DNA of 64,000 bases from contig NZ_QGDL01000006.1 in assembly GCF_003149245.1 (NCBI RefSeq), positions 124,001 to 188,000 of the forward strand, read 5' to 3'. The notes beneath the pieces were generated by a model that searched no databases, was not told where the DNA came from, and was given only the letters and a program-made list of their open reading frames with translations. Positions within the stretch are counted from its first letter, which is position 1. Every line of letters begins with the position of its first letter. Of this stretch, positions 1 through 64,000 are shown in pieces. The position numbers and the translations under genes are program-made. The DNA is from Faecalicatena orotica (lineage in GTDB: Bacteria; Bacillota; Clostridia; Lachnospirales; Lachnospiraceae).

Positions 1-535
1 CATCATTGACGATCTCATCAATCGTACCATCACTCTCCTTTTCATTCAGCCACTTACCTGCCAGTTCTCCTCCGAGCCTTCCGTATTCTTCCTCATCAAT
101 ACCGAAAAACGCATCCGATCCCTTCACCTCCTGATCCAGACTGATGACCGGTATCCCTGCATCCTGAGCCTTCTTAACTGCGTCTGCCGGTGCTTCCTGA
201 TCAACAGGACTAATGATAATGGCATCAACCCCCTGAGAAACAAAGTCTTCGATCTGACTGATATGTTTGGAGGCATCCGCAGCCGCATCTGCGACGACGA
301 GATCAATCCCCTTCTCTTTTGCGGCTGCTTTCATTCCTTCTACAATGGATACAAAATAAGCATTTTCCATACTCTGGACCGTGTAACCTACTTTTATTGT
401 CCCGCCGTCTTCTTCCTTTTTAGTCGAAGTGCCACCCTTATCCGGGGCATCATCCGAAGTTTTTACGAGTCCGCACCCTCCCATTGTGAGAACCATTGCA
501 GCTGCAATCAATACGCTTAATACTTTCTTTTTCAT
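1..535 (-). CDS. Sugar ABC transporter substrate-binding lipoprotein, RbsB-like (C-terminus outside window)
   Basis: The first 178 codons of a periplasmic-binding-protein type 1 (ribose/galactose class) are present; the gene runs off the left edge. The N-terminus has a lipoprotein signal ending MGGC with the lipidated Cys at about residue 21. An acidic/Thr linker follows, then a typical start of the first Rossmann-like lobe (VGYTVQSMENAYFVSIVEG) and the strands ending DALIISP-like (VDAIIISPVDQEA) and VISLDQEV. It should bind a monosaccharide outside the cell for an ABC importer whose ATPase and permease would lie further left. The ATG is preceded by GGAAGGAG. It lies just downstream of a YesM/YesN sensor set in the same orientation and has candidate regulator repeats in its upstream region, so it is probably that set's target. 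The exact sugar is unknown. Confidence 0.88.
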   Translation of the reverse strand, partial: MKKKVLSVLIAAAMVLTMGGCGLVKTSDDAPDKGGTSTKKEEDGGTIKVGYTVQSMENAYFVSIVEGMKAAAKEKGIDLVVADAAADASKHISQIEDFVSQGVDAIIISPVDQEAPADAVKKAQDAGIPVISLDQEVKGSDAFFGIDEEEYGRLGGELAGKWLNEKESDGTIDEIVND

Positions 536-589
536 ATATTTTTCTCCTTCCAATTAAGATATCTTTATTATAAATTTAGTCTGTCCATT

Positions 590-639
590 TGATAATCCAA
601 TATGATACTATAAACTTTAGATATAATCCGATTATGATA
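590..639 (-). promoter_or_regulatory. Candidate tandem operator of the AraC-type response regulator
   Basis: Two near-identical direct repeats on the + strand, ATAATCCAATATGATA (592-607) and ATAATCCGATTATGATA (623-639), start 31 bp apart, about three helical turns. They lie upstream of the binding-protein gene that begins at 535, and the promoter between them and the gene has a TATAAT-like -10 but no good -35. This is the usual arrangement for an AraC-family activator. The natural candidate is the regulator encoded at 691-2265. Binding is inferred. Confidence 0.45.
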
Positions 640-647
640 ATAAGAAA

Positions 648-676
648 ATGGCTATACCATCCTCTGATATAGCCAT
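648..676 (-). terminator. Intrinsic terminator after the YesN-type regulator
   Basis: Nine-base arms ATGGCTATA and TATAGCCAT enclose an 11-base loop. On the minus strand they are followed by TTTTCTTATTAT. It sits 15 bases past the stop of the regulator gene. Confidence 0.75.
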
Positions 677-690
677 TACATGATTTTGAA

Positions 691-2265
691 TCAGCGATTG
701 CCCATGCCTTTTATCATTTTCTTATACTGTGATACACTTACTCCAGTGAACTTTTTAAATGCCGCGCTGAAATATGCGGGATTATCATAACCCGTCATAT
801 AACCGATCTCCTGAATCTTATAATCAGGGTTCATAAGAAGAATCTGCGCCTCTTTCATCCTCCTTTTGATCAGGTAATCTGTAAAACTTTCCCCTGTCAC
901 TTCTGTAAACACGGTACTGAAATAATTCCGGCTCAGCCCGGCATAGGCCGCAGCATCTCCGATCCGTAGTCCGGGCTCCGAAAAATGTTCTTCTATATAT
1001 TCGCAGGCTTTTACAATGCTCTGTTCTACACCGGCCGGATCATTTTCCTTCACATTTTCAGTGAGCCTTATTAACTCTGCTTCTAAAAGCTCCATTGCAT
1101 CATCCAGTGTTTTCTGCTTGATAATCCGGTAATACAGCGCATCTAGTTCCTCCTCTTCTTCCTTAAACTGAGGCATCCTCCTGATCTCACCGAGAATCGA
1201 GCTCACAGAAAAGGAAAGCATCAAAATCGAATCACTGCCTGTATACCTCAGATTATTTTTCAGCCTCCCTACATATTCATGGAGCATATCCGTATAACCT
1301 GTCGTCACTAATTTTGCCAGATATTCCACCAGGCTTTTGTTCACAGTATGGTTCTGGTCAAAATATTTATCCAGATCCTTTTCCGAAAGATTCTTATCTT
1401 TCCCCTCACTGAACTGGTAACTGCATATTTGTCTGATCTTTTCGTATGACAGACTCAGGTAATAGAGCTCTGAGACGGCCGGTCCTGCTATAAACGTGAC
1501 CGGCACACAGGCATCCACACCCTTCATCCTGTTTCGGCAGTCCTCCTCAAAACTGGATACTTCCTGCTCTGCCGTTTCTTCATCACACAGACAGCAGAAC
1601 AAGTGATGTCCGAAACTGTGGATATATTTAAACCCTCTCTCCCTGCCGGCGTCCCCGAGTATCTTCCTATACTCGTCCTCTTTTTCAGAATGGTCAAACA
1701 GTGCCTCAACTACCAGCCATTTCTGCCCAGCCCCCCTAAGATAGGGTTCCTCCAGTTTACTGCAGACTGTTCTGGTGTATTTCTGGTTCAGGACATTCTG
1801 AAAAAATGTTTCCTCCAGAATCCCCTCGTCCTCCATTACCATTTCTTCCAGCCTGCTGCTCTTCTTCTGTATCTGCTCATTTCTCTTCTTTTCTTCCTTC
1901 TGGTACACAATCTGGCGCATTGTCTCGCGCATCTGCTTAAGGTCAATTGGTTTCAAAAGATAGTCATCCACCCCGAGCCGCAGTGCCTTCTGGGCAAACT
2001 GGAAATCATCATAGGCACTCATAATCACGACACGGGTATCCGGGCACAGAGTGCGTATCTGCTCCGTCAGCTTAAGTCCGTCCATATTGGACATCTTAAT
2101 ATCTGTCAGAAGGACATCAGCCTGCTTCTCTACAACTGCCTTTAGCGCTTTATCTCCGTCATCCACTCCCGCGGCCACCTCAATGTCCAGTTCCTCCCAC
2201 GGGAATGCACAGCACATGCCCTGAAGCTGGATCTCATCATCATCTGCAATCACCAATTTATACAT
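691..2265 (-). CDS. AraC-family response regulator (YesN type)
   Basis: A 524-residue two-component regulator. The receiver domain covers residues 1-120, with acidic pocket DDD near residue 8-10, phospho-acceptor Asp55 (LLTDIKMSNMDG) and Lys in LLKPID. A long middle linker region follows. The last ~100 residues are an AraC double helix-turn-helix (SRNYFSTVFTEVTGESFTDYL and the hallmark YDNPAYFSAAFKKFTGVS). It should bind DNA and activate a sugar uptake operon after phosphorylation by the kinase encoded immediately upstream, whose coding region overlaps it by 8 bases. The probable target is the binding-protein gene at 1-535. Length and architecture are normal for the family. Confidence 0.93.
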   Translation of the reverse strand: MYKLVIADDDEIQLQGMCCAFPWEELDIEVAAGVDDGDKALKAVVEKQADVLLTDIKMSNMDGLKLTEQIRTLCPDTRVVIMSAYDDFQFAQKALRLGVDDYLLKPIDLKQMRETMRQIVYQKEEKKRNEQIQKKSSRLEEMVMEDEGILEETFFQNVLNQKYTRTVCSKLEEPYLRGAGQKWLVVEALFDHSEKEDEYRKILGDAGRERGFKYIHSFGHHLFCCLCDEETAEQEVSSFEEDCRNRMKGVDACVPVTFIAGPAVSELYYLSLSYEKIRQICSYQFSEGKDKNLSEKDLDKYFDQNHTVNKSLVEYLAKLVTTGYTDMLHEYVGRLKNNLRYTGSDSILMLSFSVSSILGEIRRMPQFKEEEEELDALYYRIIKQKTLDDAMELLEAELIRLTENVKENDPAGVEQSIVKACEYIEEHFSEPGLRIGDAAAYAGLSRNYFSTVFTEVTGESFTDYLIKRRMKEAQILLMNPDYKIQEIGYMTGYDNPAYFSAAFKKFTGVSVSQYKKMIKGMGNR

Positions 2266-4078
2266 GCATACACTCCTCTCTTATCTCAATGGACACCTTC
2301 GTTCCCACTCCATCTGTGCTGTCAACCTTCATGATACAGCCTTCTCCGAAAAACAGCTTCAGCCGTTCGTTTACATTTGTCAGTCCATAACTGTCAGACT
2401 CCTCCACAATACCTTCCGACAGCATTCTCTGGATTTTCCCCAGCTGCTTGGGAGGCATTCCCAATCCGGTATCCTCTACACACAGGATCACCCTTCCATT
2501 TTTTTTCGTGCCTTTTATTTCGATGCTCCCTCCCTTATCTTTTCCTTTAATTCCATGATAAATGGAATTTTCAACCAGAGGCTGGAGAATCAATTTGGGA
2601 ACTATGTACGACTCTACTTCTTCATCTACAGAGATTGAGAATGACAATTTTTTCTTATATCTCATCAGTTGTATTGTCAGGTAACTCTCTACATTGGATA
2701 TCTCATTTTTAATTGCCACCCGCTCACTGCCCTTATTTAGTCCGGTCTTAAAAAAACGTGTCAGTGCATCCAGCATATTTTCTGCATCCTCCTGATTTTT
2801 CATCCGGATCAGCCACATCAGTGAATCGAGTGTGTTATATAAAAAATGCGGATTTATCTGTGCCTGGAGCAGCAGCAGTTCGTAATGCCTCTGTCGTTCA
2901 TGCTCCGTCCGGATACGATCCATCAAATTGCGGATTTCCACGACCATCTCATTGAACTGTGCCCCCAGCTCCCCAATTTCATCTTCTGCTTCACAGGTCA
3001 CCGTAGTTTCAAAATCCCCTTCCTGTACTCTCTCTACATTTTCCTTTAATGACAAGATAGGCCTGGTAATACTTCCGGCAACCTTATACGATACATACAC
3101 ACTTCCCACGATCAAAAGTGCAGTCACAAAAAGTGAAATGGTCACCACGACAATCAGGAGACGGTAATAATTAACCTGTGGGAGAAAATAAACCAGAATC
3201 CAGTCATTCACATCCATCTGCTGGTATGCCGTCATATATCCTGACACAGCGCCAAAGCTCTTTTGGGGGAAGTCTTTTTTCCAATATGTCAGAAGCTTCG
3301 TGGTCTTAAGAACCTCCGGCCTTAGTTGTTCTACTTCTTCCTGTTCTGCCAGTCCGTCTTTCTGAATCAACGTTAACCTGTCGTTATCATATAATTCTAC
3401 TTTCTCATCTACAATCCTGAATTTTGTATCCGGATAAAACAGATATAATTCACCGCCGTCTTCCACATAATGACTATTCCTGAGAATATCAGATACCCCG
3501 ATCTCTACCATGACACAGCCCAGAATACGCCCGGTCCGTGCCTCTGAAACAGGAATCCCGAGGGAAATAAATTCCGTTTCAGCAGTCTCAGCAAAATATG
3601 ACTCACTGTGCAGCTCAAACCAGTGAGATTCTTTCTGCTCTTTTACAAGCGTATACCAGTCTTCCTGTGTATACTCCTTTTCCTTTAGAGAGTACGGGCT
3701 ATTTTTATATAAACCGCCATTTTCTCCAATTATATATACTTTTACGGAACCATCAAAATACCCGGATGTCCCCAGCAGCAAACTGTTCAGTTTTATTTCA
3801 CTGGCATGCTGCTCCTGTTCAGTTTGAAACTTATTTGCCAATATCTGGTTCACGGCTTCATCGTCTGCAACCGTCTGCCCGATCTGATACGCCTGTTGGA
3901 GAATCTTATCTATCTGGTCCGCCTGATTGCCAAGTGTCGAACATATTTCATCTTTCCTCTTCTCCTGTACATTCACCAGAATATAAAACAGCATAACAAC
4001 ACAAAAAAGGATAACAGGGATCAAGGAAAACAACGCAAAGTTTTTCAGCAGTTTATCACGAATTGATTTCTTCTTCAT
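2258..4078 (-). CDS. Sensor histidine kinase, YesM/LytS class
   Basis: A 606-residue membrane kinase. TM1 covers about residues 15-36, a ~265-residue extracellular sensing region follows, TM2 is about 307-330, then a HAMP linker. The His_kinase domain has phospho-acceptor His411 in QAQINPHFLYNT, and the ATPase domain has the N-box LVENSIYHGI and DTGLGM. It follows a sugar-binding protein gene with only 3 bases between them and overlaps the response regulator, so the three form one unit. In this class the binding protein presents the sugar to the kinase ectodomain; that mechanism is inferred from gene order. The ligand is unknown. Confidence 0.93.
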   Translation of the reverse strand: MKKKSIRDKLLKNFALFSLIPVILFCVVMLFYILVNVQEKRKDEICSTLGNQADQIDKILQQAYQIGQTVADDEAVNQILANKFQTEQEQHASEIKLNSLLLGTSGYFDGSVKVYIIGENGGLYKNSPYSLKEKEYTQEDWYTLVKEQKESHWFELHSESYFAETAETEFISLGIPVSEARTGRILGCVMVEIGVSDILRNSHYVEDGGELYLFYPDTKFRIVDEKVELYDNDRLTLIQKDGLAEQEEVEQLRPEVLKTTKLLTYWKKDFPQKSFGAVSGYMTAYQQMDVNDWILVYFLPQVNYYRLLIVVVTISLFVTALLIVGSVYVSYKVAGSITRPILSLKENVERVQEGDFETTVTCEAEDEIGELGAQFNEMVVEIRNLMDRIRTEHERQRHYELLLLQAQINPHFLYNTLDSLMWLIRMKNQEDAENMLDALTRFFKTGLNKGSERVAIKNEISNVESYLTIQLMRYKKKLSFSISVDEEVESYIVPKLILQPLVENSIYHGIKGKDKGGSIEIKGTKKNGRVILCVEDTGLGMPPKQLGKIQRMLSEGIVEESDSYGLTNVNERLKLFFGEGCIMKVDSTDGVGTKVSIEIREECMHV

Positions 4079-4081
4079 AGA

Positions 4082-5041
4082 TCAGTACCCCTGCATTTCA
4101 TCCAGATTTTCTTTTGTAAATATACTTCCATGTAAAATATTCTCATAACTGATCTCTGTTCCCTGCATGTCTTTTTGGATCAGTTCAGACAGTATTTTCC
4201 CCATATAGGGAACAGCTTCTATGGTTCCCAAATACCCGCCTGCCTGTATCGCAGTCTTTATGTCCTTGATTCCATTTATGGATACCACCGGAATCTGCCC
4301 TCGCAGCCCCAGTTCTTCCAGAGCGCTGACAGCCCCGATGCCATCCTCATCCGTGTCTGCAAATATAGCATCTATAGACCCCGGGCTGTTCAGAAGATAA
4401 TTCATCACATTATTGCGCGCAATTCCTCTGTCCCCGTTCCCCTCAATACTGCCTTTGATTTCAAGATTTTCGTATTCCCTCAGCTGATTTCTAAAACCCG
4501 TACTGTGTTCTCTGCTGATCGAGGAACCGCTTTCCCCTCTCAATTCAAGAATCTGCCCTTCCCTGCCGGCAAAATACTGATTCAGCAGATTTGCGCAAAC
4601 CTCTCCTTCCCAATGCTGGTCAGTTCTTATTTCTGCCAGAATCGGAATTTCATTCGATCCTGCAATGCTGCGGTCCAGTAAAATTATCCTCGTATCTGTT
4701 TCTGAAACTTTCCGCAGTTCTTCTTCCAGACCAATTGTTTTTACGGGCATTACAACGAGATATTCAGGACTGTACTCCATCAACTCCCGAATATCTGTCT
4801 GCTGTTTCTCCATATCTGAATCCGCATCTCTCCACTCTACTGTAAAATGAGCAAGATCAAGATTCTCGAGAACATCCTTCCATATGGCCGTTGTCCTTGG
4901 GTTCTTTATGTTACAGAAAGAAACCGTGATCTGCACATTTTCATGATCTTCCGCCTTTGTTTTTTCATATTTTCCCAGAACTCCACACACAGTCATACCT
5001 GCTAAGATAATTCCGATGATCGCTAACCCCCACTTTTTCAT
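4082..5041 (-). CDS. Periplasmic-binding-protein-like sugar sensor
   Basis: A 319-residue protein of the RbsB/LacI-type binding fold, with a single N-terminal hydrophobic segment (residues 4-23) that acts as signal or anchor. The Cys after MTV is a poor lipobox. Fold landmarks include ILLDRSIAGSNEIPIL, the SSISREHSTGFRNQL helix and IFADTDEDGIGAVSALEELG. The ATG at 5041 is chosen over an upstream in-frame ATG because AAGGAGG lies 6 bases before it. No transport genes follow; the next genes are the YesM kinase (3-base gap) and YesN regulator. It is therefore more likely the sensing component of a three-part sugar-response system than a transport receptor. Confidence 0.82.
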   Translation of the reverse strand: MKKWGLAIIGIILAGMTVCGVLGKYEKTKAEDHENVQITVSFCNIKNPRTTAIWKDVLENLDLAHFTVEWRDADSDMEKQQTDIRELMEYSPEYLVVMPVKTIGLEEELRKVSETDTRIILLDRSIAGSNEIPILAEIRTDQHWEGEVCANLLNQYFAGREGQILELRGESGSSISREHSTGFRNQLREYENLEIKGSIEGNGDRGIARNNVMNYLLNSPGSIDAIFADTDEDGIGAVSALEELGLRGQIPVVSINGIKDIKTAIQAGGYLGTIEAVPYMGKILSELIQKDMQGTEISYENILHGSIFTKENLDEMQGY

Positions 5042-5149
5042 AACAGCCTCCTTATCTGAAATAATTATAGCATACAGGTTTCGTATTGTATTACTTTTTC
5101 TTTGTGTGATTTCGCCATTTTGTTGAATGTACATTCTTATTTAGATAAT

Positions 5150-5184
5150 AAAAAAACTGCCTGCATGCTATTGCACATAGGCAG
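5150..5184 (-). terminator. Intrinsic terminator after the epimerase gene
   Basis: Arms CTGCCT (5157-5162) and AGGCAG (5179-5184), extended by an inner TGC/GCA pairing, are followed on the minus strand by TTTTTTATTAT. It ends the operon that reads from ParA to the epimerase. Confidence 0.85.
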
Positions 5185-5215
5185 CCCTTAAAAACCCGCT
5201 GTTATTTCACATTTA

Positions 5216-6085
5216 CTATCTTCCAAACACATGCCTCAAAAACTGAACCGAATTTTTCGCGTCTTCATCCAGTTTTTCCAGACTTGTGTCTGACAGCATT
5301 TCGCGCCATATTTTTATATCACTTCCAACGCATCCGCCGGTAAGGACAAACGGTTCCATCACGACATTTCCCTGATAGCCTGCCCTGTCGAGCGCCTTGC
5401 CGATCTCGGCCCACGGGATGTTCCCTTTGCCGGGGACTCTTCTGTTATTCTCACCTACATGGAAATGTCCCAGCTTATCTCCGGCAGTCAGTATCGCATC
5501 CGGCATGCTGTCTTCTTCTATGTTCATATGGAAAGTGTCCAGCATCACTTTCACGGCAGGCGTGCCCACCTCTTCAATGAACTGTACCGCTTCTTTCGCT
5601 GTGTTGAGCAGGTAGCCTTCAAACCGGTTCAATACTTCCAGACAGTAATCTACGCCACAGTCTTCTGCGATTCTGGAAACTGTGCGCACATTCTTCACGC
5701 TCCGCTCCCAGTCCCCTTTTTTATCGATAGGCCTGGAATAGTCAACCGGCCAGTAGGAATATATCCCGCCACCCAGCGTATGGATATCCAGATATTCCAG
5801 CTTTCCCAGTATGTCCGTATAGAATTCTATGGCATGTCTTACGACCGCCTCATCGGCAGACGCGAGATTTTCATTTGCCGCCGGGCCATATCCTGCCGTC
5901 AGGACCATATCATATTCCTTCGCAGTCTCTTTGAATCTGTCCAGACCGGCCTTGCTGATATCTTTCAATGCAGCACAGGAAATCTCCAGTATATCAAAAC
6001 CGAGCTCTTTTGCCTTCTTAATGTAGCTTGCCTGGTCTGCATCCCATTCCTTCTCCCAATATGCAAAATAAATCCCATACTTCAT
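5216..6085 (-). CDS. D-psicose/D-tagatose 3-epimerase family ketose epimerase
   Basis: A 289-residue TIM-barrel sugar epimerase. It opens MKYGIYFAYWEKEW, closely resembling characterised clostridial and Ruminococcus D-psicose (allulose) 3-epimerases as I remember them. The metal and catalytic residues fall at the same numbers as in the Agrobacterium enzyme: Glu150 (CLEVLNRFEGY), Asp183 (MLDTFHMN), His209 (HFHVGENNRR) and Glu244 (VMEPFV). It should interconvert C3 epimers of free ketohexoses, for example psicose with fructose or tagatose with sorbose, using a divalent metal in the cytoplasm. The start at 6085 has AAGGAG eight bases upstream; a longer reading frame overlaps the PHP gene and has no ribosome site. 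It is last in the operon with PHP and AraC genes. Which ketose it uses in vivo is not decided by the sequence. Confidence 0.9.
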   Translation of the reverse strand: MKYGIYFAYWEKEWDADQASYIKKAKELGFDILEISCAALKDISKAGLDRFKETAKEYDMVLTAGYGPAANENLASADEAVVRHAIEFYTDILGKLEYLDIHTLGGGIYSYWPVDYSRPIDKKGDWERSVKNVRTVSRIAEDCGVDYCLEVLNRFEGYLLNTAKEAVQFIEEVGTPAVKVMLDTFHMNIEEDSMPDAILTAGDKLGHFHVGENNRRVPGKGNIPWAEIGKALDRAGYQGNVVMEPFVLTGGCVGSDIKIWREMLSDTSLEKLDEDAKNSVQFLRHVFGR

Positions 6086-6102
6086 AGATGTTATCTCCTT
6101 TT

Positions 6103-7077
6103 CTATTTTCCTGATCTGAGCAGTCCGGCCAGCAGCTCGTTTTCGTAAAAATATGTTTCCGTAACTCCGCATTCCCCCACATACCGCGGGTCTTCCACAC
6201 CTTTTTTCTGGTCTGCATGATAATCCGACCCTCCTGACAGAATCCGTACCCTGCTGCCATAAGTCTCTCGTATATAAGTCTCTATTTCCGTTTTATTCAT
6301 AGTACCTTCATAGCTCGTCTTATCATACGTGTAGCATGCCTCGATCCCGTCCAGCCCTGCTTTTACGAGATCGTCTATGTACCGTTTGCGTTCTGTCACC
6401 TTTCCATCTTTCATGACACGGCTGCTGATCAGGAACGGATGGGCCAGAATGGCGATGCCGCCGGTACGGTGGACCATTTCAATGACAGTCTTCGGATCCG
6501 GTTTCTTCCGTTTTACCTGATAGCGCTTTGTATTCTTTACAAGCAGTTTTGCCTCACTCCAGTCCTTTGTATATCCCTTTTTCGCCATCAATTCGAAAAT
6601 CATCTTTTTCAGGACATGATCCTCCTCCACCGGATGGCCGCCGTTATACAGTACTTCTTCCCAACTGACAGCTATTTTATCTTCATTCAGGCGTCTGACC
6701 AGTTCTTTATATCCTTCTGTTCTCGATATAGCAACATCATATTCGAGTTCCTTAAACCATTTATCCTGCCAGTCACAGCCCAGACAGACGATATGTACAT
6801 CATCCACATCCGTATCACAGGAAATTTCTGTTCCGAGCAAAAGTGTAACACCGTGGGAAGACGCATATTCACTCAGGCTCCCCCTGTTCCCGGCTGCATC
6901 TATGTCTGTATCATCCGGAACAATATCGTGGTCTGTCAGCGCCAGTATTTTTACACCGTTTTCTTTTGCCCGCATGATTACTTCCCTTGGCGTGTCCGCC
7001 CCGTCTGAACGCGTCGAATGTGTGTGCAGATCACATGTATAATTTGCGTGAGTCATCTTTTTCCCTGCCTCTGTCAT
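6103..7077 (-). CDS. PHP-domain metal-dependent phosphoesterase
   Basis: A 324-residue PHP protein. Metal-binding motifs are visible in order: DLHTHSTRSDGADTP (N-terminal HxH), LALTDHD, a Glu in LLGTEIS, AILAHPFLIS and GGSDYHAD. Such proteins hydrolyse phosphomonoesters, nucleotides or small phosphorylated sugars; the substrate here is unknown. The first ATG overlaps the AraC stop codon by four bases (ATGA). A second ATG seven codons in is preceded by GAGGCAGGG and may be the real start (7056). The gene lies 17 bases before the ketose epimerase, suggesting a role in the same sugar route, perhaps dephosphorylation of an intermediate (inference). Confidence 0.85.
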   Translation of the reverse strand: MTEAGKKMTHANYTCDLHTHSTRSDGADTPREVIMRAKENGVKILALTDHDIVPDDTDIDAAGNRGSLSEYASSHGVTLLLGTEISCDTDVDDVHIVCLGCDWQDKWFKELEYDVAISRTEGYKELVRRLNEDKIAVSWEEVLYNGGHPVEEDHVLKKMIFELMAKKGYTKDWSEAKLLVKNTKRYQVKRKKPDPKTVIEMVHRTGGIAILAHPFLISSRVMKDGKVTERKRYIDDLVKAGLDGIEACYTYDKTSYEGTMNKTEIETYIRETYGSRVRILSGGSDYHADQKKGVEDPRYVGECGVTETYFYENELLAGLLRSGK

Positions 7078-8030
7078 TTTTCTCTGTATTCTTTTGGACT
7101 CATCCCGTACTTTTCCTTAAACTTCCGGTAAAAATAACTGGTATTGTCATAACCGACGGATTCGATGATATCCAGTATCGGCAAAGTACTGCTGTTCAAA
7201 AGGTAAAGCGCCTGATTCATCCGTTTTGCCTGAAGCAGTTCTTTGTATGTCTTTCCTGTCCGTTTCTTGATCTCCCTGCTCAGCCAGTATACGTCATAGC
7301 CCAGCATCTCCGCCAGCTCTGAAAGGCTGCCGTTTTTATAATGCTCCTCCACATAACTGAGCACCACACCGGTCAATTCCTTATCGAAGCGGCTGCTGCC
7401 AGTCTCCATTTTATCCATGTGGTTTAACAGCATCAGCAGCAGGAGCCCCATCGTGATCTGATTGCAGCTGCGCTTATTCGAAAGGTCATAAAAGATCGTC
7501 CATACCATATTTTCCACAAGGTTCTGAATAGGGAGTATGTCAGCCACATGGAAGTAAAGGTATGACGTCATCTCGTTTTTCCCACATAAAGTCCCGACCA
7601 GAAATTCCTTCAGCATGTTTTCTTCCTCCCCCATCATGGAGAAGGCCATGTTGAAGAACTCCGGCAGGATAATAAAGTTTACGGCAATATCTTCCTCTCT
7701 GGCGGGAAGGATCTCCTGCACGGCATTCTGATTCAGAAAGAGCAGGTCCCCTTCTTCCAGAACCACCTCGTCCCCATCCACAATATGCGTCGTAGAGCCC
7801 TGACACATATAGATTACTTCTACATAGTTATGCCGGTGCTTCGGAAACCGGACAAAACGGGTATGCGGCCTGACCTGGATCAGCTTTCCCTTTTTTAAAA
7901 GCTTCTCACAATCCACAATCAGTTCTTTCTTCTCTGTATAAAGATGTGGATCGATCCCGTCCTTCCCATCCAGTATCTTTTGTTCTTCCTCCGTGATTAC
8001 TGACAGTTCTTTGATCAATTCCGGATGCAT
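7074..8030 (-). CDS. AraC-family transcriptional regulator with cupin sensor domain
   Basis: A 318-residue regulator. Residues ~55-160 form a cupin-like ligand pocket (VRFPKHRHNYVEVIYMCQG). The C-terminal ~100 residues carry two helix-turn-helix motifs (LSELAEMLGYDVYWLSREI and SVGYDNTSYFYRKFKEKYG). It probably senses a small sugar and controls its own operon, which continues into the PHP and epimerase genes. AGGTGAG lies before the ATG, eight bases after the ParA stop. No receiver domain is present, so it is a one-component regulator. Confidence 0.9.
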   Translation of the reverse strand: MHPELIKELSVITEEEQKILDGKDGIDPHLYTEKKELIVDCEKLLKKGKLIQVRPHTRFVRFPKHRHNYVEVIYMCQGSTTHIVDGDEVVLEEGDLLFLNQNAVQEILPAREEDIAVNFIILPEFFNMAFSMMGEEENMLKEFLVGTLCGKNEMTSYLYFHVADILPIQNLVENMVWTIFYDLSNKRSCNQITMGLLLLMLLNHMDKMETGSSRFDKELTGVVLSYVEEHYKNGSLSELAEMLGYDVYWLSREIKKRTGKTYKELLQAKRMNQALYLLNSSTLPILDIIESVGYDNTSYFYRKFKEKYGMSPKEYREK

Positions 8031-8038
8031 CTACTCAC

Positions 8039-8824
8039 CTATTTCTGTTCTGCGATTTCTTTTGCAAGTTCCATATATTCCGCAGCACTTCTGCTGCTCT
8101 TCTTATATGCCATGATCGGCACATTATTGTCCTGGGACCATTCAATCCCACTGTCTACACGGATATATGTATCAAAAACTTTCACATTTTCCAGCTCTTT
8201 TAAGCTATCCAGTGTCTGCTTAAAATAATTTTTCCTTGTATCCACCTTCGTGATCACAATCCCGCCCAGTTTTAATTCAGGAGCAATCTGTTTTACCTCT
8301 TCCAGAAATTCAAACATATTCCCGAGCCCGAAAAGTCCCCACGGAGTCGATTCTACCGGAATCACCACCTCATCCGACGCACACAGGATGTTCATGACCC
8401 ATCCCCCCAGCGTCGGCGGGGCATCAATCAGAATATAGTCATATGTTCCCGCCTCTTTAACCGTTGCAAGGCATTTTCTCAGTATGTATTCCCTCTGCCA
8501 CTTTGTAAATAATTCATATTCAATGGAGCTCATCAGCGTCGATGACGGGATCAGGTCCAGCCCTTCATATGGTGAATGCACAATATAATCCGTAAGGTCA
8601 GCCTGCTTCCTGATTCCTTCGTAAAGATTCTTTTCCCCCTGTGCAAACGCCAGCACCTGGTCCTCGTCAAATAGCGAGAGGGAAAGATTCAGCTGCATGT
8701 CCCCGTCAATCAAAAGCACTTTATATCCAAGCCGGGTCAGTCCATAGCCCACATTCGAACATGTCGTGGACTTCCCACTTCCTCCTTTGTTATTCGCAAA
8801 ACATATCACTCTCGTCTTATCCAT
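8039..8824 (-). CDS. Orphan ParA/Soj-type ATPase
   Basis: A 261-residue ParA-family ATPase. It has the deviant Walker A loop NNKGGSGKST near the N-terminus, switch I around QLNLSL and Walker B YDYILIDAPPTLGG. The family forms ATP-dependent dimers on DNA and positions DNA or protein cargo. The ATG at 8824 is used because GGAGGT lies six bases upstream; an in-frame ATG further up lies inside a repeated palindrome. No parB or parS-like site is visible nearby. Instead it heads an operon with an AraC regulator eight bases downstream. Its cargo is unknown. Confidence 0.88.
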   Translation of the reverse strand: MDKTRVICFANNKGGSGKSTTCSNVGYGLTRLGYKVLLIDGDMQLNLSLSLFDEDQVLAFAQGEKNLYEGIRKQADLTDYIVHSPYEGLDLIPSSTLMSSIEYELFTKWQREYILRKCLATVKEAGTYDYILIDAPPTLGGWVMNILCASDEVVIPVESTPWGLFGLGNMFEFLEEVKQIAPELKLGGIVITKVDTRKNYFKQTLDSLKELENVKVFDTYIRVDSGIEWSQDNNVPIMAYKKSSRSAAEYMELAKEIAEQK

Positions 8825-8842
8825 CTCGTACCTCCGCGGGAA

Positions 8843-8892
8843 CTTCAAAGGGGTCTGACCCCTTTGCTCTCCATTTTCAGAATATTCTTAAG
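8843..8892. repeat. Palindromic interspersed repeat, copy A
   Basis: The core at 8846-8866 is a perfect inverted repeat with ten-base arms CAAAGGGGTC around a single T. It is followed by a second conserved stretch reading ATTTTCAGAATATTCT (8873-8888). The roughly 48-base unit matches copy B (18684-18733) with only a few differences. It lies between the asparaginase stop and the ParA ribosome site. Confidence 0.8.
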
Positions 8893-8912
8893 TTATATCC
8901 GCCTAACTTTAA

Positions 8913-9926
8913 TCAGGCTTGTCCGTTTCCCATTATATCATGGTTGATCATCCTGTAAAACTCTCTCTTCATCTCTTCATACCCGTCATGCTTTCTGGCC
9001 ATCAGCCACATGGCTTTTGTAATGGTTGCCTCAAGGGTCATGTCGTATGTCTCCAGCAGGTCGAAATCCTGTTTCACTTTTTTCCCAACTTCGTATACCA
9101 TCATGTTACTGCCTTCTTTTACGACCTGTGTTGCAACAATTGCCAGTTTGCCGCGGGACTCCCAGTCTTTCATGACTTCGTAGAATTTTGTCACAAGATA
9201 TTCGGGGATACCGCCTACTCCGAAGCTCTCGATTACGATACACTGGTATTTATCGAATACATACTCCAGAATATCAGGATTCTGTCCCGGGATTAGTTTC
9301 AGCACGTAGATGCTGTTATTCATCTCATGGAAAAACTGTACACCGCCTTTATAATCCTCCGGCGGAATGTAACGGATCACCCTCTGGTCCTGAATGACCG
9401 CCGGATATGGAAAGTTTATGCTGGAAAACGCGTTGTAACTTTTTGCACGCTCTTTTTTGGCTCTTGTTCCGACTATCACTTTACCGTCAAATACGATATT
9501 GACGTCCCGGGATCCGTCATCCGCTGCATAGATGAAGCTGTCCAGCAGGTTCATCCTTGCATCCGTGTTCTCGACATCGATCGGTTTCTGCGCCCCGGTT
9601 ATGACGATAGGTTTTCTGGAGTTCTGGATCATATAGGACAGCGCCGCGGCTGTATAGGCAAGTGTATCTGTACCGTGGCACACCACAAACCCGTCATACT
9701 TCTCATAATTCTCCTCAATCGCCCTGCTCACCATGCTCCAGTGCTCAGGAGTCACATTCGTACTGTCCACATTGCATACCTGGACCGTGTGTACCTCACA
9801 AAATTCCTCTACATCCGGAATATACCCCACTAATTCCTCAGATGTGATAGCCGGACTCAGCCCTCCGTCCGTATGTTTACAGGCAATCGTCCCGCCTGTC
9901 CCCAACATCAAAATACATTTCTTCAT
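8913..9926 (-). CDS. ansA: L-asparaginase, cytoplasmic type I
   Basis: A 337-residue asparaginase that hydrolyses asparagine to aspartate and ammonia. The two catalytic Thr motifs are present: GTGGTIA (Thr13) and HGTDTLAYTAAAL (Thr86, Asp87), with the later GAQKP Lys. There is no signal peptide, so it is the cytoplasmic type. It follows the HD-domain gene by 52 bases with CTGGGGG as ribosome site and probably belongs to the same unit as the RND exporter and HD genes. A glutaminase side activity cannot be excluded. Confidence 0.93.
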   Translation of the reverse strand: MKKCILMLGTGGTIACKHTDGGLSPAITSEELVGYIPDVEEFCEVHTVQVCNVDSTNVTPEHWSMVSRAIEENYEKYDGFVVCHGTDTLAYTAAALSYMIQNSRKPIVITGAQKPIDVENTDARMNLLDSFIYAADDGSRDVNIVFDGKVIVGTRAKKERAKSYNAFSSINFPYPAVIQDQRVIRYIPPEDYKGGVQFFHEMNNSIYVLKLIPGQNPDILEYVFDKYQCIVIESFGVGGIPEYLVTKFYEVMKDWESRGKLAIVATQVVKEGSNMMVYEVGKKVKQDFDLLETYDMTLEATITKAMWLMARKHDGYEEMKREFYRMINHDIMGNGQA

Positions 9927-9978
9927 TTTATCTGCCCCCAGATCATTTTTATTTTAAAAAACACTGATTTGATTTCTT

Positions 9979-10539
9979 CTACCATTCCAGAGAAGCCGGT
10001 TCACTGCCGAAGTTTTTCTCGACAAGTGCACAGTATTCTTCGAAAACCGGTATCCCTTTGAAATCCTCTTTCAGGGCATCCCGGATCCCCTTATAATACC
10101 ATCCCATTGCAGCCTTGCTGTTCATGCGGAACCTCTTCCACAAATCTTCTCCCGCTGCCGGATAATCCCTGTCAATGTCGCGCATATTCGACAGCTTATC
10201 AGCCAGCCCGATCATCTTTATTTCCATCGGCGCATCTTTCAGGTGGCGGATCGTAGTCCCTTTCCGTTCCTCCCACGTTTTGGACTTGTCCTCACTTTCC
10301 TGCCGGACCATCGCAGCCACCCGTTCCCCAAATTCTGCCTGTAAAATCTCTTCCGTTACTCCCTTACAGTCCTCGATCGTATCATGAAGGACCGCGGCAC
10401 AGATGATATCTTCATCCTGTGTCATAGTTGCCACAATATCTGCCACTTCAATCGGATGCACAATATACGGCCGCTTCGTCCCTTTCCGAAACTGCCCCTC
10501 ATGTGCTCTTGCTGCAAATTCAATGGCTTCATCAATCAT
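9979..10539 (-). CDS. RelA/SpoT-type HD-domain protein (possible small alarmone hydrolase)
   Basis: A 186-residue single-domain HD protein. Its motifs read like the hydrolase half of RelA/SpoT enzymes: AHEGQFRKGTKRPYIVHP (His28), LHDTIED (His52, Asp53, Glu56, Asp57) and ADKLSNMRDIDRDY. No synthetase, TGS or ACT domain follows. It may remove pyrophosphate from (p)ppGpp like Mesh1-type enzymes, or act on another nucleotide; this is inferred from motifs only. The start at 10539 follows GAGGAGGAGCAGGAG and overlaps the end of the RND exporter gene by eight bases, implying coupled translation. Confidence 0.8.
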   Translation of the reverse strand: MIDEAIEFAARAHEGQFRKGTKRPYIVHPIEVADIVATMTQDEDIICAAVLHDTIEDCKGVTEEILQAEFGERVAAMVRQESEDKSKTWEERKGTTIRHLKDAPMEIKMIGLADKLSNMRDIDRDYPAAGEDLWKRFRMNSKAAMGWYYKGIRDALKEDFKGIPVFEEYCALVEKNFGSEPASLEW

Positions 10540-13500
10540 TCTCCTGCTCCTCCTCAATGCCTTCCCGCAATCTCGCCTTTTCCCTGTTATGGAATAAAGA
10601 ATAGATGCACGGTACCACAAACAGTGTTAACACAGTTCCATATATGAGACCGCCGATTGTTACGATCGCCATCGGCTGAACCATATCCGCCCCTGAACCA
10701 AACCCGAGTGCCATTGTCGACAGCCCAAGGATCGTCGTCAGGGCCGTCATGATAATCGGGCGCAGCCTTGTCCTTCCGGCCTCCACTAGAGCTTCCTTCT
10801 GCTCCATTCCCGATGCAGTCAGCTGGTTCGTATAATCAATGAACACAATACCATTATTTACAATAATTCCGGATAACATTACAAAACCGATCATGGCAAT
10901 CACGCTGACCGGACTTCCTGTCATCCACAATCCGAACAGACCTCCCGTAAATGCAAGAGGTACAGTAAACATGACAATAAACGGAGATCTTAAAGACTGG
11001 AACTGGGCAACCATGATCAGATACATAAACACAACCGCAAGCCCGAGCATCTTAAACAGCTCTGTCATTGTCTCATTAATTGTCTCGTCCTCTCCCTTCA
11101 TCTCTATCGTATAACCGTCCGGCAGCTTATAATTCTTCAAGGCCTTTTCCACACGCCCGCTCACCAGACCGATGTTGTCATCTTCTTCAATCTCCGCCGT
11201 CACATTCATATACCGGCTCTGTGCATCCCTCGAGATCGACTGCAGCCCGTAGCCTGTCTCGAACGAAGCGATATCCTTCAGGGCAATCTGTTCTTTTGAA
11301 CCATCCTGCTTCGTCACATCCAGTTTCAGGTCCCGGACAGACTCTCTTGTCAGGTCCTGATTCTTCTGCTCTGCCACAATAATACCGATGGATGACGTAT
11401 CCAGGTCCAGACTGGTAGAAGAAGCCGGGTCTTTCAGCTTCTTTGCCAGTTCCTGATACACCTGGGCGACAGTTAAATTATGGGAAATCGCTTTCTTCTT
11501 ATCTACAACGACCCTGAGTTCCTCCGTCGTCTCATCCAAACCGTCCGAGACATTCTTTGTTCCCTTCACATTTTGCACGATTTCAGCAATTTCTTTTGCC
11601 ATCCTCTGCAGCTGATCCAGATCACGGCCCTTTATCTGGACAGAAATTCCGGAAGAACCAAGCGCACTCATATCCATGTCGGACATGCTGATCGAGAGTT
11701 CGACACCTTCCTCTTTTGCAATCTTCTCTATTGATTTCTGCAGTTTTTCATCAGACATTGTCCGCTTTTCGGCCAGCAGGGCATAGAATTCCACCTGATT
11801 CGTGACAGTGTTCCCGCCGCCCATCATTCCGCCACTCATAGCCATGCCGCCTACATCACCAATATCTTTCAGTTTCATTAATTGATTAGTAAACTGATCG
11901 GCTGCCTTCGCCGTATCTTCCAGAGAAGTTCCCTCCGGTGTCGTGATCGACATACTAATCTGTGTGCTCTGCATATCCGGCATAAAAGCAGTTCCCCTGG
12001 ATATTGCCAGAACCCCGCTCAGGACAAACAGCGCCAGTGCCCCGGCCAGGACAAGAGGCCTGAAACGCAGTGCCTTCCGCAGAAGTTTTTCATAACCATT
12101 CTTCAAATGATGGAAAAATCCGGATTCCTTCTGCTCTGTTCTCTTTAGCAGTCCGGCCGACATCATCGGCACAAGCGTCAGTGCAACGACCAGACTTGCT
12201 AGCAGCGAATATGCGATGGTCAGTCCCATATCAACAAAAAGCTGTCTTGCAATACCCTCCGTAAATACAATCGGAAGGAATACACACACCGTCGTCAGCG
12301 TAGATGCCATGATCGCACCTGCTACCTGCTGTGCACCCTTGATTGCGGCTTCCTTTGCTGTGGCATGTTCTTCATTTCTCATCCGGTAAATGTTCTCAAT
12401 GACAACAATCGAGTTGTCCACCAGCATCCCTACGCCGAGGGCAAGTCCTGAAAGTGAAATCACATTCATCGTAACCCCGCTGAAATACATCAGGACAATG
12501 GCCGCCAGTATACTGATCGGGATGGAGCAGGCAATTACAAAAGTCGGCCTGATATCCTTTAGAAACAGCAGCAGGATCAGAATCGCCAGAATTGCACCGA
12601 ATACCAGATTCTGGAGAACGGACCCGATTACCATGTCAATATACACGCCCTGGTTCATCAGGACTACCACTTTTATATCCTTGTTTTCCTTCTGGATCTG
12701 TTCAAACCTGTCCAGAATGCGGTCTGTCACATCCCCCGTAGAATAGCCGGTCTGCTTCTGCACCTGGAGCAGGATCCCGTTCTCTTTATTTAACTTGGCA
12801 TATGTGTCCGCCGCATTATCCGTCTGTTCCACATCGGCAATATCTGAAAGCTTGATGGGGGTAATGCCTTCCATATCAACCAGAACCAGATTCTTCAGGT
12901 CCTCTATTGAATCAAATTTATCTCCGACGCGGATTAAATAATCGATCCCGTCTTCCTTTACATACCCTGCCGGCATGTTAAAGTTCTGCGCTGTCAGTAC
13001 CGTCTGTATCATCTCCGCAGTCAGCATGGATTTGACATCCGCACTTGCTTTCGCCTGCTCTTTAGCAGATTTCAGTTCTTCTTCCCTGCTCTTTAATTCA
13101 GCCTCACCGACAGCGAGCTGTGCAGAAGCCTCACTCATCTGAAGTGCACCTTCGAGCTGTGCACTGCTAAGCTGTGCCCTCGCCTGGGCCAGTGTAAGGG
13201 TTCCTGCATTTAACTGGTCCTGCACCTGGGTCAGCATCTCCTTTGCCTGTGCAAGTTCCGCCTGCTTATCCGCTATCGTCTGTCTGCCTTCCGCAACCTG
13301 GGCCAGTCCCTGGTCGATAACTGCCATTGACTGGTCGTATTGCTCCAGAAGGGCCAGTTTCCCGGCCAGAGCCGCCCTCGCAATCTGAAGTTCTGAAGTT
13401 TCTCCGTTTTCCGCGATTGCCTGAAGTACCTGCTGATATTCTGCTTCGATCTGCTCTCTGCCTGCATTTAGTTCTTCCAGCTCCTGCTTCTGTTCAAGCA

Positions 13501-14362
13501 ATGCCTGTTCGCTGGCATCAACCTGTGCCTGAAACTGTTCCAGTGCCACCTCCGCCAGTTCAAGTTCACTCATCTTCGTGCTGACTTCCAGTTTTCCCTG
13601 TGCCAGTTCGGATTCACTCACAGCTAGCTGTTCCTCTGCCTGCGCCATCTGTCCGGCAGCCTGGTTCTTCCCGTCTTCAAGCTGCGCTTTTCCGCTTTCC
13701 ATCTGCGCTTTTGCCTGATTCAGAGCGTCGGATGCCTCATTAAACTTCTTGTCCAGCTGCCCCTGAATGGAGCTGTCTACATTACTTACTTTATTTTCCT
13801 TTACCGTAACACGGATTGTCTGTTCCACATCTCCGAATGTACTGACTGACGCAACCCCTTCCAGACTCTCAATCTCCGGAAGGACTTCTTCCTCTATAAT
13901 CCTTGTCGTCTCTGACGGTTCAGCCCCGTCCACACTGATGGCCGGTATCATGACAGGCATCATGGCAGGGTTCAGTTTCATAATAATAGGGTTCCCTACT
14001 GTATCCGGCCAGTAGCCGCTTATCTGGTCCAGACTTTCCCTCATCTCGATCGTGGCCGAGTCCATATTGGCTGTCTGTTCAAACTCCAAAATGACTGTGG
14101 ATGCATTTTCCCTTGATGATGAACTTACATTCTTGATGTTGCTGATCGTAGCCATCGCCTGTTCCACCGGCTTTGTAACCGCAGTCTCCACCTCCTCGGG
14201 ACTGGCTCCCGGATATGTAGTCATGACAATGGCATAAGGGAGATTCATGTCCGGCAGAAGATCCACCGTCATTTTATCGAAAGACACAAATCCCAGAATC
14301 AGAATCAATACAACAGTAACAACCACTGTATACGGTCTCTTCACACTGAACTTAGATAACAT
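10532..14362 (-). CDS. RND-family exporter with a large coiled-coil insertion
   Basis: A 1276-residue transporter of the AcrB/SwrC type. TM1 is at residues 11-29, and PN-type porter domain sequence follows (AIVMTTYPGASPEEVETAVTKPVE). The conserved TM4 region is GLALGVGMLVDNSIVVIENI, and the second repeat includes GIVVNNGIVFIDYTNQL. Residues about 203-442 are an Ala/Gln/Glu-rich coiled coil inserted at the start of the docking subdomain, before the usual LTAQNFNMPAG segment. Canonical AcrB has about 1050 residues; the extra length is this coil. No membrane-fusion or outer-membrane partner is encoded nearby, as expected in a Gram-positive. Substrate unknown. It is read from a promoter at 14418-14446 and is followed by an overlapping HD gene. 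Confidence 0.92.
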   Translation of the reverse strand: MLSKFSVKRPYTVVVTVVLILILGFVSFDKMTVDLLPDMNLPYAIVMTTYPGASPEEVETAVTKPVEQAMATISNIKNVSSSSRENASTVILEFEQTANMDSATIEMRESLDQISGYWPDTVGNPIIMKLNPAMMPVMIPAISVDGAEPSETTRIIEEEVLPEIESLEGVASVSTFGDVEQTIRVTVKENKVSNVDSSIQGQLDKKFNEASDALNQAKAQMESGKAQLEDGKNQAAGQMAQAEEQLAVSESELAQGKLEVSTKMSELELAEVALEQFQAQVDASEQALLEQKQELEELNAGREQIEAEYQQVLQAIAENGETSELQIARAALAGKLALLEQYDQSMAVIDQGLAQVAEGRQTIADKQAELAQAKEMLTQVQDQLNAGTLTLAQARAQLSSAQLEGALQMSEASAQLAVGEAELKSREEELKSAKEQAKASADVKSMLTAEMIQTVLTAQNFNMPAGYVKEDGIDYLIRVGDKFDSIEDLKNLVLVDMEGITPIKLSDIADVEQTDNAADTYAKLNKENGILLQVQKQTGYSTGDVTDRILDRFEQIQKENKDIKVVVLMNQGVYIDMVIGSVLQNLVFGAILAILILLLFLKDIRPTFVIACSIPISILAAIVLMYFSGVTMNVISLSGLALGVGMLVDNSIVVIENIYRMRNEEHATAKEAAIKGAQQVAGAIMASTLTTVCVFLPIVFTEGIARQLFVDMGLTIAYSLLASLVVALTLVPMMSAGLLKRTEQKESGFFHHLKNGYEKLLRKALRFRPLVLAGALALFVLSGVLAISRGTAFMPDMQSTQISMSITTPEGTSLEDTAKAADQFTNQLMKLKDIGDVGGMAMSGGMMGGGNTVTNQVEFYALLAEKRTMSDEKLQKSIEKIAKEEGVELSISMSDMDMSALGSSGISVQIKGRDLDQLQRMAKEIAEIVQNVKGTKNVSDGLDETTEELRVVVDKKKAISHNLTVAQVYQELAKKLKDPASSTSLDLDTSSIGIIVAEQKNQDLTRESVRDLKLDVTKQDGSKEQIALKDIASFETGYGLQSISRDAQSRYMNVTAEIEEDDNIGLVSGRVEKALKNYKLPDGYTIEMKGEDETINETMTELFKMLGLAVVFMYLIMVAQFQSLRSPFIVMFTVPLAFTGGLFGLWMTGSPVSVIAMIGFVMLSGIIVNNGIVFIDYTNQLTASGMEQKEALVEAGRTRLRPIIMTALTTILGLSTMALGFGSGADMVQPMAIVTIGGLIYGTVLTLFVVPCIYSLFHNREKARLREGIEEEQEND

Positions 14363-14390
14363 TGGTACTACCTCTTTTTCTCGTAATCAC

Positions 14391-14407
14391 ATCGGGAAAA
14401 ACCCGAT
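14391..14407 (-). promoter_or_regulatory. Small palindrome in the RND exporter leader
   Basis: ATCGGG and CCCGAT flank five A residues. It lies between the promoter and the ribosome site of the exporter gene. It could be a repressor operator or a leader hairpin. Confidence 0.35.
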
Positions 14408-14417
14408 TTATAAAGAA

Positions 14418-14446
14418 ATCATAACACACGGCAGGACGAATCACAA
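14418..14446 (-). promoter_or_regulatory. Sigma-A-type promoter for the RND exporter operon
   Basis: On the minus strand -35 TTGTGA and -10 TATGAT are separated by 17 bases. The -10 ends 56 bases before the start codon at 14362. Confidence 0.6.
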
Positions 14447-14513
14447 CAACATTTCTCTTTCCCATCGTGCTTTCAAACAGACCCGAAACCAGGAAAACTT
14501 TAGGGAAATTAGC

Positions 14514-14542
14514 TATACAAAATTTCACGGATAAGATATAAT
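14514..14542 (+). promoter_or_regulatory. Promoter for the SDR/PduB-like operon
   Basis: -35 TATACA and -10 TATAAT have 17-base spacing, 35 bases before the SDR start codon. The -35 matches only four of six consensus bases. Confidence 0.55.
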
Positions 14543-14577
14543 AGCAAAAGAATCCCATGAATCACAAGGAGACATTT

Positions 14578-15309
14578 ATGAAAAACAAATCCGTACTGGT
14601 AACAGGGGCCTCCCGGGGAATCGGAAAGGCCTGCGCCCTTGTATTTGCGCGGCATGGTTATCAGGTATTTATAAATTGTAAAAGTTCCCTCGGGGAACTT
14701 CATCTGGTCCGTGATGAAATCCTTTCACATGGTGGTATGTGCCAGTGTGTGCCGGGTGATATCAGCCGGTCATCCGAGGTAGCGTGCATCTTCCAACAGA
14801 TCAGCAATACCTGCGGCGGACTCGATGTTCTGGTCAATAATGCGGGCGTGGCTTATATTGGCCTGCTGACCGATATGACAGACACTGACTGGGAGACGGT
14901 TCTGGGAACGAATCTTTCCTCTGTATTCTACTGCTCCCGTGCAGCAGTCCCTTATATGGTATCAAAAAAATCCGGCCGGATTATCAATATTTCTTCCATG
15001 TGGGGAACCTCCGGCGCATCCTGTGAGGCCGCGTATTCGGCTGCAAAATCCGGCGTAAACGGGCTGACAAGAGCACTGGCAAAAGAGCTGGCGCCAAGCA
15101 ATATCCAGGTGAATGCCATTGCCTGTGGGGTCATTGACACTGCCATGAATGCACAGCTGTCAGAAGAAGACCGCCTGCTGCTTATGGATGAGGTGCCTGC
15201 GGGACGGTTCGGCACCCCGGAAGAAGTCGCAGAACTGGTGATCGATCTGGCAGAACACCATAATTACATGACCGGACAGGTGATCGGACTGGACGGAGGG
15301 TTTATTTAA
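14578..15309 (+). CDS. Short-chain dehydrogenase/reductase (FabG/YmfI-like)
   Basis: A 243-residue SDR. It shows the nucleotide-binding GASRGIGKA (10-18), NNAG (87-90) and the catalytic set Asn112, Ser140, Tyr153 and Lys157 (YSAAK), followed by GQVIGLDGGF. The start at 14578 has AAGGAG six bases upstream; an earlier in-frame ATG does not. The stretch GASCEAAYSAAKSGVNGLTR with APSNIQVNAIACGVIDT resembles the elongation factor P 5-aminopentanone reductases (YmfI) of Clostridia, but this is from memory and FabG-like activity is equally possible. It is one of the few plus-strand genes and is followed 30 bases later by a microcompartment shell gene. Confidence 0.88.
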   Translation: MKNKSVLVTGASRGIGKACALVFARHGYQVFINCKSSLGELHLVRDEILSHGGMCQCVPGDISRSSEVACIFQQISNTCGGLDVLVNNAGVAYIGLLTDMTDTDWETVLGTNLSSVFYCSRAAVPYMVSKKSGRIINISSMWGTSGASCEAAYSAAKSGVNGLTRALAKELAPSNIQVNAIACGVIDTAMNAQLSEEDRLLLMDEVPAGRFGTPEEVAELVIDLAEHHNYMTGQVIGLDGGFI

Positions 15310-15339
15310 CACGTTAGAATTATAAAAAGGAGTTTCTTT

Positions 15340-16068
15340 ATGCTGAAAGTAAAAGATATCGAAAGAATACCTGTGGACTGTACCATGACAGAGTTTGTCG
15401 GTACTACAGTACTTGATACGATCGGACTTGTCATACCGGGAGTTACGCCTGCCCTGCAAGAGCAGATGAATCTCTCAACGTCTTACCCGAGTCTCGGGCT
15501 GATCAGCTCCCGTACGGGCGCTGCCGGGCAGATCAACGCTGTAGACGAAGCAGTAAAATCCACCAATACCGAGGTCGTATCCATCGAACTCCCGAGAGAT
15601 ACGAAAGGATGGGGCGGCCACGGCAACTTTATCATCATCGGCGGTGAAAATGTCTCCGATGTCCGCAGGGCCGTGGAGATTGCACTCGAATATACCGGGA
15701 AATATGCAGGAGAACTCTATATAAGCGAGGCCGGGCATCTGGAATTTACATTCTCTGCAAATGCCGGCCAGGCGCTGAATATGGCATTCAATGCGCCGGT
15801 CGGCAAGGCTTTTGGTTTCTTCTGCGGATCTCCGGCTGCTATCGGGCTTGTAATGGCTGACCTTGCAGTGAAATCCTCCCCTGTGGAGATTATCAAGTAT
15901 ATGACTCCCGACAAGGGCACCAGTCATTCCAACGAGGTCATCGTCGCAGTCACAGGAGATGCGAGCGCAGTGAAAAATGCAGTCCTCACCGCACGTGAGA
16001 CGGGGCTTAAACTGCTCATATCATTGGGAAGTTATCCAGAAACACCTTCCGTCCCTTATCTGCGGTAG
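15340..16068 (+). CDS. PduB-like trimeric bacterial microcompartment shell protein (orphan)
   Basis: A 242-residue protein with two tandem BMC folds. The match to PduB is visible throughout: TEFVGTTVLDTIGLVIPGV, NAVDEAVKSTNTEVVSIEL, PRDTKGWGGHGNFIIIGG, the second domain APVGKAFGFFCGSPAAIG and KGTSHSNEVIVAVTGDASA. PduB forms pseudohexameric trimers in propanediol-type microcompartment shells. The N-terminal extension is short (about 15 residues before TEFVG), nearer to the PduB-prime form. GGAG precedes the ATG. No other shell protein, encapsulated enzyme or targeting peptide is encoded in the window; the only cotranscribed gene is the SDR. It may supplement a shell encoded elsewhere or do something else. 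Confidence 0.9.
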   Translation: MLKVKDIERIPVDCTMTEFVGTTVLDTIGLVIPGVTPALQEQMNLSTSYPSLGLISSRTGAAGQINAVDEAVKSTNTEVVSIELPRDTKGWGGHGNFIIIGGENVSDVRRAVEIALEYTGKYAGELYISEAGHLEFTFSANAGQALNMAFNAPVGKAFGFFCGSPAAIGLVMADLAVKSSPVEIIKYMTPDKGTSHSNEVIVAVTGDASAVKNAVLTARETGLKLLISLGSYPETPSVPYLR

Positions 16069-17421
16069 TTATTTCATTTTCCTCAATTCTCTCACCGCAA
16101 ATATAACAGCAAGCGATGCTGCCGCTGCATCTGCAATCGGTCCCGCATACATAACACCGTCGATCCCCATGAAGAGAGGGAATATTAAGATCAGCGGAAG
16201 CAGGAAGAGTACCTGCCTTGTCAGGGACATCACGATTCCCAGTCTGGCCTTCCCGATGGAAGTAAAGAATCCGGATGACATCGGCTGGATTCCGTTTGCA
16301 AACGTCATAAACATAAATATTTTCAGGTAACGGTCCGCAAAGTGGAAGTACGCTTCACTTCCGGTTCCGAATATGCTGACAATCTGTCTCGGGAAAATCT
16401 GAAAGCACAGGAAGAACAAGGTTGCGATTGCAGTACACAAAACAGCGGCCCTCTTGTAAGTTCCCCGCACCCGTTTATAATTTTTTGCCCCATAGTTAAA
16501 TCCCCAGATTGGCTGGCATCCCTGTGATATACCGATACAGATTGCCATAAATACACTGTTGACCTTGGAAATTACCCCCACACAGGCGAGCGGGATATCG
16601 CTCCCATAGGCAGATGAGGCGCCATAGTGGCGGAGCGTATTATTCATCGCAATCTGGACAACCGCCATTGCGATCTGGTTAAAACAGGAGGCCATTCCCA
16701 GTGCGGCAATCGCTTTCAGATATTCTCCTTTCGGCCTGAATGACGAGGCTTTCAGTTCCATATTCCTGAACTTTGCAAAGTATAAAATGACAAGCAGCCC
16801 AGAAACAATCTGCCCGATAATCGTAGCGGCTGCCGCCCCCTTGATTCCCCAGTGGAATACGAAAATAAACACCGGGTCGAGTATGGTATTCAGGATCGCC
16901 CCGGTCAGCATACATACCATAGAATATGTAGGACTTCTGTCGGCCCTGATAATATGGTTGCCCCCGGTTGTCAGTACAAAAAACGGCAGTCCCAGTGCCG
17001 TAATGCCCGTGTAATCCAACGCATAGGGCAGGACATCCTTTGTGGCGCCGAAGACGTGAAGGAGCGGCTCCAAAAATAGCAGTATGACCACACCTATCAC
17101 AGTTCCCGAAATAACCAGCATCGAAAGCCCTGTTCCGGCAATCTCGCTGGCCCGCTTTTCTTTTCCGGCCCCCATCTCCAGATTATAGTTGGATGCACTT
17201 CCGATTCCAAGGAGGAGTGCCGTCGCCGTTGCTATAATGGAAACCGGAAATGCAATATTGGTTGCCGCATTTCCCAGCATACCAACGCCCTGTCCGATAA
17301 ATATCTGATCTACAATATTATATAATGCACTCACCAGCATACTGATCACTGCCGGCACTGCAAACTTGGCAATCAGCCCTCCGAGAGGCGCTGATGCCAG
17401 TGGATTTTGTTTTTCACTCAT
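16069..17421 (-). CDS. MATE-family multidrug/sodium antiporter
   Basis: A 450-residue polytopic protein with about 12 membrane segments arranged as two six-helix halves. MATE landmarks include PLGGLIAKFAVPAVISMLVSA at the start, GNAATNIAFPVSIIATA, and in the second half QGCQPIWGFNYGAKNYKRV. It should exchange cations for organic drugs or metabolites; specificity cannot be read. It starts 10 bases after HflX and is probably cotranscribed with it. Its stop codon directly abuts the stop codon of the convergent PduB-like gene with no bases between and no terminator visible. Confidence 0.93.
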   Translation of the reverse strand: MSEKQNPLASAPLGGLIAKFAVPAVISMLVSALYNIVDQIFIGQGVGMLGNAATNIAFPVSIIATATALLLGIGSASNYNLEMGAGKEKRASEIAGTGLSMLVISGTVIGVVILLFLEPLLHVFGATKDVLPYALDYTGITALGLPFFVLTTGGNHIIRADRSPTYSMVCMLTGAILNTILDPVFIFVFHWGIKGAAAATIIGQIVSGLLVILYFAKFRNMELKASSFRPKGEYLKAIAALGMASCFNQIAMAVVQIAMNNTLRHYGASSAYGSDIPLACVGVISKVNSVFMAICIGISQGCQPIWGFNYGAKNYKRVRGTYKRAAVLCTAIATLFFLCFQIFPRQIVSIFGTGSEAYFHFADRYLKIFMFMTFANGIQPMSSGFFTSIGKARLGIVMSLTRQVLFLLPLILIFPLFMGIDGVMYAGPIADAAAASLAVIFAVRELRKMK

Positions 17422-17431
17422 TTAATCACTC

Positions 17432-18673
17432 TCAAATCTTTCCATAAATTTCTTTTGTAACGTATGCCTTCACGGAAATCCCCTCAGGCACATATTCTTC
17501 TTCCAGCAGCTGTCCATTCTTACGAATAAGCTGAATCTTACCTGCATCTGTAAACGGATACAGCCTTTCTATATAGATCTGCTCCTTCCGTATAATCTCC
17601 AGCAGCACTTCCTTAAGCTTTTCAAGCCCCTGTCCCGTCTTCGCCGAAGTCAGGATCGAATAGTCCGCCTGAAAATCCCGGAAATTACCTGTCCCTTCAA
17701 GCTTATCCTGCTTATTAAACAGCGTGACAACTGGTTTTCCTTCCACACCGAGCTGCCTGAGTGTCTCATAGACCACATACATCTGATTATCCATCTGGGG
17801 ATTGGATGCGTCTACCACATGAATGATGATATCTGCATACTTTGCTTCCTCGAGCGTACTCTTAAAAGCCTCAATCAAATGATGCGGGAGTTTATTAATA
17901 AACCCGACCGTGTCCGTCAGAAGAATCTCCTGCTTCTTGTCCAGTTCCAGCACTCTTGTCGTGGTATCCAGCGTAGAAAAGAGCATTGCATCTGCCAGGA
18001 TCCCGGCATCAGTCAATGCATTTTCAATACTGCTCTTTCCGGCAGATGTATAGCCGACAAGCGCCGCCACTTTCATGTGGGAATCCTTCCTCTGTGTACG
18101 GATCAGTTCCCTGTGCTGCTCGACTTCTTCCAGTTCCCTTTTCAGCTTGCCGATTCTCCCCCTGATCAGGCGCCGGTCCATCTCCAGCTTCTTCTCCCCG
18201 GGTCCCCTCGTGCCGATCCCTCCGCCCAGACGCGACAGCGAATCCCGGAGCCCCACAAGGCGGGCCGCCCGGTACTTCAACTGGGCCAGTTCCACCTGAA
18301 TCTTTCCTTCGCTGCTGGTCGCCCTGGCCGCAAAAATATCCAGAATCAAAAGCGTTCTGTCGATCACCTTGCATTCCAGCTCCCGCTCCAGATTATGAAG
18401 CTGCACAGAGCTCAGCTCATCGTCACAGACAATCCCCGTCGCCTCCGTCTCCCAGAGCAGCTCCTTCAGTTCCAGAATCTTGCCTTTTCCCACATAAGTA
18501 GTCGGATGGACTGCCTCCCTCTTCTGGATCAGCCGTCCCGCCACAGACGCATTCGCGGTCTTCACAAGTTCCGCCAGCTCATCCAGCGATTCCTCCGTCT
18601 TCTCATACTCATTCACCTGAATACCAACAAGAACCATACGTTCTTCCTGTTCCTGCATTTCATATACCGGCAT
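17432..18673 (-). CDS. hflX: Ribosome-associated GTPase HflX
   Basis: A 413-residue HflX. The N-terminal GTP-binding-protein domain includes HPTTYVGKGKILEL and the RATSSEGKIQVELAQLKY region. A glycine-rich linker (LGGGIGTRGPGEKKLE) and coiled coil follow. The GTPase domain has P-loop GYTSAGKS (207-214), DTVGF (G3), NKQD (G4) and TSAKTG (G5). HflX rescues stalled or heat-damaged ribosomes. After the P-loop the protein reads SSIENALT where most relatives have STLFNALT; the Mg/phosphate-binding GKS is intact. The ATG follows AAGG that is part of repeat copy B. Confidence 0.93.
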   Translation of the reverse strand: MPVYEMQEQEERMVLVGIQVNEYEKTEESLDELAELVKTANASVAGRLIQKREAVHPTTYVGKGKILELKELLWETEATGIVCDDELSSVQLHNLERELECKVIDRTLLILDIFAARATSSEGKIQVELAQLKYRAARLVGLRDSLSRLGGGIGTRGPGEKKLEMDRRLIRGRIGKLKRELEEVEQHRELIRTQRKDSHMKVAALVGYTSAGKSSIENALTDAGILADAMLFSTLDTTTRVLELDKKQEILLTDTVGFINKLPHHLIEAFKSTLEEAKYADIIIHVVDASNPQMDNQMYVVYETLRQLGVEGKPVVTLFNKQDKLEGTGNFRDFQADYSILTSAKTGQGLEKLKEVLLEIIRKEQIYIERLYPFTDAGKIQLIRKNGQLLEEEYVPEGISVKAYVTKEIYGKI

Positions 18674-18683
18674 ATATTAACCT

Positions 18684-18733
18684 TTTCAAAGGGGTCTGAC
18701 CCCTTTGCCCTTCATTTTCAGAATATTCTCAAG
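18684..18733. repeat. Palindromic interspersed repeat, copy B
   Basis: A perfect inverted repeat at 18687-18707 has the same arms and centre as copy A, followed by CATTTTCAGAATATTCTCAAG (18713-18733 region). It fills the whole gap between the Rrf2 gene and hflX. Its end supplies the AAGG before the hflX ATG. Confidence 0.8.
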
Positions 18734-19142
18734 ATTTGAATATTTTTTTATCCAGATCTGCTATGGTTATTTCCTTCAAACGCGCCAGACACCGCTGGTT
18801 CAAGTCTTCATAGACTTCTTCCATGAGTCCTCCCATTCCTGAAGCTATCAGACATTTCATCTCGGAGCTGCCGCTTTTCCAGCCTGATGATACGAAGGTA
18901 AAGTCCAGCGCATCTGCAATCATATATAGCGTCACGTCTTTGCTGTCCATTACAAAATGATAGCCGCCCTCGATCCCCTCTTTTGTCTCTACCAGCTCTG
19001 CCTTTTTTAGTTTTGCCATAACCTTGCGTATTCTTGCAGGGTTCGTGCAGATATTTTCTGCCAGTCCCTCACTGGAATATACACATCCTTTGTGATTTAA
19101 AAATACAAGGGCATGCACTGCAACCGAAAATTCACTTGTCAT
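18729..19142 (-). CDS. Rrf2-family transcriptional regulator
   Basis: A 137-residue winged-helix Rrf2 protein: SEFSVAVHALVFLNHKG, then SSEGLAENICTNPARIRKVMAKLKKAELVETKEG as the DNA-binding unit, and a dimerisation helix near the C-terminus. Its Cys residues are scattered and do not form the three-Cys iron-sulphur motif of IscR, so it probably senses something else, as YwnA-like members do. GTGGGAGAAG precedes the ATG. Its upstream region carries an inverted repeat that may be its own operator. It may control hflX and the MATE exporter downstream. Confidence 0.87.
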   Translation of the reverse strand: MTSEFSVAVHALVFLNHKGCVYSSEGLAENICTNPARIRKVMAKLKKAELVETKEGIEGGYHFVMDSKDVTLYMIADALDFTFVSSGWKSGSSEMKCLIASGMGGLMEEVYEDLNQRCLARLKEITIADLDKKIFKS

Positions 19143-19172
19143 CTTCTCCCACTCCTAATCATACTGTATTCT

Positions 19173-19213
19173 AACCGTTAACTTTTTGGTAACAGTTTTC
19201 CTTTTATATTATA
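19173..19213 (-). promoter_or_regulatory. Promoter and candidate operator of the Rrf2 gene
   Basis: On the minus strand a TATAAT box lies at 19208-19213. Just downstream an imperfect inverted repeat, AACCGTTAAC (19173-19182) and GGTAACAGTT (19188-19197), matches 8 of 10 arm positions with a five-base spacer. The position suggests autorepression. No good -35 is visible. Confidence 0.4.
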
Positions 19214-19278
19214 ATTCATTTTTTAAAAAATACCACCCTAATTTTTATTTTCACAGGCAAACCTGTAAACAGTAACGT

Positions 19279-19845
19279 CTATTTTAACCGGATAATAAAT
19301 ACCGGCAGCGGGGGGTCATTCTTCCGGTTAAAATACTGGTTAACAATGACCAGCCAGCGTTTCGGGTCCAGAGACTCTAAATAGGAAAGTAAAGCATCCC
19401 GCTCTTCATACCCTGTATCCTTCCCACTGTAAATACACAGGCTCATGATCCCATCTTTCTTCAGAAGCTTAAGCCCTTCCCCGACCGCACGGATACTCGT
19501 GTCAGGCTTTGTCGCGACTGCATGGTCCGCCCCCGGCAGATAGCCAAAATTAAAAACGATGGCAGATACGCTTTCTTTCACGTATTCTCCCATCTTTTCA
19601 TGCCCGTCATGTATCAGGCAGAATCTGTTTTCATAACCGCATTTCTCCAGCCGTTCTTTTGTGCCAAGAATCGCCTCTTCCTGTATATCAAATGCATATA
19701 CCATGCCGTCTTCCCCACAGAGCCTGCAGAGGAACTCTGTATCATTGCCGTTCCCCGCAGTGGCATCCACACAAATATCCCCCGGTTCTATATACTGCTC
19801 CAGAAACCGGTGGCAGTAATCTGTAATCCTATAACTATATTTCAT
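19279..19845 (-). CDS. ytqB: YtqB/MnmM-type SAM-dependent methyltransferase
   Basis: A 188-residue class I methyltransferase. The SAM-binding motif I is VDATAGNGNDTEFL (26-39) and the characteristic motif IV-like FNFGYLPGADHAVATKPDTS follows, both hallmarks of the YtqB family. YtqB of Bacillus has been identified as MnmM, which methylates 5-aminomethyl-2-thiouridine at the tRNA wobble position. That function is transferred from the family, not shown here. It starts 20 bases after the TPR lipoprotein gene and ends the operon that begins with the metal regulator. Confidence 0.87.
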   Translation of the reverse strand: MKYSYRITDYCHRFLEQYIEPGDICVDATAGNGNDTEFLCRLCGEDGMVYAFDIQEEAILGTKERLEKCGYENRFCLIHDGHEKMGEYVKESVSAIVFNFGYLPGADHAVATKPDTSIRAVGEGLKLLKKDGIMSLCIYSGKDTGYEERDALLSYLESLDPKRWLVIVNQYFNRKNDPPLPVFIIRLK

Positions 19846-19865
19846 ATGAAACTCCCAGAATGCAA

Positions 19866-20423
19866 CTATCTTGTTCTTAAAAATTCTGCTTCCTTCTGCA
19901 TATCCTTGTCATCCGGATACGCAGCCAGATATTCCTCTGCCTTCGCCCCCGCAGTCTCCCAATCCTGCTGCCTTTCATAGCAGACAATCTCGTTATACTT
20001 CATTTCCCGGACAACCTCGGTATAATCAGGGGCATCCTCATCTTTCTTCCCGCCCGTTTCCCCGGAAAGCGCTATTCCTTTCTGAAATGCATCCAGCGCC
20101 CCTTCCACATCGTTAAGCTGCATGGAACATACGCCGATAAAGTTATAGAGTGTCGGGGTTTCATCCCCTTCATTGTCCAGAACATTCTGAAACGCTTCTT
20201 TCGCCGCCTCATAATCCTGCTGCTCATAATAGGCCATGCCAAGCCCCCTGTATGCTTCCGCGGCATCCTCCTTCTCCTCTAAAGACTTCTGGAAAGAAGA
20301 TACGGCTTCCTCATACTGCTGCTCCTCCATCTGCTGCGTCCCCTGCTCTATATAATTTAACTTGTCCTTGCAGCCGGTCAGCATAAAAGCAGCAAGAATC
20401 ATACAAACAATCCCTTTTTTCAT
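19866..20423 (-). CDS. Tetratricopeptide-repeat lipoprotein
   Basis: A 185-residue exported protein. A short signal peptide ends in LTGC with the lipidated Cys at residue 18. At least three TPR units follow (for example YEEAVSSFQKSLEEKEDAAEAYRGLGMAYYE and DYEAAKEAFQNVLDNE), forming a helical scaffold for protein contacts on the outer face of the membrane. Partner unknown. It starts 12 bases after the P-type ATPase stop. The link to metal efflux is by position only. Confidence 0.85.
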   Translation of the reverse strand: MKKGIVCMILAAFMLTGCKDKLNYIEQGTQQMEEQQYEEAVSSFQKSLEEKEDAAEAYRGLGMAYYEQQDYEAAKEAFQNVLDNEGDETPTLYNFIGVCSMQLNDVEGALDAFQKGIALSGETGGKKDEDAPDYTEVVREMKYNEIVCYERQQDWETAGAKAEEYLAAYPDDKDMQKEAEFLRTR

Positions 20424-20435
20424 ATAGCTCTCCTC

Positions 20436-22292
20436 TTATTCCGGGTACTTCAGTACCCAGAAAGAATTCAATATATTAATCAGCATCACTGCCATATCGG
20501 CAATAATCGCATTCTGCATGGTTACATATCCGAAAACCGCTAACAGCAGCAGAACTACCTTCATCCCGATTGCAAATATCAGGTTCAGCTTCACGGCACG
20601 GATGGTTCCTTTCGATATCTTAATGGCATTCACGATCTTCGAGGGTTCATCCTCCATCAGTATCACATCCGCCGCTTCCAGGGCAGCGTCCGCTCCCAGA
20701 CCGCCCATTGCGATGCCGATATCAGCAAGCGCCAGTACCGGGGCATCGTTGATGCCATCCCCTACAAACGCAAGCTTCTCCTCTTCCATCTGGCTTTCCA
20801 TGAACTCTCTGACCTGATCCACCTTTTCTTCCGGCATCAGATTCGCATAGACATAATCTATCCCGAGCTGCTTCGCCACATCATCTGCAACCCGCTCATT
20901 GTCCCCTGTCAGCATGACAGCCTCAAGCTGGTGCTTCTGCAGCCAGTGGATCGTCCACTTCACATCGTCCCTTAGGACATCCGCTATCAGGATATATCCC
21001 TCATACTGGTCATCCACAGCTACATGCACGGCAGTCCCAATCGCCTGCACCGGCTGATAGAATAATCCCTGCCGGTTCATGAACTTCGAATTGCCGATGC
21101 AGACCTGTCTCCCGTCAATATAGGCCCTGACACCGAAACCAGAATACTCCTTAATCGTTTCCACTCTCCTGCCGTCGATCTCTTTTCCATAGGCTTCCCT
21201 AAGCGAAACTGCGATCGGATGGTTTGAATATGCTTCCCCATATGCTGTAAGCTCGAGAAGTTCATCCGCATCCATATGCTTCGGGCATATCTCTTTTACA
21301 TGGAAAACACCTTCGGTCAGTGTTCCGGTTTTATCAAATACGAAAGTCTCTGTCTTTGAGAGTGCTTCCAGAAAATTACTCCCCTTAATCAGCACCCCCT
21401 GTCTGGATGCCGCCCCGATCCCTCCTAAAAACGCAAGCGGAACAGAGACAAGCAGTCCGCACGGACAGGCTGCCACAAGAAAAATCAGACCGCGGTATAC
21501 CCACGTCTCCGCATCTCCTGATATCATCATCGGAGGAAGGATCATGACAAGAATCCCGAGCAAGGTAACTGCCGGTGTATAAAACCTCGTAAACCGGTCC
21601 GCAAAGTTCTCGCTTTTCGCTTTATTATTATTCGCGTTCTCCACCAGATTAATAATTCTGGATGCGGTGGAATCCGCATAAACCTTTGATACACGTGCCT
21701 CAAGCACACCGCTGATATTAATGCTCCCGCTGTAAAGCCTGTCTCCGATCTTTACTTCACATGGCTCTGATTCACCTGTCAGCGCCTTAGTATCCACCAT
21801 GCTTGTTCCCATCGTAACAACCGCATCCACCGGTATCCTCTCCCCGGGCCTGATCACAATAATGTGACGCGGCTTAAGTTCCCTTGGATGTACCTTTTCT
21901 TCACGGCCATGTGTCTTGCGGTTTGCATACTCAGGACGGATATCCATAAATCTGGCAATCGACTTCTTCGTCCTTGTCAGAGAAATCACTTCCACCATCT
22001 TTCCAAACTGGAAAAAAAGCATCGCCCCTACAGCTTCCGTATATTTTCCAATAATAAATGCCCCGATCGTCGCCAGCAGCATCAATAGGTTCTCATCAAA
22101 AATATGCAGTTTTTTGAAGTTCTTTGCCATATCCTGAAAAATCCCAACCGTCACCACCAGATACGGCAGTAAATACAATATCAGCTCTGTCTTCCCAAAA
22201 AGATCCCAGTGTCTGACTGCCAATAATGCACTGATGTATAAAACCAGACCGATCCCGATTTCAATGCATTTCTTTTTTACTTCTTTTGCCAT
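20436..22292 (-). CDS. P1B-type heavy-metal ATPase without N-terminal metal domain
   Basis: A 618-residue metal pump. The metal-channel motif CPCGL is in TM6, the phosphorylation site is DKTGTLTEG, the actuator loop is TGESEP and the hinge is GDGINDAP. The N-terminus goes straight into membrane helices with no CxxC HMA domain. Sequence pattern and the CPCGL pocket fit zinc/cadmium/cobalt-type exporters (ZntA/CadA class); the exact metal is uncertain. It lies 66 bases after an ArsR/SmtB sensor gene, and the two are almost surely one metal-induced operon. Confidence 0.92.
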   Translation of the reverse strand: MAKEVKKKCIEIGIGLVLYISALLAVRHWDLFGKTELILYLLPYLVVTVGIFQDMAKNFKKLHIFDENLLMLLATIGAFIIGKYTEAVGAMLFFQFGKMVEVISLTRTKKSIARFMDIRPEYANRKTHGREEKVHPRELKPRHIIVIRPGERIPVDAVVTMGTSMVDTKALTGESEPCEVKIGDRLYSGSINISGVLEARVSKVYADSTASRIINLVENANNNKAKSENFADRFTRFYTPAVTLLGILVMILPPMMISGDAETWVYRGLIFLVAACPCGLLVSVPLAFLGGIGAASRQGVLIKGSNFLEALSKTETFVFDKTGTLTEGVFHVKEICPKHMDADELLELTAYGEAYSNHPIAVSLREAYGKEIDGRRVETIKEYSGFGVRAYIDGRQVCIGNSKFMNRQGLFYQPVQAIGTAVHVAVDDQYEGYILIADVLRDDVKWTIHWLQKHQLEAVMLTGDNERVADDVAKQLGIDYVYANLMPEEKVDQVREFMESQMEEEKLAFVGDGINDAPVLALADIGIAMGGLGADAALEAADVILMEDEPSKIVNAIKISKGTIRAVKLNLIFAIGMKVVLLLLAVFGYVTMQNAIIADMAVMLINILNSFWVLKYPE

Positions 22293-22358
22293 TGCGGCCC
22301 CCTCTTTTTCTTACATGCTGTCTTATACGGGGCATGCTGTCAGGTTATATCCCCGTGC

Positions 22359-22718
22359 TTACTCTCTGATATGTTCCATTCCCTGATTCATAATTGTCTT
22401 TATATGCCCGTCGGCAAGCGAATAGAACACAGTCTTTCCTTCCCTCCGGTTCGAAACCAGCTTCATCTGCTTAAGTACACGAAGCTGGTGTGAGATCGCA
22501 GACTGTGTCATATTAAGCGTCTGTGCCAGATCACATACACACATCTCTGACTGGAACAGTACGTACAGGATTCTGATTCTGGTAGAATCTCCAAACACCT
22601 TAAAAAAATCTGCCAGATCCTGAAGTTCTTCCGCCTCCGGCATGTGTGCCTGAACCTTCTCCACCACATCCTCATGTACATGAACAAAATCACAATGTTC
22701 TACTTCTATTTTTTCCAT
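22359..22718 (-). CDS. ArsR/SmtB-family metal-sensing repressor (CadC/CzrA-like)
   Basis: A 119-residue winged-helix repressor. The helix-3 metal site reads MCVCDLA (Cys60, Cys62), as in CadC. The last helix carries the zinc-type site Asp103, His105, His116, Glu119 (ADGHIKTIMNQGMEHIRE), as in CzrA/SmtB. The N-terminus adds Cys9, His13 and His15. Both cadmium/lead-type and zinc-type sites may therefore be present. Binding metal should release the operator and allow expression of the pump gene downstream. Confidence 0.92.
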   Translation of the reverse strand: MEKIEVEHCDFVHVHEDVVEKVQAHMPEAEELQDLADFFKVFGDSTRIRILYVLFQSEMCVCDLAQTLNMTQSAISHQLRVLKQMKLVSNRREGKTVFYSLADGHIKTIMNQGMEHIRE

Positions 22719-22748
22719 ATATGGAATCTCCCTTCAAGTTCAGAATTT

Positions 22749-22777
22749 ATTATACGTGAAATCCACCATCAGGTCAA
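22749..22777 (-). promoter_or_regulatory. Promoter of the metal-sensor/pump operon
   Basis: On the minus strand -35 TTGACC and -10 TATAAT have an exact 17-base spacer. The -10 ends 31 bases before the repressor start codon. Confidence 0.8.
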
Positions 22778-22936
22778 GCGCTGCACCCTGCCGCAGGCGA
22801 CTTTAAATGGGCAGCAATACCCCATTAAATGAATAAAAATATACAGACCTTCCCGAATATAGCAATGACTCCCGGCCGAAGAAATAACCCCTTCTGCCGG
22901 AAGCCCTGTGCACCCGTATATTTCGTTTTTTGCAAT

Positions 22937-25330
22937 TTACTTTTTATAAAGTACCCGGATCGAATTCAGGATGCAGATCATAGCCACCCCTGTATCCGCA
23001 AATACGGCCATCCACATGTTCGCCATGCCCGCAAGTCCCAGAATCATGACAAGTGCCTTGACTATGAGGGCAAAGGCTACATTCTGCTTTGCAATCACAC
23101 CGGTTGTCCTTGCAATCTTCAGCGACTGCGGAATCGCTTCCATAGAAGAGGTCATGAATACTACATCTGCCGCCTCAATCGCCGCATCCGCGCCGCTGCC
23201 CATTGCCGCACCCACATCCGCCCCCGCAAGTACCGGGGCATCATTAATGCCGTCGCCGACAAACATCACACTTCCATGTTCTGAGCGGATCTTCTGCAAT
23301 TCTTCCACCTTATTCTGTGGCAGGAGTTTTGCATGCACTTCATCAATCCCAGTCTCTTTTCCGACACTTTCCGCGCTTTTCTGTGCATCGCCCGTCAGCA
23401 TAGCCGTCAGGATGCCAAGCCTTTTCAGTGACGCAACCGCCTGTTTTGCATCCGCCTTGATTGTATCGGCAATCACAATTCTTCCTGCATACCTGCCATT
23501 TAACGCCAGCAGAACTTCTGTGCCATATGTGGTATCCTCACACTCTGCCAGATCAATCTGGTAGTTTTCAAGCAGTTTTTTATTTCCGCACAATACCGTA
23601 CCCTCTGGTAATTCCGCCTTGATTCCTTTTCCAGAAATCTCTTTCACTGCCGCCGGCCTCTTCAGTTCAATCCCTTTTTCCCCGGCCGCAGTCACAATGC
23701 TGTTTCCGATTGGATGGGTAGAAGTCAGTTCACAGCTGCCAGCCAGCTTAAGCAGTTCTTCCCTGTCTACGCCTGCCGCCGGAACGATGTCCTGCACAAC
23801 AAAGTTTCCCTCGGTAATCGTTCCCGTCTTATCCATGACAATCGCTTTCACACCCTGAAGCGCTTCGATAGCCACGCCTCCCTTGAATAAGATCCCTTTC
23901 TTCGATCCGGCTCCGATTCCCGAGAAAAATGCCAGCGGTACACTTAACACAAGTGCGCATGGGCAGCTGATTACAAGGAACGTAATCGCTGTGTATACCC
24001 AGTAATTCCAGTTTCCGGTTACGATGGACGGAATGATGGCCGTTGCAGCAGCAAGTGCTACTACAAACGGTGTATACACTCTCGAAAATCTTGTAATAAA
24101 ACGGTCAATCTTAGGCTTGTTTGCCGCCGCATTTTCTACAGAATCCAGAATTCTGGTAACCATAGAATCTTCCAGTGCCTTATCCGCACGGATTTTCAGC
24201 AGGCCCGATGTATTCACACAGCCTGATGTCACACTGTCTCCCACTTTTGCAGCAACGGGTACGGGCTCACCTGTTACCGGTGAAGTATCAATCCGGCTCT
24301 CTCCTTCCACGATCGTACCATCCAGCGGAATCCGGTCTCCGGGCCTGACCAAAAGAACATCTCCGATGACAGCCTCCTGCGCAGGAATCACGTCAACATC
24401 GTCACCGTTCATCCTGTTTACCACTTCCGGGCGCATATCCACAGCATCCATAATCTGGCTGCGGCTCCTTGCCACCGCAATCTCCTCGAAAAGCTCTCCT
24501 ACGCGGTAAAACATCATAACACCCACTGCTTCCGCATAATCCCCGATCACCAACGCTCCCAGCGTGGCGATACTCATCAGGAAATTCTCGTCAAACACAT
24601 GCCCTTTGCCGAGATTCTTAGCAGCTGTAAATAAAACCGCCCTTCCCAGAATGAGATATCCAAGGATGAACAATGCAAAAGAAAGATAGCCATTTACCGG
24701 TTCTGTCAGTTTTCCGGCAATCAGGAAAACCGCCCCAAGACCGATCTCCACAAAATCCTTCCTGTTTTCACTGAATTTTCCTGCTTTTCTCTCTTCTTTA
24801 GCCACAGGTTTTCTTTCCCTTTTAGATACCGTAACTTCCCCTTCTATTGAAGAACAGATTTCCTGGAAAACAGGGAGCAGTTCTTCCTCCGTATTCGTCA
24901 CTACCTGAAGCTGTTTTGTTGCATAAGTAATGTTTGCAAAATCAACCTGGGGAAGCTCCTGAATCTTTCTCTCCATCTTTGCCGCACAGTTCGCACAGCT
25001 CAGGTTTTCCAAAATGTATACCTGCTTCTTGACGTTGTCAAATGCATGATTTACCTGGCGCCGTTCCACGGCCTCATGCACATGCCCGTCATGTTCCCCA
25101 TGATCGTGCCCGCAGTGGCATTCTTCCCCATGTTCATGGTGATGACCGTGGACATGCGCTTCCTCATGATGGTGCTCATGCCCGCACCCACATTCCTCCC
25201 CATGTTCATGGTGGTAGCTGTGTTCATGTTGATGGCCGTGTTCATGTTCTTCCCCGTGATGGTGCTCATGTCCGCACCCACATTCAGGATGCGCATGATA
25301 AACCTTTCTATTAACTGCCTGTTGTGCCAT
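22937..25330 (-). CDS. P1B-type metal ATPase with histidine-rich and HMA N-terminal domains
   Basis: A 797-residue pump. Residues ~12-83 hold about 30 His and three ECxCGHxH motifs. An HMA-type domain with NLSCANCAAKME (CxxC) follows, then the pump core: TGEPVP, CPCALVLSVP in TM6, DKTGTITEG and GDGINDAPVL. His-rich extensions are common in zinc- and cadmium-type pumps and act as metal buffers or sensors. The CPCAL pocket fits zinc/cadmium but does not prove it. The ATG at 25330 follows GGAGGG; a longer frame from 25372 would run through the operator. It has its own ArsR-type operator and is not in the operon of the other pump. Confidence 0.93.
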   Translation of the reverse strand: MAQQAVNRKVYHAHPECGCGHEHHHGEEHEHGHQHEHSYHHEHGEECGCGHEHHHEEAHVHGHHHEHGEECHCGHDHGEHDGHVHEAVERRQVNHAFDNVKKQVYILENLSCANCAAKMERKIQELPQVDFANITYATKQLQVVTNTEEELLPVFQEICSSIEGEVTVSKRERKPVAKEERKAGKFSENRKDFVEIGLGAVFLIAGKLTEPVNGYLSFALFILGYLILGRAVLFTAAKNLGKGHVFDENFLMSIATLGALVIGDYAEAVGVMMFYRVGELFEEIAVARSRSQIMDAVDMRPEVVNRMNGDDVDVIPAQEAVIGDVLLVRPGDRIPLDGTIVEGESRIDTSPVTGEPVPVAAKVGDSVTSGCVNTSGLLKIRADKALEDSMVTRILDSVENAAANKPKIDRFITRFSRVYTPFVVALAAATAIIPSIVTGNWNYWVYTAITFLVISCPCALVLSVPLAFFSGIGAGSKKGILFKGGVAIEALQGVKAIVMDKTGTITEGNFVVQDIVPAAGVDREELLKLAGSCELTSTHPIGNSIVTAAGEKGIELKRPAAVKEISGKGIKAELPEGTVLCGNKKLLENYQIDLAECEDTTYGTEVLLALNGRYAGRIVIADTIKADAKQAVASLKRLGILTAMLTGDAQKSAESVGKETGIDEVHAKLLPQNKVEELQKIRSEHGSVMFVGDGINDAPVLAGADVGAAMGSGADAAIEAADVVFMTSSMEAIPQSLKIARTTGVIAKQNVAFALIVKALVMILGLAGMANMWMAVFADTGVAMICILNSIRVLYKK

Positions 25331-25353
25331 ATCTATCCCTCCATCATAAGCAA

Positions 25354-25382
25354 CATATGAATAACTGTTCATATGTTCATAT
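25354..25382 (-). promoter_or_regulatory. ArsR/SmtB-type operator upstream of the His-rich pump gene
   Basis: A perfect inverted repeat CATATGAA (25354-25361) and TTCATATG (25368-25375) has a six-base centre, overlapped by a second palindrome ATATGTTCATAT (25371-25382). The pattern of AT-rich TGAA/TTCA half sites is typical of operators bound by ArsR/SmtB repressors. The likely repressor is encoded at 22359-22718. It sits 24 bases before the start codon. Confidence 0.65.
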
Positions 25383-25441
25383 AATCACATTGAAGCCGAT
25401 TTGTCAATAGAATTTCATGAAAAAAGATATATTTTATAAAG

Positions 25442-25505
25442 AAAAAACCGGAACCGCAGAACATGGAAATCTTCTCCCAGTCCTGCCTGTTCCGGCCCTT
25501 AATTT
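25442..25505 (-). terminator. Terminator after the alarmone synthetase gene
   Basis: Arms CCGGAAC and GTTCCGG enclose a 44-base internal segment and are followed on the minus strand by GTTTTTTC. It begins four bases past the stop codon. The long loop makes it less certain. Confidence 0.5.
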
Positions 25506-25508
25506 CGC

Positions 25509-26246
25509 TTACTTTTCGTCTACAAAATGCACACTGTTCTGTGCCCGCTTATTTCCTATTACATTCTCCGCTATCTCTTCCAGCTTATCTTTACCGCTTG
25601 TGTTATCACCGGCATTCAGAAGACATGCCTGAATGGCATCATTCAATGACAGCATCTTATCGTCCAGTTCGGCGACCATCTGCGCACATTCCCTGAGTTC
25701 GCGGCTGATATAATCCGGAGCATTTCCCTCAAACTTATAGTAAATCTTATGCTCCAGGCTTGCCCAGAAATCCATTGCAATTGTCCTGATCTGAATCTCT
25801 ACCTTCGTATCCACGACACTGTCGGAAAGAAAAATCGGTACTGACACGAGCATATGATAGCTCTTGTAGCCGCTTTCTTTTGGATTCTTAATATAGTCTT
25901 TGATAGAAAGCACCTTCAGGTCACTCTGGTTCCCGATCATCTCCGCCAGACGGTAAATATCTGAAGTAAACGAACAGATCAGCCTGACTCCCGCAATATC
26001 ATTTATGTACTTTACCATATTCTCTATCGAAGTCTCATAGCCGTATCTCTTCAGCTTCTTGACTATGCTCTCCGGAGTCTTGATCCTCGTCTTGATGTGT
26101 TCAATGGGATTATACTGGTGAACATGCTGAAATTCATCATTCAGAATCTCCAGCTTTGTCCCTACTTCTTTTAATGCAGCATTGTATAGAAAAATAACCG
26201 TCTTCCAGCTATCTACGTCTTCATAATTCTTGATAGCGTCATGCAT
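25509..26246 (-). CDS. Small alarmone synthetase (RelA/SpoT synthetase domain only)
   Basis: A 245-residue protein made of the (p)ppGpp synthetase fold. Conserved stretches are RIKTPESIVKKLKRYG (ATP-binding basic face), NDIAGVRLICSF (Asp83), KNPKESGYKSYH (G-loop, residues 121-131), VEIQIRTIAMDFWASLEHKIYYK with Glu150 and Glu165. No HD hydrolase domain is present. It should make pppGpp/ppGpp from ATP and GTP/GDP as RelQ/RelP do. The ATG at 26246 is preceded by AGAGGAGAG; a GTG six codons earlier is possible. It is a single-gene unit with its own promoter and terminator. Confidence 0.9.
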   Translation of the reverse strand: MHDAIKNYEDVDSWKTVIFLYNAALKEVGTKLEILNDEFQHVHQYNPIEHIKTRIKTPESIVKKLKRYGYETSIENMVKYINDIAGVRLICSFTSDIYRLAEMIGNQSDLKVLSIKDYIKNPKESGYKSYHMLVSVPIFLSDSVVDTKVEIQIRTIAMDFWASLEHKIYYKFEGNAPDYISRELRECAQMVAELDDKMLSLNDAIQACLLNAGDNTSGKDKLEEIAENVIGNKRAQNSVHFVDEK

Positions 26247-26294
26247 CTGTTGCTCTCCTCTCACGTCGGAAATCCCCCTTTCCCAGCCTTTTTC

Positions 26295-26323
26295 AGTATA
26301 TCATAAATCGTGCTTTATGTCAG
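26295..26323 (-). promoter_or_regulatory. Promoter of the small alarmone synthetase
   Basis: Minus-strand -35 CTGACA and -10 TATACT have a 17-base spacer, 48 bases before the start codon. Confidence 0.72.
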
Positions 26324-26429
26324 CCAGTTCATTCTTTTTTAAGAATTCAAAGGCAAGGAATAAACTGGAAAAGATAATGTACCATAAGCAAAAGAAAGCA
26401 TACGTAACTCTTCTTGCACCCATATTCCC

Positions 26430-27485
26430 CTACAATTCCAGTTTCATATCCCCGAACTTGATCCACTTTCGTTTTCTCATAAACTCGGATATTCCCAGTG
26501 TCACAAATGCCGGCAATAATATCTGGATCACCAGTATCTTTATTAATACGATCAGCTGGGCCTCATTCTGTGTCATAACCTGCCATGTCATAATCTGTCC
26601 TACCAGCCCGGCCGTCCCCATACCTGACCCTGTCGCGTTGCTGGTCATATGCAGCACCATCGTACCGACCGGGCCCAGTATCGCACTGGACAGTATCGCC
26701 GGCAGCCATATAATCGGTTTTCTGACAATATTCGGGACCTGCAGCATGGAGGTTCCGATTCCCTGCGCCAGAAAACCGCCGATTTTATTTTCCCGGAAGC
26801 TGGCCACTGCAAATCCGACCATGTTGCAGCAGCATCCGATCGTTGCCGCGCCTGCCGCAAGACCGGACAAATTCAGAATAATCCCGAGCGCGGCTGAACT
26901 GATCGGCAGTGTCAGAATCATTCCCATCAGCACCGATACAATAATTCCCATCAGGAAGGGCTGCTGTTCTGTTCCCCAGTTAATCAGAGAACCCAGCCAG
27001 TTCATAAACCTTGAAATCGGAGGTCCCAACAGCAGTCCCACAGCAGAGCCTGTCCCGATTGACACAAGCGGTGTGAGGATAATATCCAGCTTTGTCTTCC
27101 CTGAAATCAGGATTCCGCATTCTATCGCTATGTATGCGGCCACAAAAGCCCCCAGCGGCTCTCCGGGGCCCGCAAATACCATTGTACCGTCCTGAATCAC
27201 CTGCCCCGCCAGAAGCTTACTCGCAAAGGCACCTGTCATTCCCGCCGTGGCCGCAGACACAATCACGAGATGGCTGGCATCCAGCTTCCTTGCCACGCCG
27301 ACACCTATCCCGGCACCAGTCATAGCCGCCGCAACTTTCCCCACGGCAAAAATCATATTTCCTGTCGACCCGCCCATAAAGGTACCAATCTGCTGTATAA
27401 TCGTCCCTATGATTAAAGTAGCAAACAGCCCCTGGGCCATTCCGCCCAGACCGTCTATAAAGATCCTGTCCAGTAACTTTTTCAT
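26430..27485 (-). CDS. PTS EIIC-like membrane protein without IIA/IIB partners
   Basis: A 351-residue, very hydrophobic protein with about 8-10 membrane segments and glycine-rich loops (MAQGLFATLIIGTIIQQIG, GAIGAGVARKLDASHLVIVS-like, FAGPGEPLGAFVAAY). It resembles the EIIC_2-type integral membrane proteins annotated as PTS transporter subunit IIC in Firmicutes. No phosphorylation domains IIA or IIB are fused or encoded nearby. It may be a secondary transporter of a sugar or acid, or a non-transport relative. It is read alone from a promoter at 27531-27559. Confidence 0.78.
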   Translation of the reverse strand: MKKLLDRIFIDGLGGMAQGLFATLIIGTIIQQIGTFMGGSTGNMIFAVGKVAAAMTGAGIGVGVARKLDASHLVIVSAATAGMTGAFASKLLAGQVIQDGTMVFAGPGEPLGAFVAAYIAIECGILISGKTKLDIILTPLVSIGTGSAVGLLLGPPISRFMNWLGSLINWGTEQQPFLMGIIVSVLMGMILTLPISSAALGIILNLSGLAAGAATIGCCCNMVGFAVASFRENKIGGFLAQGIGTSMLQVPNIVRKPIIWLPAILSSAILGPVGTMVLHMTSNATGSGMGTAGLVGQIMTWQVMTQNEAQLIVLIKILVIQILLPAFVTLGISEFMRKRKWIKFGDMKLEL

Positions 27486-27530
27486 CCCTTCGTTCCTCCT
27501 GCACTTACATCTGTCTTGTCACTCCCCGCC

Positions 27531-27559
27531 ATTTTATCATAAACCGTTTGAAAAGTCAC
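27531..27559 (-). promoter_or_regulatory. Promoter of the PTS EIIC-like gene
   Basis: Minus-strand -35 GTGACT and -10 TAAAAT are 17 bases apart, 45 bases before the start codon. Confidence 0.6.
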
Positions 27560-27598
27560 TTTTTTTCACACTTAAAAAACCTTAAAAAAGCTTCATGT

Positions 27599-27642
27599 AA
27601 AAGGCTGTGCAGTCCTCCCTTAAGGATACTGCACAGCCCTTT
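27599..27642 (-). terminator. Strong terminator after the first FtsX permease
   Basis: A 15-bp stem (AAAAGGCTGTGCAGT / ACTGCACAGCCCTTT, one wobble pair) with a 14-base loop begins two bases past the stop codon and is followed by TTTTAC on the minus strand. Confidence 0.85.
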
Positions 27643-27644
27643 AT

Positions 27645-30101
27645 TTAATCTGTTTCTTTCATTCTCTCCACTAATGTTTCTTTTTGAAGCATCTTCACGC
27701 CATATTGCGTCATAATCAGCTGCATAGCCGCCAGCAGTACGATGTACAGAAGGACCGGTATCCACGGGAAAGTATAACTTACCCCCAGTCCCAGCTGTAT
27801 ACATGCACGCACCAGGCCGTATCCGAGACCCCCGCCGAACACAAGCGTACATATGGCGGAAACACCGACATAACTCAAGGTCTCCCTGCTTAACATAGTC
27901 CTTATCTGCTCCTTCGTCATTCCGACTGCCTGCAGGATTCCCAGTTCTTTTTTACGGGTAAACAGATTGGTCATGATCGTATTCATCAGGTTGATCACAC
28001 CAAATGCCACGAGGAATACAGCCAGCACATAGAGAATCATTTTCATGGCGAAACTCTCATTCTCCAGATACTCCCGTGTTTCGGTTTTGGATGACAGATA
28101 CATATTTTCTTCTGCCCCAAACAGTTTGTCAAGCTCTCTGCCCACCGCTTTTTCCGCCTCCGGTTCCACAGCGATTTCATAGCCGTAGGTTGTATTCATC
28201 ATAGTCCACTGGTCCAGCATTTTAGCGGGCATAAGCAGGGTGCTTCCCATGACAGACAACGGAAGTCTTACATCGCGTCCCTCCTCAACATTCTTCTTGT
28301 TCCAGGAAATCATTTTAATCGTCGCCAGTACCGGCACATTCTCTTCTATCCTCTCGCCTGTCTGATTATAGTAAACTACAGAAATCGTATCCCCTCTTTT
28401 AATAGGATGTTCTTTAAAGTTACTATTGCTCTCGGTTTCTACAACCATTCCCGGTCCGTGCAGAAGTTCGTCATATGTTTCCGGCCCGTCATAGTCCATC
28501 TCTTTGAGTAATGCAAAATCTGCTTCTGTAAAACCATTGACACCTTCCTGCTGTTCTTCCCCGAACATATTTGCGGCTATCGTGAGATATTTCCACGGTT
28601 TCGCAGATATCACGCCGTCTATGCTCTCCAGTTCCGCCTTAAGGCCCTCCCCCATCACATCTTCTGCCTGAAGCTGTGCATAGGCTTTCACGCGCCCTTC
28701 AAGACTTGTATCATTGTTATCATAACCAGATTCCGCAGTCAGCTGTAGCTGATATTCTCCTTCCGGGAAAAAGTTATCCGCAGAAGCTCCGGGGTCATAA
28801 GATACGATGAAAGTGGCAATCGTCCCTAAAAGTACTCCTGCAAGTACAAGTGAACTCATCGTCAGGATACTTTTCTTCCTGTTCCTTTTTAAGTTAATCC
28901 CTGCCAGGCTGTTAGGTGTCAGCCGGCGTTTCAGTACCGTGGATTCCTTCATTTTTTCTGTATAACCGGTATATCCAAGCGCCTCAATCGGTGATGTTGC
29001 CGCCGCAATTTTAGCCGGTTTCCTGACAGAAATGCCAACGGAAACCATTCCCAGAAGCAGGCAGACAAGTGCTGCCCCTAAAAATGTGAACGTATCCCAG
29101 CCTTTCGGGACAAGGGCATATCCCATCACACCTCCAAGCAGAATACCAAAAGGCATCCCCTTCAGCGCCAGAATCATTCCTTCTCTCGATACGAGCGTAC
29201 GCACCTGCTGCCTCGTCATACCGAGTGTACGCATCTGTCCGTATTCCCGGACTTTACCTGCCACTGCGATGTAGAAAATATTATGGATGACAAGGCCTGC
29301 CGCTGCCAGTATCAGCAGTGCCACCAGAACAAGAGTAATGATGCTGCCTGTTGTAAGCCTCGAAACACCTGCCTGACCGAAGTAACCGTCATTTACCTTA
29401 ATCTGGTCTTCCGGTATTCCTGCTGCCTTCCCGATCTCCAGAGCGCTCTGTCTGGCTGTATTCAGATCCATATCCATAGCGCCCTTCATATTAACGGACG
29501 CACTTACTGTCGGAACGCTTTCCCCTTTGAGCATCATGGCACAGGGAAGTGATACATAAATCTTGTGACTATTTTTCGCTTTTGACGGCGTATCTACAAT
29601 GGCCGTGACCCGGTATTTCCTGACTTTTTTGTTTCCGAGGTCGAGTAATACAGTATCCCCCGGCTGAACGGATAGTCCAAGCTGCTCAATATAATCTGCC
29701 GGCAGCATGATATCATGGTCCTCTTCCGGGAGTTCTCCTGTGTATTCGATCTGGTCCCGCTCCATAAAAGTCTCATCCTGATACATCACAAGAAGACGGT
29801 TATTCCCTACCTTTCCGCTGCCTGCCTTGCTGTCTGCCGCCGCCCATTTCACCCTGCCATCCGTATTGAGCTGTTCTGCCTGCTCAGGTGTAATGTCCAT
29901 ATAAGACACCTGGGCCGTATCTTCCAGAAGTCTTAATTTCTCTTTAGAACTCCCGAACACATATAGTATAAATGTCAGCACCAATGCCACGGACAGGGCA
30001 ATCGTCAGACATGTAAAGAGATTCCTTGTACGGCTGTTTTCCATGCTTTTGTTCGCAAGCCGGCGGATCACAGTCTTATTTACATTCCGGTCCATTTTCA
30101 T
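27645..30101 (-). CDS. Large FtsX-type ABC permease, module 1
   Basis: An ~818-residue permease. TM1 is near the N-terminus (NLFTCLTIALSVALVLTFILYVFG), followed by a MacB-like extracellular domain and a first FtsX triplet (GSIITLVLVALLILAAAGLVIHNIFYIAV onward). A fifth helix, a second extracellular domain and a C-terminal FtsX triplet ending in MILYVLAVFLVAFGVINLMNTI complete it. It pairs with the ATPase 1 base upstream. Start chosen at the ATG in TAATG; a GTG three codons earlier is possible. Such proteins move antimicrobial peptides or signal their presence to a partner kinase. The neighbouring two-component genes support that role. Confidence 0.9.
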   Translation of the reverse strand: MKMDRNVNKTVIRRLANKSMENSRTRNLFTCLTIALSVALVLTFILYVFGSSKEKLRLLEDTAQVSYMDITPEQAEQLNTDGRVKWAAADSKAGSGKVGNNRLLVMYQDETFMERDQIEYTGELPEEDHDIMLPADYIEQLGLSVQPGDTVLLDLGNKKVRKYRVTAIVDTPSKAKNSHKIYVSLPCAMMLKGESVPTVSASVNMKGAMDMDLNTARQSALEIGKAAGIPEDQIKVNDGYFGQAGVSRLTTGSIITLVLVALLILAAAGLVIHNIFYIAVAGKVREYGQMRTLGMTRQQVRTLVSREGMILALKGMPFGILLGGVMGYALVPKGWDTFTFLGAALVCLLLGMVSVGISVRKPAKIAAATSPIEALGYTGYTEKMKESTVLKRRLTPNSLAGINLKRNRKKSILTMSSLVLAGVLLGTIATFIVSYDPGASADNFFPEGEYQLQLTAESGYDNNDTSLEGRVKAYAQLQAEDVMGEGLKAELESIDGVISAKPWKYLTIAANMFGEEQQEGVNGFTEADFALLKEMDYDGPETYDELLHGPGMVVETESNSNFKEHPIKRGDTISVVYYNQTGERIEENVPVLATIKMISWNKKNVEEGRDVRLPLSVMGSTLLMPAKMLDQWTMMNTTYGYEIAVEPEAEKAVGRELDKLFGAEENMYLSSKTETREYLENESFAMKMILYVLAVFLVAFGVINLMNTIMTNLFTRKKELGILQAVGMTKEQIRTMLSRETLSYVGVSAICTLVFGGGLGYGLVRACIQLGLGVSYTFPWIPVLLYIVLLAAMQLIMTQYGVKMLQKETLVERMKETD

Positions 30102-30778
30102 TACTGCCACCTGCTTTCTCTGATCTTCCCGTCCTCGATGCGTATCAGCGTATCTGCCATCTGGGCGATTTCTTCATTGTGCGTAATCATGACAATTGTC
30201 TGTCCAAACCGCGCGCCTGTCGTCTTCAGAAGGCCTAGCACATCCTGGCTTGTACGGCTGTCCAGATTCCCCGTCGGTTCATCGGCCAGAAGGATCGCCG
30301 GCTTTGCCGCAAGGGCCCTTGCGATCGCAATACGCTGCTGTTCTCCACCGGACATCTGGTTCGGCATGTTTTTCAGACGTTTTTCCATCCCGATCATCCT
30401 GACGATTTCCATCACATAGTCCCGGTCCACCTGATTACCGTCCAGTTCGATCGGAAGCACAATATTCTCATATGCATTGAGCACCGGTACAAGATTGTAG
30501 GCTTGAAACACGAATCCAATCTGCCTGCGCCTGAAAATCGTAAGTTCATCGTCATTCATCTCTGACAGTTCCCTTCCCGCTACCATGACACTGCCTTCTG
30601 TCGGATTATCCAGACCGCCCAGCATATGGAGAAGTGTCGATTTACCGCTTCCGCTTGTTCCCACGACCGCCGCGAAACTCCCCTGTTCCACTTCTAAATC
30701 CACTCCGTCCAATGCCTTAACAATAGATGGTTCGCTGCCATAATATTTTTTCAATCCTTTTGTTTTTAAAATACTCAT
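30101..30778 (-). CDS. ABC transporter ATP-binding protein, module 1
   Basis: A 225-residue ATPase of the LolD/MacB family: Walker [13 protein letters not shown]-loop [17 protein letters not shown], signature MSGGEQQRIAIARALA, Walker [14 protein letters not shown] and H-loop MITHNEEIA. The Q-loop and signature wording match peptide-export ATPases. AAGGAGAG precedes the ATG. It overlaps the permease start by one base. It powers the FtsX permease and is likely induced by the two-component pair encoded upstream. Confidence 0.95.
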   Translation of the reverse strand: MSILKTKGLKKYYGSEPSIVKALDGVDLEVEQGSFAAVVGTSGSGKSTLLHMLGGLDNPTEGSVMVAGRELSEMNDDELTIFRRRQIGFVFQAYNLVPVLNAYENIVLPIELDGNQVDRDYVMEIVRMIGMEKRLKNMPNQMSGGEQQRIAIARALAAKPAILLADEPTGNLDSRTSQDVLGLLKTTGARFGQTIVMITHNEEIAQMADTLIRIEDGKIRESRWQ

Positions 30779-30841
30779 CGTTCTCTCCTTATCCCTGCTT
30801 CATTGTCTTGTTGTTTTCTATAATCCAATCCTATCATCACA

Positions 30842-30893
30842 ATGTTACAGGACCCTCTCATAAAAAGAGAAAAAGGTATCAGTTTTGTAACAT
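30842..30893 (-). promoter_or_regulatory. Candidate response-regulator site upstream of ABC module 1
   Basis: Inverted half sites ATGTTACA (30842-30849) and TGTAACAT (30886-30893) lie 36 bases apart in the 178-base gap. The proximal one overlaps the expected -35 of a promoter whose -10 is TATAGA. This fits control by the OmpR-type regulator at 31886-32569. The function is inferred. Confidence 0.4.
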
Positions 30894-30910
30894 TTCATTT
30901 TGCAAAAGTG

Positions 30911-30944
30911 TGAAAAAAATAGCCTCCCGGGATGGGAAACTATT
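30911..30944 (-). terminator. Terminator after the module 1 sensor kinase
   Basis: An 11-bp stem with G-U pairs (AATAGCCTCCC / GGGAAACTATT) and a five-base loop is followed on the minus strand by TTTTTTTC. It separates the kinase from the ABC genes. Confidence 0.8.
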
Positions 30945-30956
30945 TTAGCCGCCTTT

Positions 30957-31889
30957 TTAAGGCCTCTCATTTGAAAGAAAAAGGGAAAATGTGCTGCCTT
31001 CGCCTTTCCTCGACTCTACCATGATATATCCAGACTGCTTCATCAAAATCTCCCTTGTCAGGTACAGGCCGATTCCGACGCCCTCTTCCTTACGAACGGC
31101 CTCTTCCCTGTAAAACCGTTTAAAGATATCGTTGATATGTTCCGGATCTATGCCGGTTCCGGTATCACGGATTCTGATCCGCGTGTACATCTGCCGGTGA
31201 TCTACATCAAGAATTATCTTTCCTCCATCAGGCGTATATTTCACTGCATTGTCCAATACATTGAATATCGCTTCTTCCGTCCATTTCGGATCATAAAAAA
31301 GTCTCAGAGCTTCAGGACAGTGCACTTCCAGTCCAATCCTTTTCTTTTCGGCTTTGGGGAGTACAGACGATACGGCTCCGGATATGGTCTGGAACAGAGG
31401 CGTATTTTCTTTTTTCAATGTAATCAGGTTACTCTCCAGCCGTGACATTTTCACGAGTGAACGTACCAGAAAGTCCAGCTTATTTACCTGATTTTCCATC
31501 ACCGACAAGAGTCTTCTGTCCTCTTCCCCCAGATCCGGGCTCATGCTGACCGTATCGCTGTACATCATAATATTCGCAATGGGAGTCTTCAGCTGATGAG
31601 AAATGTCTGACACCATTCCCTGTATCTCCTGTTTCTGGCGGAGATTCTGTTCGCCGGACAATCTGGTGACCTCCCCCAGCTTCTCCACCTTCATCGCAAG
31701 CTTGGATGAAAGCGTTTCAAGGTCCGTATTTCTGGATGGTTCTTTCCCGGAGATCATATCGTCCAGCGTATCACCGATATACCCCGTCAGCTTCCGGTAC
31801 TTTCTCCTGAATACCAGAAAGCTTATTACCACTGCCGCCGACATGCCTGCTGCCAGAATCACCACTGCCGCTCCCAGACTAATCGTCAT
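30957..31889 (-). CDS. Sensor histidine kinase, module 1
   Basis: A 310-residue kinase with one N-terminal membrane segment (residues ~5-27) and almost no extracellular part. A HAMP-like linker, the HisKA helix with SDISHQLKTPIANIMMYSD and an ATPase domain (FNVLDNAVKYTP, DTGTGI, EEGVGIGLYLTREIL) follow. It overlaps the regulator by four bases (ATGA). With no sensing domain of its own it may read the state of the neighbouring ABC permease, as Bce-type kinases do, though those have two helices. Inducer unknown. Confidence 0.9.
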   Translation of the reverse strand: MTISLGAAVVILAAGMSAAVVISFLVFRRKYRKLTGYIGDTLDDMISGKEPSRNTDLETLSSKLAMKVEKLGEVTRLSGEQNLRQKQEIQGMVSDISHQLKTPIANIMMYSDTVSMSPDLGEEDRRLLSVMENQVNKLDFLVRSLVKMSRLESNLITLKKENTPLFQTISGAVSSVLPKAEKKRIGLEVHCPEALRLFYDPKWTEEAIFNVLDNAVKYTPDGGKIILDVDHRQMYTRIRIRDTGTGIDPEHINDIFKRFYREEAVRKEEGVGIGLYLTREILMKQSGYIMVESRKGEGSTFSLFLSNERP

Positions 31890-32569
31890 CTTTTATTTTC
31901 CTCCATCCACTGGTATCCCATGCCGTAAACAGTCTTGATATAGGAATTGTTATCATCCTCGATCTTGCCCCTGAGACGGCTGATATTGATGGTAAGTGTG
32001 TGTTCATCCACAAAGTTTCCGTCCTGATCCCACAGTTTGTCAAGAAGAACCTGTCTTGTCAGGACCTGCCCCGGATTCCTTATGAATACCTGAAGCAGCT
32101 TAAATTCTGTCGGAGTAAGGGTCAGTACTTCCCCGTTCTTTGACACGGTCCGGTTCTCAAGATCCACCTCAAGACTGCCGCACCTGTGTACCTGTTCCTC
32201 CTTTGCCGGCTCACAGCGCCTCAGGATTGCCTGAATCCTCTGGAGCACAATCCGTATGTTAAAAGGTTTCGTAATATAATCGTCAGCACCGGCCTCAAAG
32301 CCGCGTATCATATCCTCATCCATATCGTGGGCCGTTAAAAATACAATAGGCGCGCTACTCCCACTGCGTATCTCTTCTGAAAAATGAAACCCGTCACCAT
32401 CCGGCAGGTTTACATCCAGCAAAAACATCTGAAACTCCTGCTCTTTCATATATGCCCGGGCCTGTCTTAAGTTATATGCCGGGACCGGATGAAGCCCGGC
32501 CCTCTGGAGATTAAAACACAGGCCGTCATTGAGCATTTCATCGTCTTCTATAATCAATATATTTTCCAT
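31886..32569 (-). CDS. OmpR-family response regulator, module 1
   Basis: A 227-residue regulator. The receiver has Asp52 (LLDVNLPDGDG) and the Lys in YITKPFN. The winged-helix DNA-binding domain includes LTPTEFKLLQVFIRNPGQVLTRQVLLDKLWD. ATG at 32569 is preceded by an in-frame GTG and no clear ribosome site. It should activate the ABC pair downstream of the kinase. A strong promoter lies about 110 bases upstream. Confidence 0.92.
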   Translation of the reverse strand: MENILIIEDDEMLNDGLCFNLQRAGLHPVPAYNLRQARAYMKEQEFQMFLLDVNLPDGDGFHFSEEIRSGSSAPIVFLTAHDMDEDMIRGFEAGADDYITKPFNIRIVLQRIQAILRRCEPAKEEQVHRCGSLEVDLENRTVSKNGEVLTLTPTEFKLLQVFIRNPGQVLTRQVLLDKLWDQDGNFVDEHTLTINISRLRGKIEDDNNSYIKTVYGMGYQWMEENKR

Positions 32570-32676
32570 CACATTTCATTATACTGATACACCGCATAAT
32601 TAAGTAACAGGCAGATAATCGTCAGCCGATGTACCGGGCGGATATACGCCCTGTTTCCTCTCTTCTGCCCGTACAT

Positions 32677-32706
32677 ATTTTAGCATGGGGCATTCGTGTT
32701 TGTCAA
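32677..32706 (-). promoter_or_regulatory. Promoter of the module 1 regulator/kinase genes
   Basis: Minus-strand -35 TTGACA and -10 TAAAAT are 18 bases apart. The leader before the regulator is about 100 bases. Confidence 0.8.
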
Positions 32707-32737
32707 AGAATCCTGAGGGGGCTGTAACATGGAGAAA

Positions 32738-32761
32738 GGGGCTGGAATCACTTCCAGCCCC
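32738..32761 (-). terminator. GC-rich hairpin, probable terminator of ABC module 2
   Basis: Perfect ten-base arms GGGGCTGGAA and TTCCAGCCCC around a TCAC loop are followed on the minus strand by TTTCTCC. It lies 197 bases past the module 2 permease stop. The short U-run makes it a moderate call. On the plus strand it directly precedes a ribosome site. Confidence 0.5.
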
Positions 32762-32774
32762 GGGAGGGAAAATT

Positions 32775-32894
32775 ATGAAATTTATGCTATCTATTCAAAA
32801 ATCAAAAGGTTGTTTTCCTTTGATGTATATAACTATACAAAGGAAATGTGACATGACTGTGAGCATCAGATTAACTATTTATGATTCTTTTTAA
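32775..32894 (+). CDS. Possible 39-residue peptide gene
   Basis: An open frame of 39 codons starts MKFMLSIQKSKGCF and ends TIYDSF. GGAGGG lies six bases before the ATG, as good as any site in the window, and the hairpin at 32738-32761 sits just in front of it. There is no recognisable family, the peptide has one hydrophobic stretch in the middle, and no clear plus-strand promoter is seen. It may be accidental. Confidence 0.22.
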   Translation: MKFMLSIQKSKGCFPLMYITIQRKCDMTVSIRLTIYDSF

Positions 32895-32957
32895 AGATAA
32901 TCTTAAGAGTATAAAATATATCTGTACTCCATAAACAGAATATGAATCATGGGGCTT

Positions 32958-35501
32958 TTAATCTTCCGCAATCCTCAGTCTTTCTACGACTGTGTTCTTT
33001 ACAGCTCCCTTATAGCTTAGTATCGGAACGATGACAGATATCAGCAGCAGTACCGGTGTGCATAGCAGAACCGGCAGGATCCTGAAGTGCCATGTGAATA
33101 TTGCCATCTGCCCGGCTACGGCATTTACGATCACATAACCGACAGCCATTCCCACAGTACAGGTCACCAGCAGGGTGAGCACTGCATATAGCAGCCCCTC
33201 AAACTGCAGCATCTTTTTCTGCTGCTGCCCTGTCATACCGATGGCTTCGAGCGTAGCCAGCTCTTTCTTCCGTGAAAGAATCGAGGTGATTGTTACATTT
33301 ACAAAGTTCAGTATTCCGATCAGTGCAAGGATAAAGCTTAAGAATCCTCCGGCCAGTGCATACACGTTTTTCAGATTATCAAACATTGCCACGTAATCTG
33401 CCTTCGTTTTCCCGTCCAGATCCGTATTAACCTTTTCACAGTAGTTCTTCATCCATGAAGTAATCTCTGCCCCTTTTCCCTCCTCTGCATCAAAAATCGT
33501 TTTCATCGGCTGCGTCTCCCCATACCGGGCCATGAACTCGGTATCCGGCATGATGTAAGCGACTGGCATAGCAGAATGGTACCACTGTGACTGCAGGGCA
33601 TATGGAAGTTCTCCTACGGCCATTACCTCATAAGCTTTACTTTCTCCGCTGCTGGATTCCAGCATAACTGTATCTCCTATATTCAAATACGGGTGCTCAA
33701 AACTGGTGTGGTCACCCCATTCAAATGAATTGACAATCACATAATTCCCAGTCTTAAATTTTTCCCAGTCCAGCTTTCCATCTGCCAGATTTATCTTGTC
33801 TGCTGCTTCCTTATTTACGCCATATATATCGATGTTACTGGCCTTTGACTCCCTCATCTGCCGGATTTCGCCGGCGACATCCTGATTGGAAAAGAATTTT
33901 TTGTACTCCTGCATATAGGTCTCCATATTATTCCATTCAGTATCCAAAAAAGAATGATATTCAGTATGGATATATATGTTTCCGATGTCCTTCACACCAT
34001 CCTGCTTCACAAGTTCCTGCTGAAATTCCTTTGTAACGCCTGCCGTATTTGTATATTGGCTTCCAAAATTTGTCATGGACGCATCTGTAACCATATAATT
34101 TGAAACCATATAAGTAGACAGGTATTTATCCATGTCAAACCCCTTCACCATCGTGTAAACGCTGTTCAGGAGTATCAGGCTCAGGGACAGGGATAAAACG
34201 ACAAGAACCAGTTTTTTAGGATTCCGTTTAACATTGGCCATCGCCATATGGAATGGGGATGCTTTTTTTGTCCGCTTCTTTTTTCCCTTTTTTTGTTTTT
34301 CTGTATATTTCACAGCCTCCACCGGTGATACCTTTGCTGCGATCCGGCATGGTTTGATACAGCTGATATAAACAGTTACGATTGTAAAAACAGCGGCCCC
34401 TATAAATATGAGCGGATTTGCAGAATAGATCTGTACATCATTTGTTAAAAGGCTGAGTACCGATGGAGCCAGCAGCCTGCCCGTCAGAAAACCAAGCAGC
34501 AGCCCGGTGGGAATTCCTAATAAGCACAGCATCCATGCCTGTCTTCGCACGAGTTTTTTCAGTTGTTTTCCCGTCGTACCAATGGTTTTTAGCAGGCCGT
34601 AAAAACGGATGTCACTAAAAATATTCAAGTAGAAGATGTTATAAATGATCAGATAGCCTGACAGCATGATCAACACCATAACTACTACAAGCATCATCAC
34701 TGTTGTTGGATCGACCGAGGAGAATCCATATGCCCAGTTCACACCATAGTCTACTTTTGTCGTATCGAATCCGCATCGCTCGCAGAGCTGAAGCATCTGT
34801 TTTTCGATATCCCAGGAACTGCTGAAGTTAAAATTGGGATTCATGTAACCACTGTAATCCCCGCTATTTTCCGCTTCATAAAAGGGGGTCGTTTCCAGCG
34901 GGGCCGTCTTATCGCTGTATTGACGGGATACCAGTATTTCCTGTGCACGAAGTGCTTTATCTCCCTCCCAGTATCCGCACAGACGGAAGGTCTGTTCCAC
35001 TACTTCATCGTGGACCCTGATCTGAAGTTCTACCTTTTCCCCCAATTTATGCGGGATCTCCAGTGCGTCCAATACAATGGTGCTCATCGCAATATCATCT
35101 ATTTTCTCCGGCATCTTTCCTGTTGTCGGGTAAGAAAAACTGTTTTTTGCATCCTGATCTTCGAAATACCGGACCTCCCCCTGTATTTTATTTAGTTCTG
35201 GATTTTCAGTAAAACCTACTACGATGTTGTAGGATAAATCTCTGATTTTGCCATCTTCCTTTAGTGTTTCGTATTCTTCCCATGTAAAATTTTTGAACCC
35301 TGCATGGCTCCTTCCCCCGACCTGGCGCAGACTGGATTCTGTACTGCTTTGCATGATACTGCCCCCAATGGAAAAGATCGTCGTAAAAAGGACGGCAGTC
35401 AGGGCAATTGCCAGCACACTGATGATATTTTTCTTTTTCCGGGCCCCCAGTGTCCGGGCTGAAAGCTTTCTAATGATCTTTTTATTTTTCACTCTAGCCA
35501 C
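32958..35501 (-). CDS. Large FtsX-type ABC permease, module 2
   Basis: An 847-residue permease with the same plan as module 1: N-terminal helix after [21 protein letters not shown], extracellular domain, FtsX triplet ([21 protein letters not shown] onward), fifth helix ([20 protein letters not shown]), second extracellular domain and final triplet. I place the start at a GTG (35501) because GGAGGT lies seven bases before it; this start overlaps the ATPase stop by eight bases. It forms a transporter with the ATPase upstream, probably for peptides or lipopeptides. The substrate is not readable. Confidence 0.88.
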
Positions 35502-36270
35502 GGTATCCACCACCCTTGCCTTCTGTTTTCCCTGACGGCCGAGATGTTGTGCGCCTGCCTGTCTGCGGAATGCGGTCATCCGGTATGTCGCTGAACTGTC
35601 CTGCTTTTCTGACCTTTCCGTCTTCTATGCGGATAATCCTGTCAGCCATCTGTGCGATTTCCTCATTATGGGTAATCATGACGATTGTCTGTCCGAACTG
35701 GTCGCTGGTCACTTTCATCAGGCTCAGTACATCCTGGCTCGTATTGGAATCCAGATTTCCTGTCGGTTCATCCGCGAGTACGATAGCCGGCTTTGCGGCC
35801 AGTGCCCGTGCAATCGCCACTCTCTGCTGCTGGCCCCCTGAGAGCTGTCCCGGCAGGCTGTCCAATTTCTGTTCCAGACCGAGTACCTGTACGATCTCAC
35901 GGATGTATTTTCTATCCACCTTATTTCCATCCAGTTCTATAGGGAGTGTGATGTTTTCTTCCACATTTAGTACTGGTACCAGATTGTAGTTCTGAAAGAT
36001 AAATCCAATCTTTCGTCTCCGGAAAATGCACAACGCATCATCCTTCAGTGAAAAGATGTCTTTGTCATCCACATATACTTTTCCCGATGTAGGCCTGTCC
36101 AGACCTCCCATCATGTGGAGCAGGGTTGATTTTCCGCTTCCGGAAGTTCCGACAACTGCGGCAAATTCTCCTTCCATGACAGACAGGCTGACGCCATCTA
36201 ATGCTTTTACTGTATTTTCACCTGATCCATAATATTTCTTGAGTTCCTCTGTTCTCAATATTCCGTTCAT
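35494..36270 (-). CDS. ABC transporter ATP-binding protein, module 2
   Basis: A 258-residue ATPase of the same subfamily as module 1: [65 protein letters not shown]. It extends about 35 residues beyond the module 1 homologue in a Gly/Arg/Thr-rich tail ([20 protein letters not shown]). AAAAGGAGG precedes the ATG. The stop overlaps the GTG of the permease. Confidence 0.95.
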
Positions 36271-36316
36271 ATTCTGCCTCCTTTTTATTCATGTAATTTT
36301 AGAAATCGCTAAAATA

Positions 36317-36440
36317 GAGTTTCGCTTGCGAAACTCGCGCCTGCGGCGGTCGCATCGCGACATCTACCTTATACGCCGCAGTGCGCATCCCCCGGAGGGT
36401 TTATTATTTCATAGGACGTACTTTCCTATGAAATAATAAA
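36317..36440. repeat. Structured multi-hairpin element (possible MITE-like repeat or RNA)
   Basis: Within 124 bases there are four stacked inverted repeats. They are GAGTTTCGC/GCGAAACTC (36317-36336), an outer GC-rich stem GCGCCTGCGGCG/CGCCGCAGTGCGC (36337-36348 with 36374-36386) enclosing GTCGC-ATC-GCGAC (36349-36361), and a perfect 17-bp stem TTTATTATTTCATAGGA (36400-36416) with its complement (36424-36440) and a seven-base loop. Base composition differs sharply from its surroundings. It lies between a kinase terminator and the ABC ATPase start. It could be a mobile miniature element or a leader RNA. Confidence 0.6.
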
Positions 36441-36473
36441 AAGCCTATTCACTTCTATGAATAGACTTTAACA
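36441..36473 (-). terminator. Terminator after the module 2 sensor kinase
   Basis: A 12-bp stem of AAAGCCTATTCA and TGAATAGACTTT (one G-U pair) is followed on the minus strand by TTTTTATTATTT. Part of that run also belongs to the adjacent 17-bp stem. Confidence 0.7.
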
Positions 36474-36502
36474 TATGAATCTTTCCAGACTCTTTCCGAA
36501 AT

Positions 36503-37363
36503 CTAACAGTTCTGAAAGTTTTCACGCGGCAGATATACGGCAAAAGACGCACCTGTCTGGTTCGTCGTGCTTACTTTGATATAACCGTGTTCCTTTTTCA
36601 GAATCTCCCGCGCCAGATACAGGCCGAGCCCCACGCCTTCCTTCTCCTGAAACTGACTTCCACGGTAAAACCGCTGAAAGATTTTAGGGATCTCTTCCTC
36701 CGTAATTCCCGGTCCCTCATCCTGTATGCAGATACTGACAAACATGGGATATTCTCTGATGGCTACGGTCACACAGCTTTTCTCTTCTGTGTATTTCAGC
36801 GCATTATCCAGAATGTTATAGACGGCCTCTGATGTCCATTTTCTGTCGAAACAGGCCTGACATTCATCGGTCCATCCCTTCTTTACAATCTGGATTCCCC
36901 GTTTCACCTGTTTCTCCTTCCCGCGCAGGACCAGTTCTTCCAGCATCGGCTTAAGCGGCTGCTTCTGAGGGGATACCTGTATAATATTCGTCTCAAGACG
37001 TGACATCTTGACAAGGGACTGAATCAGGGATTCCAACAGGTCTGTCTGGGCCATCAGTCTTTTTGCCAGTTCCTTGTCTTCTCCTTCCAGTTTTTCCTCA
37101 ATAATTTCCCCGTAGAGCCGGATGTTAGAAATCGGTGTCTTCACCTGATGTGAAATATCTGAAACCAGTTCCTTGACAGCCTTTTTTTCCTTCTCCACAT
37201 TCTGCCTGCTGAGTGCAGATGCACCGAGAAACCGCTTCCACTTTACCTCCAGCTTGGACAGTTCGCTCTCGTCATAGTCAGACTCCTGAAAGTTTCCCGA
37301 AGTGGCCTCATCCAGCATCATATTCAGCGTTTCATAAGTATTTTTCCTAAACCGCAGCCCCAT
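36503..37363 (-). CDS. Soluble sensor histidine kinase, module 2
   Basis: A 286-residue kinase with no membrane segment: it begins MGLRFRKNTYETLNMML and goes directly into the dimerisation helix. Phospho-acceptor His is in SDISHQVKTPISNIRLYGE, and the ATPase domain shows NILDNALKYTE, DEGPGI and EKEGVGLGLYLAREIL. AGGCGG precedes the ATG, 16 bases after the regulator stop, so the start seems right. It therefore lacks the helix present in its module 1 counterpart and must receive its signal in the cytoplasm or through the ABC transporter. Confidence 0.88.
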   Translation of the reverse strand: MGLRFRKNTYETLNMMLDEATSGNFQESDYDESELSKLEVKWKRFLGASALSRQNVEKEKKAVKELVSDISHQVKTPISNIRLYGEIIEEKLEGEDKELAKRLMAQTDLLESLIQSLVKMSRLETNIIQVSPQKQPLKPMLEELVLRGKEKQVKRGIQIVKKGWTDECQACFDRKWTSEAVYNILDNALKYTEEKSCVTVAIREYPMFVSICIQDEGPGITEEEIPKIFQRFYRGSQFQEKEGVGLGLYLAREILKKEHGYIKVSTTNQTGASFAVYLPRENFQNC

Positions 37364-37379
37364 CTATATTCCCGCCTCT

Positions 37380-38054
37380 CTATTTCCAGACATACCCTAC
37401 TCCATATACGTTCAAAATATGTTCCGGGTTTGCAGGTTCCTTTTCCAGCTTTGCTCGAAGCCTGCTGACTGCAACCGGAAGTGCATTTTCATCCACATAT
37501 TCCATTCCGTCTGTCCATACCTTATCTATCATAACATCCCGGGGTATGGTATTTCCCCGGTTCTCCAAAAGGACCTGCAGAAGCTTCTGCTCCGTCCTGC
37601 TTAATACAAGACTCTGTCCGTCTCTCTTATAAACCATTTTTACCGTATCCAGCAAGAGATGCCCATCCTCATACCGCCCTCTGCCATGATCAGAAAAAGA
37701 CAGCCGCAGAAGATTCTCGATCCTCGCTCTCAAAACTGCAAGGCTGAACGGCTTGGTCACATAATCGTTCGCCCCCAGTTCAAACCCCATCACCTCATTC
37801 ACCTCCAGGTCATTCGCCGTCAGCATCAGCACCGGCCGTGAGCACGACTGGCGGTATTCCTTCAGGAAATCATATCCATTCCCGTCGGGGAGGTTAATAT
37901 CTAAAATAACAAGCCCAAACTCATTCCCCTGTACAGCAGAACGCGCTTCATGCAGCGTGTAACACTGGGTGAAACGGTATGAAGTTTTTCCAAGACCCAA
38001 AACAATTCCCTCATTTAATGCTGAATCATCCTCAACGATCAAGATATCCGTCAT
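37380..38054 (-). CDS. OmpR-family response regulator, module 2
   Basis: A 224-residue regulator with receiver Asp52 (ILDINLPDGNG), DYVTKPFS, and a winged helix (LSRTEQKLLQVLLENRGNTIPRDVMIDKVW). AAGGAG lies before the ATG. It is the paralogue of the module 1 regulator in the same gene order. Repeat copy C sits directly upstream of its ribosome site, and no ordinary promoter is obvious between it and the rubredoxin terminator. Confidence 0.92.
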   Translation of the reverse strand: MTDILIVEDDSALNEGIVLGLGKTSYRFTQCYTLHEARSAVQGNEFGLVILDINLPDGNGYDFLKEYRQSCSRPVLMLTANDLEVNEVMGFELGANDYVTKPFSLAVLRARIENLLRLSFSDHGRGRYEDGHLLLDTVKMVYKRDGQSLVLSRTEQKLLQVLLENRGNTIPRDVMIDKVWTDGMEYVDENALPVAVSRLRAKLEKEPANPEHILNVYGVGYVWK

Positions 38055-38067
38055 ATTATGCTCCTTT

Positions 38068-38118
38068 TATCTGAAAATTCTGAATGCGGACCGCAAAAGG
38101 GTCTGACCCCTTTTCATC
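38068..38118. repeat. Palindromic interspersed repeat, copy C (diverged, opposite orientation)
   Basis: AAAAGGGTC (38095-38103), one T, then GACCCCTTTT (38105-38114) form the core with one unpaired base. CTGAAAATTCTGAATGCGG precedes it. Relative to the downstream minus-strand gene it is inverted compared with copies A and B. It lies upstream of the module 2 regulator. Confidence 0.55.
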
Positions 38119-38123
38119 TTATC

Positions 38124-38159
38124 AAAAAAGGCCGTACATTTCAATGCACAGCCTTTTTC
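38124..38159 (-). terminator. Terminator after the rubredoxin gene
   Basis: Arms AAAAAGGC and GCCTTTTT, extended by partial TGTGCAT/ATGTAC pairing, are followed on the minus strand by a T-run. It starts 10 bases past the rubredoxin stop. Confidence 0.8.
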
Positions 38160-38169
38160 TTAATGTTCT

Positions 38170-38331
38170 CTACTCTTCCTCTACAAATACGTCTTTTCCA
38201 AGTCCGCAGATCGGGCATACCCAGTCATCCGGTATATCTTCAAATGCGGTTCCCGGCTCGATTCCCCCGTCCGGATCACCCTCCTCCGGGTCATATACAT
38301 ATCCGCATGGTTCACATACATATCTTTTCAT
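38170..38331 (-). CDS. Rubredoxin
   Basis: A 53-residue rubredoxin with both iron-binding knuckles: [14 protein letters not shown] near the N-terminus and CPICGLGKD near the C-terminus. The Asp/Gly-rich loop ([18 protein letters not shown]) is typical. It carries one electron on a mononuclear iron, often in oxygen or peroxide defence in anaerobes. AGGAGGAG precedes the ATG. It lies 134 bases downstream of the FAD oxidoreductase gene in the CO dehydrogenase block and may accept electrons from it (inference from position). The first Cys pair reads CEPC, where CxxCG is the rule; it fits. Confidence 0.93.
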
Positions 38332-38465
38332 TTCAAACTCCTCCTATTTCTTTCATGTTATCTTGTAAATGCACAGTCCTGTACTGAACAGTTACATTAG
38401 CTTTCCCTATTCACACCTCTGTCATGCATAAATTTCCAAATTCAGAGGTATATTTAAGGTTCCTT

Positions 38466-39689
38466 TTAAATTGCCCATTCGTATTTTCCGCCGTCTCCTA
38501 CCTGATAGAAGTCGGCATAATTGATTTTAAATATATCTTTTCCGGTACCTCGTATATCTATGTGGTTCTTGATCAGGTACTGCCATGTCCCGGCATGTGA
38601 GATATCTCCCTGAAGCAGGATTCCCTCTACTTTTCCGTCTCTTAGGATGACGCGCTTATAATGCTCTTTATCTTCTCTTACCTGTATTTCATCACCTTCT
38701 TCCTCGCAGATTCTTCCTACGCATAAGCTTAAAAGTCCGAAGAAATTGATCGTGTTCTTGATGGCAAAGCGGTCTGCATACTCTGTTTTTAGACCGCACA
38801 TATTCTTTCCCGCCACTCTTCCCTGATCGGCTGCATTCGGCCAGATTCCTGACAGGCCTGTGATGTCGCCTGCCGCATAGATGTCAGGCTGGTTTGTCTG
38901 CAAATAGGAATCCACGCATACTCCGCGTTCACACATGATGCCGCTGCCTTCGAGATACCCGGTTGATGCACGGACACCGGCTGCGACAACGATCATATCG
39001 CATGCTGCTTTTTCACCGTTGTCCAGAACGACTTCATGAATCCTGCCGTCCTCACCACACTGTGCTTCACTGGCCCGCCTTCCAAGGAGGAAACGGACAC
39101 CGGCCTTTTCAAAGAGTTCCTGATAGCTCTGGGCGCCGTGGGCATCGAGCTGTACCGGCAGAATCTGGGGGGCCATTTCTACAATGGTAACTCTCCTCCC
39201 CCTCTCAAGCAGTCCGTAGGCCGCATCCAGCCCAACGAGTCCGGAACCGATGATTAGCACATTTTCTGCCTCTTCTGCTTCCTTTACAATATCCTGGGCA
39301 TCGGAAAGATTCCGCAGCCCATACACATTGGAAGCCTTTCTTAAATCTCCCACAGGGGGAATACAGCTGTCCGCGCCATTCGCAATCAAAAGCCTGTCAT
39401 ACCCCACTTTTTCTCCTGTGTCCAGATGAATTTCCTTCTCACCGGGACAGACTTCTACGACCCGGACCCCCTTTTCCCAGTCAACACGATACTTTTCAAA
39501 GAAATCATCTTCCGTAAAATTCAGGCTCTTTTCATCGCGCTCCCCTCCGATAAACTTATGCAGCATACAGCGGGAATGAATCTGTGTATCCGCGGAAATC
39601 AGCAGTATCCCGGCGTTTTCGTCCAGCCCCCTGATTGTCTTCGCGGCTTCTGTACCGGCAACACCGGCACCTATAATCACATGCTTCAT
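38466..39689 (-). CDS. FAD/NAD(P)-dependent oxidoreductase of the CO dehydrogenase cluster
   Basis: A 407-residue two-dinucleotide-binding-domain flavoprotein. The FAD site is IIGAGVAGTEAAKTIRG at the start, the NAD site is VLIIGSGLVGLDAAYGLLERG in the middle, and the second FAD motif is DIYAAGDITGL. A C-terminal dimerisation region follows. It resembles rubredoxin/ferredoxin:NAD reductases. Next to CooS and CooF it should pass electrons between the ferredoxin and NAD(P). It starts four bases after the CooF stop. A close rubredoxin gene downstream suggests a second electron partner. Confidence 0.9.
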   Translation of the reverse strand: MKHVIIGAGVAGTEAAKTIRGLDENAGILLISADTQIHSRCMLHKFIGGERDEKSLNFTEDDFFEKYRVDWEKGVRVVEVCPGEKEIHLDTGEKVGYDRLLIANGADSCIPPVGDLRKASNVYGLRNLSDAQDIVKEAEEAENVLIIGSGLVGLDAAYGLLERGRRVTIVEMAPQILPVQLDAHGAQSYQELFEKAGVRFLLGRRASEAQCGEDGRIHEVVLDNGEKAACDMIVVAAGVRASTGYLEGSGIMCERGVCVDSYLQTNQPDIYAAGDITGLSGIWPNAADQGRVAGKNMCGLKTEYADRFAIKNTINFFGLLSLCVGRICEEEGDEIQVREDKEHYKRVILRDGKVEGILLQGDISHAGTWQYLIKNHIDIRGTGKDIFKINYADFYQVGDGGKYEWAI

Positions 39690-39693
39690 ACTT

Positions 39694-40140
39694 TTACACC
39701 TCCTCTACATAAATCGCTTTTTTCGGACAGGAGGCTACACAGGATGGTTCTCCTCCCGCGTTTACGCAGAAATCACACTTGATCACTTTACTTTTCGTCA
39801 CCTGATCCGGCTTTAAAACGCCGAACGGGCAGTTCATCACACACATAAAGCAGGACCCGCACCGGGTTTCATCATAAAACACGTGTCCGCTTTCCGCATC
39901 CTTGCGAAGCGCCCCGCTCATGCATGATTTCACACATTCCGGGTCAGCACAGTGCCGGCAGAACAAGGGTTTGTAGTGTCCCTCTGCATCCTTTAGGATA
40001 AAATTACGGGACTCATTTTTAGGGTCTGTCAAATCCAGATCATATATCGTCCCCGGCGTTTCCCTGTGCGCCTGCATACAGGCGGCGGAACAGTTCTTAC
40101 AGCCGTCGCATTTCTCATAATCGATCATGATACGTTTCAT
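39694..40140 (-). CDS. cooF: CooF-type polyferredoxin
   Basis: A 148-residue iron-sulphur protein with four Cys clusters: CDGCKNCSAACMQAH, CRHCADPECVKSC, CGSCFMCVMNCP and CDFCVNAGGEPSC followed by CPKKAI. The spacing fits four [4Fe-4S] centres, as in CooF and HycB-type electron carriers. It should carry electrons from CooS to the FAD oxidoreductase. It starts 15 bases after cooS. Confidence 0.92.
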   Translation of the reverse strand: MKRIMIDYEKCDGCKNCSAACMQAHRETPGTIYDLDLTDPKNESRNFILKDAEGHYKPLFCRHCADPECVKSCMSGALRKDAESGHVFYDETRCGSCFMCVMNCPFGVLKPDQVTKSKVIKCDFCVNAGGEPSCVASCPKKAIYVEEV

Positions 40141-40155
40141 TTTTACCGCCCCTTT

Positions 40156-42039
40156 CTAAATCTGAAGTCCCCGGCGTTTTTCCAGAATAATCTCTTCCAG
40201 AATCTTCGCAGATTCCTTTGCATCCGGGTTAATAATCACCTGTCCCCCGGTCAGCTCTTTCATATCCTCTGTCAGCACTTTTACAGCCACCTTACTTCCA
40301 GTCATGAATGGCGGCAGCCCAAGGTGCAGTGGAAGCCCGAGTGATAGTCCGTAGCACCCATCAGCCAGCGCCTGCTCTTCCAGCCATTGTGCCGCAGAAA
40401 GTACAAGCGGCAGCTGCGGAAGGTCCACGCCTAGTTCTTCTGCCAGTTCAGTTGCTACGATCTCAAGGCGGCCGATTGCAAGACATGGTCCAAAGTTCAA
40501 TACAGGCGGGATGCCAAGGCTCTCACAGACAGCCCTCAGCTTAGGCCCTGCATATTTTGCCGCTTCTGGTGTCATAAGTCCGCAGTTCTCAATTCCCCCT
40601 GAAGAACATCCGGCCGTCAGGACAATGATATCCTTCGCAATCAGCTCCTTCACGAGGTCTACCGTCAGTACATCGTGCCCGCCTGCAGTCAGGTTAGAAC
40701 ACCCAACCACGCCGGCAACACCCTTTATATCCCCTGATACAATCAGGTCGATCAACGGTTTCCAGCTTCCGCCAAGGAATTTCTTAAGGGAGATTTCACT
40801 GACACCTGTCAGCGTGTTATCATAACCGTGCTCTTTCATCAGGTTCATCGGTACGCTGCCTCTGCGTGCACTGTAAGCCGCAACCACCTCATCAATAATC
40901 TCCTCTGTCACAGCGGGACGGTTCTCAAAATCAAATTCCTTCAGCTCTGCATTTGCCTTTTTCGCCACATTGTCAATACATATCTGCTTAATCTTTAATT
41001 CATCGCAGATTGGTTCGATCCCCGGCAGTGTACAGTTAAATTCCGAAATAACAGCATCAATCCCACCCGTTGCCAGTATCGCTTCACTTGTATAGTTATT
41101 GCCTGCATGACCATCAAAGATATCCTCATAATGGGCGCCGCGCAGCTGCAGATCCTGTCCTACACAGGTACACCCGACCAGCTTGAAGCCTTTCGCCCCG
41201 GCCTTTTCTGCCTTCTTTACAACATCCTCATCCGTCAGACGGTCCTGCAGGAAGGTGAACATCGAATGCTGGTGTCCCGTAATCATAATATTAATATAAT
41301 CCGGATCAATGACCCGCAGTCCAACCGGTGCAAAACGGATCTCCGGCTCCCCAAGCACTACGTCGTTGAGAAGATTCGTCAGTACCAGCCCGTAAATTCC
41401 TGTGGAAATCCCCAGTTTTAAACAGTCCAGCAGCATATTGACCGGATCTGAGTTCAAATTTGTAGAACATTTTACAACTCCGTGGAACACTTCCGACTTC
41501 GCACCACCCGGGAGAATTCCGAGTTCTTTCCATTTCTTATAACGCGGAGCATATGCCATTTTTTCCGTGAGCTGCATCTTCTCATATTCAGGGAGGTAAA
41601 GGTCTTTCAGCACTGCGTCTGCAACCGCCTCGGCCCTCCTGTGGATGTCCTCTTCCTCAATGCCAAAAATCGCGGCCAGCCTGTTCAGGGTATCCGGTCC
41701 TTTGATTTCACCTTTTGACTTTGCAACGTTCTTAACATTCAGTGCCGTATTTTCAACGACATGTATGTAACACCCTGAACCGGAAGCGACAGCCCGCAGA
41801 AAGTTTCTGGCTACGATTGTGTCAGCATCTGCCCCGCAGATTCCTCTCGGGGCCTCCGGTGTGATGCGGCACGGCCCGTTAGCACAGAGCCTGCAGCAGA
41901 CTCCCTGAAGCCCAAATGCACATTTCGTGCTCTGTCCTTCCACACGATGGTGGGACGTCTCCATCGGCAGTCCGGCAATAAAGCCTTCTAATGGCTTATC
42001 AGCGCTCTTACATGTAGTGCATCCATAACATTGATTCAT
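40156..42039 (-). CDS. cooS: Anaerobic carbon monoxide dehydrogenase catalytic subunit (atypical active site)
   Basis: A 627-residue Ni-Fe CO dehydrogenase. The D-cluster Cys40/Cys48 and B-cluster Cys49, Cys52, Cys57, Cys68 are in place. C-cluster ligands line up by spacing with the Carboxydothermus enzyme: His258, Cys292, Cys336, Cys447, Cys478, Cys519. However the catalytic His and Lys (His93 and Lys563 there) fall on Tyr91 (SGSGCYIHVVEN) and Gln556 (WLEEQALADG). An extra CxxCxxC (Cys4, 7, 10) stands at the N-terminus. It should interconvert CO and CO2, but the substitutions raise doubt. No acetyl-CoA synthase genes are nearby. GAGGAGG precedes the ATG. Confidence 0.93.
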   Translation of the reverse strand: MNQCYGCTTCKSADKPLEGFIAGLPMETSHHRVEGQSTKCAFGLQGVCCRLCANGPCRITPEAPRGICGADADTIVARNFLRAVASGSGCYIHVVENTALNVKNVAKSKGEIKGPDTLNRLAAIFGIEEEDIHRRAEAVADAVLKDLYLPEYEKMQLTEKMAYAPRYKKWKELGILPGGAKSEVFHGVVKCSTNLNSDPVNMLLDCLKLGISTGIYGLVLTNLLNDVVLGEPEIRFAPVGLRVIDPDYINIMITGHQHSMFTFLQDRLTDEDVVKKAEKAGAKGFKLVGCTCVGQDLQLRGAHYEDIFDGHAGNNYTSEAILATGGIDAVISEFNCTLPGIEPICDELKIKQICIDNVAKKANAELKEFDFENRPAVTEEIIDEVVAAYSARRGSVPMNLMKEHGYDNTLTGVSEISLKKFLGGSWKPLIDLIVSGDIKGVAGVVGCSNLTAGGHDVLTVDLVKELIAKDIIVLTAGCSSGGIENCGLMTPEAAKYAGPKLRAVCESLGIPPVLNFGPCLAIGRLEIVATELAEELGVDLPQLPLVLSAAQWLEEQALADGCYGLSLGLPLHLGLPPFMTGSKVAVKVLTEDMKELTGGQVIINPDAKESAKILEEIILEKRRGLQI

Positions 42040-42093
42040 AGTTGTACCTCCTCAATACTTGATAATTTTAGTCCACTTTGTTTTATAAAATTT

Positions 42094-42112
42094 TCCCTCC
42101 GAAAAAGAGGGA
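42094..42112 (-). terminator. Weak hairpin between the Rrf2 gene and cooS
   Basis: Six-base arms TCCCTC and GAGGGA with a seven-base loop are followed on the minus strand by AAAATTTTAT. It may be a partial terminator that separates regulator and cooS expression. A TAAAAT -10-like box (42065-42070) for cooS lies just after it, without a good -35. Confidence 0.4.
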
Positions 42113-42138
42113 TTATTTCCTTAAATCATCTCTGCAGT

Positions 42139-42528
42139 TTAAAAAAGGTCTGACAGTTTCCGTGCCCTTAATTCCTTCATCAATACGCCCTGTATCTTTG
42201 CGAGCTCCGTATGTACCCTGCACCTGCTGCCACCGGAATTCCTGCTGCAGCTTTCTCTGAGGCATGGCATGATCAAAGGCTCCTCATCGACTGCTGTCAC
42301 CACATCATACAGATTCAGTTCCTCAAGCGGCTGATTCAGCCGGCACCCGCCCGAAGCACCCCGCCCAACCTCAATCAGGCCGGCTCTCCTAAGCTTCTTC
42401 AATATCTTATAAGCAAACGCCTCCGGAATCTCTTCCGCCTGACATATCTCTTTTACCGTATGCTTTTCCCCGTCTCTTATGGAACGAAGCATACGGATCG
42501 CATAATCATTCTCTCTTGTTAAAAGCAT
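42139..42528 (-). CDS. Rrf2-family regulator with probable iron-sulphur site
   Basis: A 129-residue winged-helix protein. The N-terminal DNA-binding unit is TRENDYAIRMLRSIRDG with EIPEAFAYKILKKLRRAGLIEVGRGASGG. Three Cys in MPCLRESCSRNSGGSRCRVH sit where IscR and NsrR hold their iron-sulphur cluster. It probably senses iron-sulphur status, redox state or NO and controls the cooS-cooF operon 99 bases downstream. The ATG at 42528 follows GAGGTG; an earlier in-frame ATG has no ribosome site. Confidence 0.9.
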   Translation of the reverse strand: MLLTRENDYAIRMLRSIRDGEKHTVKEICQAEEIPEAFAYKILKKLRRAGLIEVGRGASGGCRLNQPLEELNLYDVVTAVDEEPLIMPCLRESCSRNSGGSRCRVHTELAKIQGVLMKELRARKLSDLF

Positions 42529-42554
42529 GAAAGCACCTCTCATCTTTTGTTAAA

Positions 42555-42583
42555 ATTTTAGCATACTGGACTTTTTTTGTCAA
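42555..42583 (-). promoter_or_regulatory. Promoter of the Rrf2/cooS region
   Basis: Perfect minus-strand -35 TTGACA and -10 TAAAAT have 17-base spacing, 27 bases before the regulator ATG. Confidence 0.8.
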
Positions 42584-42598
42584 CTTTAAATATGAACA

Positions 42599-42627
42599 TT
42601 TACAAGCTTTTCGAAGAATGATATACT
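42599..42627 (+). promoter_or_regulatory. Promoter of the 88-residue conserved protein gene
   Basis: -35 TTTACA and -10 TATACT have a 17-base spacer, 33 bases before the ATG. It diverges from the Rrf2 promoter. Confidence 0.7.
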
Positions 42628-42660
42628 GGTAACTATCCAATCCAAGAAAGAGGTCGAATT

Positions 42661-42927
42661 ATGTTCCGTTTATGGGGTAAAGAATTTAAAGACAACAGAA
42701 TGCTGCGTGATACGGTCATCTGTGATGACACGGACGACACACGCACACATAAAGTATTTCATGCACTCGATGCAATCTGCTATGAATTTGATCTGAGCAA
42801 ACCAATCTGGCTCGATAAGACAATAAAGGACTTCAAGAAACATGCCAAAGCAAGATTTTACCAGGATAATTTTGTAGATTCCATCGATTTCGATTACCTT
42901 GAAATCCAGATTATAGAAGAAGAGTAA
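42661..42927 (+). CDS. Small soluble protein of unknown function
   Basis: An 88-residue acidic protein starting MFRLWGKEFKDNRMLRDT. I do not recognise a family. There is no signal or membrane segment. The middle has THKVFHALDAICYEFDLSKP and the end is rich in Asp/Glu/Phe (DNFVDSIDFDYLEIQIIEEE). A clear promoter, AGAGGT ribosome site and strong terminator show it is a real single-gene unit. It diverges from the Rrf2 gene, so could share its control. Confidence 0.75.
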   Translation: MFRLWGKEFKDNRMLRDTVICDDTDDTRTHKVFHALDAICYEFDLSKPIWLDKTIKDFKKHAKARFYQDNFVDSIDFDYLEIQIIEEE

Positions 42928-42952
42928 GGGAACAAAACCGCCCTTACTCTTC
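42919..42952. terminator. Bidirectional terminator between convergent genes
   Basis: A perfect 12-bp stem GAAGAGTAAGGG / CCCTTACTCTTC with a ten-base loop contains the stop codon of the plus-strand gene. It is followed by TTTCTATT on the plus strand, and the MacB-like permease stop is eight bases away on the other side. Confidence 0.8.
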
Positions 42953-42959
42953 GTTTCTA

Positions 42960-44375
42960 TTACTCGTTATGTATGGCTGCAAGCGGGCTCAGTCTCATCG
43001 CCCTCAGCGCCGGGAAATACCCGGCTGCCATTCCCACAAACACCGCGAATGCCATCGAGGCAAGCACAAGCCACGGCGGGATATAGGAAATATTTCCGTC
43101 AATTCCCATCGCATTGCCGCTCTGCGTCAGGAAGTTGATAATGAAGGACAGCAGGAAGCTTAGGATATTCCCCACTACACCTCCTATAAACCCGATAAAT
43201 GCCGCCTCCATAAGAAACATCTGTTTAATATTCTTCAGACCGCATCCCAATACTTTTATAACACCGATCTCCTTTGTACGTTCATATATCGACATCATCA
43301 TTGTATTTGCAATACCGATTGCAGCTACGAATAGAGATACCGCCCCGATTCCCCCGAGAACAGCCTGAATCATTGCAAACTGCTTTTTCATGCTCTCCAT
43401 ATATTCTGCATTCGTTGTAACCTGATATCCCATATTTCTGATCGTAGCGGACAGTTCATCCACATCGTCCAGATTTTCCGCCTGCACGCTTGCAGAACTG
43501 TATACAAACTGTTTATACGGCTTGCCTGACTTCGTGCTGGGCTGTCCGGGAATTACTCTGCCGCGGAACTCTTTCTTCAGCAGTTCCTCTAATTTATCTA
43601 TGTCACAGTAAACATAGTAAAAATTAGCATTATAAGTATCGATATCCCCTTCCACTACTCCGCTGGACTGGACAACATATTTTTTCGGCGGTTTAACCGG
43701 TGTCTGATTCGCTCCTCCTTCACCGCCCCCTGCCGACATCCCGGCACCCTGATTCTGTGTTTGAAAATAGCCATCCTGGTCCAGAATCAGAAACATCTGG
43801 TCATGTGCCAGATCCACATCCGGTATTTCCCCGGTTTCCCAGTATCCCTTACCGGTTGTCTTCTCATAGAAACTGGTAAGAACGCCATTTCCAAAAACAA
43901 GTTCCAGATTGGCACTGTCAGGGTCTGGAAGCCTTCCTCCGGCAGCCAGTTTTATATTCTGCTCCTTAAGTGCTTCCGGCGTCATCCCACGCAGCTGCAG
44001 ATATCCCATGTACTTGCCTTTTAATGCAATCGCGCTGACATCCAGAATTGGATTTGCACTCTTTACATGCTCCAGCTGCTTTAGCTGGTTAATGACATCA
44101 TCCGTAATATACTTACTTGGCTCCTGCTGGTCGGAATCACCGGAAGACATATAATACATGGAACCTTCTGTCTGCTTTCCCGTGACTGTCAGGTTCGTAA
44201 TTCCGCCGGACTGCTCGACTTCACGGTACATGGACTCCTGCATTCCAAGCCCCAGAGAAATCATGACCACAATGGATGCTGTTCCGATAACGACTCCCAG
44301 GATGGTGAGAAAAGTTCTAAGCTTTCTTCGCTTGAGGTTGCCACTACTCATCCTCAGTAAATCGATCCACCTCAT
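42960..44375 (-). CDS. MacB-like ABC permease
   Basis: A 471-residue permease: TM1 (RTFLTILGVVIGTASIVVMISLG), a ~290-residue extracellular MacB-type domain, then a C-terminal FtsX triplet (IQAVLGGIGAVSLFVAAIGIANTMMMSIYERTKEIGVIKVLG onward). The domain contains a Gly/Ala-rich insertion (GAGMSAGGGEGGANQTP). GAGGAGG lies nine bases before the ATG, inside the end of the preceding gene, which it overlaps by 32 bases. It pairs with the ATPase at 45836-46558 to use ATP to drive export or outside-face work. Confidence 0.92.
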   Translation of the reverse strand: MRWIDLLRMSSGNLKRRKLRTFLTILGVVIGTASIVVMISLGLGMQESMYREVEQSGGITNLTVTGKQTEGSMYYMSSGDSDQQEPSKYITDDVINQLKQLEHVKSANPILDVSAIALKGKYMGYLQLRGMTPEALKEQNIKLAAGGRLPDPDSANLELVFGNGVLTSFYEKTTGKGYWETGEIPDVDLAHDQMFLILDQDGYFQTQNQGAGMSAGGGEGGANQTPVKPPKKYVVQSSGVVEGDIDTYNANFYYVYCDIDKLEELLKKEFRGRVIPGQPSTKSGKPYKQFVYSSASVQAENLDDVDELSATIRNMGYQVTTNAEYMESMKKQFAMIQAVLGGIGAVSLFVAAIGIANTMMMSIYERTKEIGVIKVLGCGLKNIKQMFLMEAAFIGFIGGVVGNILSFLLSFIINFLTQSGNAMGIDGNISYIPPWLVLASMAFAVFVGMAAGYFPALRAMRLSPLAAIHNE

Positions 44376-45849
44376 CCAACAAGTCCTCCTCTTCTACAGA
44401 CTCCTTCTTTTTCTTTCTTCTCTTGAGTACGATAATCAAGATGACAATCGCTGCCACAACTACAACGGCTCCTATTACAACCGGTAAAACCGGAAATCCT
44501 TTTTCAGCCGGCATATCAACCATCTGCGACATATCCATCGGTGCCTGCTCCGGTGTGATCGTCAGTGAAAATTCCTTCTCTACGGTTGATGCTTTTCCAG
44601 ATTCATCTTCGTATGAGACAATCATCTTACACTTCTGGTCCGGCGCCATCTCCTGTGTAGCTGTAACGATTCCGTCGATAGAACCTGTCGCACCTGAATC
44701 CACATTTCCGACAAAGACATCTTTACCTTCGATTCCATCCCCCTGGAATTTTGCTTTTACATTGTATAATTTAATACGGCCTGTATTATAAAGGCTGCAT
44801 GTAATATTAGCCTCCTCGCCTACCGCTACTGCCTCAGGTGCAATCTCGAGTTCGCTGAATTCAAATCTTGCCGCCTGTTTCACAGGAATCGCCAGACTTG
44901 AAGAACTCTCATATTGTGTAGCATTGCTGTCTTCATATTTCATCGTCATTGCAATACTGTATGGCTTCTGAACCAAATCTGCCCTTGCATTCAATGCAAT
45001 GGAGATATCCTGTGTCCCGCCTGCCGGGATGTAGTCCAGATAAATAGAGCTGGATCCTGATGACGGCAGGAATGCCGGTGCCTCCGCTGCTGCTTCGGTC
45101 CCTGATGACGGTGCCTGCAGATCAAACAGCATGTTGGAAACCGCCGTTTTTGTAGAAGTATTCTTCAAATGGATAATCAGCTTAAAGTCGCTGCCTGCAT
45201 TCACTGCCCCCGGATCTGTATTGAACCCGGTGACAATGACCCTCGGTACGGCATCCTTACCGGATTCTGAACCGCCCCCGCCGCCTGAAACGACAGGGTC
45301 ACTGTTTGAAAAACCGGCTTCTCCGCCTTCCGGTTCCCCGTTTTCTTCCGGCTTTGGCTCCTCAGGTTTTTCTTCCGGTTTATCCGCCGCAACGGCTTTT
45401 ACAAATACATACCGGTCTAACTGAAACTGTTTGCCTTCACCGTCCTCATATGTAATCTTAAAAGGAAGTTTATAATACTTACTTTCCACCTCCGGACGAA
45501 CTGCCAAACCTTCCCATTTAACCATTACTTCATTGCCTGCCGTAATAGTCTCTACCGTACGTTCATAATTCATATCTTCTACGACAAACGGCCATGTATT
45601 AGCATCCTCTATGACAGGAGCAATCCTGACTTTTACCGCATCTGCTATCCCCTGATTTTTCAGGCTAATCTCAAGGTCTTTTGTTTCATCCGCTTTAAAC
45701 TCCGGGGTCTTCTGTTCATCTCCTACAGAAATCACTATTTTGGGCGCATCTGTAGCCGTATCCTCCGCACGTACCCCCGCCGGCAGTATCATCGCTGCTG
45801 TCAAAGCAAGGCTCATCGCGATCCCCGCAATTTTTTTAAATGGTCTCAT
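44344..45849 (-). CDS. Secreted, membrane-anchored protein with Ig-like (NEW3/CARDB-type) domains
   Basis: A 501-residue exported protein. A signal peptide (SLALTAAMILPAGVRAED) leads into about three beta-rich domains of the NEW3/COG1361 type (repeated FEISLKNQG-, LIIHLKNTSTK- and ITCSLYNTGRIK-like starts, each followed by a Gly-Gly turn). A Pro/Glu linker (KPEEKPEEPKPEE) and Gly/Ser linker divide them. One C-terminal helix (GFPVLPVVIGAVVVVAAIVI) and a basic then acidic tail anchor it. It is sandwiched between ATPase and permease genes with overlaps on both sides. It likely works as an extracytoplasmic adaptor or substrate binder of that exporter. AGGGAGG precedes the chosen ATG. Confidence 0.82.
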   Translation of the reverse strand: MRPFKKIAGIAMSLALTAAMILPAGVRAEDTATDAPKIVISVGDEQKTPEFKADETKDLEISLKNQGIADAVKVRIAPVIEDANTWPFVVEDMNYERTVETITAGNEVMVKWEGLAVRPEVESKYYKLPFKITYEDGEGKQFQLDRYVFVKAVAADKPEEKPEEPKPEENGEPEGGEAGFSNSDPVVSGGGGGSESGKDAVPRVIVTGFNTDPGAVNAGSDFKLIIHLKNTSTKTAVSNMLFDLQAPSSGTEAAAEAPAFLPSSGSSSIYLDYIPAGGTQDISIALNARADLVQKPYSIAMTMKYEDSNATQYESSSSLAIPVKQAARFEFSELEIAPEAVAVGEEANITCSLYNTGRIKLYNVKAKFQGDGIEGKDVFVGNVDSGATGSIDGIVTATQEMAPDQKCKMIVSYEDESGKASTVEKEFSLTITPEQAPMDMSQMVDMPAEKGFPVLPVVIGAVVVVAAIVILIIVLKRRKKKKESVEEEDLLDEVDRFTEDE

Positions 45850-46558
45850 GTTCCTTTTCCTCCCTCTTTTCATGGTTATCTTCTATTTTTACGATTTTCC
45901 CGTCTATAATATGGAATATACGGTCTGCATATGTAGCCAGATGATTATCATGGGTAACCATGACAAGTGTCTTCTTCTGCTCACGCACGACTTTCTGCAT
46001 CAGTTCCATTACTTCTTCTGACGTATGTGAATCCAGATTCCCGGTCGGCTCATCTGCAAATATAATCTTAGGATCTACGACAAGTGCCCTTGCCACGCCA
46101 ACTCTCTGCTGCTGCCCTCCGGACATCTGGTTCGGCAGATGCTTCTTATGCTTTTTCAGGCTGACCAGGTCAAGCATCCGGTTGGCCTTTTTCAGGCGGC
46201 TGCTCTTTGCTTCTCCCCGGAAACTTAACGGAAGCGCCACATTCTCCAGTGCATTCATCGTTCCAATCAGGTTAAACGACTGAAAGATAAATCCGATATT
46301 CTCTCTCCTGAACCTGACCAGTCCGTCTTCGTTTAAATGCTCCATGTGCTCATTGTTTATAATTACTTCACCTCTTGTCGGCTTCTCCAGACCCGCGAGC
46401 ATATTTAGAAGTGTCGATTTTCCCGAACCGGATGTTCCGACAATTGCACAGAATTCTCCTTCATTTATCTCAAAGTCGACTCCATTGAGCGCCCGCACCA
46501 CCGAATCGCCAACCTTGTACAGCTTATACAAGTTCTTTACCTCAATGACCTTATTCAC
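45836..46558 (-). CDS. MacB-type ABC ATPase
   Basis: A 240-residue ATPase: [56 protein letters not shown] and MVTHDNHLA. Start codon is GTG preceded by GAAGGAGGG. The final 15 residues are charged (EDNHEKREEKEHETI), and the gene overlaps the following one by 14 bases. It powers the MacB-like permease. Two competing hairpins lie in its leader. Confidence 0.95.
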   Translation of the reverse strand: MNKVIEVKNLYKLYKVGDSVVRALNGVDFEINEGEFCAIVGTSGSGKSTLLNMLAGLEKPTRGEVIINNEHMEHLNEDGLVRFRRENIGFIFQSFNLIGTMNALENVALPLSFRGEAKSSRLKKANRMLDLVSLKKHKKHLPNQMSGGQQQRVGVARALVVDPKIIFADEPTGNLDSHTSEEVMELMQKVVREQKKTLVMVTHDNHLATYADRIFHIIDGKIVKIEDNHEKREEKEHETI

Positions 46559-46591
46559 GGTGTCCCTCCTTCATATTGTGCCGTATACCCT

Positions 46592-46623
46592 ATGCCCTGC
46601 AGACATGCATGCAGGGCATGTCT
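46592..46623 (-). promoter_or_regulatory. Two mutually exclusive leader hairpins before the MacB-type operon
   Basis: ATGCCCTGCA (46592-46601) pairs perfectly with TGCAGGGCAT (46610-46619). Alternatively AGACATGC (46601-46608) pairs perfectly with GCATGTCT (46616-46623). The two stems share bases, so only one can form. The region lies 34 bases before the GTG start. This could be an RNA switch or an operator. Confidence 0.4.
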
Positions 46624-46885
46624 GACAGCACGCCCCGCATATATGCCCAATTAACATCAACAGGCTAATAAGTATACTCTATTTTAACATCATACTTATG
46701 TAATTAGAATATTTAACTGTGTAATTTATTAAGATTTCCTTAATTTTTACAACAATCTTTATACTGCTGAAATTATCTGTCAGTCAGGCATAATATTTTA
46801 TAATATTCCGTAAGTTTTTTCTCTTTCAGTAGTTTACTTAATGAAGGAGCTAATCTCCTCACCTTTTTTAGCTCCTTTCCCACCA

Positions 46886-46925
46886 TAAAAAATAAGCCTG
46901 GAACCATACCTGTTTCCGGGCTTAA
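46886..46925 (-). terminator. Terminator of the GH3-ending sugar operon
   Basis: AAGCC-c-GGAA and TTCC-a-GGCTT pair around a ten-base loop just past the GH3 stop and are followed by ATTTTTTATGG on the minus strand. A second ten-base-pair hairpin (AAGGAGCTAA/TTAGCTCCTT, 46844-46877) follows it. Confidence 0.75.
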
Positions 46926-46932
46926 TTTCTGT

Positions 46933-49053
46933 CTATATTGTGATTAAAGCTTTCTTACAGGAATATCCTGTCAGTTTTTCACTTTTTTTATCCGGCTGGG
47001 AAAATCCTGTATATAACTCAAATTTACTGCCATACAGTGCTCTATTTCCATTTTCATCCACACTGGTGAATGCTTTTCTGTCAACTCTGACACGGATTGT
47101 TTTCTTTTCCCCTGCATCCAGATGAATTCTCGAAAATGCTGCCAGCGAAGCAGACGGGGGAACAAACTCTGTGTATGTATCTTTCACGTAAACCTGCAGC
47201 ACTTCGTCTGTCGGCACGTCACCTTTATTCTCAACTTCCGCCAATATTTCTGCTCCGTCAAAAACACCTTCCGCAGATTTTTTTACTTCCACAGCCACAC
47301 TTTTAACTGCACATTTTCCGTAAGTCAGTCCATAGCCAAATGGGTATAATACATCTCCTTTATAATATCTGTAAGTCCTGCCCGCCATAGAATAATCTTC
47401 AAAATCCGGGAGATCTTCTATATCATTGTAAAAAGTTACCGGCAATTTGCCGGAAGGAGATACTTTGCCAAACAGGATATCCGCAACTGCTTTTCCTCCT
47501 CTTGCGCCCGGATACCACACTTGGAGAATTGCATCCGCATTCTTGTCTGCTGTTCTTAAATCCATTGCACTTCCCGTCATATTAAGCACGACAACAGGTT
47601 TCCCGCATTTTAACACTTCATCCATAAGTTTTCTCTGGGACGGCGGAAAACTTAAATCTCGCTTATCCCCTGACGCATCCGAATTTCCGGTATCTCCTTC
47701 TTCCCCTTCCAGAGTCTCATCTAAGCCGACAACAAGAATCACTACGTCTGCATAACCAGCTACTGTCAATGCTTCCGCAAGCCGGTCAGGCTGCTTTGGA
47801 TCTGCAAGGTGCTCGACTGTATCTTTCCACAAATGACATCCTTCTGAATATAAAATGCGCACATCCTCACCTGCCGCCTGCCGAATCCCTTCAAGGACAG
47901 TGATATACTCAGAAGATGTTCCATGATAGTTTCCAATCAAGGCTTTTCTGCTGTCTGCATTTGGCCCGATCACGCCAATCGTATGAATATCCGTCATTTT
48001 TAATGGCAAAATACCGTTGTTCTTCAGTAATACCATACTTTTCTGCGCCGCTGTTACAGAGAGCCGTATATGTTTGTCACACTCTACTTCCAGATAAGAG
48101 ATATCATCCATTTCTGTCTTGTCAAACATGCCTAATAAAAAACGGGTTGTAAACAATCTCACACAAGACTCTGTAATGTACTTTTCATCTATAATCCCTT
48201 CCTGATATGCATTTAATATCTTCTGGTAGGTACATCCACAATTCAGGTCGCATCCTGCCTCAAGCGCCATTTTAACTGACAGTTCCGGGCGTTCTGTCAC
48301 CTTATGGTTCTCATGGAAATCGCGGATTGCCCAACAGTCAGAAACATAATGCCCTTGAAATCCCCATTTTCCCCTGAGGTAGTGTTTCATTAATGTTTCA
48401 CTTGCACAGCACGGTTCTCCGTTTGTACGGTTATATGCGCCCATCACTGCTTCCACATCAGCTTCCTTTACACAAGCTTCAAAGGCCGGAAGATATGTCT
48501 CCTCCATATCCTTTTTGGAAGCAACAGCATTAAAAAAATGTCTCTTTTCTTCCGGGCCGGAATGAACTGCAAAATGTTTTGCACACGCTGCTGTTTTTAA
48601 ATATTCACCATTCCCCTGCAGGCCCTTAATAAAACGGACTGCGAGGCGGGATGTAAGGTATGGGTCCTCCCCGTATGTCTCATGTCCCCTTCCCCACCTG
48701 GGGTCACGGAATATATTCACATTTGGCGCCCAAAATGTAAGCCCTTTATAGATATCTCTGTTACCCTGCTTTAAATTTTCATTATATTTTGCACGACCCT
48801 CAACAGCAACTGCATCTCCGATTTCTTCCATCATATTGGTATCAAACGCTGCCGCCAGAGCGATCGCCTGCGGAAAAACAGTGGCAGTTCCCGCCCTTGC
48901 AACTCCGTGCAGTGCTTCATTCCACCAGTTATATGCCGGTATATTCAGGCGTGGGACTGCATCAGCGTCAAATTTTAACTGAGAAGCCCTTTCCTCTACC
49001 GTCATCTGGGCAACTAACTCTTGCGCCCTCTTTCTTGCTTCATTTCTATTCAT
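46933..49053 (-). CDS. Family 3 glycoside hydrolase, xylosidase/glucosidase type
   Basis: A 706-residue GH3 enzyme without a signal peptide, so cytoplasmic. The N-terminal barrel has PRWGRGHETYGEDPYL, AKHFAVHSG and catalytic nucleophile Asp239 in YVSDCWAI. The second domain (SDASGDKRDL, VVVLNMTGSAMD) and a C-terminal fibronectin-like domain follow. The SDC form rather than SDW is common in beta-xylosidases and arabinosidases. With GH51 and esterases upstream, removal of xylose or glucose from imported short arabinoxylan fragments is likely. GGAGG precedes the ATG. Confidence 0.93.
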   Translation of the reverse strand: MNRNEARKRAQELVAQMTVEERASQLKFDADAVPRLNIPAYNWWNEALHGVARAGTATVFPQAIALAAAFDTNMMEEIGDAVAVEGRAKYNENLKQGNRDIYKGLTFWAPNVNIFRDPRWGRGHETYGEDPYLTSRLAVRFIKGLQGNGEYLKTAACAKHFAVHSGPEEKRHFFNAVASKKDMEETYLPAFEACVKEADVEAVMGAYNRTNGEPCCASETLMKHYLRGKWGFQGHYVSDCWAIRDFHENHKVTERPELSVKMALEAGCDLNCGCTYQKILNAYQEGIIDEKYITESCVRLFTTRFLLGMFDKTEMDDISYLEVECDKHIRLSVTAAQKSMVLLKNNGILPLKMTDIHTIGVIGPNADSRKALIGNYHGTSSEYITVLEGIRQAAGEDVRILYSEGCHLWKDTVEHLADPKQPDRLAEALTVAGYADVVILVVGLDETLEGEEGDTGNSDASGDKRDLSFPPSQRKLMDEVLKCGKPVVVLNMTGSAMDLRTADKNADAILQVWYPGARGGKAVADILFGKVSPSGKLPVTFYNDIEDLPDFEDYSMAGRTYRYYKGDVLYPFGYGLTYGKCAVKSVAVEVKKSAEGVFDGAEILAEVENKGDVPTDEVLQVYVKDTYTEFVPPSASLAAFSRIHLDAGEKKTIRVRVDRKAFTSVDENGNRALYGSKFELYTGFSQPDKKSEKLTGYSCKKALITI

Positions 49054-49066
49054 ATACAGCCTCCGT

Positions 49067-49918
49067 TTATTCAGACAAATTTTGGTAAAAAAAATCTATC
49101 ACTTGATCATAGTATTTACTTCCTGAAAAAAATCCGTGCCCCTGCCCCGGGACAATGACTAGTTTTGCCTCATTCCCTGCATTTCTCAATCTGCCCGCAT
49201 ATTCTATAGATTGATTACATGAAACAACCTCATCACACGCTCCGTGGAACAAAAGCATTGGAGGCAGACCTTGTTTATGCGCATAGCTGACCGGGCTCAT
49301 CTCTTTTAGAATCTTTGTTACCTCTTCTTCCTCCAATTTGGGGGACGGCAGTACATTCACAACAAATCCAGGCTCATGGTTCATATCTTCCACTAATGTC
49401 TTTAAATTTGACGGGCAGTAAAAAGAAACAACACACTGTACCGGCTGCATTTCGCATCCACTGTAATCACTCCCAACCATACACGCAATGTGCGCCCCTG
49501 CCGATTCACCCCAAAGCCCGATTTTTTCCGGGTTGATATGATATTTTTCTGCATGTTCCCTCAGGTACCGGACTGCCATCCTGCAGTCTTCCAAACATGC
49601 CGGCAGAACAGCATGTCTGGTAAGGCGGTATTCCAGACATGCAATGAAAAACCCCGCCTCCGCCAATTTTGCAAGTGTTTCCTCCGGCCGGTAGGATGCT
49701 GTAAGAAATTCATCATCCCATGCTCCGCCATGTATCCAAATGATCACTGGCATGTCTGTACAGCCTTCCTTATAAAAACACTCCATATACTGCCTCGGGT
49801 GCTCGTCTGCATAATATACACCAGACATATAATTTAAGCCGCGCTTGTAGAAATTAACCCGTGTAATATGACACAAATATTCATATGGATTTTTTTTCGT
49901 TTCTGTCATCTTTATCAT
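49067..49918 (-). CDS. Cytoplasmic alpha/beta-hydrolase esterase
   Basis: A 283-residue hydrolase of the HSL/acetylesterase type: oxyanion HGGAWDDE (63-70), nucleophile Ser139 in GESAGAH, Asp in FHGACDEVV and His in PGQGHGFFSG. No signal peptide. It overlaps the carboxylesterase gene by four bases (ATGA). In this locus it probably removes acetyl groups from imported xylo-oligosaccharides; the leaving acid is not read from sequence. Confidence 0.9.
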   Translation of the reverse strand: MIKMTETKKNPYEYLCHITRVNFYKRGLNYMSGVYYADEHPRQYMECFYKEGCTDMPVIIWIHGGAWDDEFLTASYRPEETLAKLAEAGFFIACLEYRLTRHAVLPACLEDCRMAVRYLREHAEKYHINPEKIGLWGESAGAHIACMVGSDYSGCEMQPVQCVVSFYCPSNLKTLVEDMNHEPGFVVNVLPSPKLEEEEVTKILKEMSPVSYAHKQGLPPMLLFHGACDEVVSCNQSIEYAGRLRNAGNEAKLVIVPGQGHGFFSGSKYYDQVIDFFYQNLSE

Positions 49919-51294
49919 ACTCTCTTTAAATAATCGATGTAATTCTTTTGTATTTCTGTTTCTGGTTTCTTTTTTTCTTTTGGCATATCATAAAAATGCA
50001 TGATATTTGAAGCGGCCTGATCAAACGGATGCCATGTTTCCATCGGCACCCCTGTACTGTCCTCTCCATTTGGATCTCCGGTCTTAATAAAGTTCACCCA
50101 ATAGTTACACATCTGTCTTGCGAGATCATAGTGTTTTCCAACAAACGGTCTCCAGCATTTTGCCAGTGTCTCAAAAAAGAACCATAAATCAGATGAGTGA
50201 AACGCCCCGGGATCATCTTCCCCCGGTATTTCAGCCCCAAATTCATAGACATATTTGGGATATGTATACCCTTCGTCATGCTCTATGGAACAGAACATTC
50301 TGGAACCTGTTTCTATAGAATTCACCGTCCCTCTCAAAAATTCATGATTCGTCCATCCTAAAAGAACCGGAACATCGAGGAAACTATGTTTTCGGATATT
50401 GTGGCGCCATGTATCCTTTTGAAACTTCCCGTCTGTCACAGTCACCCAGAATTTTCCATATTGATCATTTTTATCTCTTATATACTCTGCCGGAAGTTTT
50501 CTTGCTTCGTCCACGGAAGAAACTCCGAGAAATTCTAAAAACCTGATGCTGTTTTCTTCTGCTTCTTCCAGAGTAACCGAGAACTCGTCGTGAAACGGAT
50601 CTCCGAATATCCCGCTGGAAACAATTGCCCCTTTGATGCAGTCTTTATTTTCCTGACAGTTCAACTGGGTGAGGACACTTCCTCCGCCCGCAGACTGTCC
50701 CCCGATTGTTATACAGTCCGGGTCTCCCCCAAAAGCCTGGATATTTTCCTTTGTCCATTTTAGGGCGGCCTGCTGGTCCAGATTTCCTATATTTAATTCT
50801 CCGGCCACATTTTCTCCCATCATATCAGGGTGTGCAAAAAATCCGAATACATTTAAACGGTATTGAATGGTAACTACAACAATGCCCCTGCGCGCCAGGC
50901 GCTCTCCGTCAAATTCCATCTCTGCGCTGTTCCCCCACTGGAGCGCTCCCCCGTGTATCCAGAAAAACACTGGAAGTTTATCTTCCCGGGAAGAAGCCGG
51001 AGTCCACACATTTAAATATAAACAATCTTCGCTCATGGGAATTTCACTATCTACATTCCATTCTCTCGTATAGATATTTTCCTTATTTAAGCCGGGGATA
51101 CTCTGCATTGGTATTGGTGAAAATTCAAGACACTCTTTGATACCATCCCAGTTCTTACAAGGTTTGGGCGCCCGCCACCGATTTTCCCCGACTGGGGGAC
51201 AGGCATATGGAATGCCTTTAAAAGATATAATTCTGGGATCTGCTGCCGCAGATCCCCTGACATAACCGTTTTTAATTTTTGTGATTTTAATCAT
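49915..51294 (-). CDS. Type B carboxylesterase
   Basis: A 459-residue esterase of the cholinesterase fold. Landmarks are FKGIPYACPPVGENRWRAP, SEDCLYLNVWTP, oxyanion HGGALQWG (114-116) and nucleophile Ser201 in GGQSAGGGS. No signal peptide. It overlaps the GH51 stop by eight bases and the next esterase by four. Possible activity is removal of acetyl or feruloyl/coumaroyl esters from imported arabinoxylan fragments (inference from context). Confidence 0.9.
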   Translation of the reverse strand: MIKITKIKNGYVRGSAAADPRIISFKGIPYACPPVGENRWRAPKPCKNWDGIKECLEFSPIPMQSIPGLNKENIYTREWNVDSEIPMSEDCLYLNVWTPASSREDKLPVFFWIHGGALQWGNSAEMEFDGERLARRGIVVVTIQYRLNVFGFFAHPDMMGENVAGELNIGNLDQQAALKWTKENIQAFGGDPDCITIGGQSAGGGSVLTQLNCQENKDCIKGAIVSSGIFGDPFHDEFSVTLEEAEENSIRFLEFLGVSSVDEARKLPAEYIRDKNDQYGKFWVTVTDGKFQKDTWRHNIRKHSFLDVPVLLGWTNHEFLRGTVNSIETGSRMFCSIEHDEGYTYPKYVYEFGAEIPGEDDPGAFHSSDLWFFFETLAKCWRPFVGKHYDLARQMCNYWVNFIKTGDPNGEDSTGVPMETWHPFDQAASNIMHFYDMPKEKKKPETEIQKNYIDYLKRV

Positions 51295-52831
51295 TGTCCT
51301 TGTTCTCCAGATCGACTGTAAATACGGTGATGGAATGTCTGTCCAAATGTATTTTTCCAGCCTTCAATATATCCTTTACCTCTTTTGCAATAACATTTTC
51401 CGGTTCTTTTGACGTATTGGATGCATTGAAATCCGGGTGATAAATCTGATAACATAAGGCCTGATCCCACACGGCATTACTGCCTGGCACGGATAATTCC
51501 ACCTCATAATCTTTGTCTAAATTTTTATTAATGAGAGATACCGCCATTTTCGTACCATCCTCATTCATTGCCGCCACGCAGTCGATATAGCTGGTCTTTA
51601 CCATACGTTTTTCACTCTTCGCGTCAAGTGAGAATTTCGCTTCAGCCATCCGGTTCGAATAATCAATTACTTCTGGAAGTTCAAACTGCTCACTTTCCAT
51701 ACGGGTTTCTACATAACAGTCACATGCCGCGAATACTTTTGATAACAGCTCAAACACAGAATACTGTGCTCGTCTCAAAACATGGTCCTTCTTAACGGAA
51801 ATGGCTCCGCACACATTTACGAACGGTGAGTAACTTGCAATTTCTACAATATCACTGCTTCTGATAAATGAATGCAAAATCCCTGCCGTCAAAATCGCAT
51901 TTTTAAGGGTAAATCTGGTATCATCCGCGTCTTTCTCGAAATCCCACGCATAGGTATTCCATTCATCCCAGGCAACCTTAATGTTCGTCAATGCATCATT
52001 TGTGCCTGATACAATAGATGCCCGGGCAACCTCTGTGAGCTTTGTAATATAATCTGGAATATACATACACTGATTATAATCTTCATCTGTAAAAATGCCG
52101 TAACCAATCGAATAATGATGGATCGCCACATGGTCGATGAGCGGTTTTAAAACACGTGCAACTTCATAATTCCAGTCACTCCCCAGATCATACCCACAGG
52201 CAACTAATTTGATAGAAGGATCTGCCCATTTCATTGCTTTCGCAAAATTCAGCGCCTTCTTTGCATAATCCTGTGCATTCATTGAACCGAACTGCCAGTC
52301 TCCATACAGCTCATTTCCTAATCCCCAGTATTTTACATGGAACGGCTTCTCGTACCCAAGACTTTTTCTCATATTTGCATACTTCGTATCCCCCGTACCA
52401 TTACAAAATTCCACCCAGTTCATCGCTTCTTCGGCAGTTCCGCTTCCCATATTCACACATAAATATGGTTCGGCTCCTGTTTTTTCACAGAGTTTGATAA
52501 ACTCTACTGTCCCCATCCGGTTATCATCTTCTGCAACCCACGCATAATCGAATTTCTTCGGTCTTTGTTCTTTTTTGCCGATTCCATCTTCCCAATGATA
52601 ATTGGAAACAAAATTTCCTCCCGGATATCTCAGCATCGGAACATGCACATCCCTCAGCGCCTGAATCACATCCTTTCGGAATCCATCCTCATCTGCCATC
52701 GGGCTGTCCGGGTCATACACACTCCCGTAAATAACATCTGCTGCATGCTCCATAAAATGCCCGAAGATATGTTTGCTAATCTTATTTCTTGTGTGGTCCG
52801 CATATATTGTCAATTTCGCATTCTTTGTCAT
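51287..52831 (-). CDS. Family 51 alpha-L-arabinofuranosidase
   Basis: A 514-residue GH51. The acid/base is Glu174 in YWGLGNELYG and the nucleophile Glu290 in VAWDEWNTY; HFMEHAADVIYGSVY near the start and LRYPGGNFVSNYHW are family landmarks. It is intracellular and cuts terminal arabinofuranose from arabino- or arabinoxylo-oligosaccharides. It starts five bases after the importer permease with AAAGGA as ribosome site. Confidence 0.95.
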   Translation of the reverse strand: MTKNAKLTIYADHTRNKISKHIFGHFMEHAADVIYGSVYDPDSPMADEDGFRKDVIQALRDVHVPMLRYPGGNFVSNYHWEDGIGKKEQRPKKFDYAWVAEDDNRMGTVEFIKLCEKTGAEPYLCVNMGSGTAEEAMNWVEFCNGTGDTKYANMRKSLGYEKPFHVKYWGLGNELYGDWQFGSMNAQDYAKKALNFAKAMKWADPSIKLVACGYDLGSDWNYEVARVLKPLIDHVAIHHYSIGYGIFTDEDYNQCMYIPDYITKLTEVARASIVSGTNDALTNIKVAWDEWNTYAWDFEKDADDTRFTLKNAILTAGILHSFIRSSDIVEIASYSPFVNVCGAISVKKDHVLRRAQYSVFELLSKVFAACDCYVETRMESEQFELPEVIDYSNRMAEAKFSLDAKSEKRMVKTSYIDCVAAMNEDGTKMAVSLINKNLDKDYEVELSVPGSNAVWDQALCYQIYHPDFNASNTSKEPENVIAKEVKDILKAGKIHLDRHSITVFTVDLENKDND

Positions 52832-52836
52832 ACTAC

Positions 52837-53676
52837 TTATCCTTTCACTGCTCCTGCAACGAGGCTTTTTTGTACCTGTTCACTCAATAATAAATACATA
52901 ATAACTGTAGGAATCGTCGCTATCATCAAGCCTGCTCCGATTTCACCCCACTTTGTTGTATACGCTCCTACCATTGACATGATACCTACTGTAAGAGTCT
53001 TGAACTCTGCCTTATTGATAAACGTAACTGCAAACATCAATTCATTCCATGAAGAAATAAATGTGAAAATACTTACTGTCGCAACTGCCGGTCTGATTAA
53101 TGGAAAAACAATCAGCATAAACATCCTGTAAATTCCGCATCCGTCAATTGCAGCGGCTTCTTCCATCTCCTTTGGCAATGATTCCATAAAACTTGTAAAC
53201 AGATAAATCGCCATCGGCAGACCAAACGCGATATACGGGATAATAAGTGAAGCATAGGAATTTAATAAATGGGTTTTACTCAAAATAATAAACAATGGCA
53301 GCAATGCCGCATGAATCGGTACCATCATTCCCATCAATATAATCTTTAATGTTGTCTCTCTCCCTTTCCATATCATTCGTGAAATCGCATATGCCGACAT
53401 CGCTGATACAATAAGAGTAACGGCAATCGTAATCCCCGTAACAAGCACACTGTTTAAAAAATACTTTATAACATTTGCCTTAAAAAAAGCCGTAACATAA
53501 TTTCCAAATCGCCAGTGCTTTGGAAGTCCCGCTATATTCCCTCCAAAAATCTCACTATTGTCTTTTAACGAAAACTCAAACAGCCAAAAAAGCGGATATA
53601 CCTGAATAAATGCGAAAATAATCAGAAAAACATGTGTAACACAACTTTTCGCCCTGCCTGTAATTTTTTTATTCAT
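52837..53676 (-). CDS. Oligosaccharide ABC importer permease (MalG type)
   Basis: A 279-residue membrane protein with six helices and the EAA loop EEAAAIDGCGIYRMFMLIVFPLIRP that docks to the ATPase. It overlaps the partner permease by one base (TAATG). No ATPase gene is in the locus, so a shared MsmX-type ATPase elsewhere probably powers it. Confidence 0.93.
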   Translation of the reverse strand: MNKKITGRAKSCVTHVFLIIFAFIQVYPLFWLFEFSLKDNSEIFGGNIAGLPKHWRFGNYVTAFFKANVIKYFLNSVLVTGITIAVTLIVSAMSAYAISRMIWKGRETTLKIILMGMMVPIHAALLPLFIILSKTHLLNSYASLIIPYIAFGLPMAIYLFTSFMESLPKEMEEAAAIDGCGIYRMFMLIVFPLIRPAVATVSIFTFISSWNELMFAVTFINKAEFKTLTVGIMSMVGAYTTKWGEIGAGLMIATIPTVIMYLLLSEQVQKSLVAGAVKG

Positions 53677-54548
53677 TAATACTTCTCCTTATCTCTGAAA
53701 AATAGACGAAGCACAAACGTAAGAATCATACACTCAATAATTACAAAGATAGCGATTGCACTTCCATAACCATATCTAAATGAATCAAAAATCGTTTTGT
53801 ACATATAAATCGTCGGTACCTCTGTTGAAAAGAACGGGCCGCCGCCTGTCAAAACGTAGATAAGGTCGAATATTTTCAAAGCTCCAATCAAAGAAAAGGT
53901 AACACAAACTTGTAAAATCGGCTTCAACAATGGTATTGTAATCTTCCATGCAATCTGGACTTTGTTCGCCCCGTCAATCCTTGCAGCTTCATTGATATCG
54001 GGGGAAATAGATTTAATTCCCGCATACATAATCAGCATATGGTATCCGATATACTGCCAGAGGTTTGGAATAAATGCCGCTGCCAGTGCGGTACTTTCCT
54101 GCCCCAGCCAATCCTGCCCCGGTATCCCCAGCAGGGAGAGGAAGGCGTTTAACAGGCCATAGTCCCCATTGAATATTTTCTGCCACAGTTGTCCAATTAC
54201 AACACTGGAAATAATAACAGGTATAAAAAAGGTTGTGCGGTATATCTTTTCTCCCCTGCGTACATTTGCCACAATAATTGCCAGAATCAGAGAAACCGGC
54301 AGCTGGATGAGCAGGGAACATGCGGCGTAGAGTAATGAGTTCTTAACGGAATTTAAAAATCTTTCATCTGCAATCAAATCTATGTAGTTCTGAAAGCCTA
54401 TAAACGTCCCCTTTCCGATACCGTCCCAATCCAAAAGGCTATAATAAGCTGACATACAAATCGGGACAACAACAAAGACAGCCATCAAAAACATGGTAGG
54501 AAACAGGAACAACGCGATTGCCTTTTTATTTGATAATATTTTTTGCAT
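53676..54548 (-). CDS. Oligosaccharide ABC importer permease (MalF type)
   Basis: A 290-residue membrane protein with six helices and EAA loop NEAARIDGANKVQIAWKITIPLLKP. It forms the channel with the neighbouring MalG-type permease and receives sugar from the binding protein at 54615-55928. A hairpin lies between it and the binding-protein gene. Confidence 0.93.
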   Translation of the reverse strand: MQKILSNKKAIALFLFPTMFLMAVFVVVPICMSAYYSLLDWDGIGKGTFIGFQNYIDLIADERFLNSVKNSLLYAACSLLIQLPVSLILAIIVANVRRGEKIYRTTFFIPVIISSVVIGQLWQKIFNGDYGLLNAFLSLLGIPGQDWLGQESTALAAAFIPNLWQYIGYHMLIMYAGIKSISPDINEAARIDGANKVQIAWKITIPLLKPILQVCVTFSLIGALKIFDLIYVLTGGGPFFSTEVPTIYMYKTIFDSFRYGYGSAIAIFVIIECMILTFVLRLFFRDKEKY

Positions 54549-54568
54549 TTCAATGCTCTCCTTACAGC

Positions 54569-54598
54569 AAAGGGGCTACAATGAAATGCAGCCCCTTT
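54569..54598 (-). terminator. Hairpin after the binding-protein gene (partial terminator or 3-prime stabiliser)
   Basis: A 12-bp stem AAAGGGGCTACA / TGCAGCCCCTTT with a six-base loop. On the minus strand no U-run follows. In sugar ABC operons such stems often raise the level of the binding-protein mRNA over the permease mRNAs, which fits here. Confidence 0.55.
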
Positions 54599-54614
54599 TT
54601 ATGAACCTTAATCT

Positions 54615-55928
54615 TTAATAAAAATCTGAAGGGCTCAATTTTGACATGCTCTCGCAGAATTGCTCTGGAGTAATCTGTAATCCGATCAGCTGAGCCAATA
54701 AATCTTTATAAGTTTCAGAATCTTCTGATGAAAGAATATTATCCCACCATGAAATATAAGATGTTCCTGTTTCCATCAAGCCTGCAGACTCGGTATCCAG
54801 TGGTGTAAGCCCTGAAGTATCCACACCTGTTGTATCCCAGCATGGGAGTCCTGCTCCCTGCTGATACCCAACCTGACCGATCTTCTTGCTCAAATATTCA
54901 AGGTATTCCACTGCTTCCTTCGGATGTTCACAATTCGCATTGATATAATATCCGTCTGAGCTGCCGCCGGAGAATTCTGTGATACTGCCTGCACCATCTT
55001 TAATTACCGGGAATGCAATACAAGACACCTTACCATTTGTCGGTGAATCCTCTGCCTGAATGGATGGATGTACCCAGTTTGCCTGATAAAGCATTGCTGC
55101 CTGTCCTGCTGCAAAACCTTCCACCATTTCATCGTAGCTCATGCTCATCATGTTTTTGTTAAAAGCGCCTGCATTCACCAGTTCCTGAAGCTTTTCTGCC
55201 GCTTCTATAAACGGTTTGGAATTAAATTTTGACGGATCGCCAAATGCTTCTTCCAGTCCTGCATTCCCTGCAGTTCTTGCGGAAATAATATCATACATAT
55301 ACATACCCGGCCATCTGTCTTTTTCTCCCAGAATCATCGGGGTATATCCGGCTGCATTCAGTTTATCAATTGCATCCAGCAGTTCCTCCCATGTTGTAGG
55401 GATCTTCGCACCTGCATCTTCAAACATTTCTGTATTGCAGTACAGGTTTGCGAGAAACGTTACTGTAGGAAGTGTATATAACTTGTCGTCAAACGTACAT
55501 CCGTCCAGCATACCCGGCAGGACACTATTTAAGGTGTCTTCACTCACATAATCATCGATAGGAAGAAGATATGACGCATCAATATAAGGCTTCACAAAGC
55601 TTCCCCCGCTGAACATATATGAGATATCCGGTGCCTCTCCAGCTGCAAATGCAGTTTTAATCTTCGTTTTATACTGTTCTCCCGTAACACCATCCTGTTC
55701 AATCGTTATGTTTGGATGCAGCTCATGATATTCTTCTACAGAATCTTCGATAATCTTCTTTACCGGATCTGTGTCTGCCACCGACTGATGCCAGATTGTC
55801 AGTGTGATCTGTCCATCTGAATCCTTTGCCGAACCTGATTCATCCTTTGATGAACCGCAGGCTGCAAGCGAAACTGTCATGGAAGCTGCAAGAAGCATTG
55901 CTCCCACCTTTCTCATTACCTTTTTCAT
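54615..55928 (-). CDS. Oligosaccharide-binding lipoprotein (extracellular solute-binding family 1)
   Basis: A 437-residue lipoprotein with signal LAACGSSKDES (Cys at residue 24) and a type 1 extracellular solute-binding fold: LTIWHQSVADTDPVKKIIED, IKTAFAAGEAPDISYM, PTTWEELLDAIDKLNAAGYTP and the lobe-crossing FPVIKDGAGSITEFSGGSSDGYYI. It captures oligosaccharides for the two permeases downstream. The ATG has AAGGAGG in front. Upstream repeats suggest control by the YesN-type regulator next door. Confidence 0.94.
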   Translation of the reverse strand: MKKVMRKVGAMLLAASMTVSLAACGSSKDESGSAKDSDGQITLTIWHQSVADTDPVKKIIEDSVEEYHELHPNITIEQDGVTGEQYKTKIKTAFAAGEAPDISYMFSGGSFVKPYIDASYLLPIDDYVSEDTLNSVLPGMLDGCTFDDKLYTLPTVTFLANLYCNTEMFEDAGAKIPTTWEELLDAIDKLNAAGYTPMILGEKDRWPGMYMYDIISARTAGNAGLEEAFGDPSKFNSKPFIEAAEKLQELVNAGAFNKNMMSMSYDEMVEGFAAGQAAMLYQANWVHPSIQAEDSPTNGKVSCIAFPVIKDGAGSITEFSGGSSDGYYINANCEHPKEAVEYLEYLSKKIGQVGYQQGAGLPCWDTTGVDTSGLTPLDTESAGLMETGTSYISWWDNILSSEDSETYKDLLAQLIGLQITPEQFCESMSKLSPSDFY

Positions 55929-55952
55929 TTCATTACCTCCTTATGAACGATA

Positions 55953-56045
55953 GCTTGTTCTTGTATAATTAATTATAATGAAAAAGAACAAGCAAATACA
56001 TTCATAAACCTTTCAGGAATGTTTCATTTTCTTGTTCTTTTTCAT
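55953..56045 (-). promoter_or_regulatory. Promoter with inverted and repeated operator half-sites for the arabinoxylan operon
   Basis: A perfect 15-base inverted repeat is formed by ATGAAAAAGAACAAG (55978-55992) and CTTGTTCTTTTTCAT (56031-56045). A third half, GCTTGTTCTT (55953-55962), also pairs with the first. A TATAAT -10 (minus, 55972-55977) lies between them and has no good -35, as expected for an activator-dependent promoter. The likely activator is the regulator at 56058-57575. Confidence 0.5.
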
Positions 56046-56057
56046 CTCAATATTTCA

Positions 56058-57575
56058 TTATTTTGATTTTGTTTCAATCAATTTTCTATATTCTGTTATC
56101 GAATACCCCATCATTTTCTTGAACCAGATACTCAGGTAATGGGCATCCTGTATTCCGATCTGCCTGCCAATATTATAATCTTTTAAATTCGTTGTATGGA
56201 TGAGCTCGAGCATCTTCAAAAGCCTCATGTCAGACTGTATTTCTACATACTTTTTTCCTGTAAAACTTTTCAACATCTTGCTCAAATGGCTGTTGCTGAC
56301 AGAAAACTCTGTACTCAAATAATTTAAACTCAATTCTTCCCTGTCAATCTGACTGAGCATAAACAGCAATATTTTCTGTATTGTCATTCCATTGCTGTCT
56401 CCACGTTCGATTTTTTTTCTGACAGCTATTTCTACCGCAATATTCCCCAGACAGTACTTCAGATGCTCTGCCGTATAACACCAGGACAACTCTTTATCAA
56501 ACACAAGGCCACACTGATTGATTTCCAAATCAATACAAAGTTTCTGGCAGCTCATATGTATCTTTCTGCGCAGTTCATAAAGATCTTCTTCATCCGGAAT
56601 ACAGTCTTTCACGATTTCCTGTACTTTTTCCATGCTGCCATTTTGGACTGCTTCTTTTAATTCTTCCCATCCGGGCAGCGCTTTCGCGCCTTCAATTTTC
56701 TCTTCCTGCCGTTTCTCCCGTATAAAGGCAAGTGCATCCAGATATGCCGCGCGGAGCATCCCCCACCCTTCAAACGGTTCTGATACTCCGGCTAACAGAT
56801 GGCATCCCAATTTTGTCCGGATCAGTAATTTTAAAATATCTATACATTCCACAAAAGGAATTTCTGCATTATCAGAAATAATCACAATCCGGTTCCACAG
56901 ATCTTTTAATACAACAACCCCCTCATCGCTTTCAAAAAATGCACTCGCTTCATCCAGCACCTGGGCAATCAAAGCCACTTCATAAAAACCTTCCTGAACG
57001 ACCAGAACCGCAATTCTGACTTTATCACAACCTGTTCTGTCAATGGTTACTCCATACTCCAGAAGTTTGGCTTCTACATCTTCTCCTATATCGTCTTCTG
57101 CTAAAATCTTGTTAATATAAATATCCCGAAAGGCCGTTTTATGTTTTTCTATTTCATCCCGGAACTGGTTATGCTTTTCCTTTTGCTCGCGAAGCTTTCT
57201 AATTTCTTCTGTGGCACGCTCAAGGGCAGAGTTCAGTTCATCTGCCTGCACCGGCTTTAAAAGATAGTCAAAAATTCCCACTTTGATACTTCTTCTGGCG
57301 TATTCAAAATCATCATAGCCCGTTACGAGTATAATCTTAACTTCCGGCAGGATCTGCACACACTTTTCACTGAATGAAAGTCCGTCTTCCTCCGGCATAC
57401 AAATATCACTGATAACGATATCCGGTCTGACGTTTTGAATATCCGCAAATGCATCGGCTCCGTTTGAATATTCTCCTATGATTTCCAGATTTAACCTGTC
57501 TGTGTTCATTTTCATGCGGATTAGCTTTCTAATCAGCATTTCATCATCAATAAGAATTACCTTCAGTTTTTCCAT
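56058..57575 (-). CDS. AraC-family response regulator (YesN type), arabinoxylan locus
   Basis: A 505-residue regulator. The receiver has Asp57 in VISDICMPEEDG and KPVQ. A ~270-residue middle region is followed by a C-terminal AraC domain (EFSVSNSHLSKMLKSFTGKK and GIQDAHYLSIWFKKMMGYSI). Phosphorylated by the kinase whose gene overlaps it by 13 bases, it should activate the binding protein/importer/hydrolase operon that starts 130 bases downstream. Confidence 0.93.
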   Translation of the reverse strand: MEKLKVILIDDEMLIRKLIRMKMNTDRLNLEIIGEYSNGADAFADIQNVRPDIVISDICMPEEDGLSFSEKCVQILPEVKIILVTGYDDFEYARRSIKVGIFDYLLKPVQADELNSALERATEEIRKLREQKEKHNQFRDEIEKHKTAFRDIYINKILAEDDIGEDVEAKLLEYGVTIDRTGCDKVRIAVLVVQEGFYEVALIAQVLDEASAFFESDEGVVVLKDLWNRIVIISDNAEIPFVECIDILKLLIRTKLGCHLLAGVSEPFEGWGMLRAAYLDALAFIREKRQEEKIEGAKALPGWEELKEAVQNGSMEKVQEIVKDCIPDEEDLYELRRKIHMSCQKLCIDLEINQCGLVFDKELSWCYTAEHLKYCLGNIAVEIAVRKKIERGDSNGMTIQKILLFMLSQIDREELSLNYLSTEFSVSNSHLSKMLKSFTGKKYVEIQSDMRLLKMLELIHTTNLKDYNIGRQIGIQDAHYLSIWFKKMMGYSITEYRKLIETKSK

Positions 57576-59290
57576 AATTCATATTCCCCCAAAACATCGC
57601 TTTCCAGATAAATATGTATCTCTGACATATCGCTATTTAATATCTCATATGAAAACGCATCTTCATACAAAAGGCTCAGTCTCTGGATGGTTCCCCTTAA
57701 GCCCAGACTGCGCTTCTCGCTGTATGTTTTGCAGGAAGATATCTCATCCATAACCTCTTTTGGGATTCCTTTCCCATTATCTCTCACGCAGATATGTATC
57801 TTATCTTGAATTTTCTCAACACAAACCTGAATGTACCCATATTGTTTCCGCTGCCGGATTCCATGCTGAAACGAATTTTCTACCAGCGGCTGAATCGTCA
57901 ATTTTGGAATATTGTACTTAGCGCATGCTTCATCCAGACGGACATCAAATTTGAAGGTTTCCCCAAACCTTATTTTAAGGATATCCGCATAATCCCTGGC
58001 AATCTGTATTTCCTCACTGATTGAAAGAAATTCCCGGCCGCCACTGACTGATTTTCTATAAAAATCACCAAGTGCCTCGACAAGTTTTGCGCTGTCCCGC
58101 ATGTTTTCCGTAAGAATAAGAGCCTCTAATGTTTCCAGCGTATTATAAAGAAAATGTGGCTTCATTAATTCCTGCATTTCATTCATTTCTACAATCCGAA
58201 TGCGCTTCTGCCTTAAAACAGCTTCTTGGATCAATCGCTTGATCTCATCGACCATCTTATTGTACCCGTCAAACAATACGCGGAATTCGCTTAAATATGT
58301 CCGTTCACTGATTTTGGTAAGTTCTCCGTGTTCCACGTTTTTCATTCTGTCCAGCAGGGCTTGTACCGGTCTTGTCAGAATATTTGCAATTGTGACCGAA
58401 ATTCCTATAATCAAAATTCCAAGTGCAATGATGAGGATGATATTAAACTGTAAGATTTTTTGAAAACTATCCGTTTTTATTACGGGAGAATACCTGATGA
58501 TTTTCCAGCCCTTCTCATAATTAATAATTCCTGATAAAAAAAATGGCTTTTTATCAATATTTTCCAGACGCAGAAGTTCACCATCCGAAGTTTCCAGTTC
58601 ACTGGCAGTCTGCAGAATACTGTCAGCCGGGCTAAGGTCTCCTTCTTTGAAAATTACATCGTTGTTTTCATTTAAAATGATAATCCCATCCTTCTCAGAA
58701 ATAACACTCTCTGAAATAAGTGATTTTATTTTTTGATTATCAATCTGTACCCCTATCACACCACGGCTTTCAAAAGTATTCAGGTCATTAAATGGCCTTA
58801 CCAGCACGGAATAATTCTGCCCCTCTCTCTTTTCTGTGAGCAGTTGGACCTTGCCATATTTATCTTTTAGCCAGTCATACTCTGTTGTATTTTCCGAATA
58901 AGAATCAGCATGCTCGCCGACAGTCAGTTTCTGTCCATTACGGTCAATCAGCCAGGCAGTATCGATACTTTCCGAGAACTGCATAACCGAATAAATTCGG
59001 CTGATCAGAACTTGCTGTTTATTAAAATCTGATACGATATTTCCACTTTTCATCTGGTCCTGAACTACACTGTCCGCCAGGATCAATTTAGAATAATTAT
59101 CGGCATTCTCAAATACAGTAATCAAAGATGTATCAATTGAATGGAGTGTGGCAATGTTCTCCTGTCCGACAGTTTCAATCTCATACTGTTGATAGTGCCG
59201 GATATAAATCATTAAATACACAAATATGCTGAAAAAAATAATGATACTCAGTAAAAATGAAATTTTAAGGCTTAGTTTCAAATTAAGCAT
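57563..59290 (-). CDS. Sensor histidine kinase (YesM type), arabinoxylan locus
   Basis: A 575-residue membrane kinase: TM1 (~9-30), ~250-residue extracellular region, TM2 (~283-305), HAMP, phospho-acceptor His379 in QELMKPHFLYNT, ATPase motif LVENSFQHGI and DNGKGI. The ATG at 59290 is chosen because the MerR stop codon lies within the first codons (eight-base overlap) and GGGGAAG precedes it at some distance. It should sense an extracellular arabinoxylan fragment. Confidence 0.92.
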   Translation of the reverse strand: MLNLKLSLKISFLLSIIIFFSIFVYLMIYIRHYQQYEIETVGQENIATLHSIDTSLITVFENADNYSKLILADSVVQDQMKSGNIVSDFNKQQVLISRIYSVMQFSESIDTAWLIDRNGQKLTVGEHADSYSENTTEYDWLKDKYGKVQLLTEKREGQNYSVLVRPFNDLNTFESRGVIGVQIDNQKIKSLISESVISEKDGIIILNENNDVIFKEGDLSPADSILQTASELETSDGELLRLENIDKKPFFLSGIINYEKGWKIIRYSPVIKTDSFQKILQFNIILIIALGILIIGISVTIANILTRPVQALLDRMKNVEHGELTKISERTYLSEFRVLFDGYNKMVDEIKRLIQEAVLRQKRIRIVEMNEMQELMKPHFLYNTLETLEALILTENMRDSAKLVEALGDFYRKSVSGGREFLSISEEIQIARDYADILKIRFGETFKFDVRLDEACAKYNIPKLTIQPLVENSFQHGIRQRKQYGYIQVCVEKIQDKIHICVRDNGKGIPKEVMDEISSCKTYSEKRSLGLRGTIQRLSLLYEDAFSYEILNSDMSEIHIYLESDVLGEYELWKN

Positions 59291-59690
59291 AATCTTCAAA
59301 TCTTCCCCATTTTTCGTGATGGACAATTGCATGCTTTATTCCTTGGTAATAACGCACTTTATGCTGTATATGCAATAGTTGTTCCTGCATTTCGCCGATT
59401 CTGTCTGTTAATTCTTTTTCACTATTCAGAATAAGATCAAGAATTTCCTCAATATTGCCTTCAAGATCATTCTCATACTTGTAAAATTTACATATCTCCC
59501 CGAGGGACATTCCGCAGTCTTTAAAGCATTTTATACTTCTAAGCTGCTGTAAATGAACCTCATTGTAAATCCTCAATCCATTCTTATCTCTTTCTACACC
59601 TTTAAGCAGGCCTAATTTCTCATAATATCTAAGTGTCGACGCAGGAAATTGTGTAATTTCCGATATAACCCTGATACTGTATTGCTTCAT
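59283..59690 (-). CDS. MerR-family transcriptional regulator
   Basis: A 135-residue MerR protein: HTH SIRVISEITQFPASTLRYYEKLGLLKGVERDKNGLRIY followed by a long dimerisation coil (residues ~75-118). No metal-binding Cys cluster is present, so it belongs to the small-molecule or aldehyde-responsive branch often paired with aldo/keto reductases. It overlaps the YesM kinase by eight bases and diverges from the aldo/keto reductase gene over a typical 19-base-spacer promoter. Confidence 0.92.
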   Translation of the reverse strand: MKQYSIRVISEITQFPASTLRYYEKLGLLKGVERDKNGLRIYNEVHLQQLRSIKCFKDCGMSLGEICKFYKYENDLEGNIEEILDLILNSEKELTDRIGEMQEQLLHIQHKVRYYQGIKHAIVHHEKWGRFEDYA

Positions 59691-59746
59691 ATTCTCCTCC
59701 TAAACTATAATTTTGAGCAGAAAAAGCATAACATTTCAAAATGCTG

Positions 59747-59777
59747 TTGACTTAAAGTCTACTTCAAATGATACGAT
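59747..59777 (+). promoter_or_regulatory. MerR-type promoter of the aldo/keto reductase
   Basis: -35 TTGACT and -10 TACGAT are separated by 19 bases, longer than normal and typical of MerR activation. The spacer holds the dyad TAAAGT-CT-ACTTCA. The divergent MerR gene is 57 bases away. Confidence 0.8.
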
Positions 59778-59817
59778 TTGTAAAGAAAATAAATATTCAA
59801 AAAGGAGAAATCAAAAT

Positions 59818-60795
59818 ATGAAGTATCGAAACTTAGGTAAATGTGGTTTAAAAGTAAGTGAAATCGCTCTTGGAAGCTGGATGACAAATCTGGCCCATCC
59901 ATCTGCTGTAGAAACAGCCAGAGAAACAATAAAGCTCGCCTTTGACTCCGGTGTGAATTTCTTCGACTGCGCAGATGCATACAGCAGCGGGGAAGCCGAG
60001 CGTTTTCTGGGGCAGGTATTAAAGGATTATCCGCGCCACGAACTTGTTATCTCCAGCAAAGTGTATTTTCCCACCGGAGCCGGCATCAACGACCGGGGAT
60101 TGTCCAGAAAACATATTTTAGAAAATTGCTCTGCTACCCTAAAAAATATGCAGTTGGATTATCTTGATCTATATTATTGCCACCGCTATGACACCGGGAC
60201 TCCTATGGAAGAAACACTGCGGGCAATGAGCGACCTTGTTTCTCAGGGTAAAATTTTATACTATGGTGTGAGTGAGGAATGGGGGAGTGACAGAATCGAG
60301 GAAGCCCAGAGGATTATTGAACGTTACAATCTGTATCCCCTTACAGTGATACAGCCCCAATATAATATGCTGGACCGCTATATTGAGCATTCCCTGCTTG
60401 ATACCTGTCGAAAATATGGTATCGGAATCACATCTTTTTCACCACTTTCACAGGGCATCCTTACCGGAAAATACAAACGCGGCCAGGCATATCCCGCCGG
60501 TTCCAGAGCTGTCCACCAGGCGGATTACCAGGTTGAAAACCTTCTGACAGACCATACCTTTGAAATTGTAGAAAAACTGACGGCCATTTCCGATGAACTG
60601 AATATTCCTTTGGCAGTTTTGGCAATGGCATGGATTTTACAGAAAAAAGAAATCAGCTGCATCATCACGGGGGCAAGTTCACCGCAGCAGTTGCAAAACA
60701 ACTTGTCTGCAAGCGATTATGCGATTCCGCAGCCTATTCTCGAGAAAATTGAAGAAATTTTAGACTTTAAAAAATATGAACGGCATGTGGGATAA
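59818..60795 (+). CDS. Aldo/keto reductase
   Basis: A 325-residue (alpha/beta)8 NADPH oxidoreductase of the voltage-channel-beta/YghZ type. The catalytic tetrad is Asp50, Tyr55, Lys81 and His122 (FDCADAYSSGE, SSKVYF, YYCHRYD). GSWMTNLAHPSAVETARE and GIGITSFSPLSQGILTGKY are family landmarks. It should reduce small aldehydes or sugars. The ATG at 59818 has AAAGGAG seven bases in front; the in-frame sequence upstream of it contains the promoter. MerR control suggests response to reactive aldehydes. Confidence 0.93.
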   Translation: MKYRNLGKCGLKVSEIALGSWMTNLAHPSAVETARETIKLAFDSGVNFFDCADAYSSGEAERFLGQVLKDYPRHELVISSKVYFPTGAGINDRGLSRKHILENCSATLKNMQLDYLDLYYCHRYDTGTPMEETLRAMSDLVSQGKILYYGVSEEWGSDRIEEAQRIIERYNLYPLTVIQPQYNMLDRYIEHSLLDTCRKYGIGITSFSPLSQGILTGKYKRGQAYPAGSRAVHQADYQVENLLTDHTFEIVEKLTAISDELNIPLAVLAMAWILQKKEISCIITGASSPQQLQNNLSASDYAIPQPILEKIEEILDFKKYERHVG

Positions 60796-60803
60796 ATCAC
60801 ACA

Positions 60804-60839
60804 GGGGATGCAGCACGAAGTAATTAGTGCCGCATCCCC
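60804..60839. terminator. Terminator between aldo/keto reductase and ung
   Basis: GGGGATGC-a-GCAC and GTGC-c-GCATCCCC pair around a ten-base loop, followed by TTCTTTTT on the plus strand. On the minus strand it lies just past the ung stop, so both genes may use it. Confidence 0.85.
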
Positions 60840-60845
60840 TTCTTT

Positions 60846-61520
60846 TTAATCAATCTGCCAATCTACCGGCTCCACATTGTTCTCCTCCAGAAAACGGTTC
60901 GTCTGGCTAAACGGTTTGCTCCCGAAGAATCCCCTGTATGCAGACAACGGGCTTGGATGGGGGGCCTGAAGAATCAGGTGCTTTGGATTATTCAGCATCA
61001 CTTTTTTCCGTTGCGCCGGGCTTCCCCAGAGAATAAACACGATAGGCCGGTCCTGCGCGTTAAGTACTTTAATCGCTGCATCCGTAAATTCCTCCCAGCC
61101 GATTCCCCTGTGGGAGTTAGCCTGATGTGCCCGAACCGTGAGAACGGTATTAAGCATCAGCACACCCTGTTCGGCCCATTTTGTCAGACAGCCGTGATTG
61201 GGGATCTCGCAGCCGAGGTCATCATGAAGTTCCTGATAAATGTTCACCAGTGACGGCGGAACCTCCACACCTTTTTTTACAGAGAAGCACAGCCCGTGTG
61301 CCTGACCGTTATTATGGTACGGGTCCTGCCCCAGAATCACAACTTTTACATCCTTAAGTGGTGTAAGATGAAACGCATTGAATATATCATTTGCGGGCGG
61401 AAATATCAGACGGGTATGGTATTCCTGATTCACCGTCTGGAATAAGTTCTTGTAATAATCCTTTTTAAATTCATCTTTTAGTGCTTCATACCAATCGCCA
61501 TTTATCCCAGCCATGTTCAT
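60846..61520 (-). CDS. ung: Uracil-DNA glycosylase
   Basis: A 224-residue family 1 uracil-DNA glycosylase that removes uracil from DNA for base-excision repair. Motif A is GQDPYHNNGQAHGLCFSV (catalytic Asp66) and motif B HPSPLSAYRGFFG. Two ATGs, two codons apart, compete; GGAG is nine bases before the second (61514). It starts 38 bases after hisF and may be cotranscribed. Confidence 0.96.
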   Translation of the reverse strand: MNMAGINGDWYEALKDEFKKDYYKNLFQTVNQEYHTRLIFPPANDIFNAFHLTPLKDVKVVILGQDPYHNNGQAHGLCFSVKKGVEVPPSLVNIYQELHDDLGCEIPNHGCLTKWAEQGVLMLNTVLTVRAHQANSHRGIGWEEFTDAAIKVLNAQDRPIVFILWGSPAQRKKVMLNNPKHLILQAPHPSPLSAYRGFFGSKPFSQTNRFLEENNVEPVDWQID

Positions 61521-61558
61521 TTACTCCTATCTTTTATGTTTAATTAATCGAAGGCTCT

Positions 61559-62320
61559 CTACAGCCTTACTGAAATGCCTTCCTTCTGGAGGTATTCCTT
61601 CACTTCCCTGATTTCCAGTTCTTTATAATGGAACAGTGAAGCTGCCAGTGCGGCATCTGCCTTGCCTTCTGTCAGCGCTTCTTTAAAATGTTCCAGTCTG
61701 CCGGCGCCGCCTGATGCTATGACCGGGATCGAAACATTTTCCGCAATCGTACGTGTCAGTTCCAGATCATAGCCTGCCTTTGTGCCGTCACAGTCCATGC
61801 TCGTCAGCAGAATCTCTCCCGCTCCGAGGCTTTCGACCTTTCTGGCCCATTCGACTGCATCTATACCGACATCGATCCGGCCGCCGTTCTTATAGATATT
61901 CCATCCACTGCCATCCTCCCGCTTCTTCGCGTCGATTGCCACGACTACACACTGGCTGCCGAACTTTTCCGCTGCGTCATGGATCAGTTCCGGAGTATTG
62001 ATTGCAGAAGAATTGATGGAAATCTTATCCGCTCCTTCACGAAGCAGCGCCCTGAAATCTTCTACTGTACGGATTCCGCCTCCTACTGTAAACGGAATAA
62101 ATACACACTCCGCCACCTTCCTGACCATATCCACAACCGTCTCCCTTGCATCGGAGGACGCCGTAATATCAAGAAATACCAGTTCATCCGCCCCGGCCTT
62201 GTCATAGGCCTTTGCAATCTCAACCGGATCCCCCGCATCCTTTAAATCCACGAAATTAACGCCCTTCACAACCCTGCCTGCATTCACATCCAGACATGGA
62301 ATGATTCTCTTTGTAAACAT
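61559..62320 (-). CDS. hisF: Imidazole glycerol phosphate synthase, cyclase subunit
   Basis: A 253-residue (beta/alpha)8 barrel. The catalytic Asp11 ([15 protein letters not shown]) and Asp130 ([11 protein letters not shown]) are present, with the phosphate-binding GGGIRTVED and second-site ASGGAG. It uses ammonia from HisH to make imidazole glycerol phosphate and AICAR in histidine synthesis. It follows hisH by 11 bases. Confidence 0.97.
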
Positions 62321-62331
62321 CGCCCTTCCTC

Positions 62332-62937
62332 CTAAAGTTCCACAAAATTCTTCAGTATTTTTAAGCCTACGTCACTGCTCTTTTCCGGATGGAACTGGCA
62401 GGCAAACACATTTCCCGATTCAACGGAAGCGTGGATATGGGTGCTGTATTCCGTGGAAGCCTTCACGATGTTCTCATCCTCCGCCTTCAGATAATAGGAA
62501 TGCACGAAGTAAACATAGGACTGCTCCGGCACTCCCCGAAACAGTCTGCCATCCCCACTAAGTTCCAGTGAGTTCCATCCCATATGCGGAATCTTCAGCC
62601 CTTCCTGATCCGGAATACGCAGAATCTCTCCTTTCAGAACTCCAAGTCCCTTTACGCCGGGAGATTCATCGCTCTGCTCGAATAAAAGCTGGAGTCCAAG
62701 GCAGATTCCAAGAAACGGAATCTCCCTGGCCACAACTTCATGAATCACTTTATCAAGGCCTCTCTCTCTCAGATTCGCCATAGCATCACCAAAAGCCCCT
62801 ACTCCCGGCAGGATTACTTTATCTGCCTTGAGAATCGTATCCCGGTCTTTCGTTATCACAACTTCCTGTCCGAGCAGCAGGAGTGCTTTTTCCACACTCT
62901 TTATATTGCCCGCGTCATAATCAATTACTGCTATCAT
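62332..62937 (-). CDS. hisH: Imidazole glycerol phosphate synthase, glutaminase subunit
   Basis: A 201-residue class I glutamine amidotransferase. Catalytic Cys79 ([12 protein letters not shown]) and the His-Glu pair in [12 protein letters not shown] are in place. It supplies ammonia to HisF. No other his genes are in the window. Its leader holds a long hairpin and a possible short frame. Confidence 0.97.
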
Positions 62938-63089
62938 AAGTTTTCATCCTTTCCCCTTTTATCCGTGTCCGTATTGCCGGTCCCGATTACAGGCACCGGG
63001 GCTGTGTCAACCGTATCCAGATCGTGGAATAAGGCATACAATATACCGACTGTTGCCAGTTGGCACGTTGTATGCCTTAATAGTAGCAT
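62934..63089 (-). CDS. Possible short frame in the hisH leader
   Basis: A 51-codon frame beginning MLLLRHTTCQLATVG ends in TTATGA, overlapping the hisH ATG by four bases as in a coupled gene. It lacks a good ribosome site and is not His-rich, so it is not a classic attenuator peptide. Low confidence. Confidence 0.18.
   Translation of the reverse strand: MLLLRHTTCQLATVGILYALFHDLDTVDTAPVPVIGTGNTDTDKRGKDENL
63030..63079 (-). promoter_or_regulatory. Long leader hairpin upstream of hisH
   Basis: A perfect 12-bp stem, TAAGGCATACAA (63030-63041) and its complement (63068-63079), encloses a smaller TGCCA-GT-TGGCA hairpin. It begins right at the expected transcription start of the hisH promoter. It is not followed by a U-run in either direction. 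Confidence 0.45.
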
Positions 63090-63116
63090 TTTAACGCATT
63101 TCCTTACGTTTTTCAA
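63088..63116 (-). promoter_or_regulatory. Promoter of hisH-hisF
   Basis: Minus-strand -35 TTGAAA and -10 TAAAAT have 17-base spacing, overlapping the end of the sensor kinase gene. Confidence 0.6.
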
Positions 63117-64000
63117 GATTTTTTACTTACCGGTTCCATTTTCCCGGAATCCAGTTCAAACCAGAATTCTACCCCGTTCTCGAAATTTCTGACACCATAA
63201 TCCTGATGAAAAGACTCCATAATCGCCTTAACTATTGAGAGCCCGATTCCATTCCCGCCATACTCCCGGGTATGGGCCTTATCCACTTTGTAGAACTTAT
63301 CCCAGAGCTTCCCTAGATCTTCCTCCGGTATTGGCTTGCCGCTGTTAAATACAGAGACTCTTACAGTCTCTTCCTTTGATGTTACCCGGATTTCAATCCG
63401 CTTTTCGTTCTCAACATGGTGGATCGCATTCGTAATATAATTACGCACTACCTGTTCTGTCTTAAATTCATCCGCCCATACACAAACCGATTCGTCTGCA
63501 ATGAAATCGACCGTCGCCTCTGCCTGCTGTATTAAAATCTCGCAGCTTGCGAGTACCCCCCGTATCAGCCCTGCAATGTCAAACCGTTCGAATTCCACGT
63601 CATCATCCCCGAATTCGAGCTGGTTCAGAATCAGCAGGTTCTTGACCATCTGATTCATCTTCGCTGCTTCATCCATGATGACATCACAGTAAAAGTCACG
63701 GCTCTCCGGATCGTCATTCACGCCTTCCTTCAGCCCTTCCGCATACCCCTGAATCAGCGCAATCGGTGTTTTCAGTTCATGAGAAACATTCCCGAGGAAT
63801 TCCGTACGCATATTTTCCAGTTTTTCTTTCCGTTCAATATCCTTCTGAAGCCGGTTATTCGCGCTTTTCAGCTCGGATATCGTCTTTTCCAGCCTTTGGG
63901 ACATCACGTTGAAGTTCCTGCCCAGGACTCCGATCTCATTATCACCGCCGCTTGTATATTTGGCATCAAAGTCCAGATTTGCCATACGCTGTGACAAGAT
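63113..64000 (-). CDS. Sensor histidine kinase (5-prime part outside window)
   Basis: The last ~295 residues of a membrane kinase. A HAMP domain (GDNEIGVLGRNFNVMSQRLEKTI), the phospho-acceptor helix NVSHELKTPIALIQGYAEGL and the ATPase domain with VVRNYITNAIHHVE, NSGKPI and YGGNGIGLSIVKAIME are present. It is of the PhoR/VanS type. The sensing region, membrane helices and any partner regulator lie to the right. The reading frame continues past 64000, so the first residues here are not the start. Confidence 0.9.
   Translation of the reverse strand: MLSQRMANLDFDAKYTSGGDNEIGVLGRNFNVMSQRLEKTISELKSANNRLQKDIERKEKLENMRTEFLGNVSHELKTPIALIQGYAEGLKEGVNDDPESRDFYCDVIMDEAAKMNQMVKNLLILNQLEFGDDDVEFERFDIAGLIRGVLASCEILIQQAEATVDFIADESVCVWADEFKTEQVVRNYITNAIHHVENEKRIEIRVTSKEETVRVSVFNSGKPIPEEDLGKLWDKFYKVDKAHTREYGGNGIGLSIVKAIMESFHQDYGVRNFENGVEFWFELDSGKMEPVSKKS

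Follow-up and report, generated by a model that had tools for sequence, protein, structure and literature searches.

The cooS gene of the window, by which we mean the whole 64,000-nucleotide stretch of Faecalicatena orotica DNA analysed here, codes for a clade C, group C-1 homologue of carbon monoxide dehydrogenase (CODH) and belongs to an Rrf2-cooS-cooF-FNOR operon, as seen from its residue pattern, its grouping with relatives, the gene order and the predicted fold. Our leading interpretation, still a tentative one with a probability of about 0.48, is that the product is a redox enzyme of CODH fold that exchanges electrons with NAD(H) and whose C-site, remodelled and perhaps poor in Ni, acts on CO slowly or not at all. 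The residue signature and the operon of clade C have been published before; what is added here is the link of Thr291 to the catalytic His position, the genomes that hold only the clade C type and yield no CooC match, and a pair of operators.

Residue signature and predicted fold of the cooS product

Against TIGR01702, the anaerobic CODH family, the product scores 754.5 bits (cut-off 478); it is also matched by Pfam Prismane, and its best-scoring solved relative is the Thermococcus CODH 6t7j (344 bits). The AF2 model, built with 15 clade C rows, reached a pLDDT of 83.8, with values below 50 at residues 1-8, 33-56 and 579-581, so that the model is poor for the N-terminal Cys motif and for some of the D/B cluster region. 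It aligned best with CODH chains (6t7j, Z 56.1 over 605 residues; Carboxydothermus CooS-V of clade D-1, PDB 7b7q, Z 52.8), while class III hybrid cluster protein (PDB 7e0l) showed a distant fold relation, with Z 28.1 versus 44.6 to 56.1 for CooS-type CODH chains; folds missing from the structure-match list carry no meaning. Since metals are absent from the model, it is evidence for the scaffold and not for metal content.

For comparison within the family, TIGR01702 was searched in 397 genomes, with 82 above the cut-off, and 120 CODH-like genes were compared: 36 of clade C type (from 35 genomes), 54 canonical, 24 of clade B type, five of clade D type and one fragment with one stop (L121), which was counted under clade B. 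Three partial matches from G348 and G390 were left out, both genomes being classed as canonical by score only, and position 556 is missing from locus L097.

Residue assignments were taken from a MAFFT alignment of window CooS with four PDB chain segments. The column of Tyr91 holds the catalytic His in three of the four chains and Tyr in CooS-V, and that of Gln556 holds the catalytic Lys in all four; neither the His nor the Lys of active Ni,Fe-CODH is found in window CooS. This replacement, which the sequence-only reading had claimed, is borne out by the PDB chains and by the family loci alike: both residues recur in 36/36 clade C loci, and thus represent neither a one-off nor a sequencing error. 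According to PDB titles, H93A/K563A variants of CODH-II exist, although our literature search found no publication on them.

All six C-cluster ligands are kept, namely His256 and the five cysteines (Cys292, Cys336, Cys447, Cys478, Cys519) that align with the C-cluster ligand cysteines. The same reading had the cysteines right and rightly called for a His ligand, but it picked His258, the column of which is Pro in 54/54 canonical loci; the actual ligand is the His of a “GH” pair two residues earlier, which is His in 36/36 clade C, 54/54 canonical, 24/24 clade B and 5/5 clade D loci. The Glu that replaces the first C-cluster Cys in the hybrid cluster protein/CooS-V type is not seen here, that position being Cys292. 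The D-cluster motif, C40-x7-C48-C49, is of type II (C-x(7-13)-CC), and the extra N-terminal CxxCxxC noticed earlier is indeed present as C4, C7 and C10, with Cys at these positions in 30, 29 and 36 of the 36 clade C loci, respectively. Invariant throughout these loci are Tyr91, Gln556, His256, the five ligand cysteines, Thr291 and also His93, which lies two residues past Tyr91 in a column that is Asp in the 54 canonical loci. As for shifted residues that might supply the lost pair, no Lys occurs at positions 554-558 in any of the 36 loci, while the invariant His93 leaves a substitute for the His possible and, judging from the alignment, could serve as a base.

This pattern is that of a published group. 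In the relevant passages of Inoue 2019 (PMC6344411), all four clade C groups have completely conserved C-cluster residues together with His to Tyr and Lys to Gln replacements; group C-1 is defined by an additional N-terminal Cys motif of two to four Cys, and C-1 and C-2 accompany FNOR, CooF and an NsrR/IscR-like regulator. Window CooS shares with C-1 the ligands, the Tyr/Gln pair, the type II D-cluster, the N-terminal Cys motif and the FNOR, CooF and regulator genes, and we found no difference in the defining features given in those passages. It had also been proposed, from the altered proton-transfer residues beside intact clusters, that the enzyme might have another substrate, another direction or a sensing role; loss of the acid-base pair with retention of the ligands does hint at a different rate, substrate or role, but it is a signature of clade C as published (PMC6344411) and no oddity of one protein.

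The operon, its regulator and its relatives

The gene order on the minus strand is Rrf2 gene, cooS, CooF-like ferredoxin and FNOR (Table 1), which matches the gene cluster of C-1 and C-2 (FNOR, CooF COG0437 and an NsrR/IscR-like regulator), the ferredoxin being assigned through Fer4 families. Adjacent CooF and FNOR genes accompany cooS in 33/36 family clade C loci, some of which are cut by contig ends (exceptions: L038, L042 and L125).

Table 1. Features of the cooS operon, in positions of the window
Feature	Position	Strand	Basis
FNOR, FAD/NAD(P) oxidoreductase with rubredoxin-reductase C-terminal domain, 407 aa	38466..39689	-	Pyr_redox_2 + Rubredoxin_C
cooF-like ferredoxin, 148 aa, several 4Fe-4S motifs	39694..40140	-	Fer4 families
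cooS, clade C (group C-1) CODH homologue, 627 aa	40156..42039	-	TIGR01702, tree placement, AF2 fold
Gln replacing catalytic Lys	codon 556, 40372..40374	-	alignment with PDB chains + family loci
Thr where D. vulgaris CODH has Cys301	codon 291, 41167..41169	-	alignments, family loci, tree rows
C-cluster His ligand, His256	codon 256, 41272..41274	-	alignment with PDB chains + family loci
Tyr replacing catalytic His	codon 91, 41767..41769	-	alignment with PDB chains + family loci
N-terminal C4xxC7xxC10 motif	codons 4-10, 42010..42030	-	window translation; clade C loci
IscR-like palindromic operator (putative) before cooS	42055..42079	-	palindrome pattern
Rrf2-family regulator, 134 aa, Cys94/99/108 triad	42139..42543	-	TIGR00738 + PF02082
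Second operator copy (putative) before Rrf2 gene	42563..42587	-	palindrome pattern

A one-genome-per-species scan gave 354 relatives, and the best 80 of these were retained; among the matches listed, Faecalicatena faecalis (95%) is the nearest named relative. In these best 80 of 354, CooF and FNOR are both within the compared stretch in 77, Gln556 is present in 79 (Pro in one), Thr291 in 80/80, and Tyr91 likewise in 80/80, the last count being partly by construction because one of the two search patterns contained Tyr91.

Matches to the window Rrf2 protein were found in 18/36 family clade C loci and in 41/80 named loci (the best 80 of 354), and Cys94, Cys99 and Cys108 are kept in all 41 relatives found near the latter. 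The triad fits an Fe-S-binding Rrf2 protein, in which these cysteines would be the ligands. The two operator copies are palindromes that we take to be of the IscR kind. Similar palindromes precede cooS in some relatives, and a loose form of the operator occurs in 21/79 named upstream stretches versus 0/79 single shuffles of the same letters. A pattern built from the two window copies, with three mismatches allowed, was found at three sites in the 5.7-Mb genome (backward control, 0), two of them being the window copies themselves. The third (G000:C12:29712-29736, L234 5713-5737) has two mismatches and may be due to chance; in the 380 bases that follow it, no frame of at least 90 aa begins on the same strand, and on the other strand there is a small frame that looks helix-turn-helix-like by eye.

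We also considered a regulon common to the operon and the hybrid cluster protein of the same genome (L002 on G000:C17, 743 bits with the hydroxylamine reductase model), and rejected it, as the operator was not found at L002. The frame after L002 resembles, by eye, an aldo/keto reductase with a ferredoxin-like end. Downstream of FNOR, a response regulator, a histidine kinase and an ABC ATPase, these three assigned by family matches, and a large membrane protein follow in a row (32958-38054, minus strand), a layout that is presumably that of peptide-antibiotic sensing transporters. Elsewhere in the window, positions 10532-14362 (minus strand) code for a 1276-aa AcrB/RND-family protein (PF00873); the Lachnospiraceae, near relatives of the genome that carries it, are taken as Gram-positive.

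In a quick, unrooted 74-row tree, for which the program flags possibly false joining of long branches, 26 rows of the Tyr/Gln type, including the window, fall on one side of a branch with support of 100, and the canonical and B groups are split from the C and D-like groups, also with support of 100. Published clade C proteins are not represented in the tree by any accession, and window CooS owes the name “clade C” to its residue signature and operon. On the clade D side there is a CODH-like group of 11 from phylum-level genomes (L253-L256 and L258-L264) with Tyr91, Met291, Lys556 and the full set of ligand cysteines, accompanied by CooF and FNOR in 6/11 within the short stretches compared. In two further loci, L291 and L293, Asn replaces the catalytic His and Val stands in the Cys301 column, with the Lys retained; the Asn/Lys pair corresponds to group D-2 in Inoue 2019 (PMC6344411, in part).

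Thr291 and the distribution of CooC

A third residue of the C-site is replaced as well. In D. vulgaris CODH, Cys301 directly precedes the ligand Cys302 and is termed strictly conserved in CODHs; the C301S variant was inactive, Ni-free and not activatable by Ni, and was likened to enzyme made without CooC (passages of PMC6168284). No Cys is found at this position in window CooS, where Thr291 sits between the shared Gly289 and Cys292, and Thr is present in 128/128 unique clade C rows sampled. Among 243 unique rows, which include window CooS and the four PDB chain segments and two of which have a gap at position 91, Cys291 was found in 91/92 rows with His91, the exception being the Ser of the engineered C301S chain (PDB 6dc2), and in 0/149 rows with Tyr or Asn at 91, where residue 291 is Thr in clade C and Met, Ile or Val in others. 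Leaving the engineered chain aside, the catalytic His and the Cys301 equivalent are kept or lost together; since the rows are related, this link stands for one tree split and not for 149 independent events. A targeted literature search, outside subscription papers and supplements, yielded no publication treating both Cys301 (C301) and clade C, and the position is absent from the clade C passages of Inoue 2019 (PMC6344411).

A single CODH and no match to ACS were found in the genome of the window (5.7 Mb, 98% complete). Among the 35 family genomes with clade C genes, 17 have a canonical CODH and 17 a full-strength ACS match, counted from PF03598 matches of at least 199 bits (weaker matches, at most 41 bits and in frames near 250 aa, such as that of G148 with 30.6 bits, were uncounted). 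In 16/35, the window's genome included, neither another CODH type nor a full-strength ACS match was found, and these genomes are 94 to 100% complete. The family search had scored at most three candidates per genome; rescoring all candidates in 19/35, including the 16, brought nothing new, with G308 holding two clade C genes. A general auxiliary role beside an active CODH was accordingly rejected, since 16 of the 35 genomes have no other CODH to assist. Co-occurrence with a canonical CODH is nonetheless enriched, at 17/35 clade C genomes versus 32/362 others (Fisher p 2e-8, uncorrected for kinship).

A full-length CooC match is present in 16 of the 17 family clade C genomes with a canonical CODH (the remaining one, G316, gave 59.6 bits only) and in none of the 16 genomes that hold the clade C type alone. 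Among 17 phylum-level clade C genomes, in which 30 of the 52 listed CODH matches were classified, CooC matches of at least 148 bits were found in 11; the six others (G752, G748, G737, G513, G696 and, with 64.5 bits, G753) have no canonical CODH among the matches classified. In phylum-level genome G664 (completeness 84%), CooC is matched close to the end of a contig, and the only CODH detected is of clade C. In addition, 16/16 genomes holding clade B only, each with a single CODH confirmed, gave no strong CooC match (best, 70.9 bits), and clade B rows keep His and Cys291; absence of CooC therefore does not imply a Ni-free site.

Possible functions of the clade C enzyme

Published surveys describe clade C neighbours as FeS proteins (72%), oxidoreductases (71%) and transcription regulators (58%) and suggest redox or regulatory roles (PMC13056359), place the FNOR type in gut Lachnospirales (PMC11338639), and state that roles are still unclear (PMC13240472). 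In our preferred reading, an electron path would connect NAD(H) with the C-site by way of the FNOR flavin, CooF and the B/D clusters. The C-site itself would be assembled differently, and probably be Ni-poor, because the His, the Lys and the Cys301 equivalent are all replaced and no CooC is found in genomes holding only the clade C type, and CO/CO2 interconversion would be slow or nil. Given such a site, the likeliest job would be to carry out NADH-linked redox chemistry on some small molecule, with the enzyme switched by the local regulator, predicted to be of the Fe-S type. The reading draws on the invariance of Thr291, its co-loss with His91 and the Ni-free state of C301S, which resembles CooC-less enzyme (PMC6168284, in part), on the contrast in CooC between 16/17 and 0/16 genomes, and on the single CODH, without ACS, of a genome whose cooS type travels with CooF and FNOR in 33/36 loci. 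Against it stand the six retained metal ligands, one of which is Glu in CooS-V, the clade B enzymes that keep His and Cys291 and yet come without a strong CooC match, the CooC match of G664, the origin of the His91/Cys291 link in one split, and the presence of the Rrf2 gene in only 18/36 family loci.

Close behind comes a simpler proposal, quite possible although we hold it somewhat less probable, that the protein is a real but slow Ni-CODH, oxidising CO at the C-cluster with His93 or Tyr91 as base and passing electrons via CooF and FNOR to NAD+, so as to scavenge traces of CO. The complete ligand set, the invariant His93 (36/36), the CooF and FNOR genes of the operon and FNOR-type proposals already in print (PMC11338639, PMC13240472, in part) are all in its favour, and so is the CooS of T. 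kivui, which with CooF1 gave 13.9 U/mg for CO:MV and 0.5 U/mg for CO:Fd, with 213.9 and 111.5 for AcsAB (PMC8683389). Growth on CO reportedly depends on this CooS, which counts against the preferred reading. This protein (TkCODH-I) resembles ours in its clade C label (PMC13056359) and in the order cooS then cooF; it differs in oxidising CO, its named neighbours are cooF1 and a hypothetical gene, and its place in clade C is taken here from that label. It is described as an early, distinct branch of clade C, with caution advised as the strain was CO-adapted (PMC13056359), and two published T. kivui primer stretches gave no match among the loci compared. Evidence from C. autoethanogenum cuts both ways: when acsA was knocked out and cooS1 and cooS2 were left intact, CO was generated and not consumed, which speaks for the preferred reading, while the cooS1 knockout grew more poorly on CO, which speaks against it, and better on H2-CO2 (PMC4895105, in part). 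We take cooS1 to be the clade C enzyme named for that host in PMC13056359; as in the window, it lies upstream of ferredoxin-type and oxidoreductase genes, but its host also has a CODH/ACS, and none was detected in the window's genome. The slow CODH is further disfavoured by Thr at the Cys301 site in every unique clade C row and by the missing CooC match in all 16 clade-C-only family genomes.

It is improbable that the CODH scaffold houses a reductase resembling hybrid cluster protein, acting on hydroxylamine, NO or peroxide. The precedent is CooS-V, which falls with window CooS at the main tree split and has an Fe/S/O cluster and slow hydroxylamine turnover without CO oxidation or CO2 reduction (passages of PMC9311411) and which, like window CooS, has Tyr at the catalytic His and no Cys at the Cys301 position (Ile there); an adjoining NAD(P) oxidoreductase gene and an Rrf2 regulator with a Cys triad would also suit such an enzyme. 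CooS-V differs, however, in having Glu for the first C-cluster Cys, which is kept as Cys292 in 36/36 clade C loci, and in retaining the Lys that is Gln in clade C, and its NO reduction was not above background (PMC9311411). Moreover, a hybrid cluster protein is encoded elsewhere in the genome, and the operator of the operon was not found at its gene. Less probable still is a redox or gas sensor without turnover, akin to the regulatory function that PMC13056359 proposes for clade C: the adjoining regulator gene and the shifts in growth upon deletion of clade C enzymes (PMC13056359 and PMC4895105, in part) point that way, but a mere sensor would have no need of the co-encoded electron-transfer pair, and could serve no other CODH in 16/35 genomes; the regulator gene, too, is found in only 18 of the 36 loci.

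Taking the preferred reading further, the whole His-less “CODH” branch, here clades C and D, may also have lost the Ni-insertion Cys. Clade C, although all its ligands are kept, would then be an Fe-S enzyme that is naturally free of Ni or otherwise different; drawing on NADH through FNOR and CooF, it would reduce some substrate that is not CO2, and it would be widespread among bacteria that lack other CO metabolism. In this extended form we consider the reading possible but less likely than not. Clade C genes, 179 among 1380 putative CODHs in a human gut survey, are counted there as putative CO users (PMC11338639, in part). If clade C indeed neither holds Ni nor turns over CO, such counts would overstate CO use; if it does oxidise CO, the reaction would work in the absence of the canonical His, Lys and Cys301, and the accepted mechanism would have to be revised.
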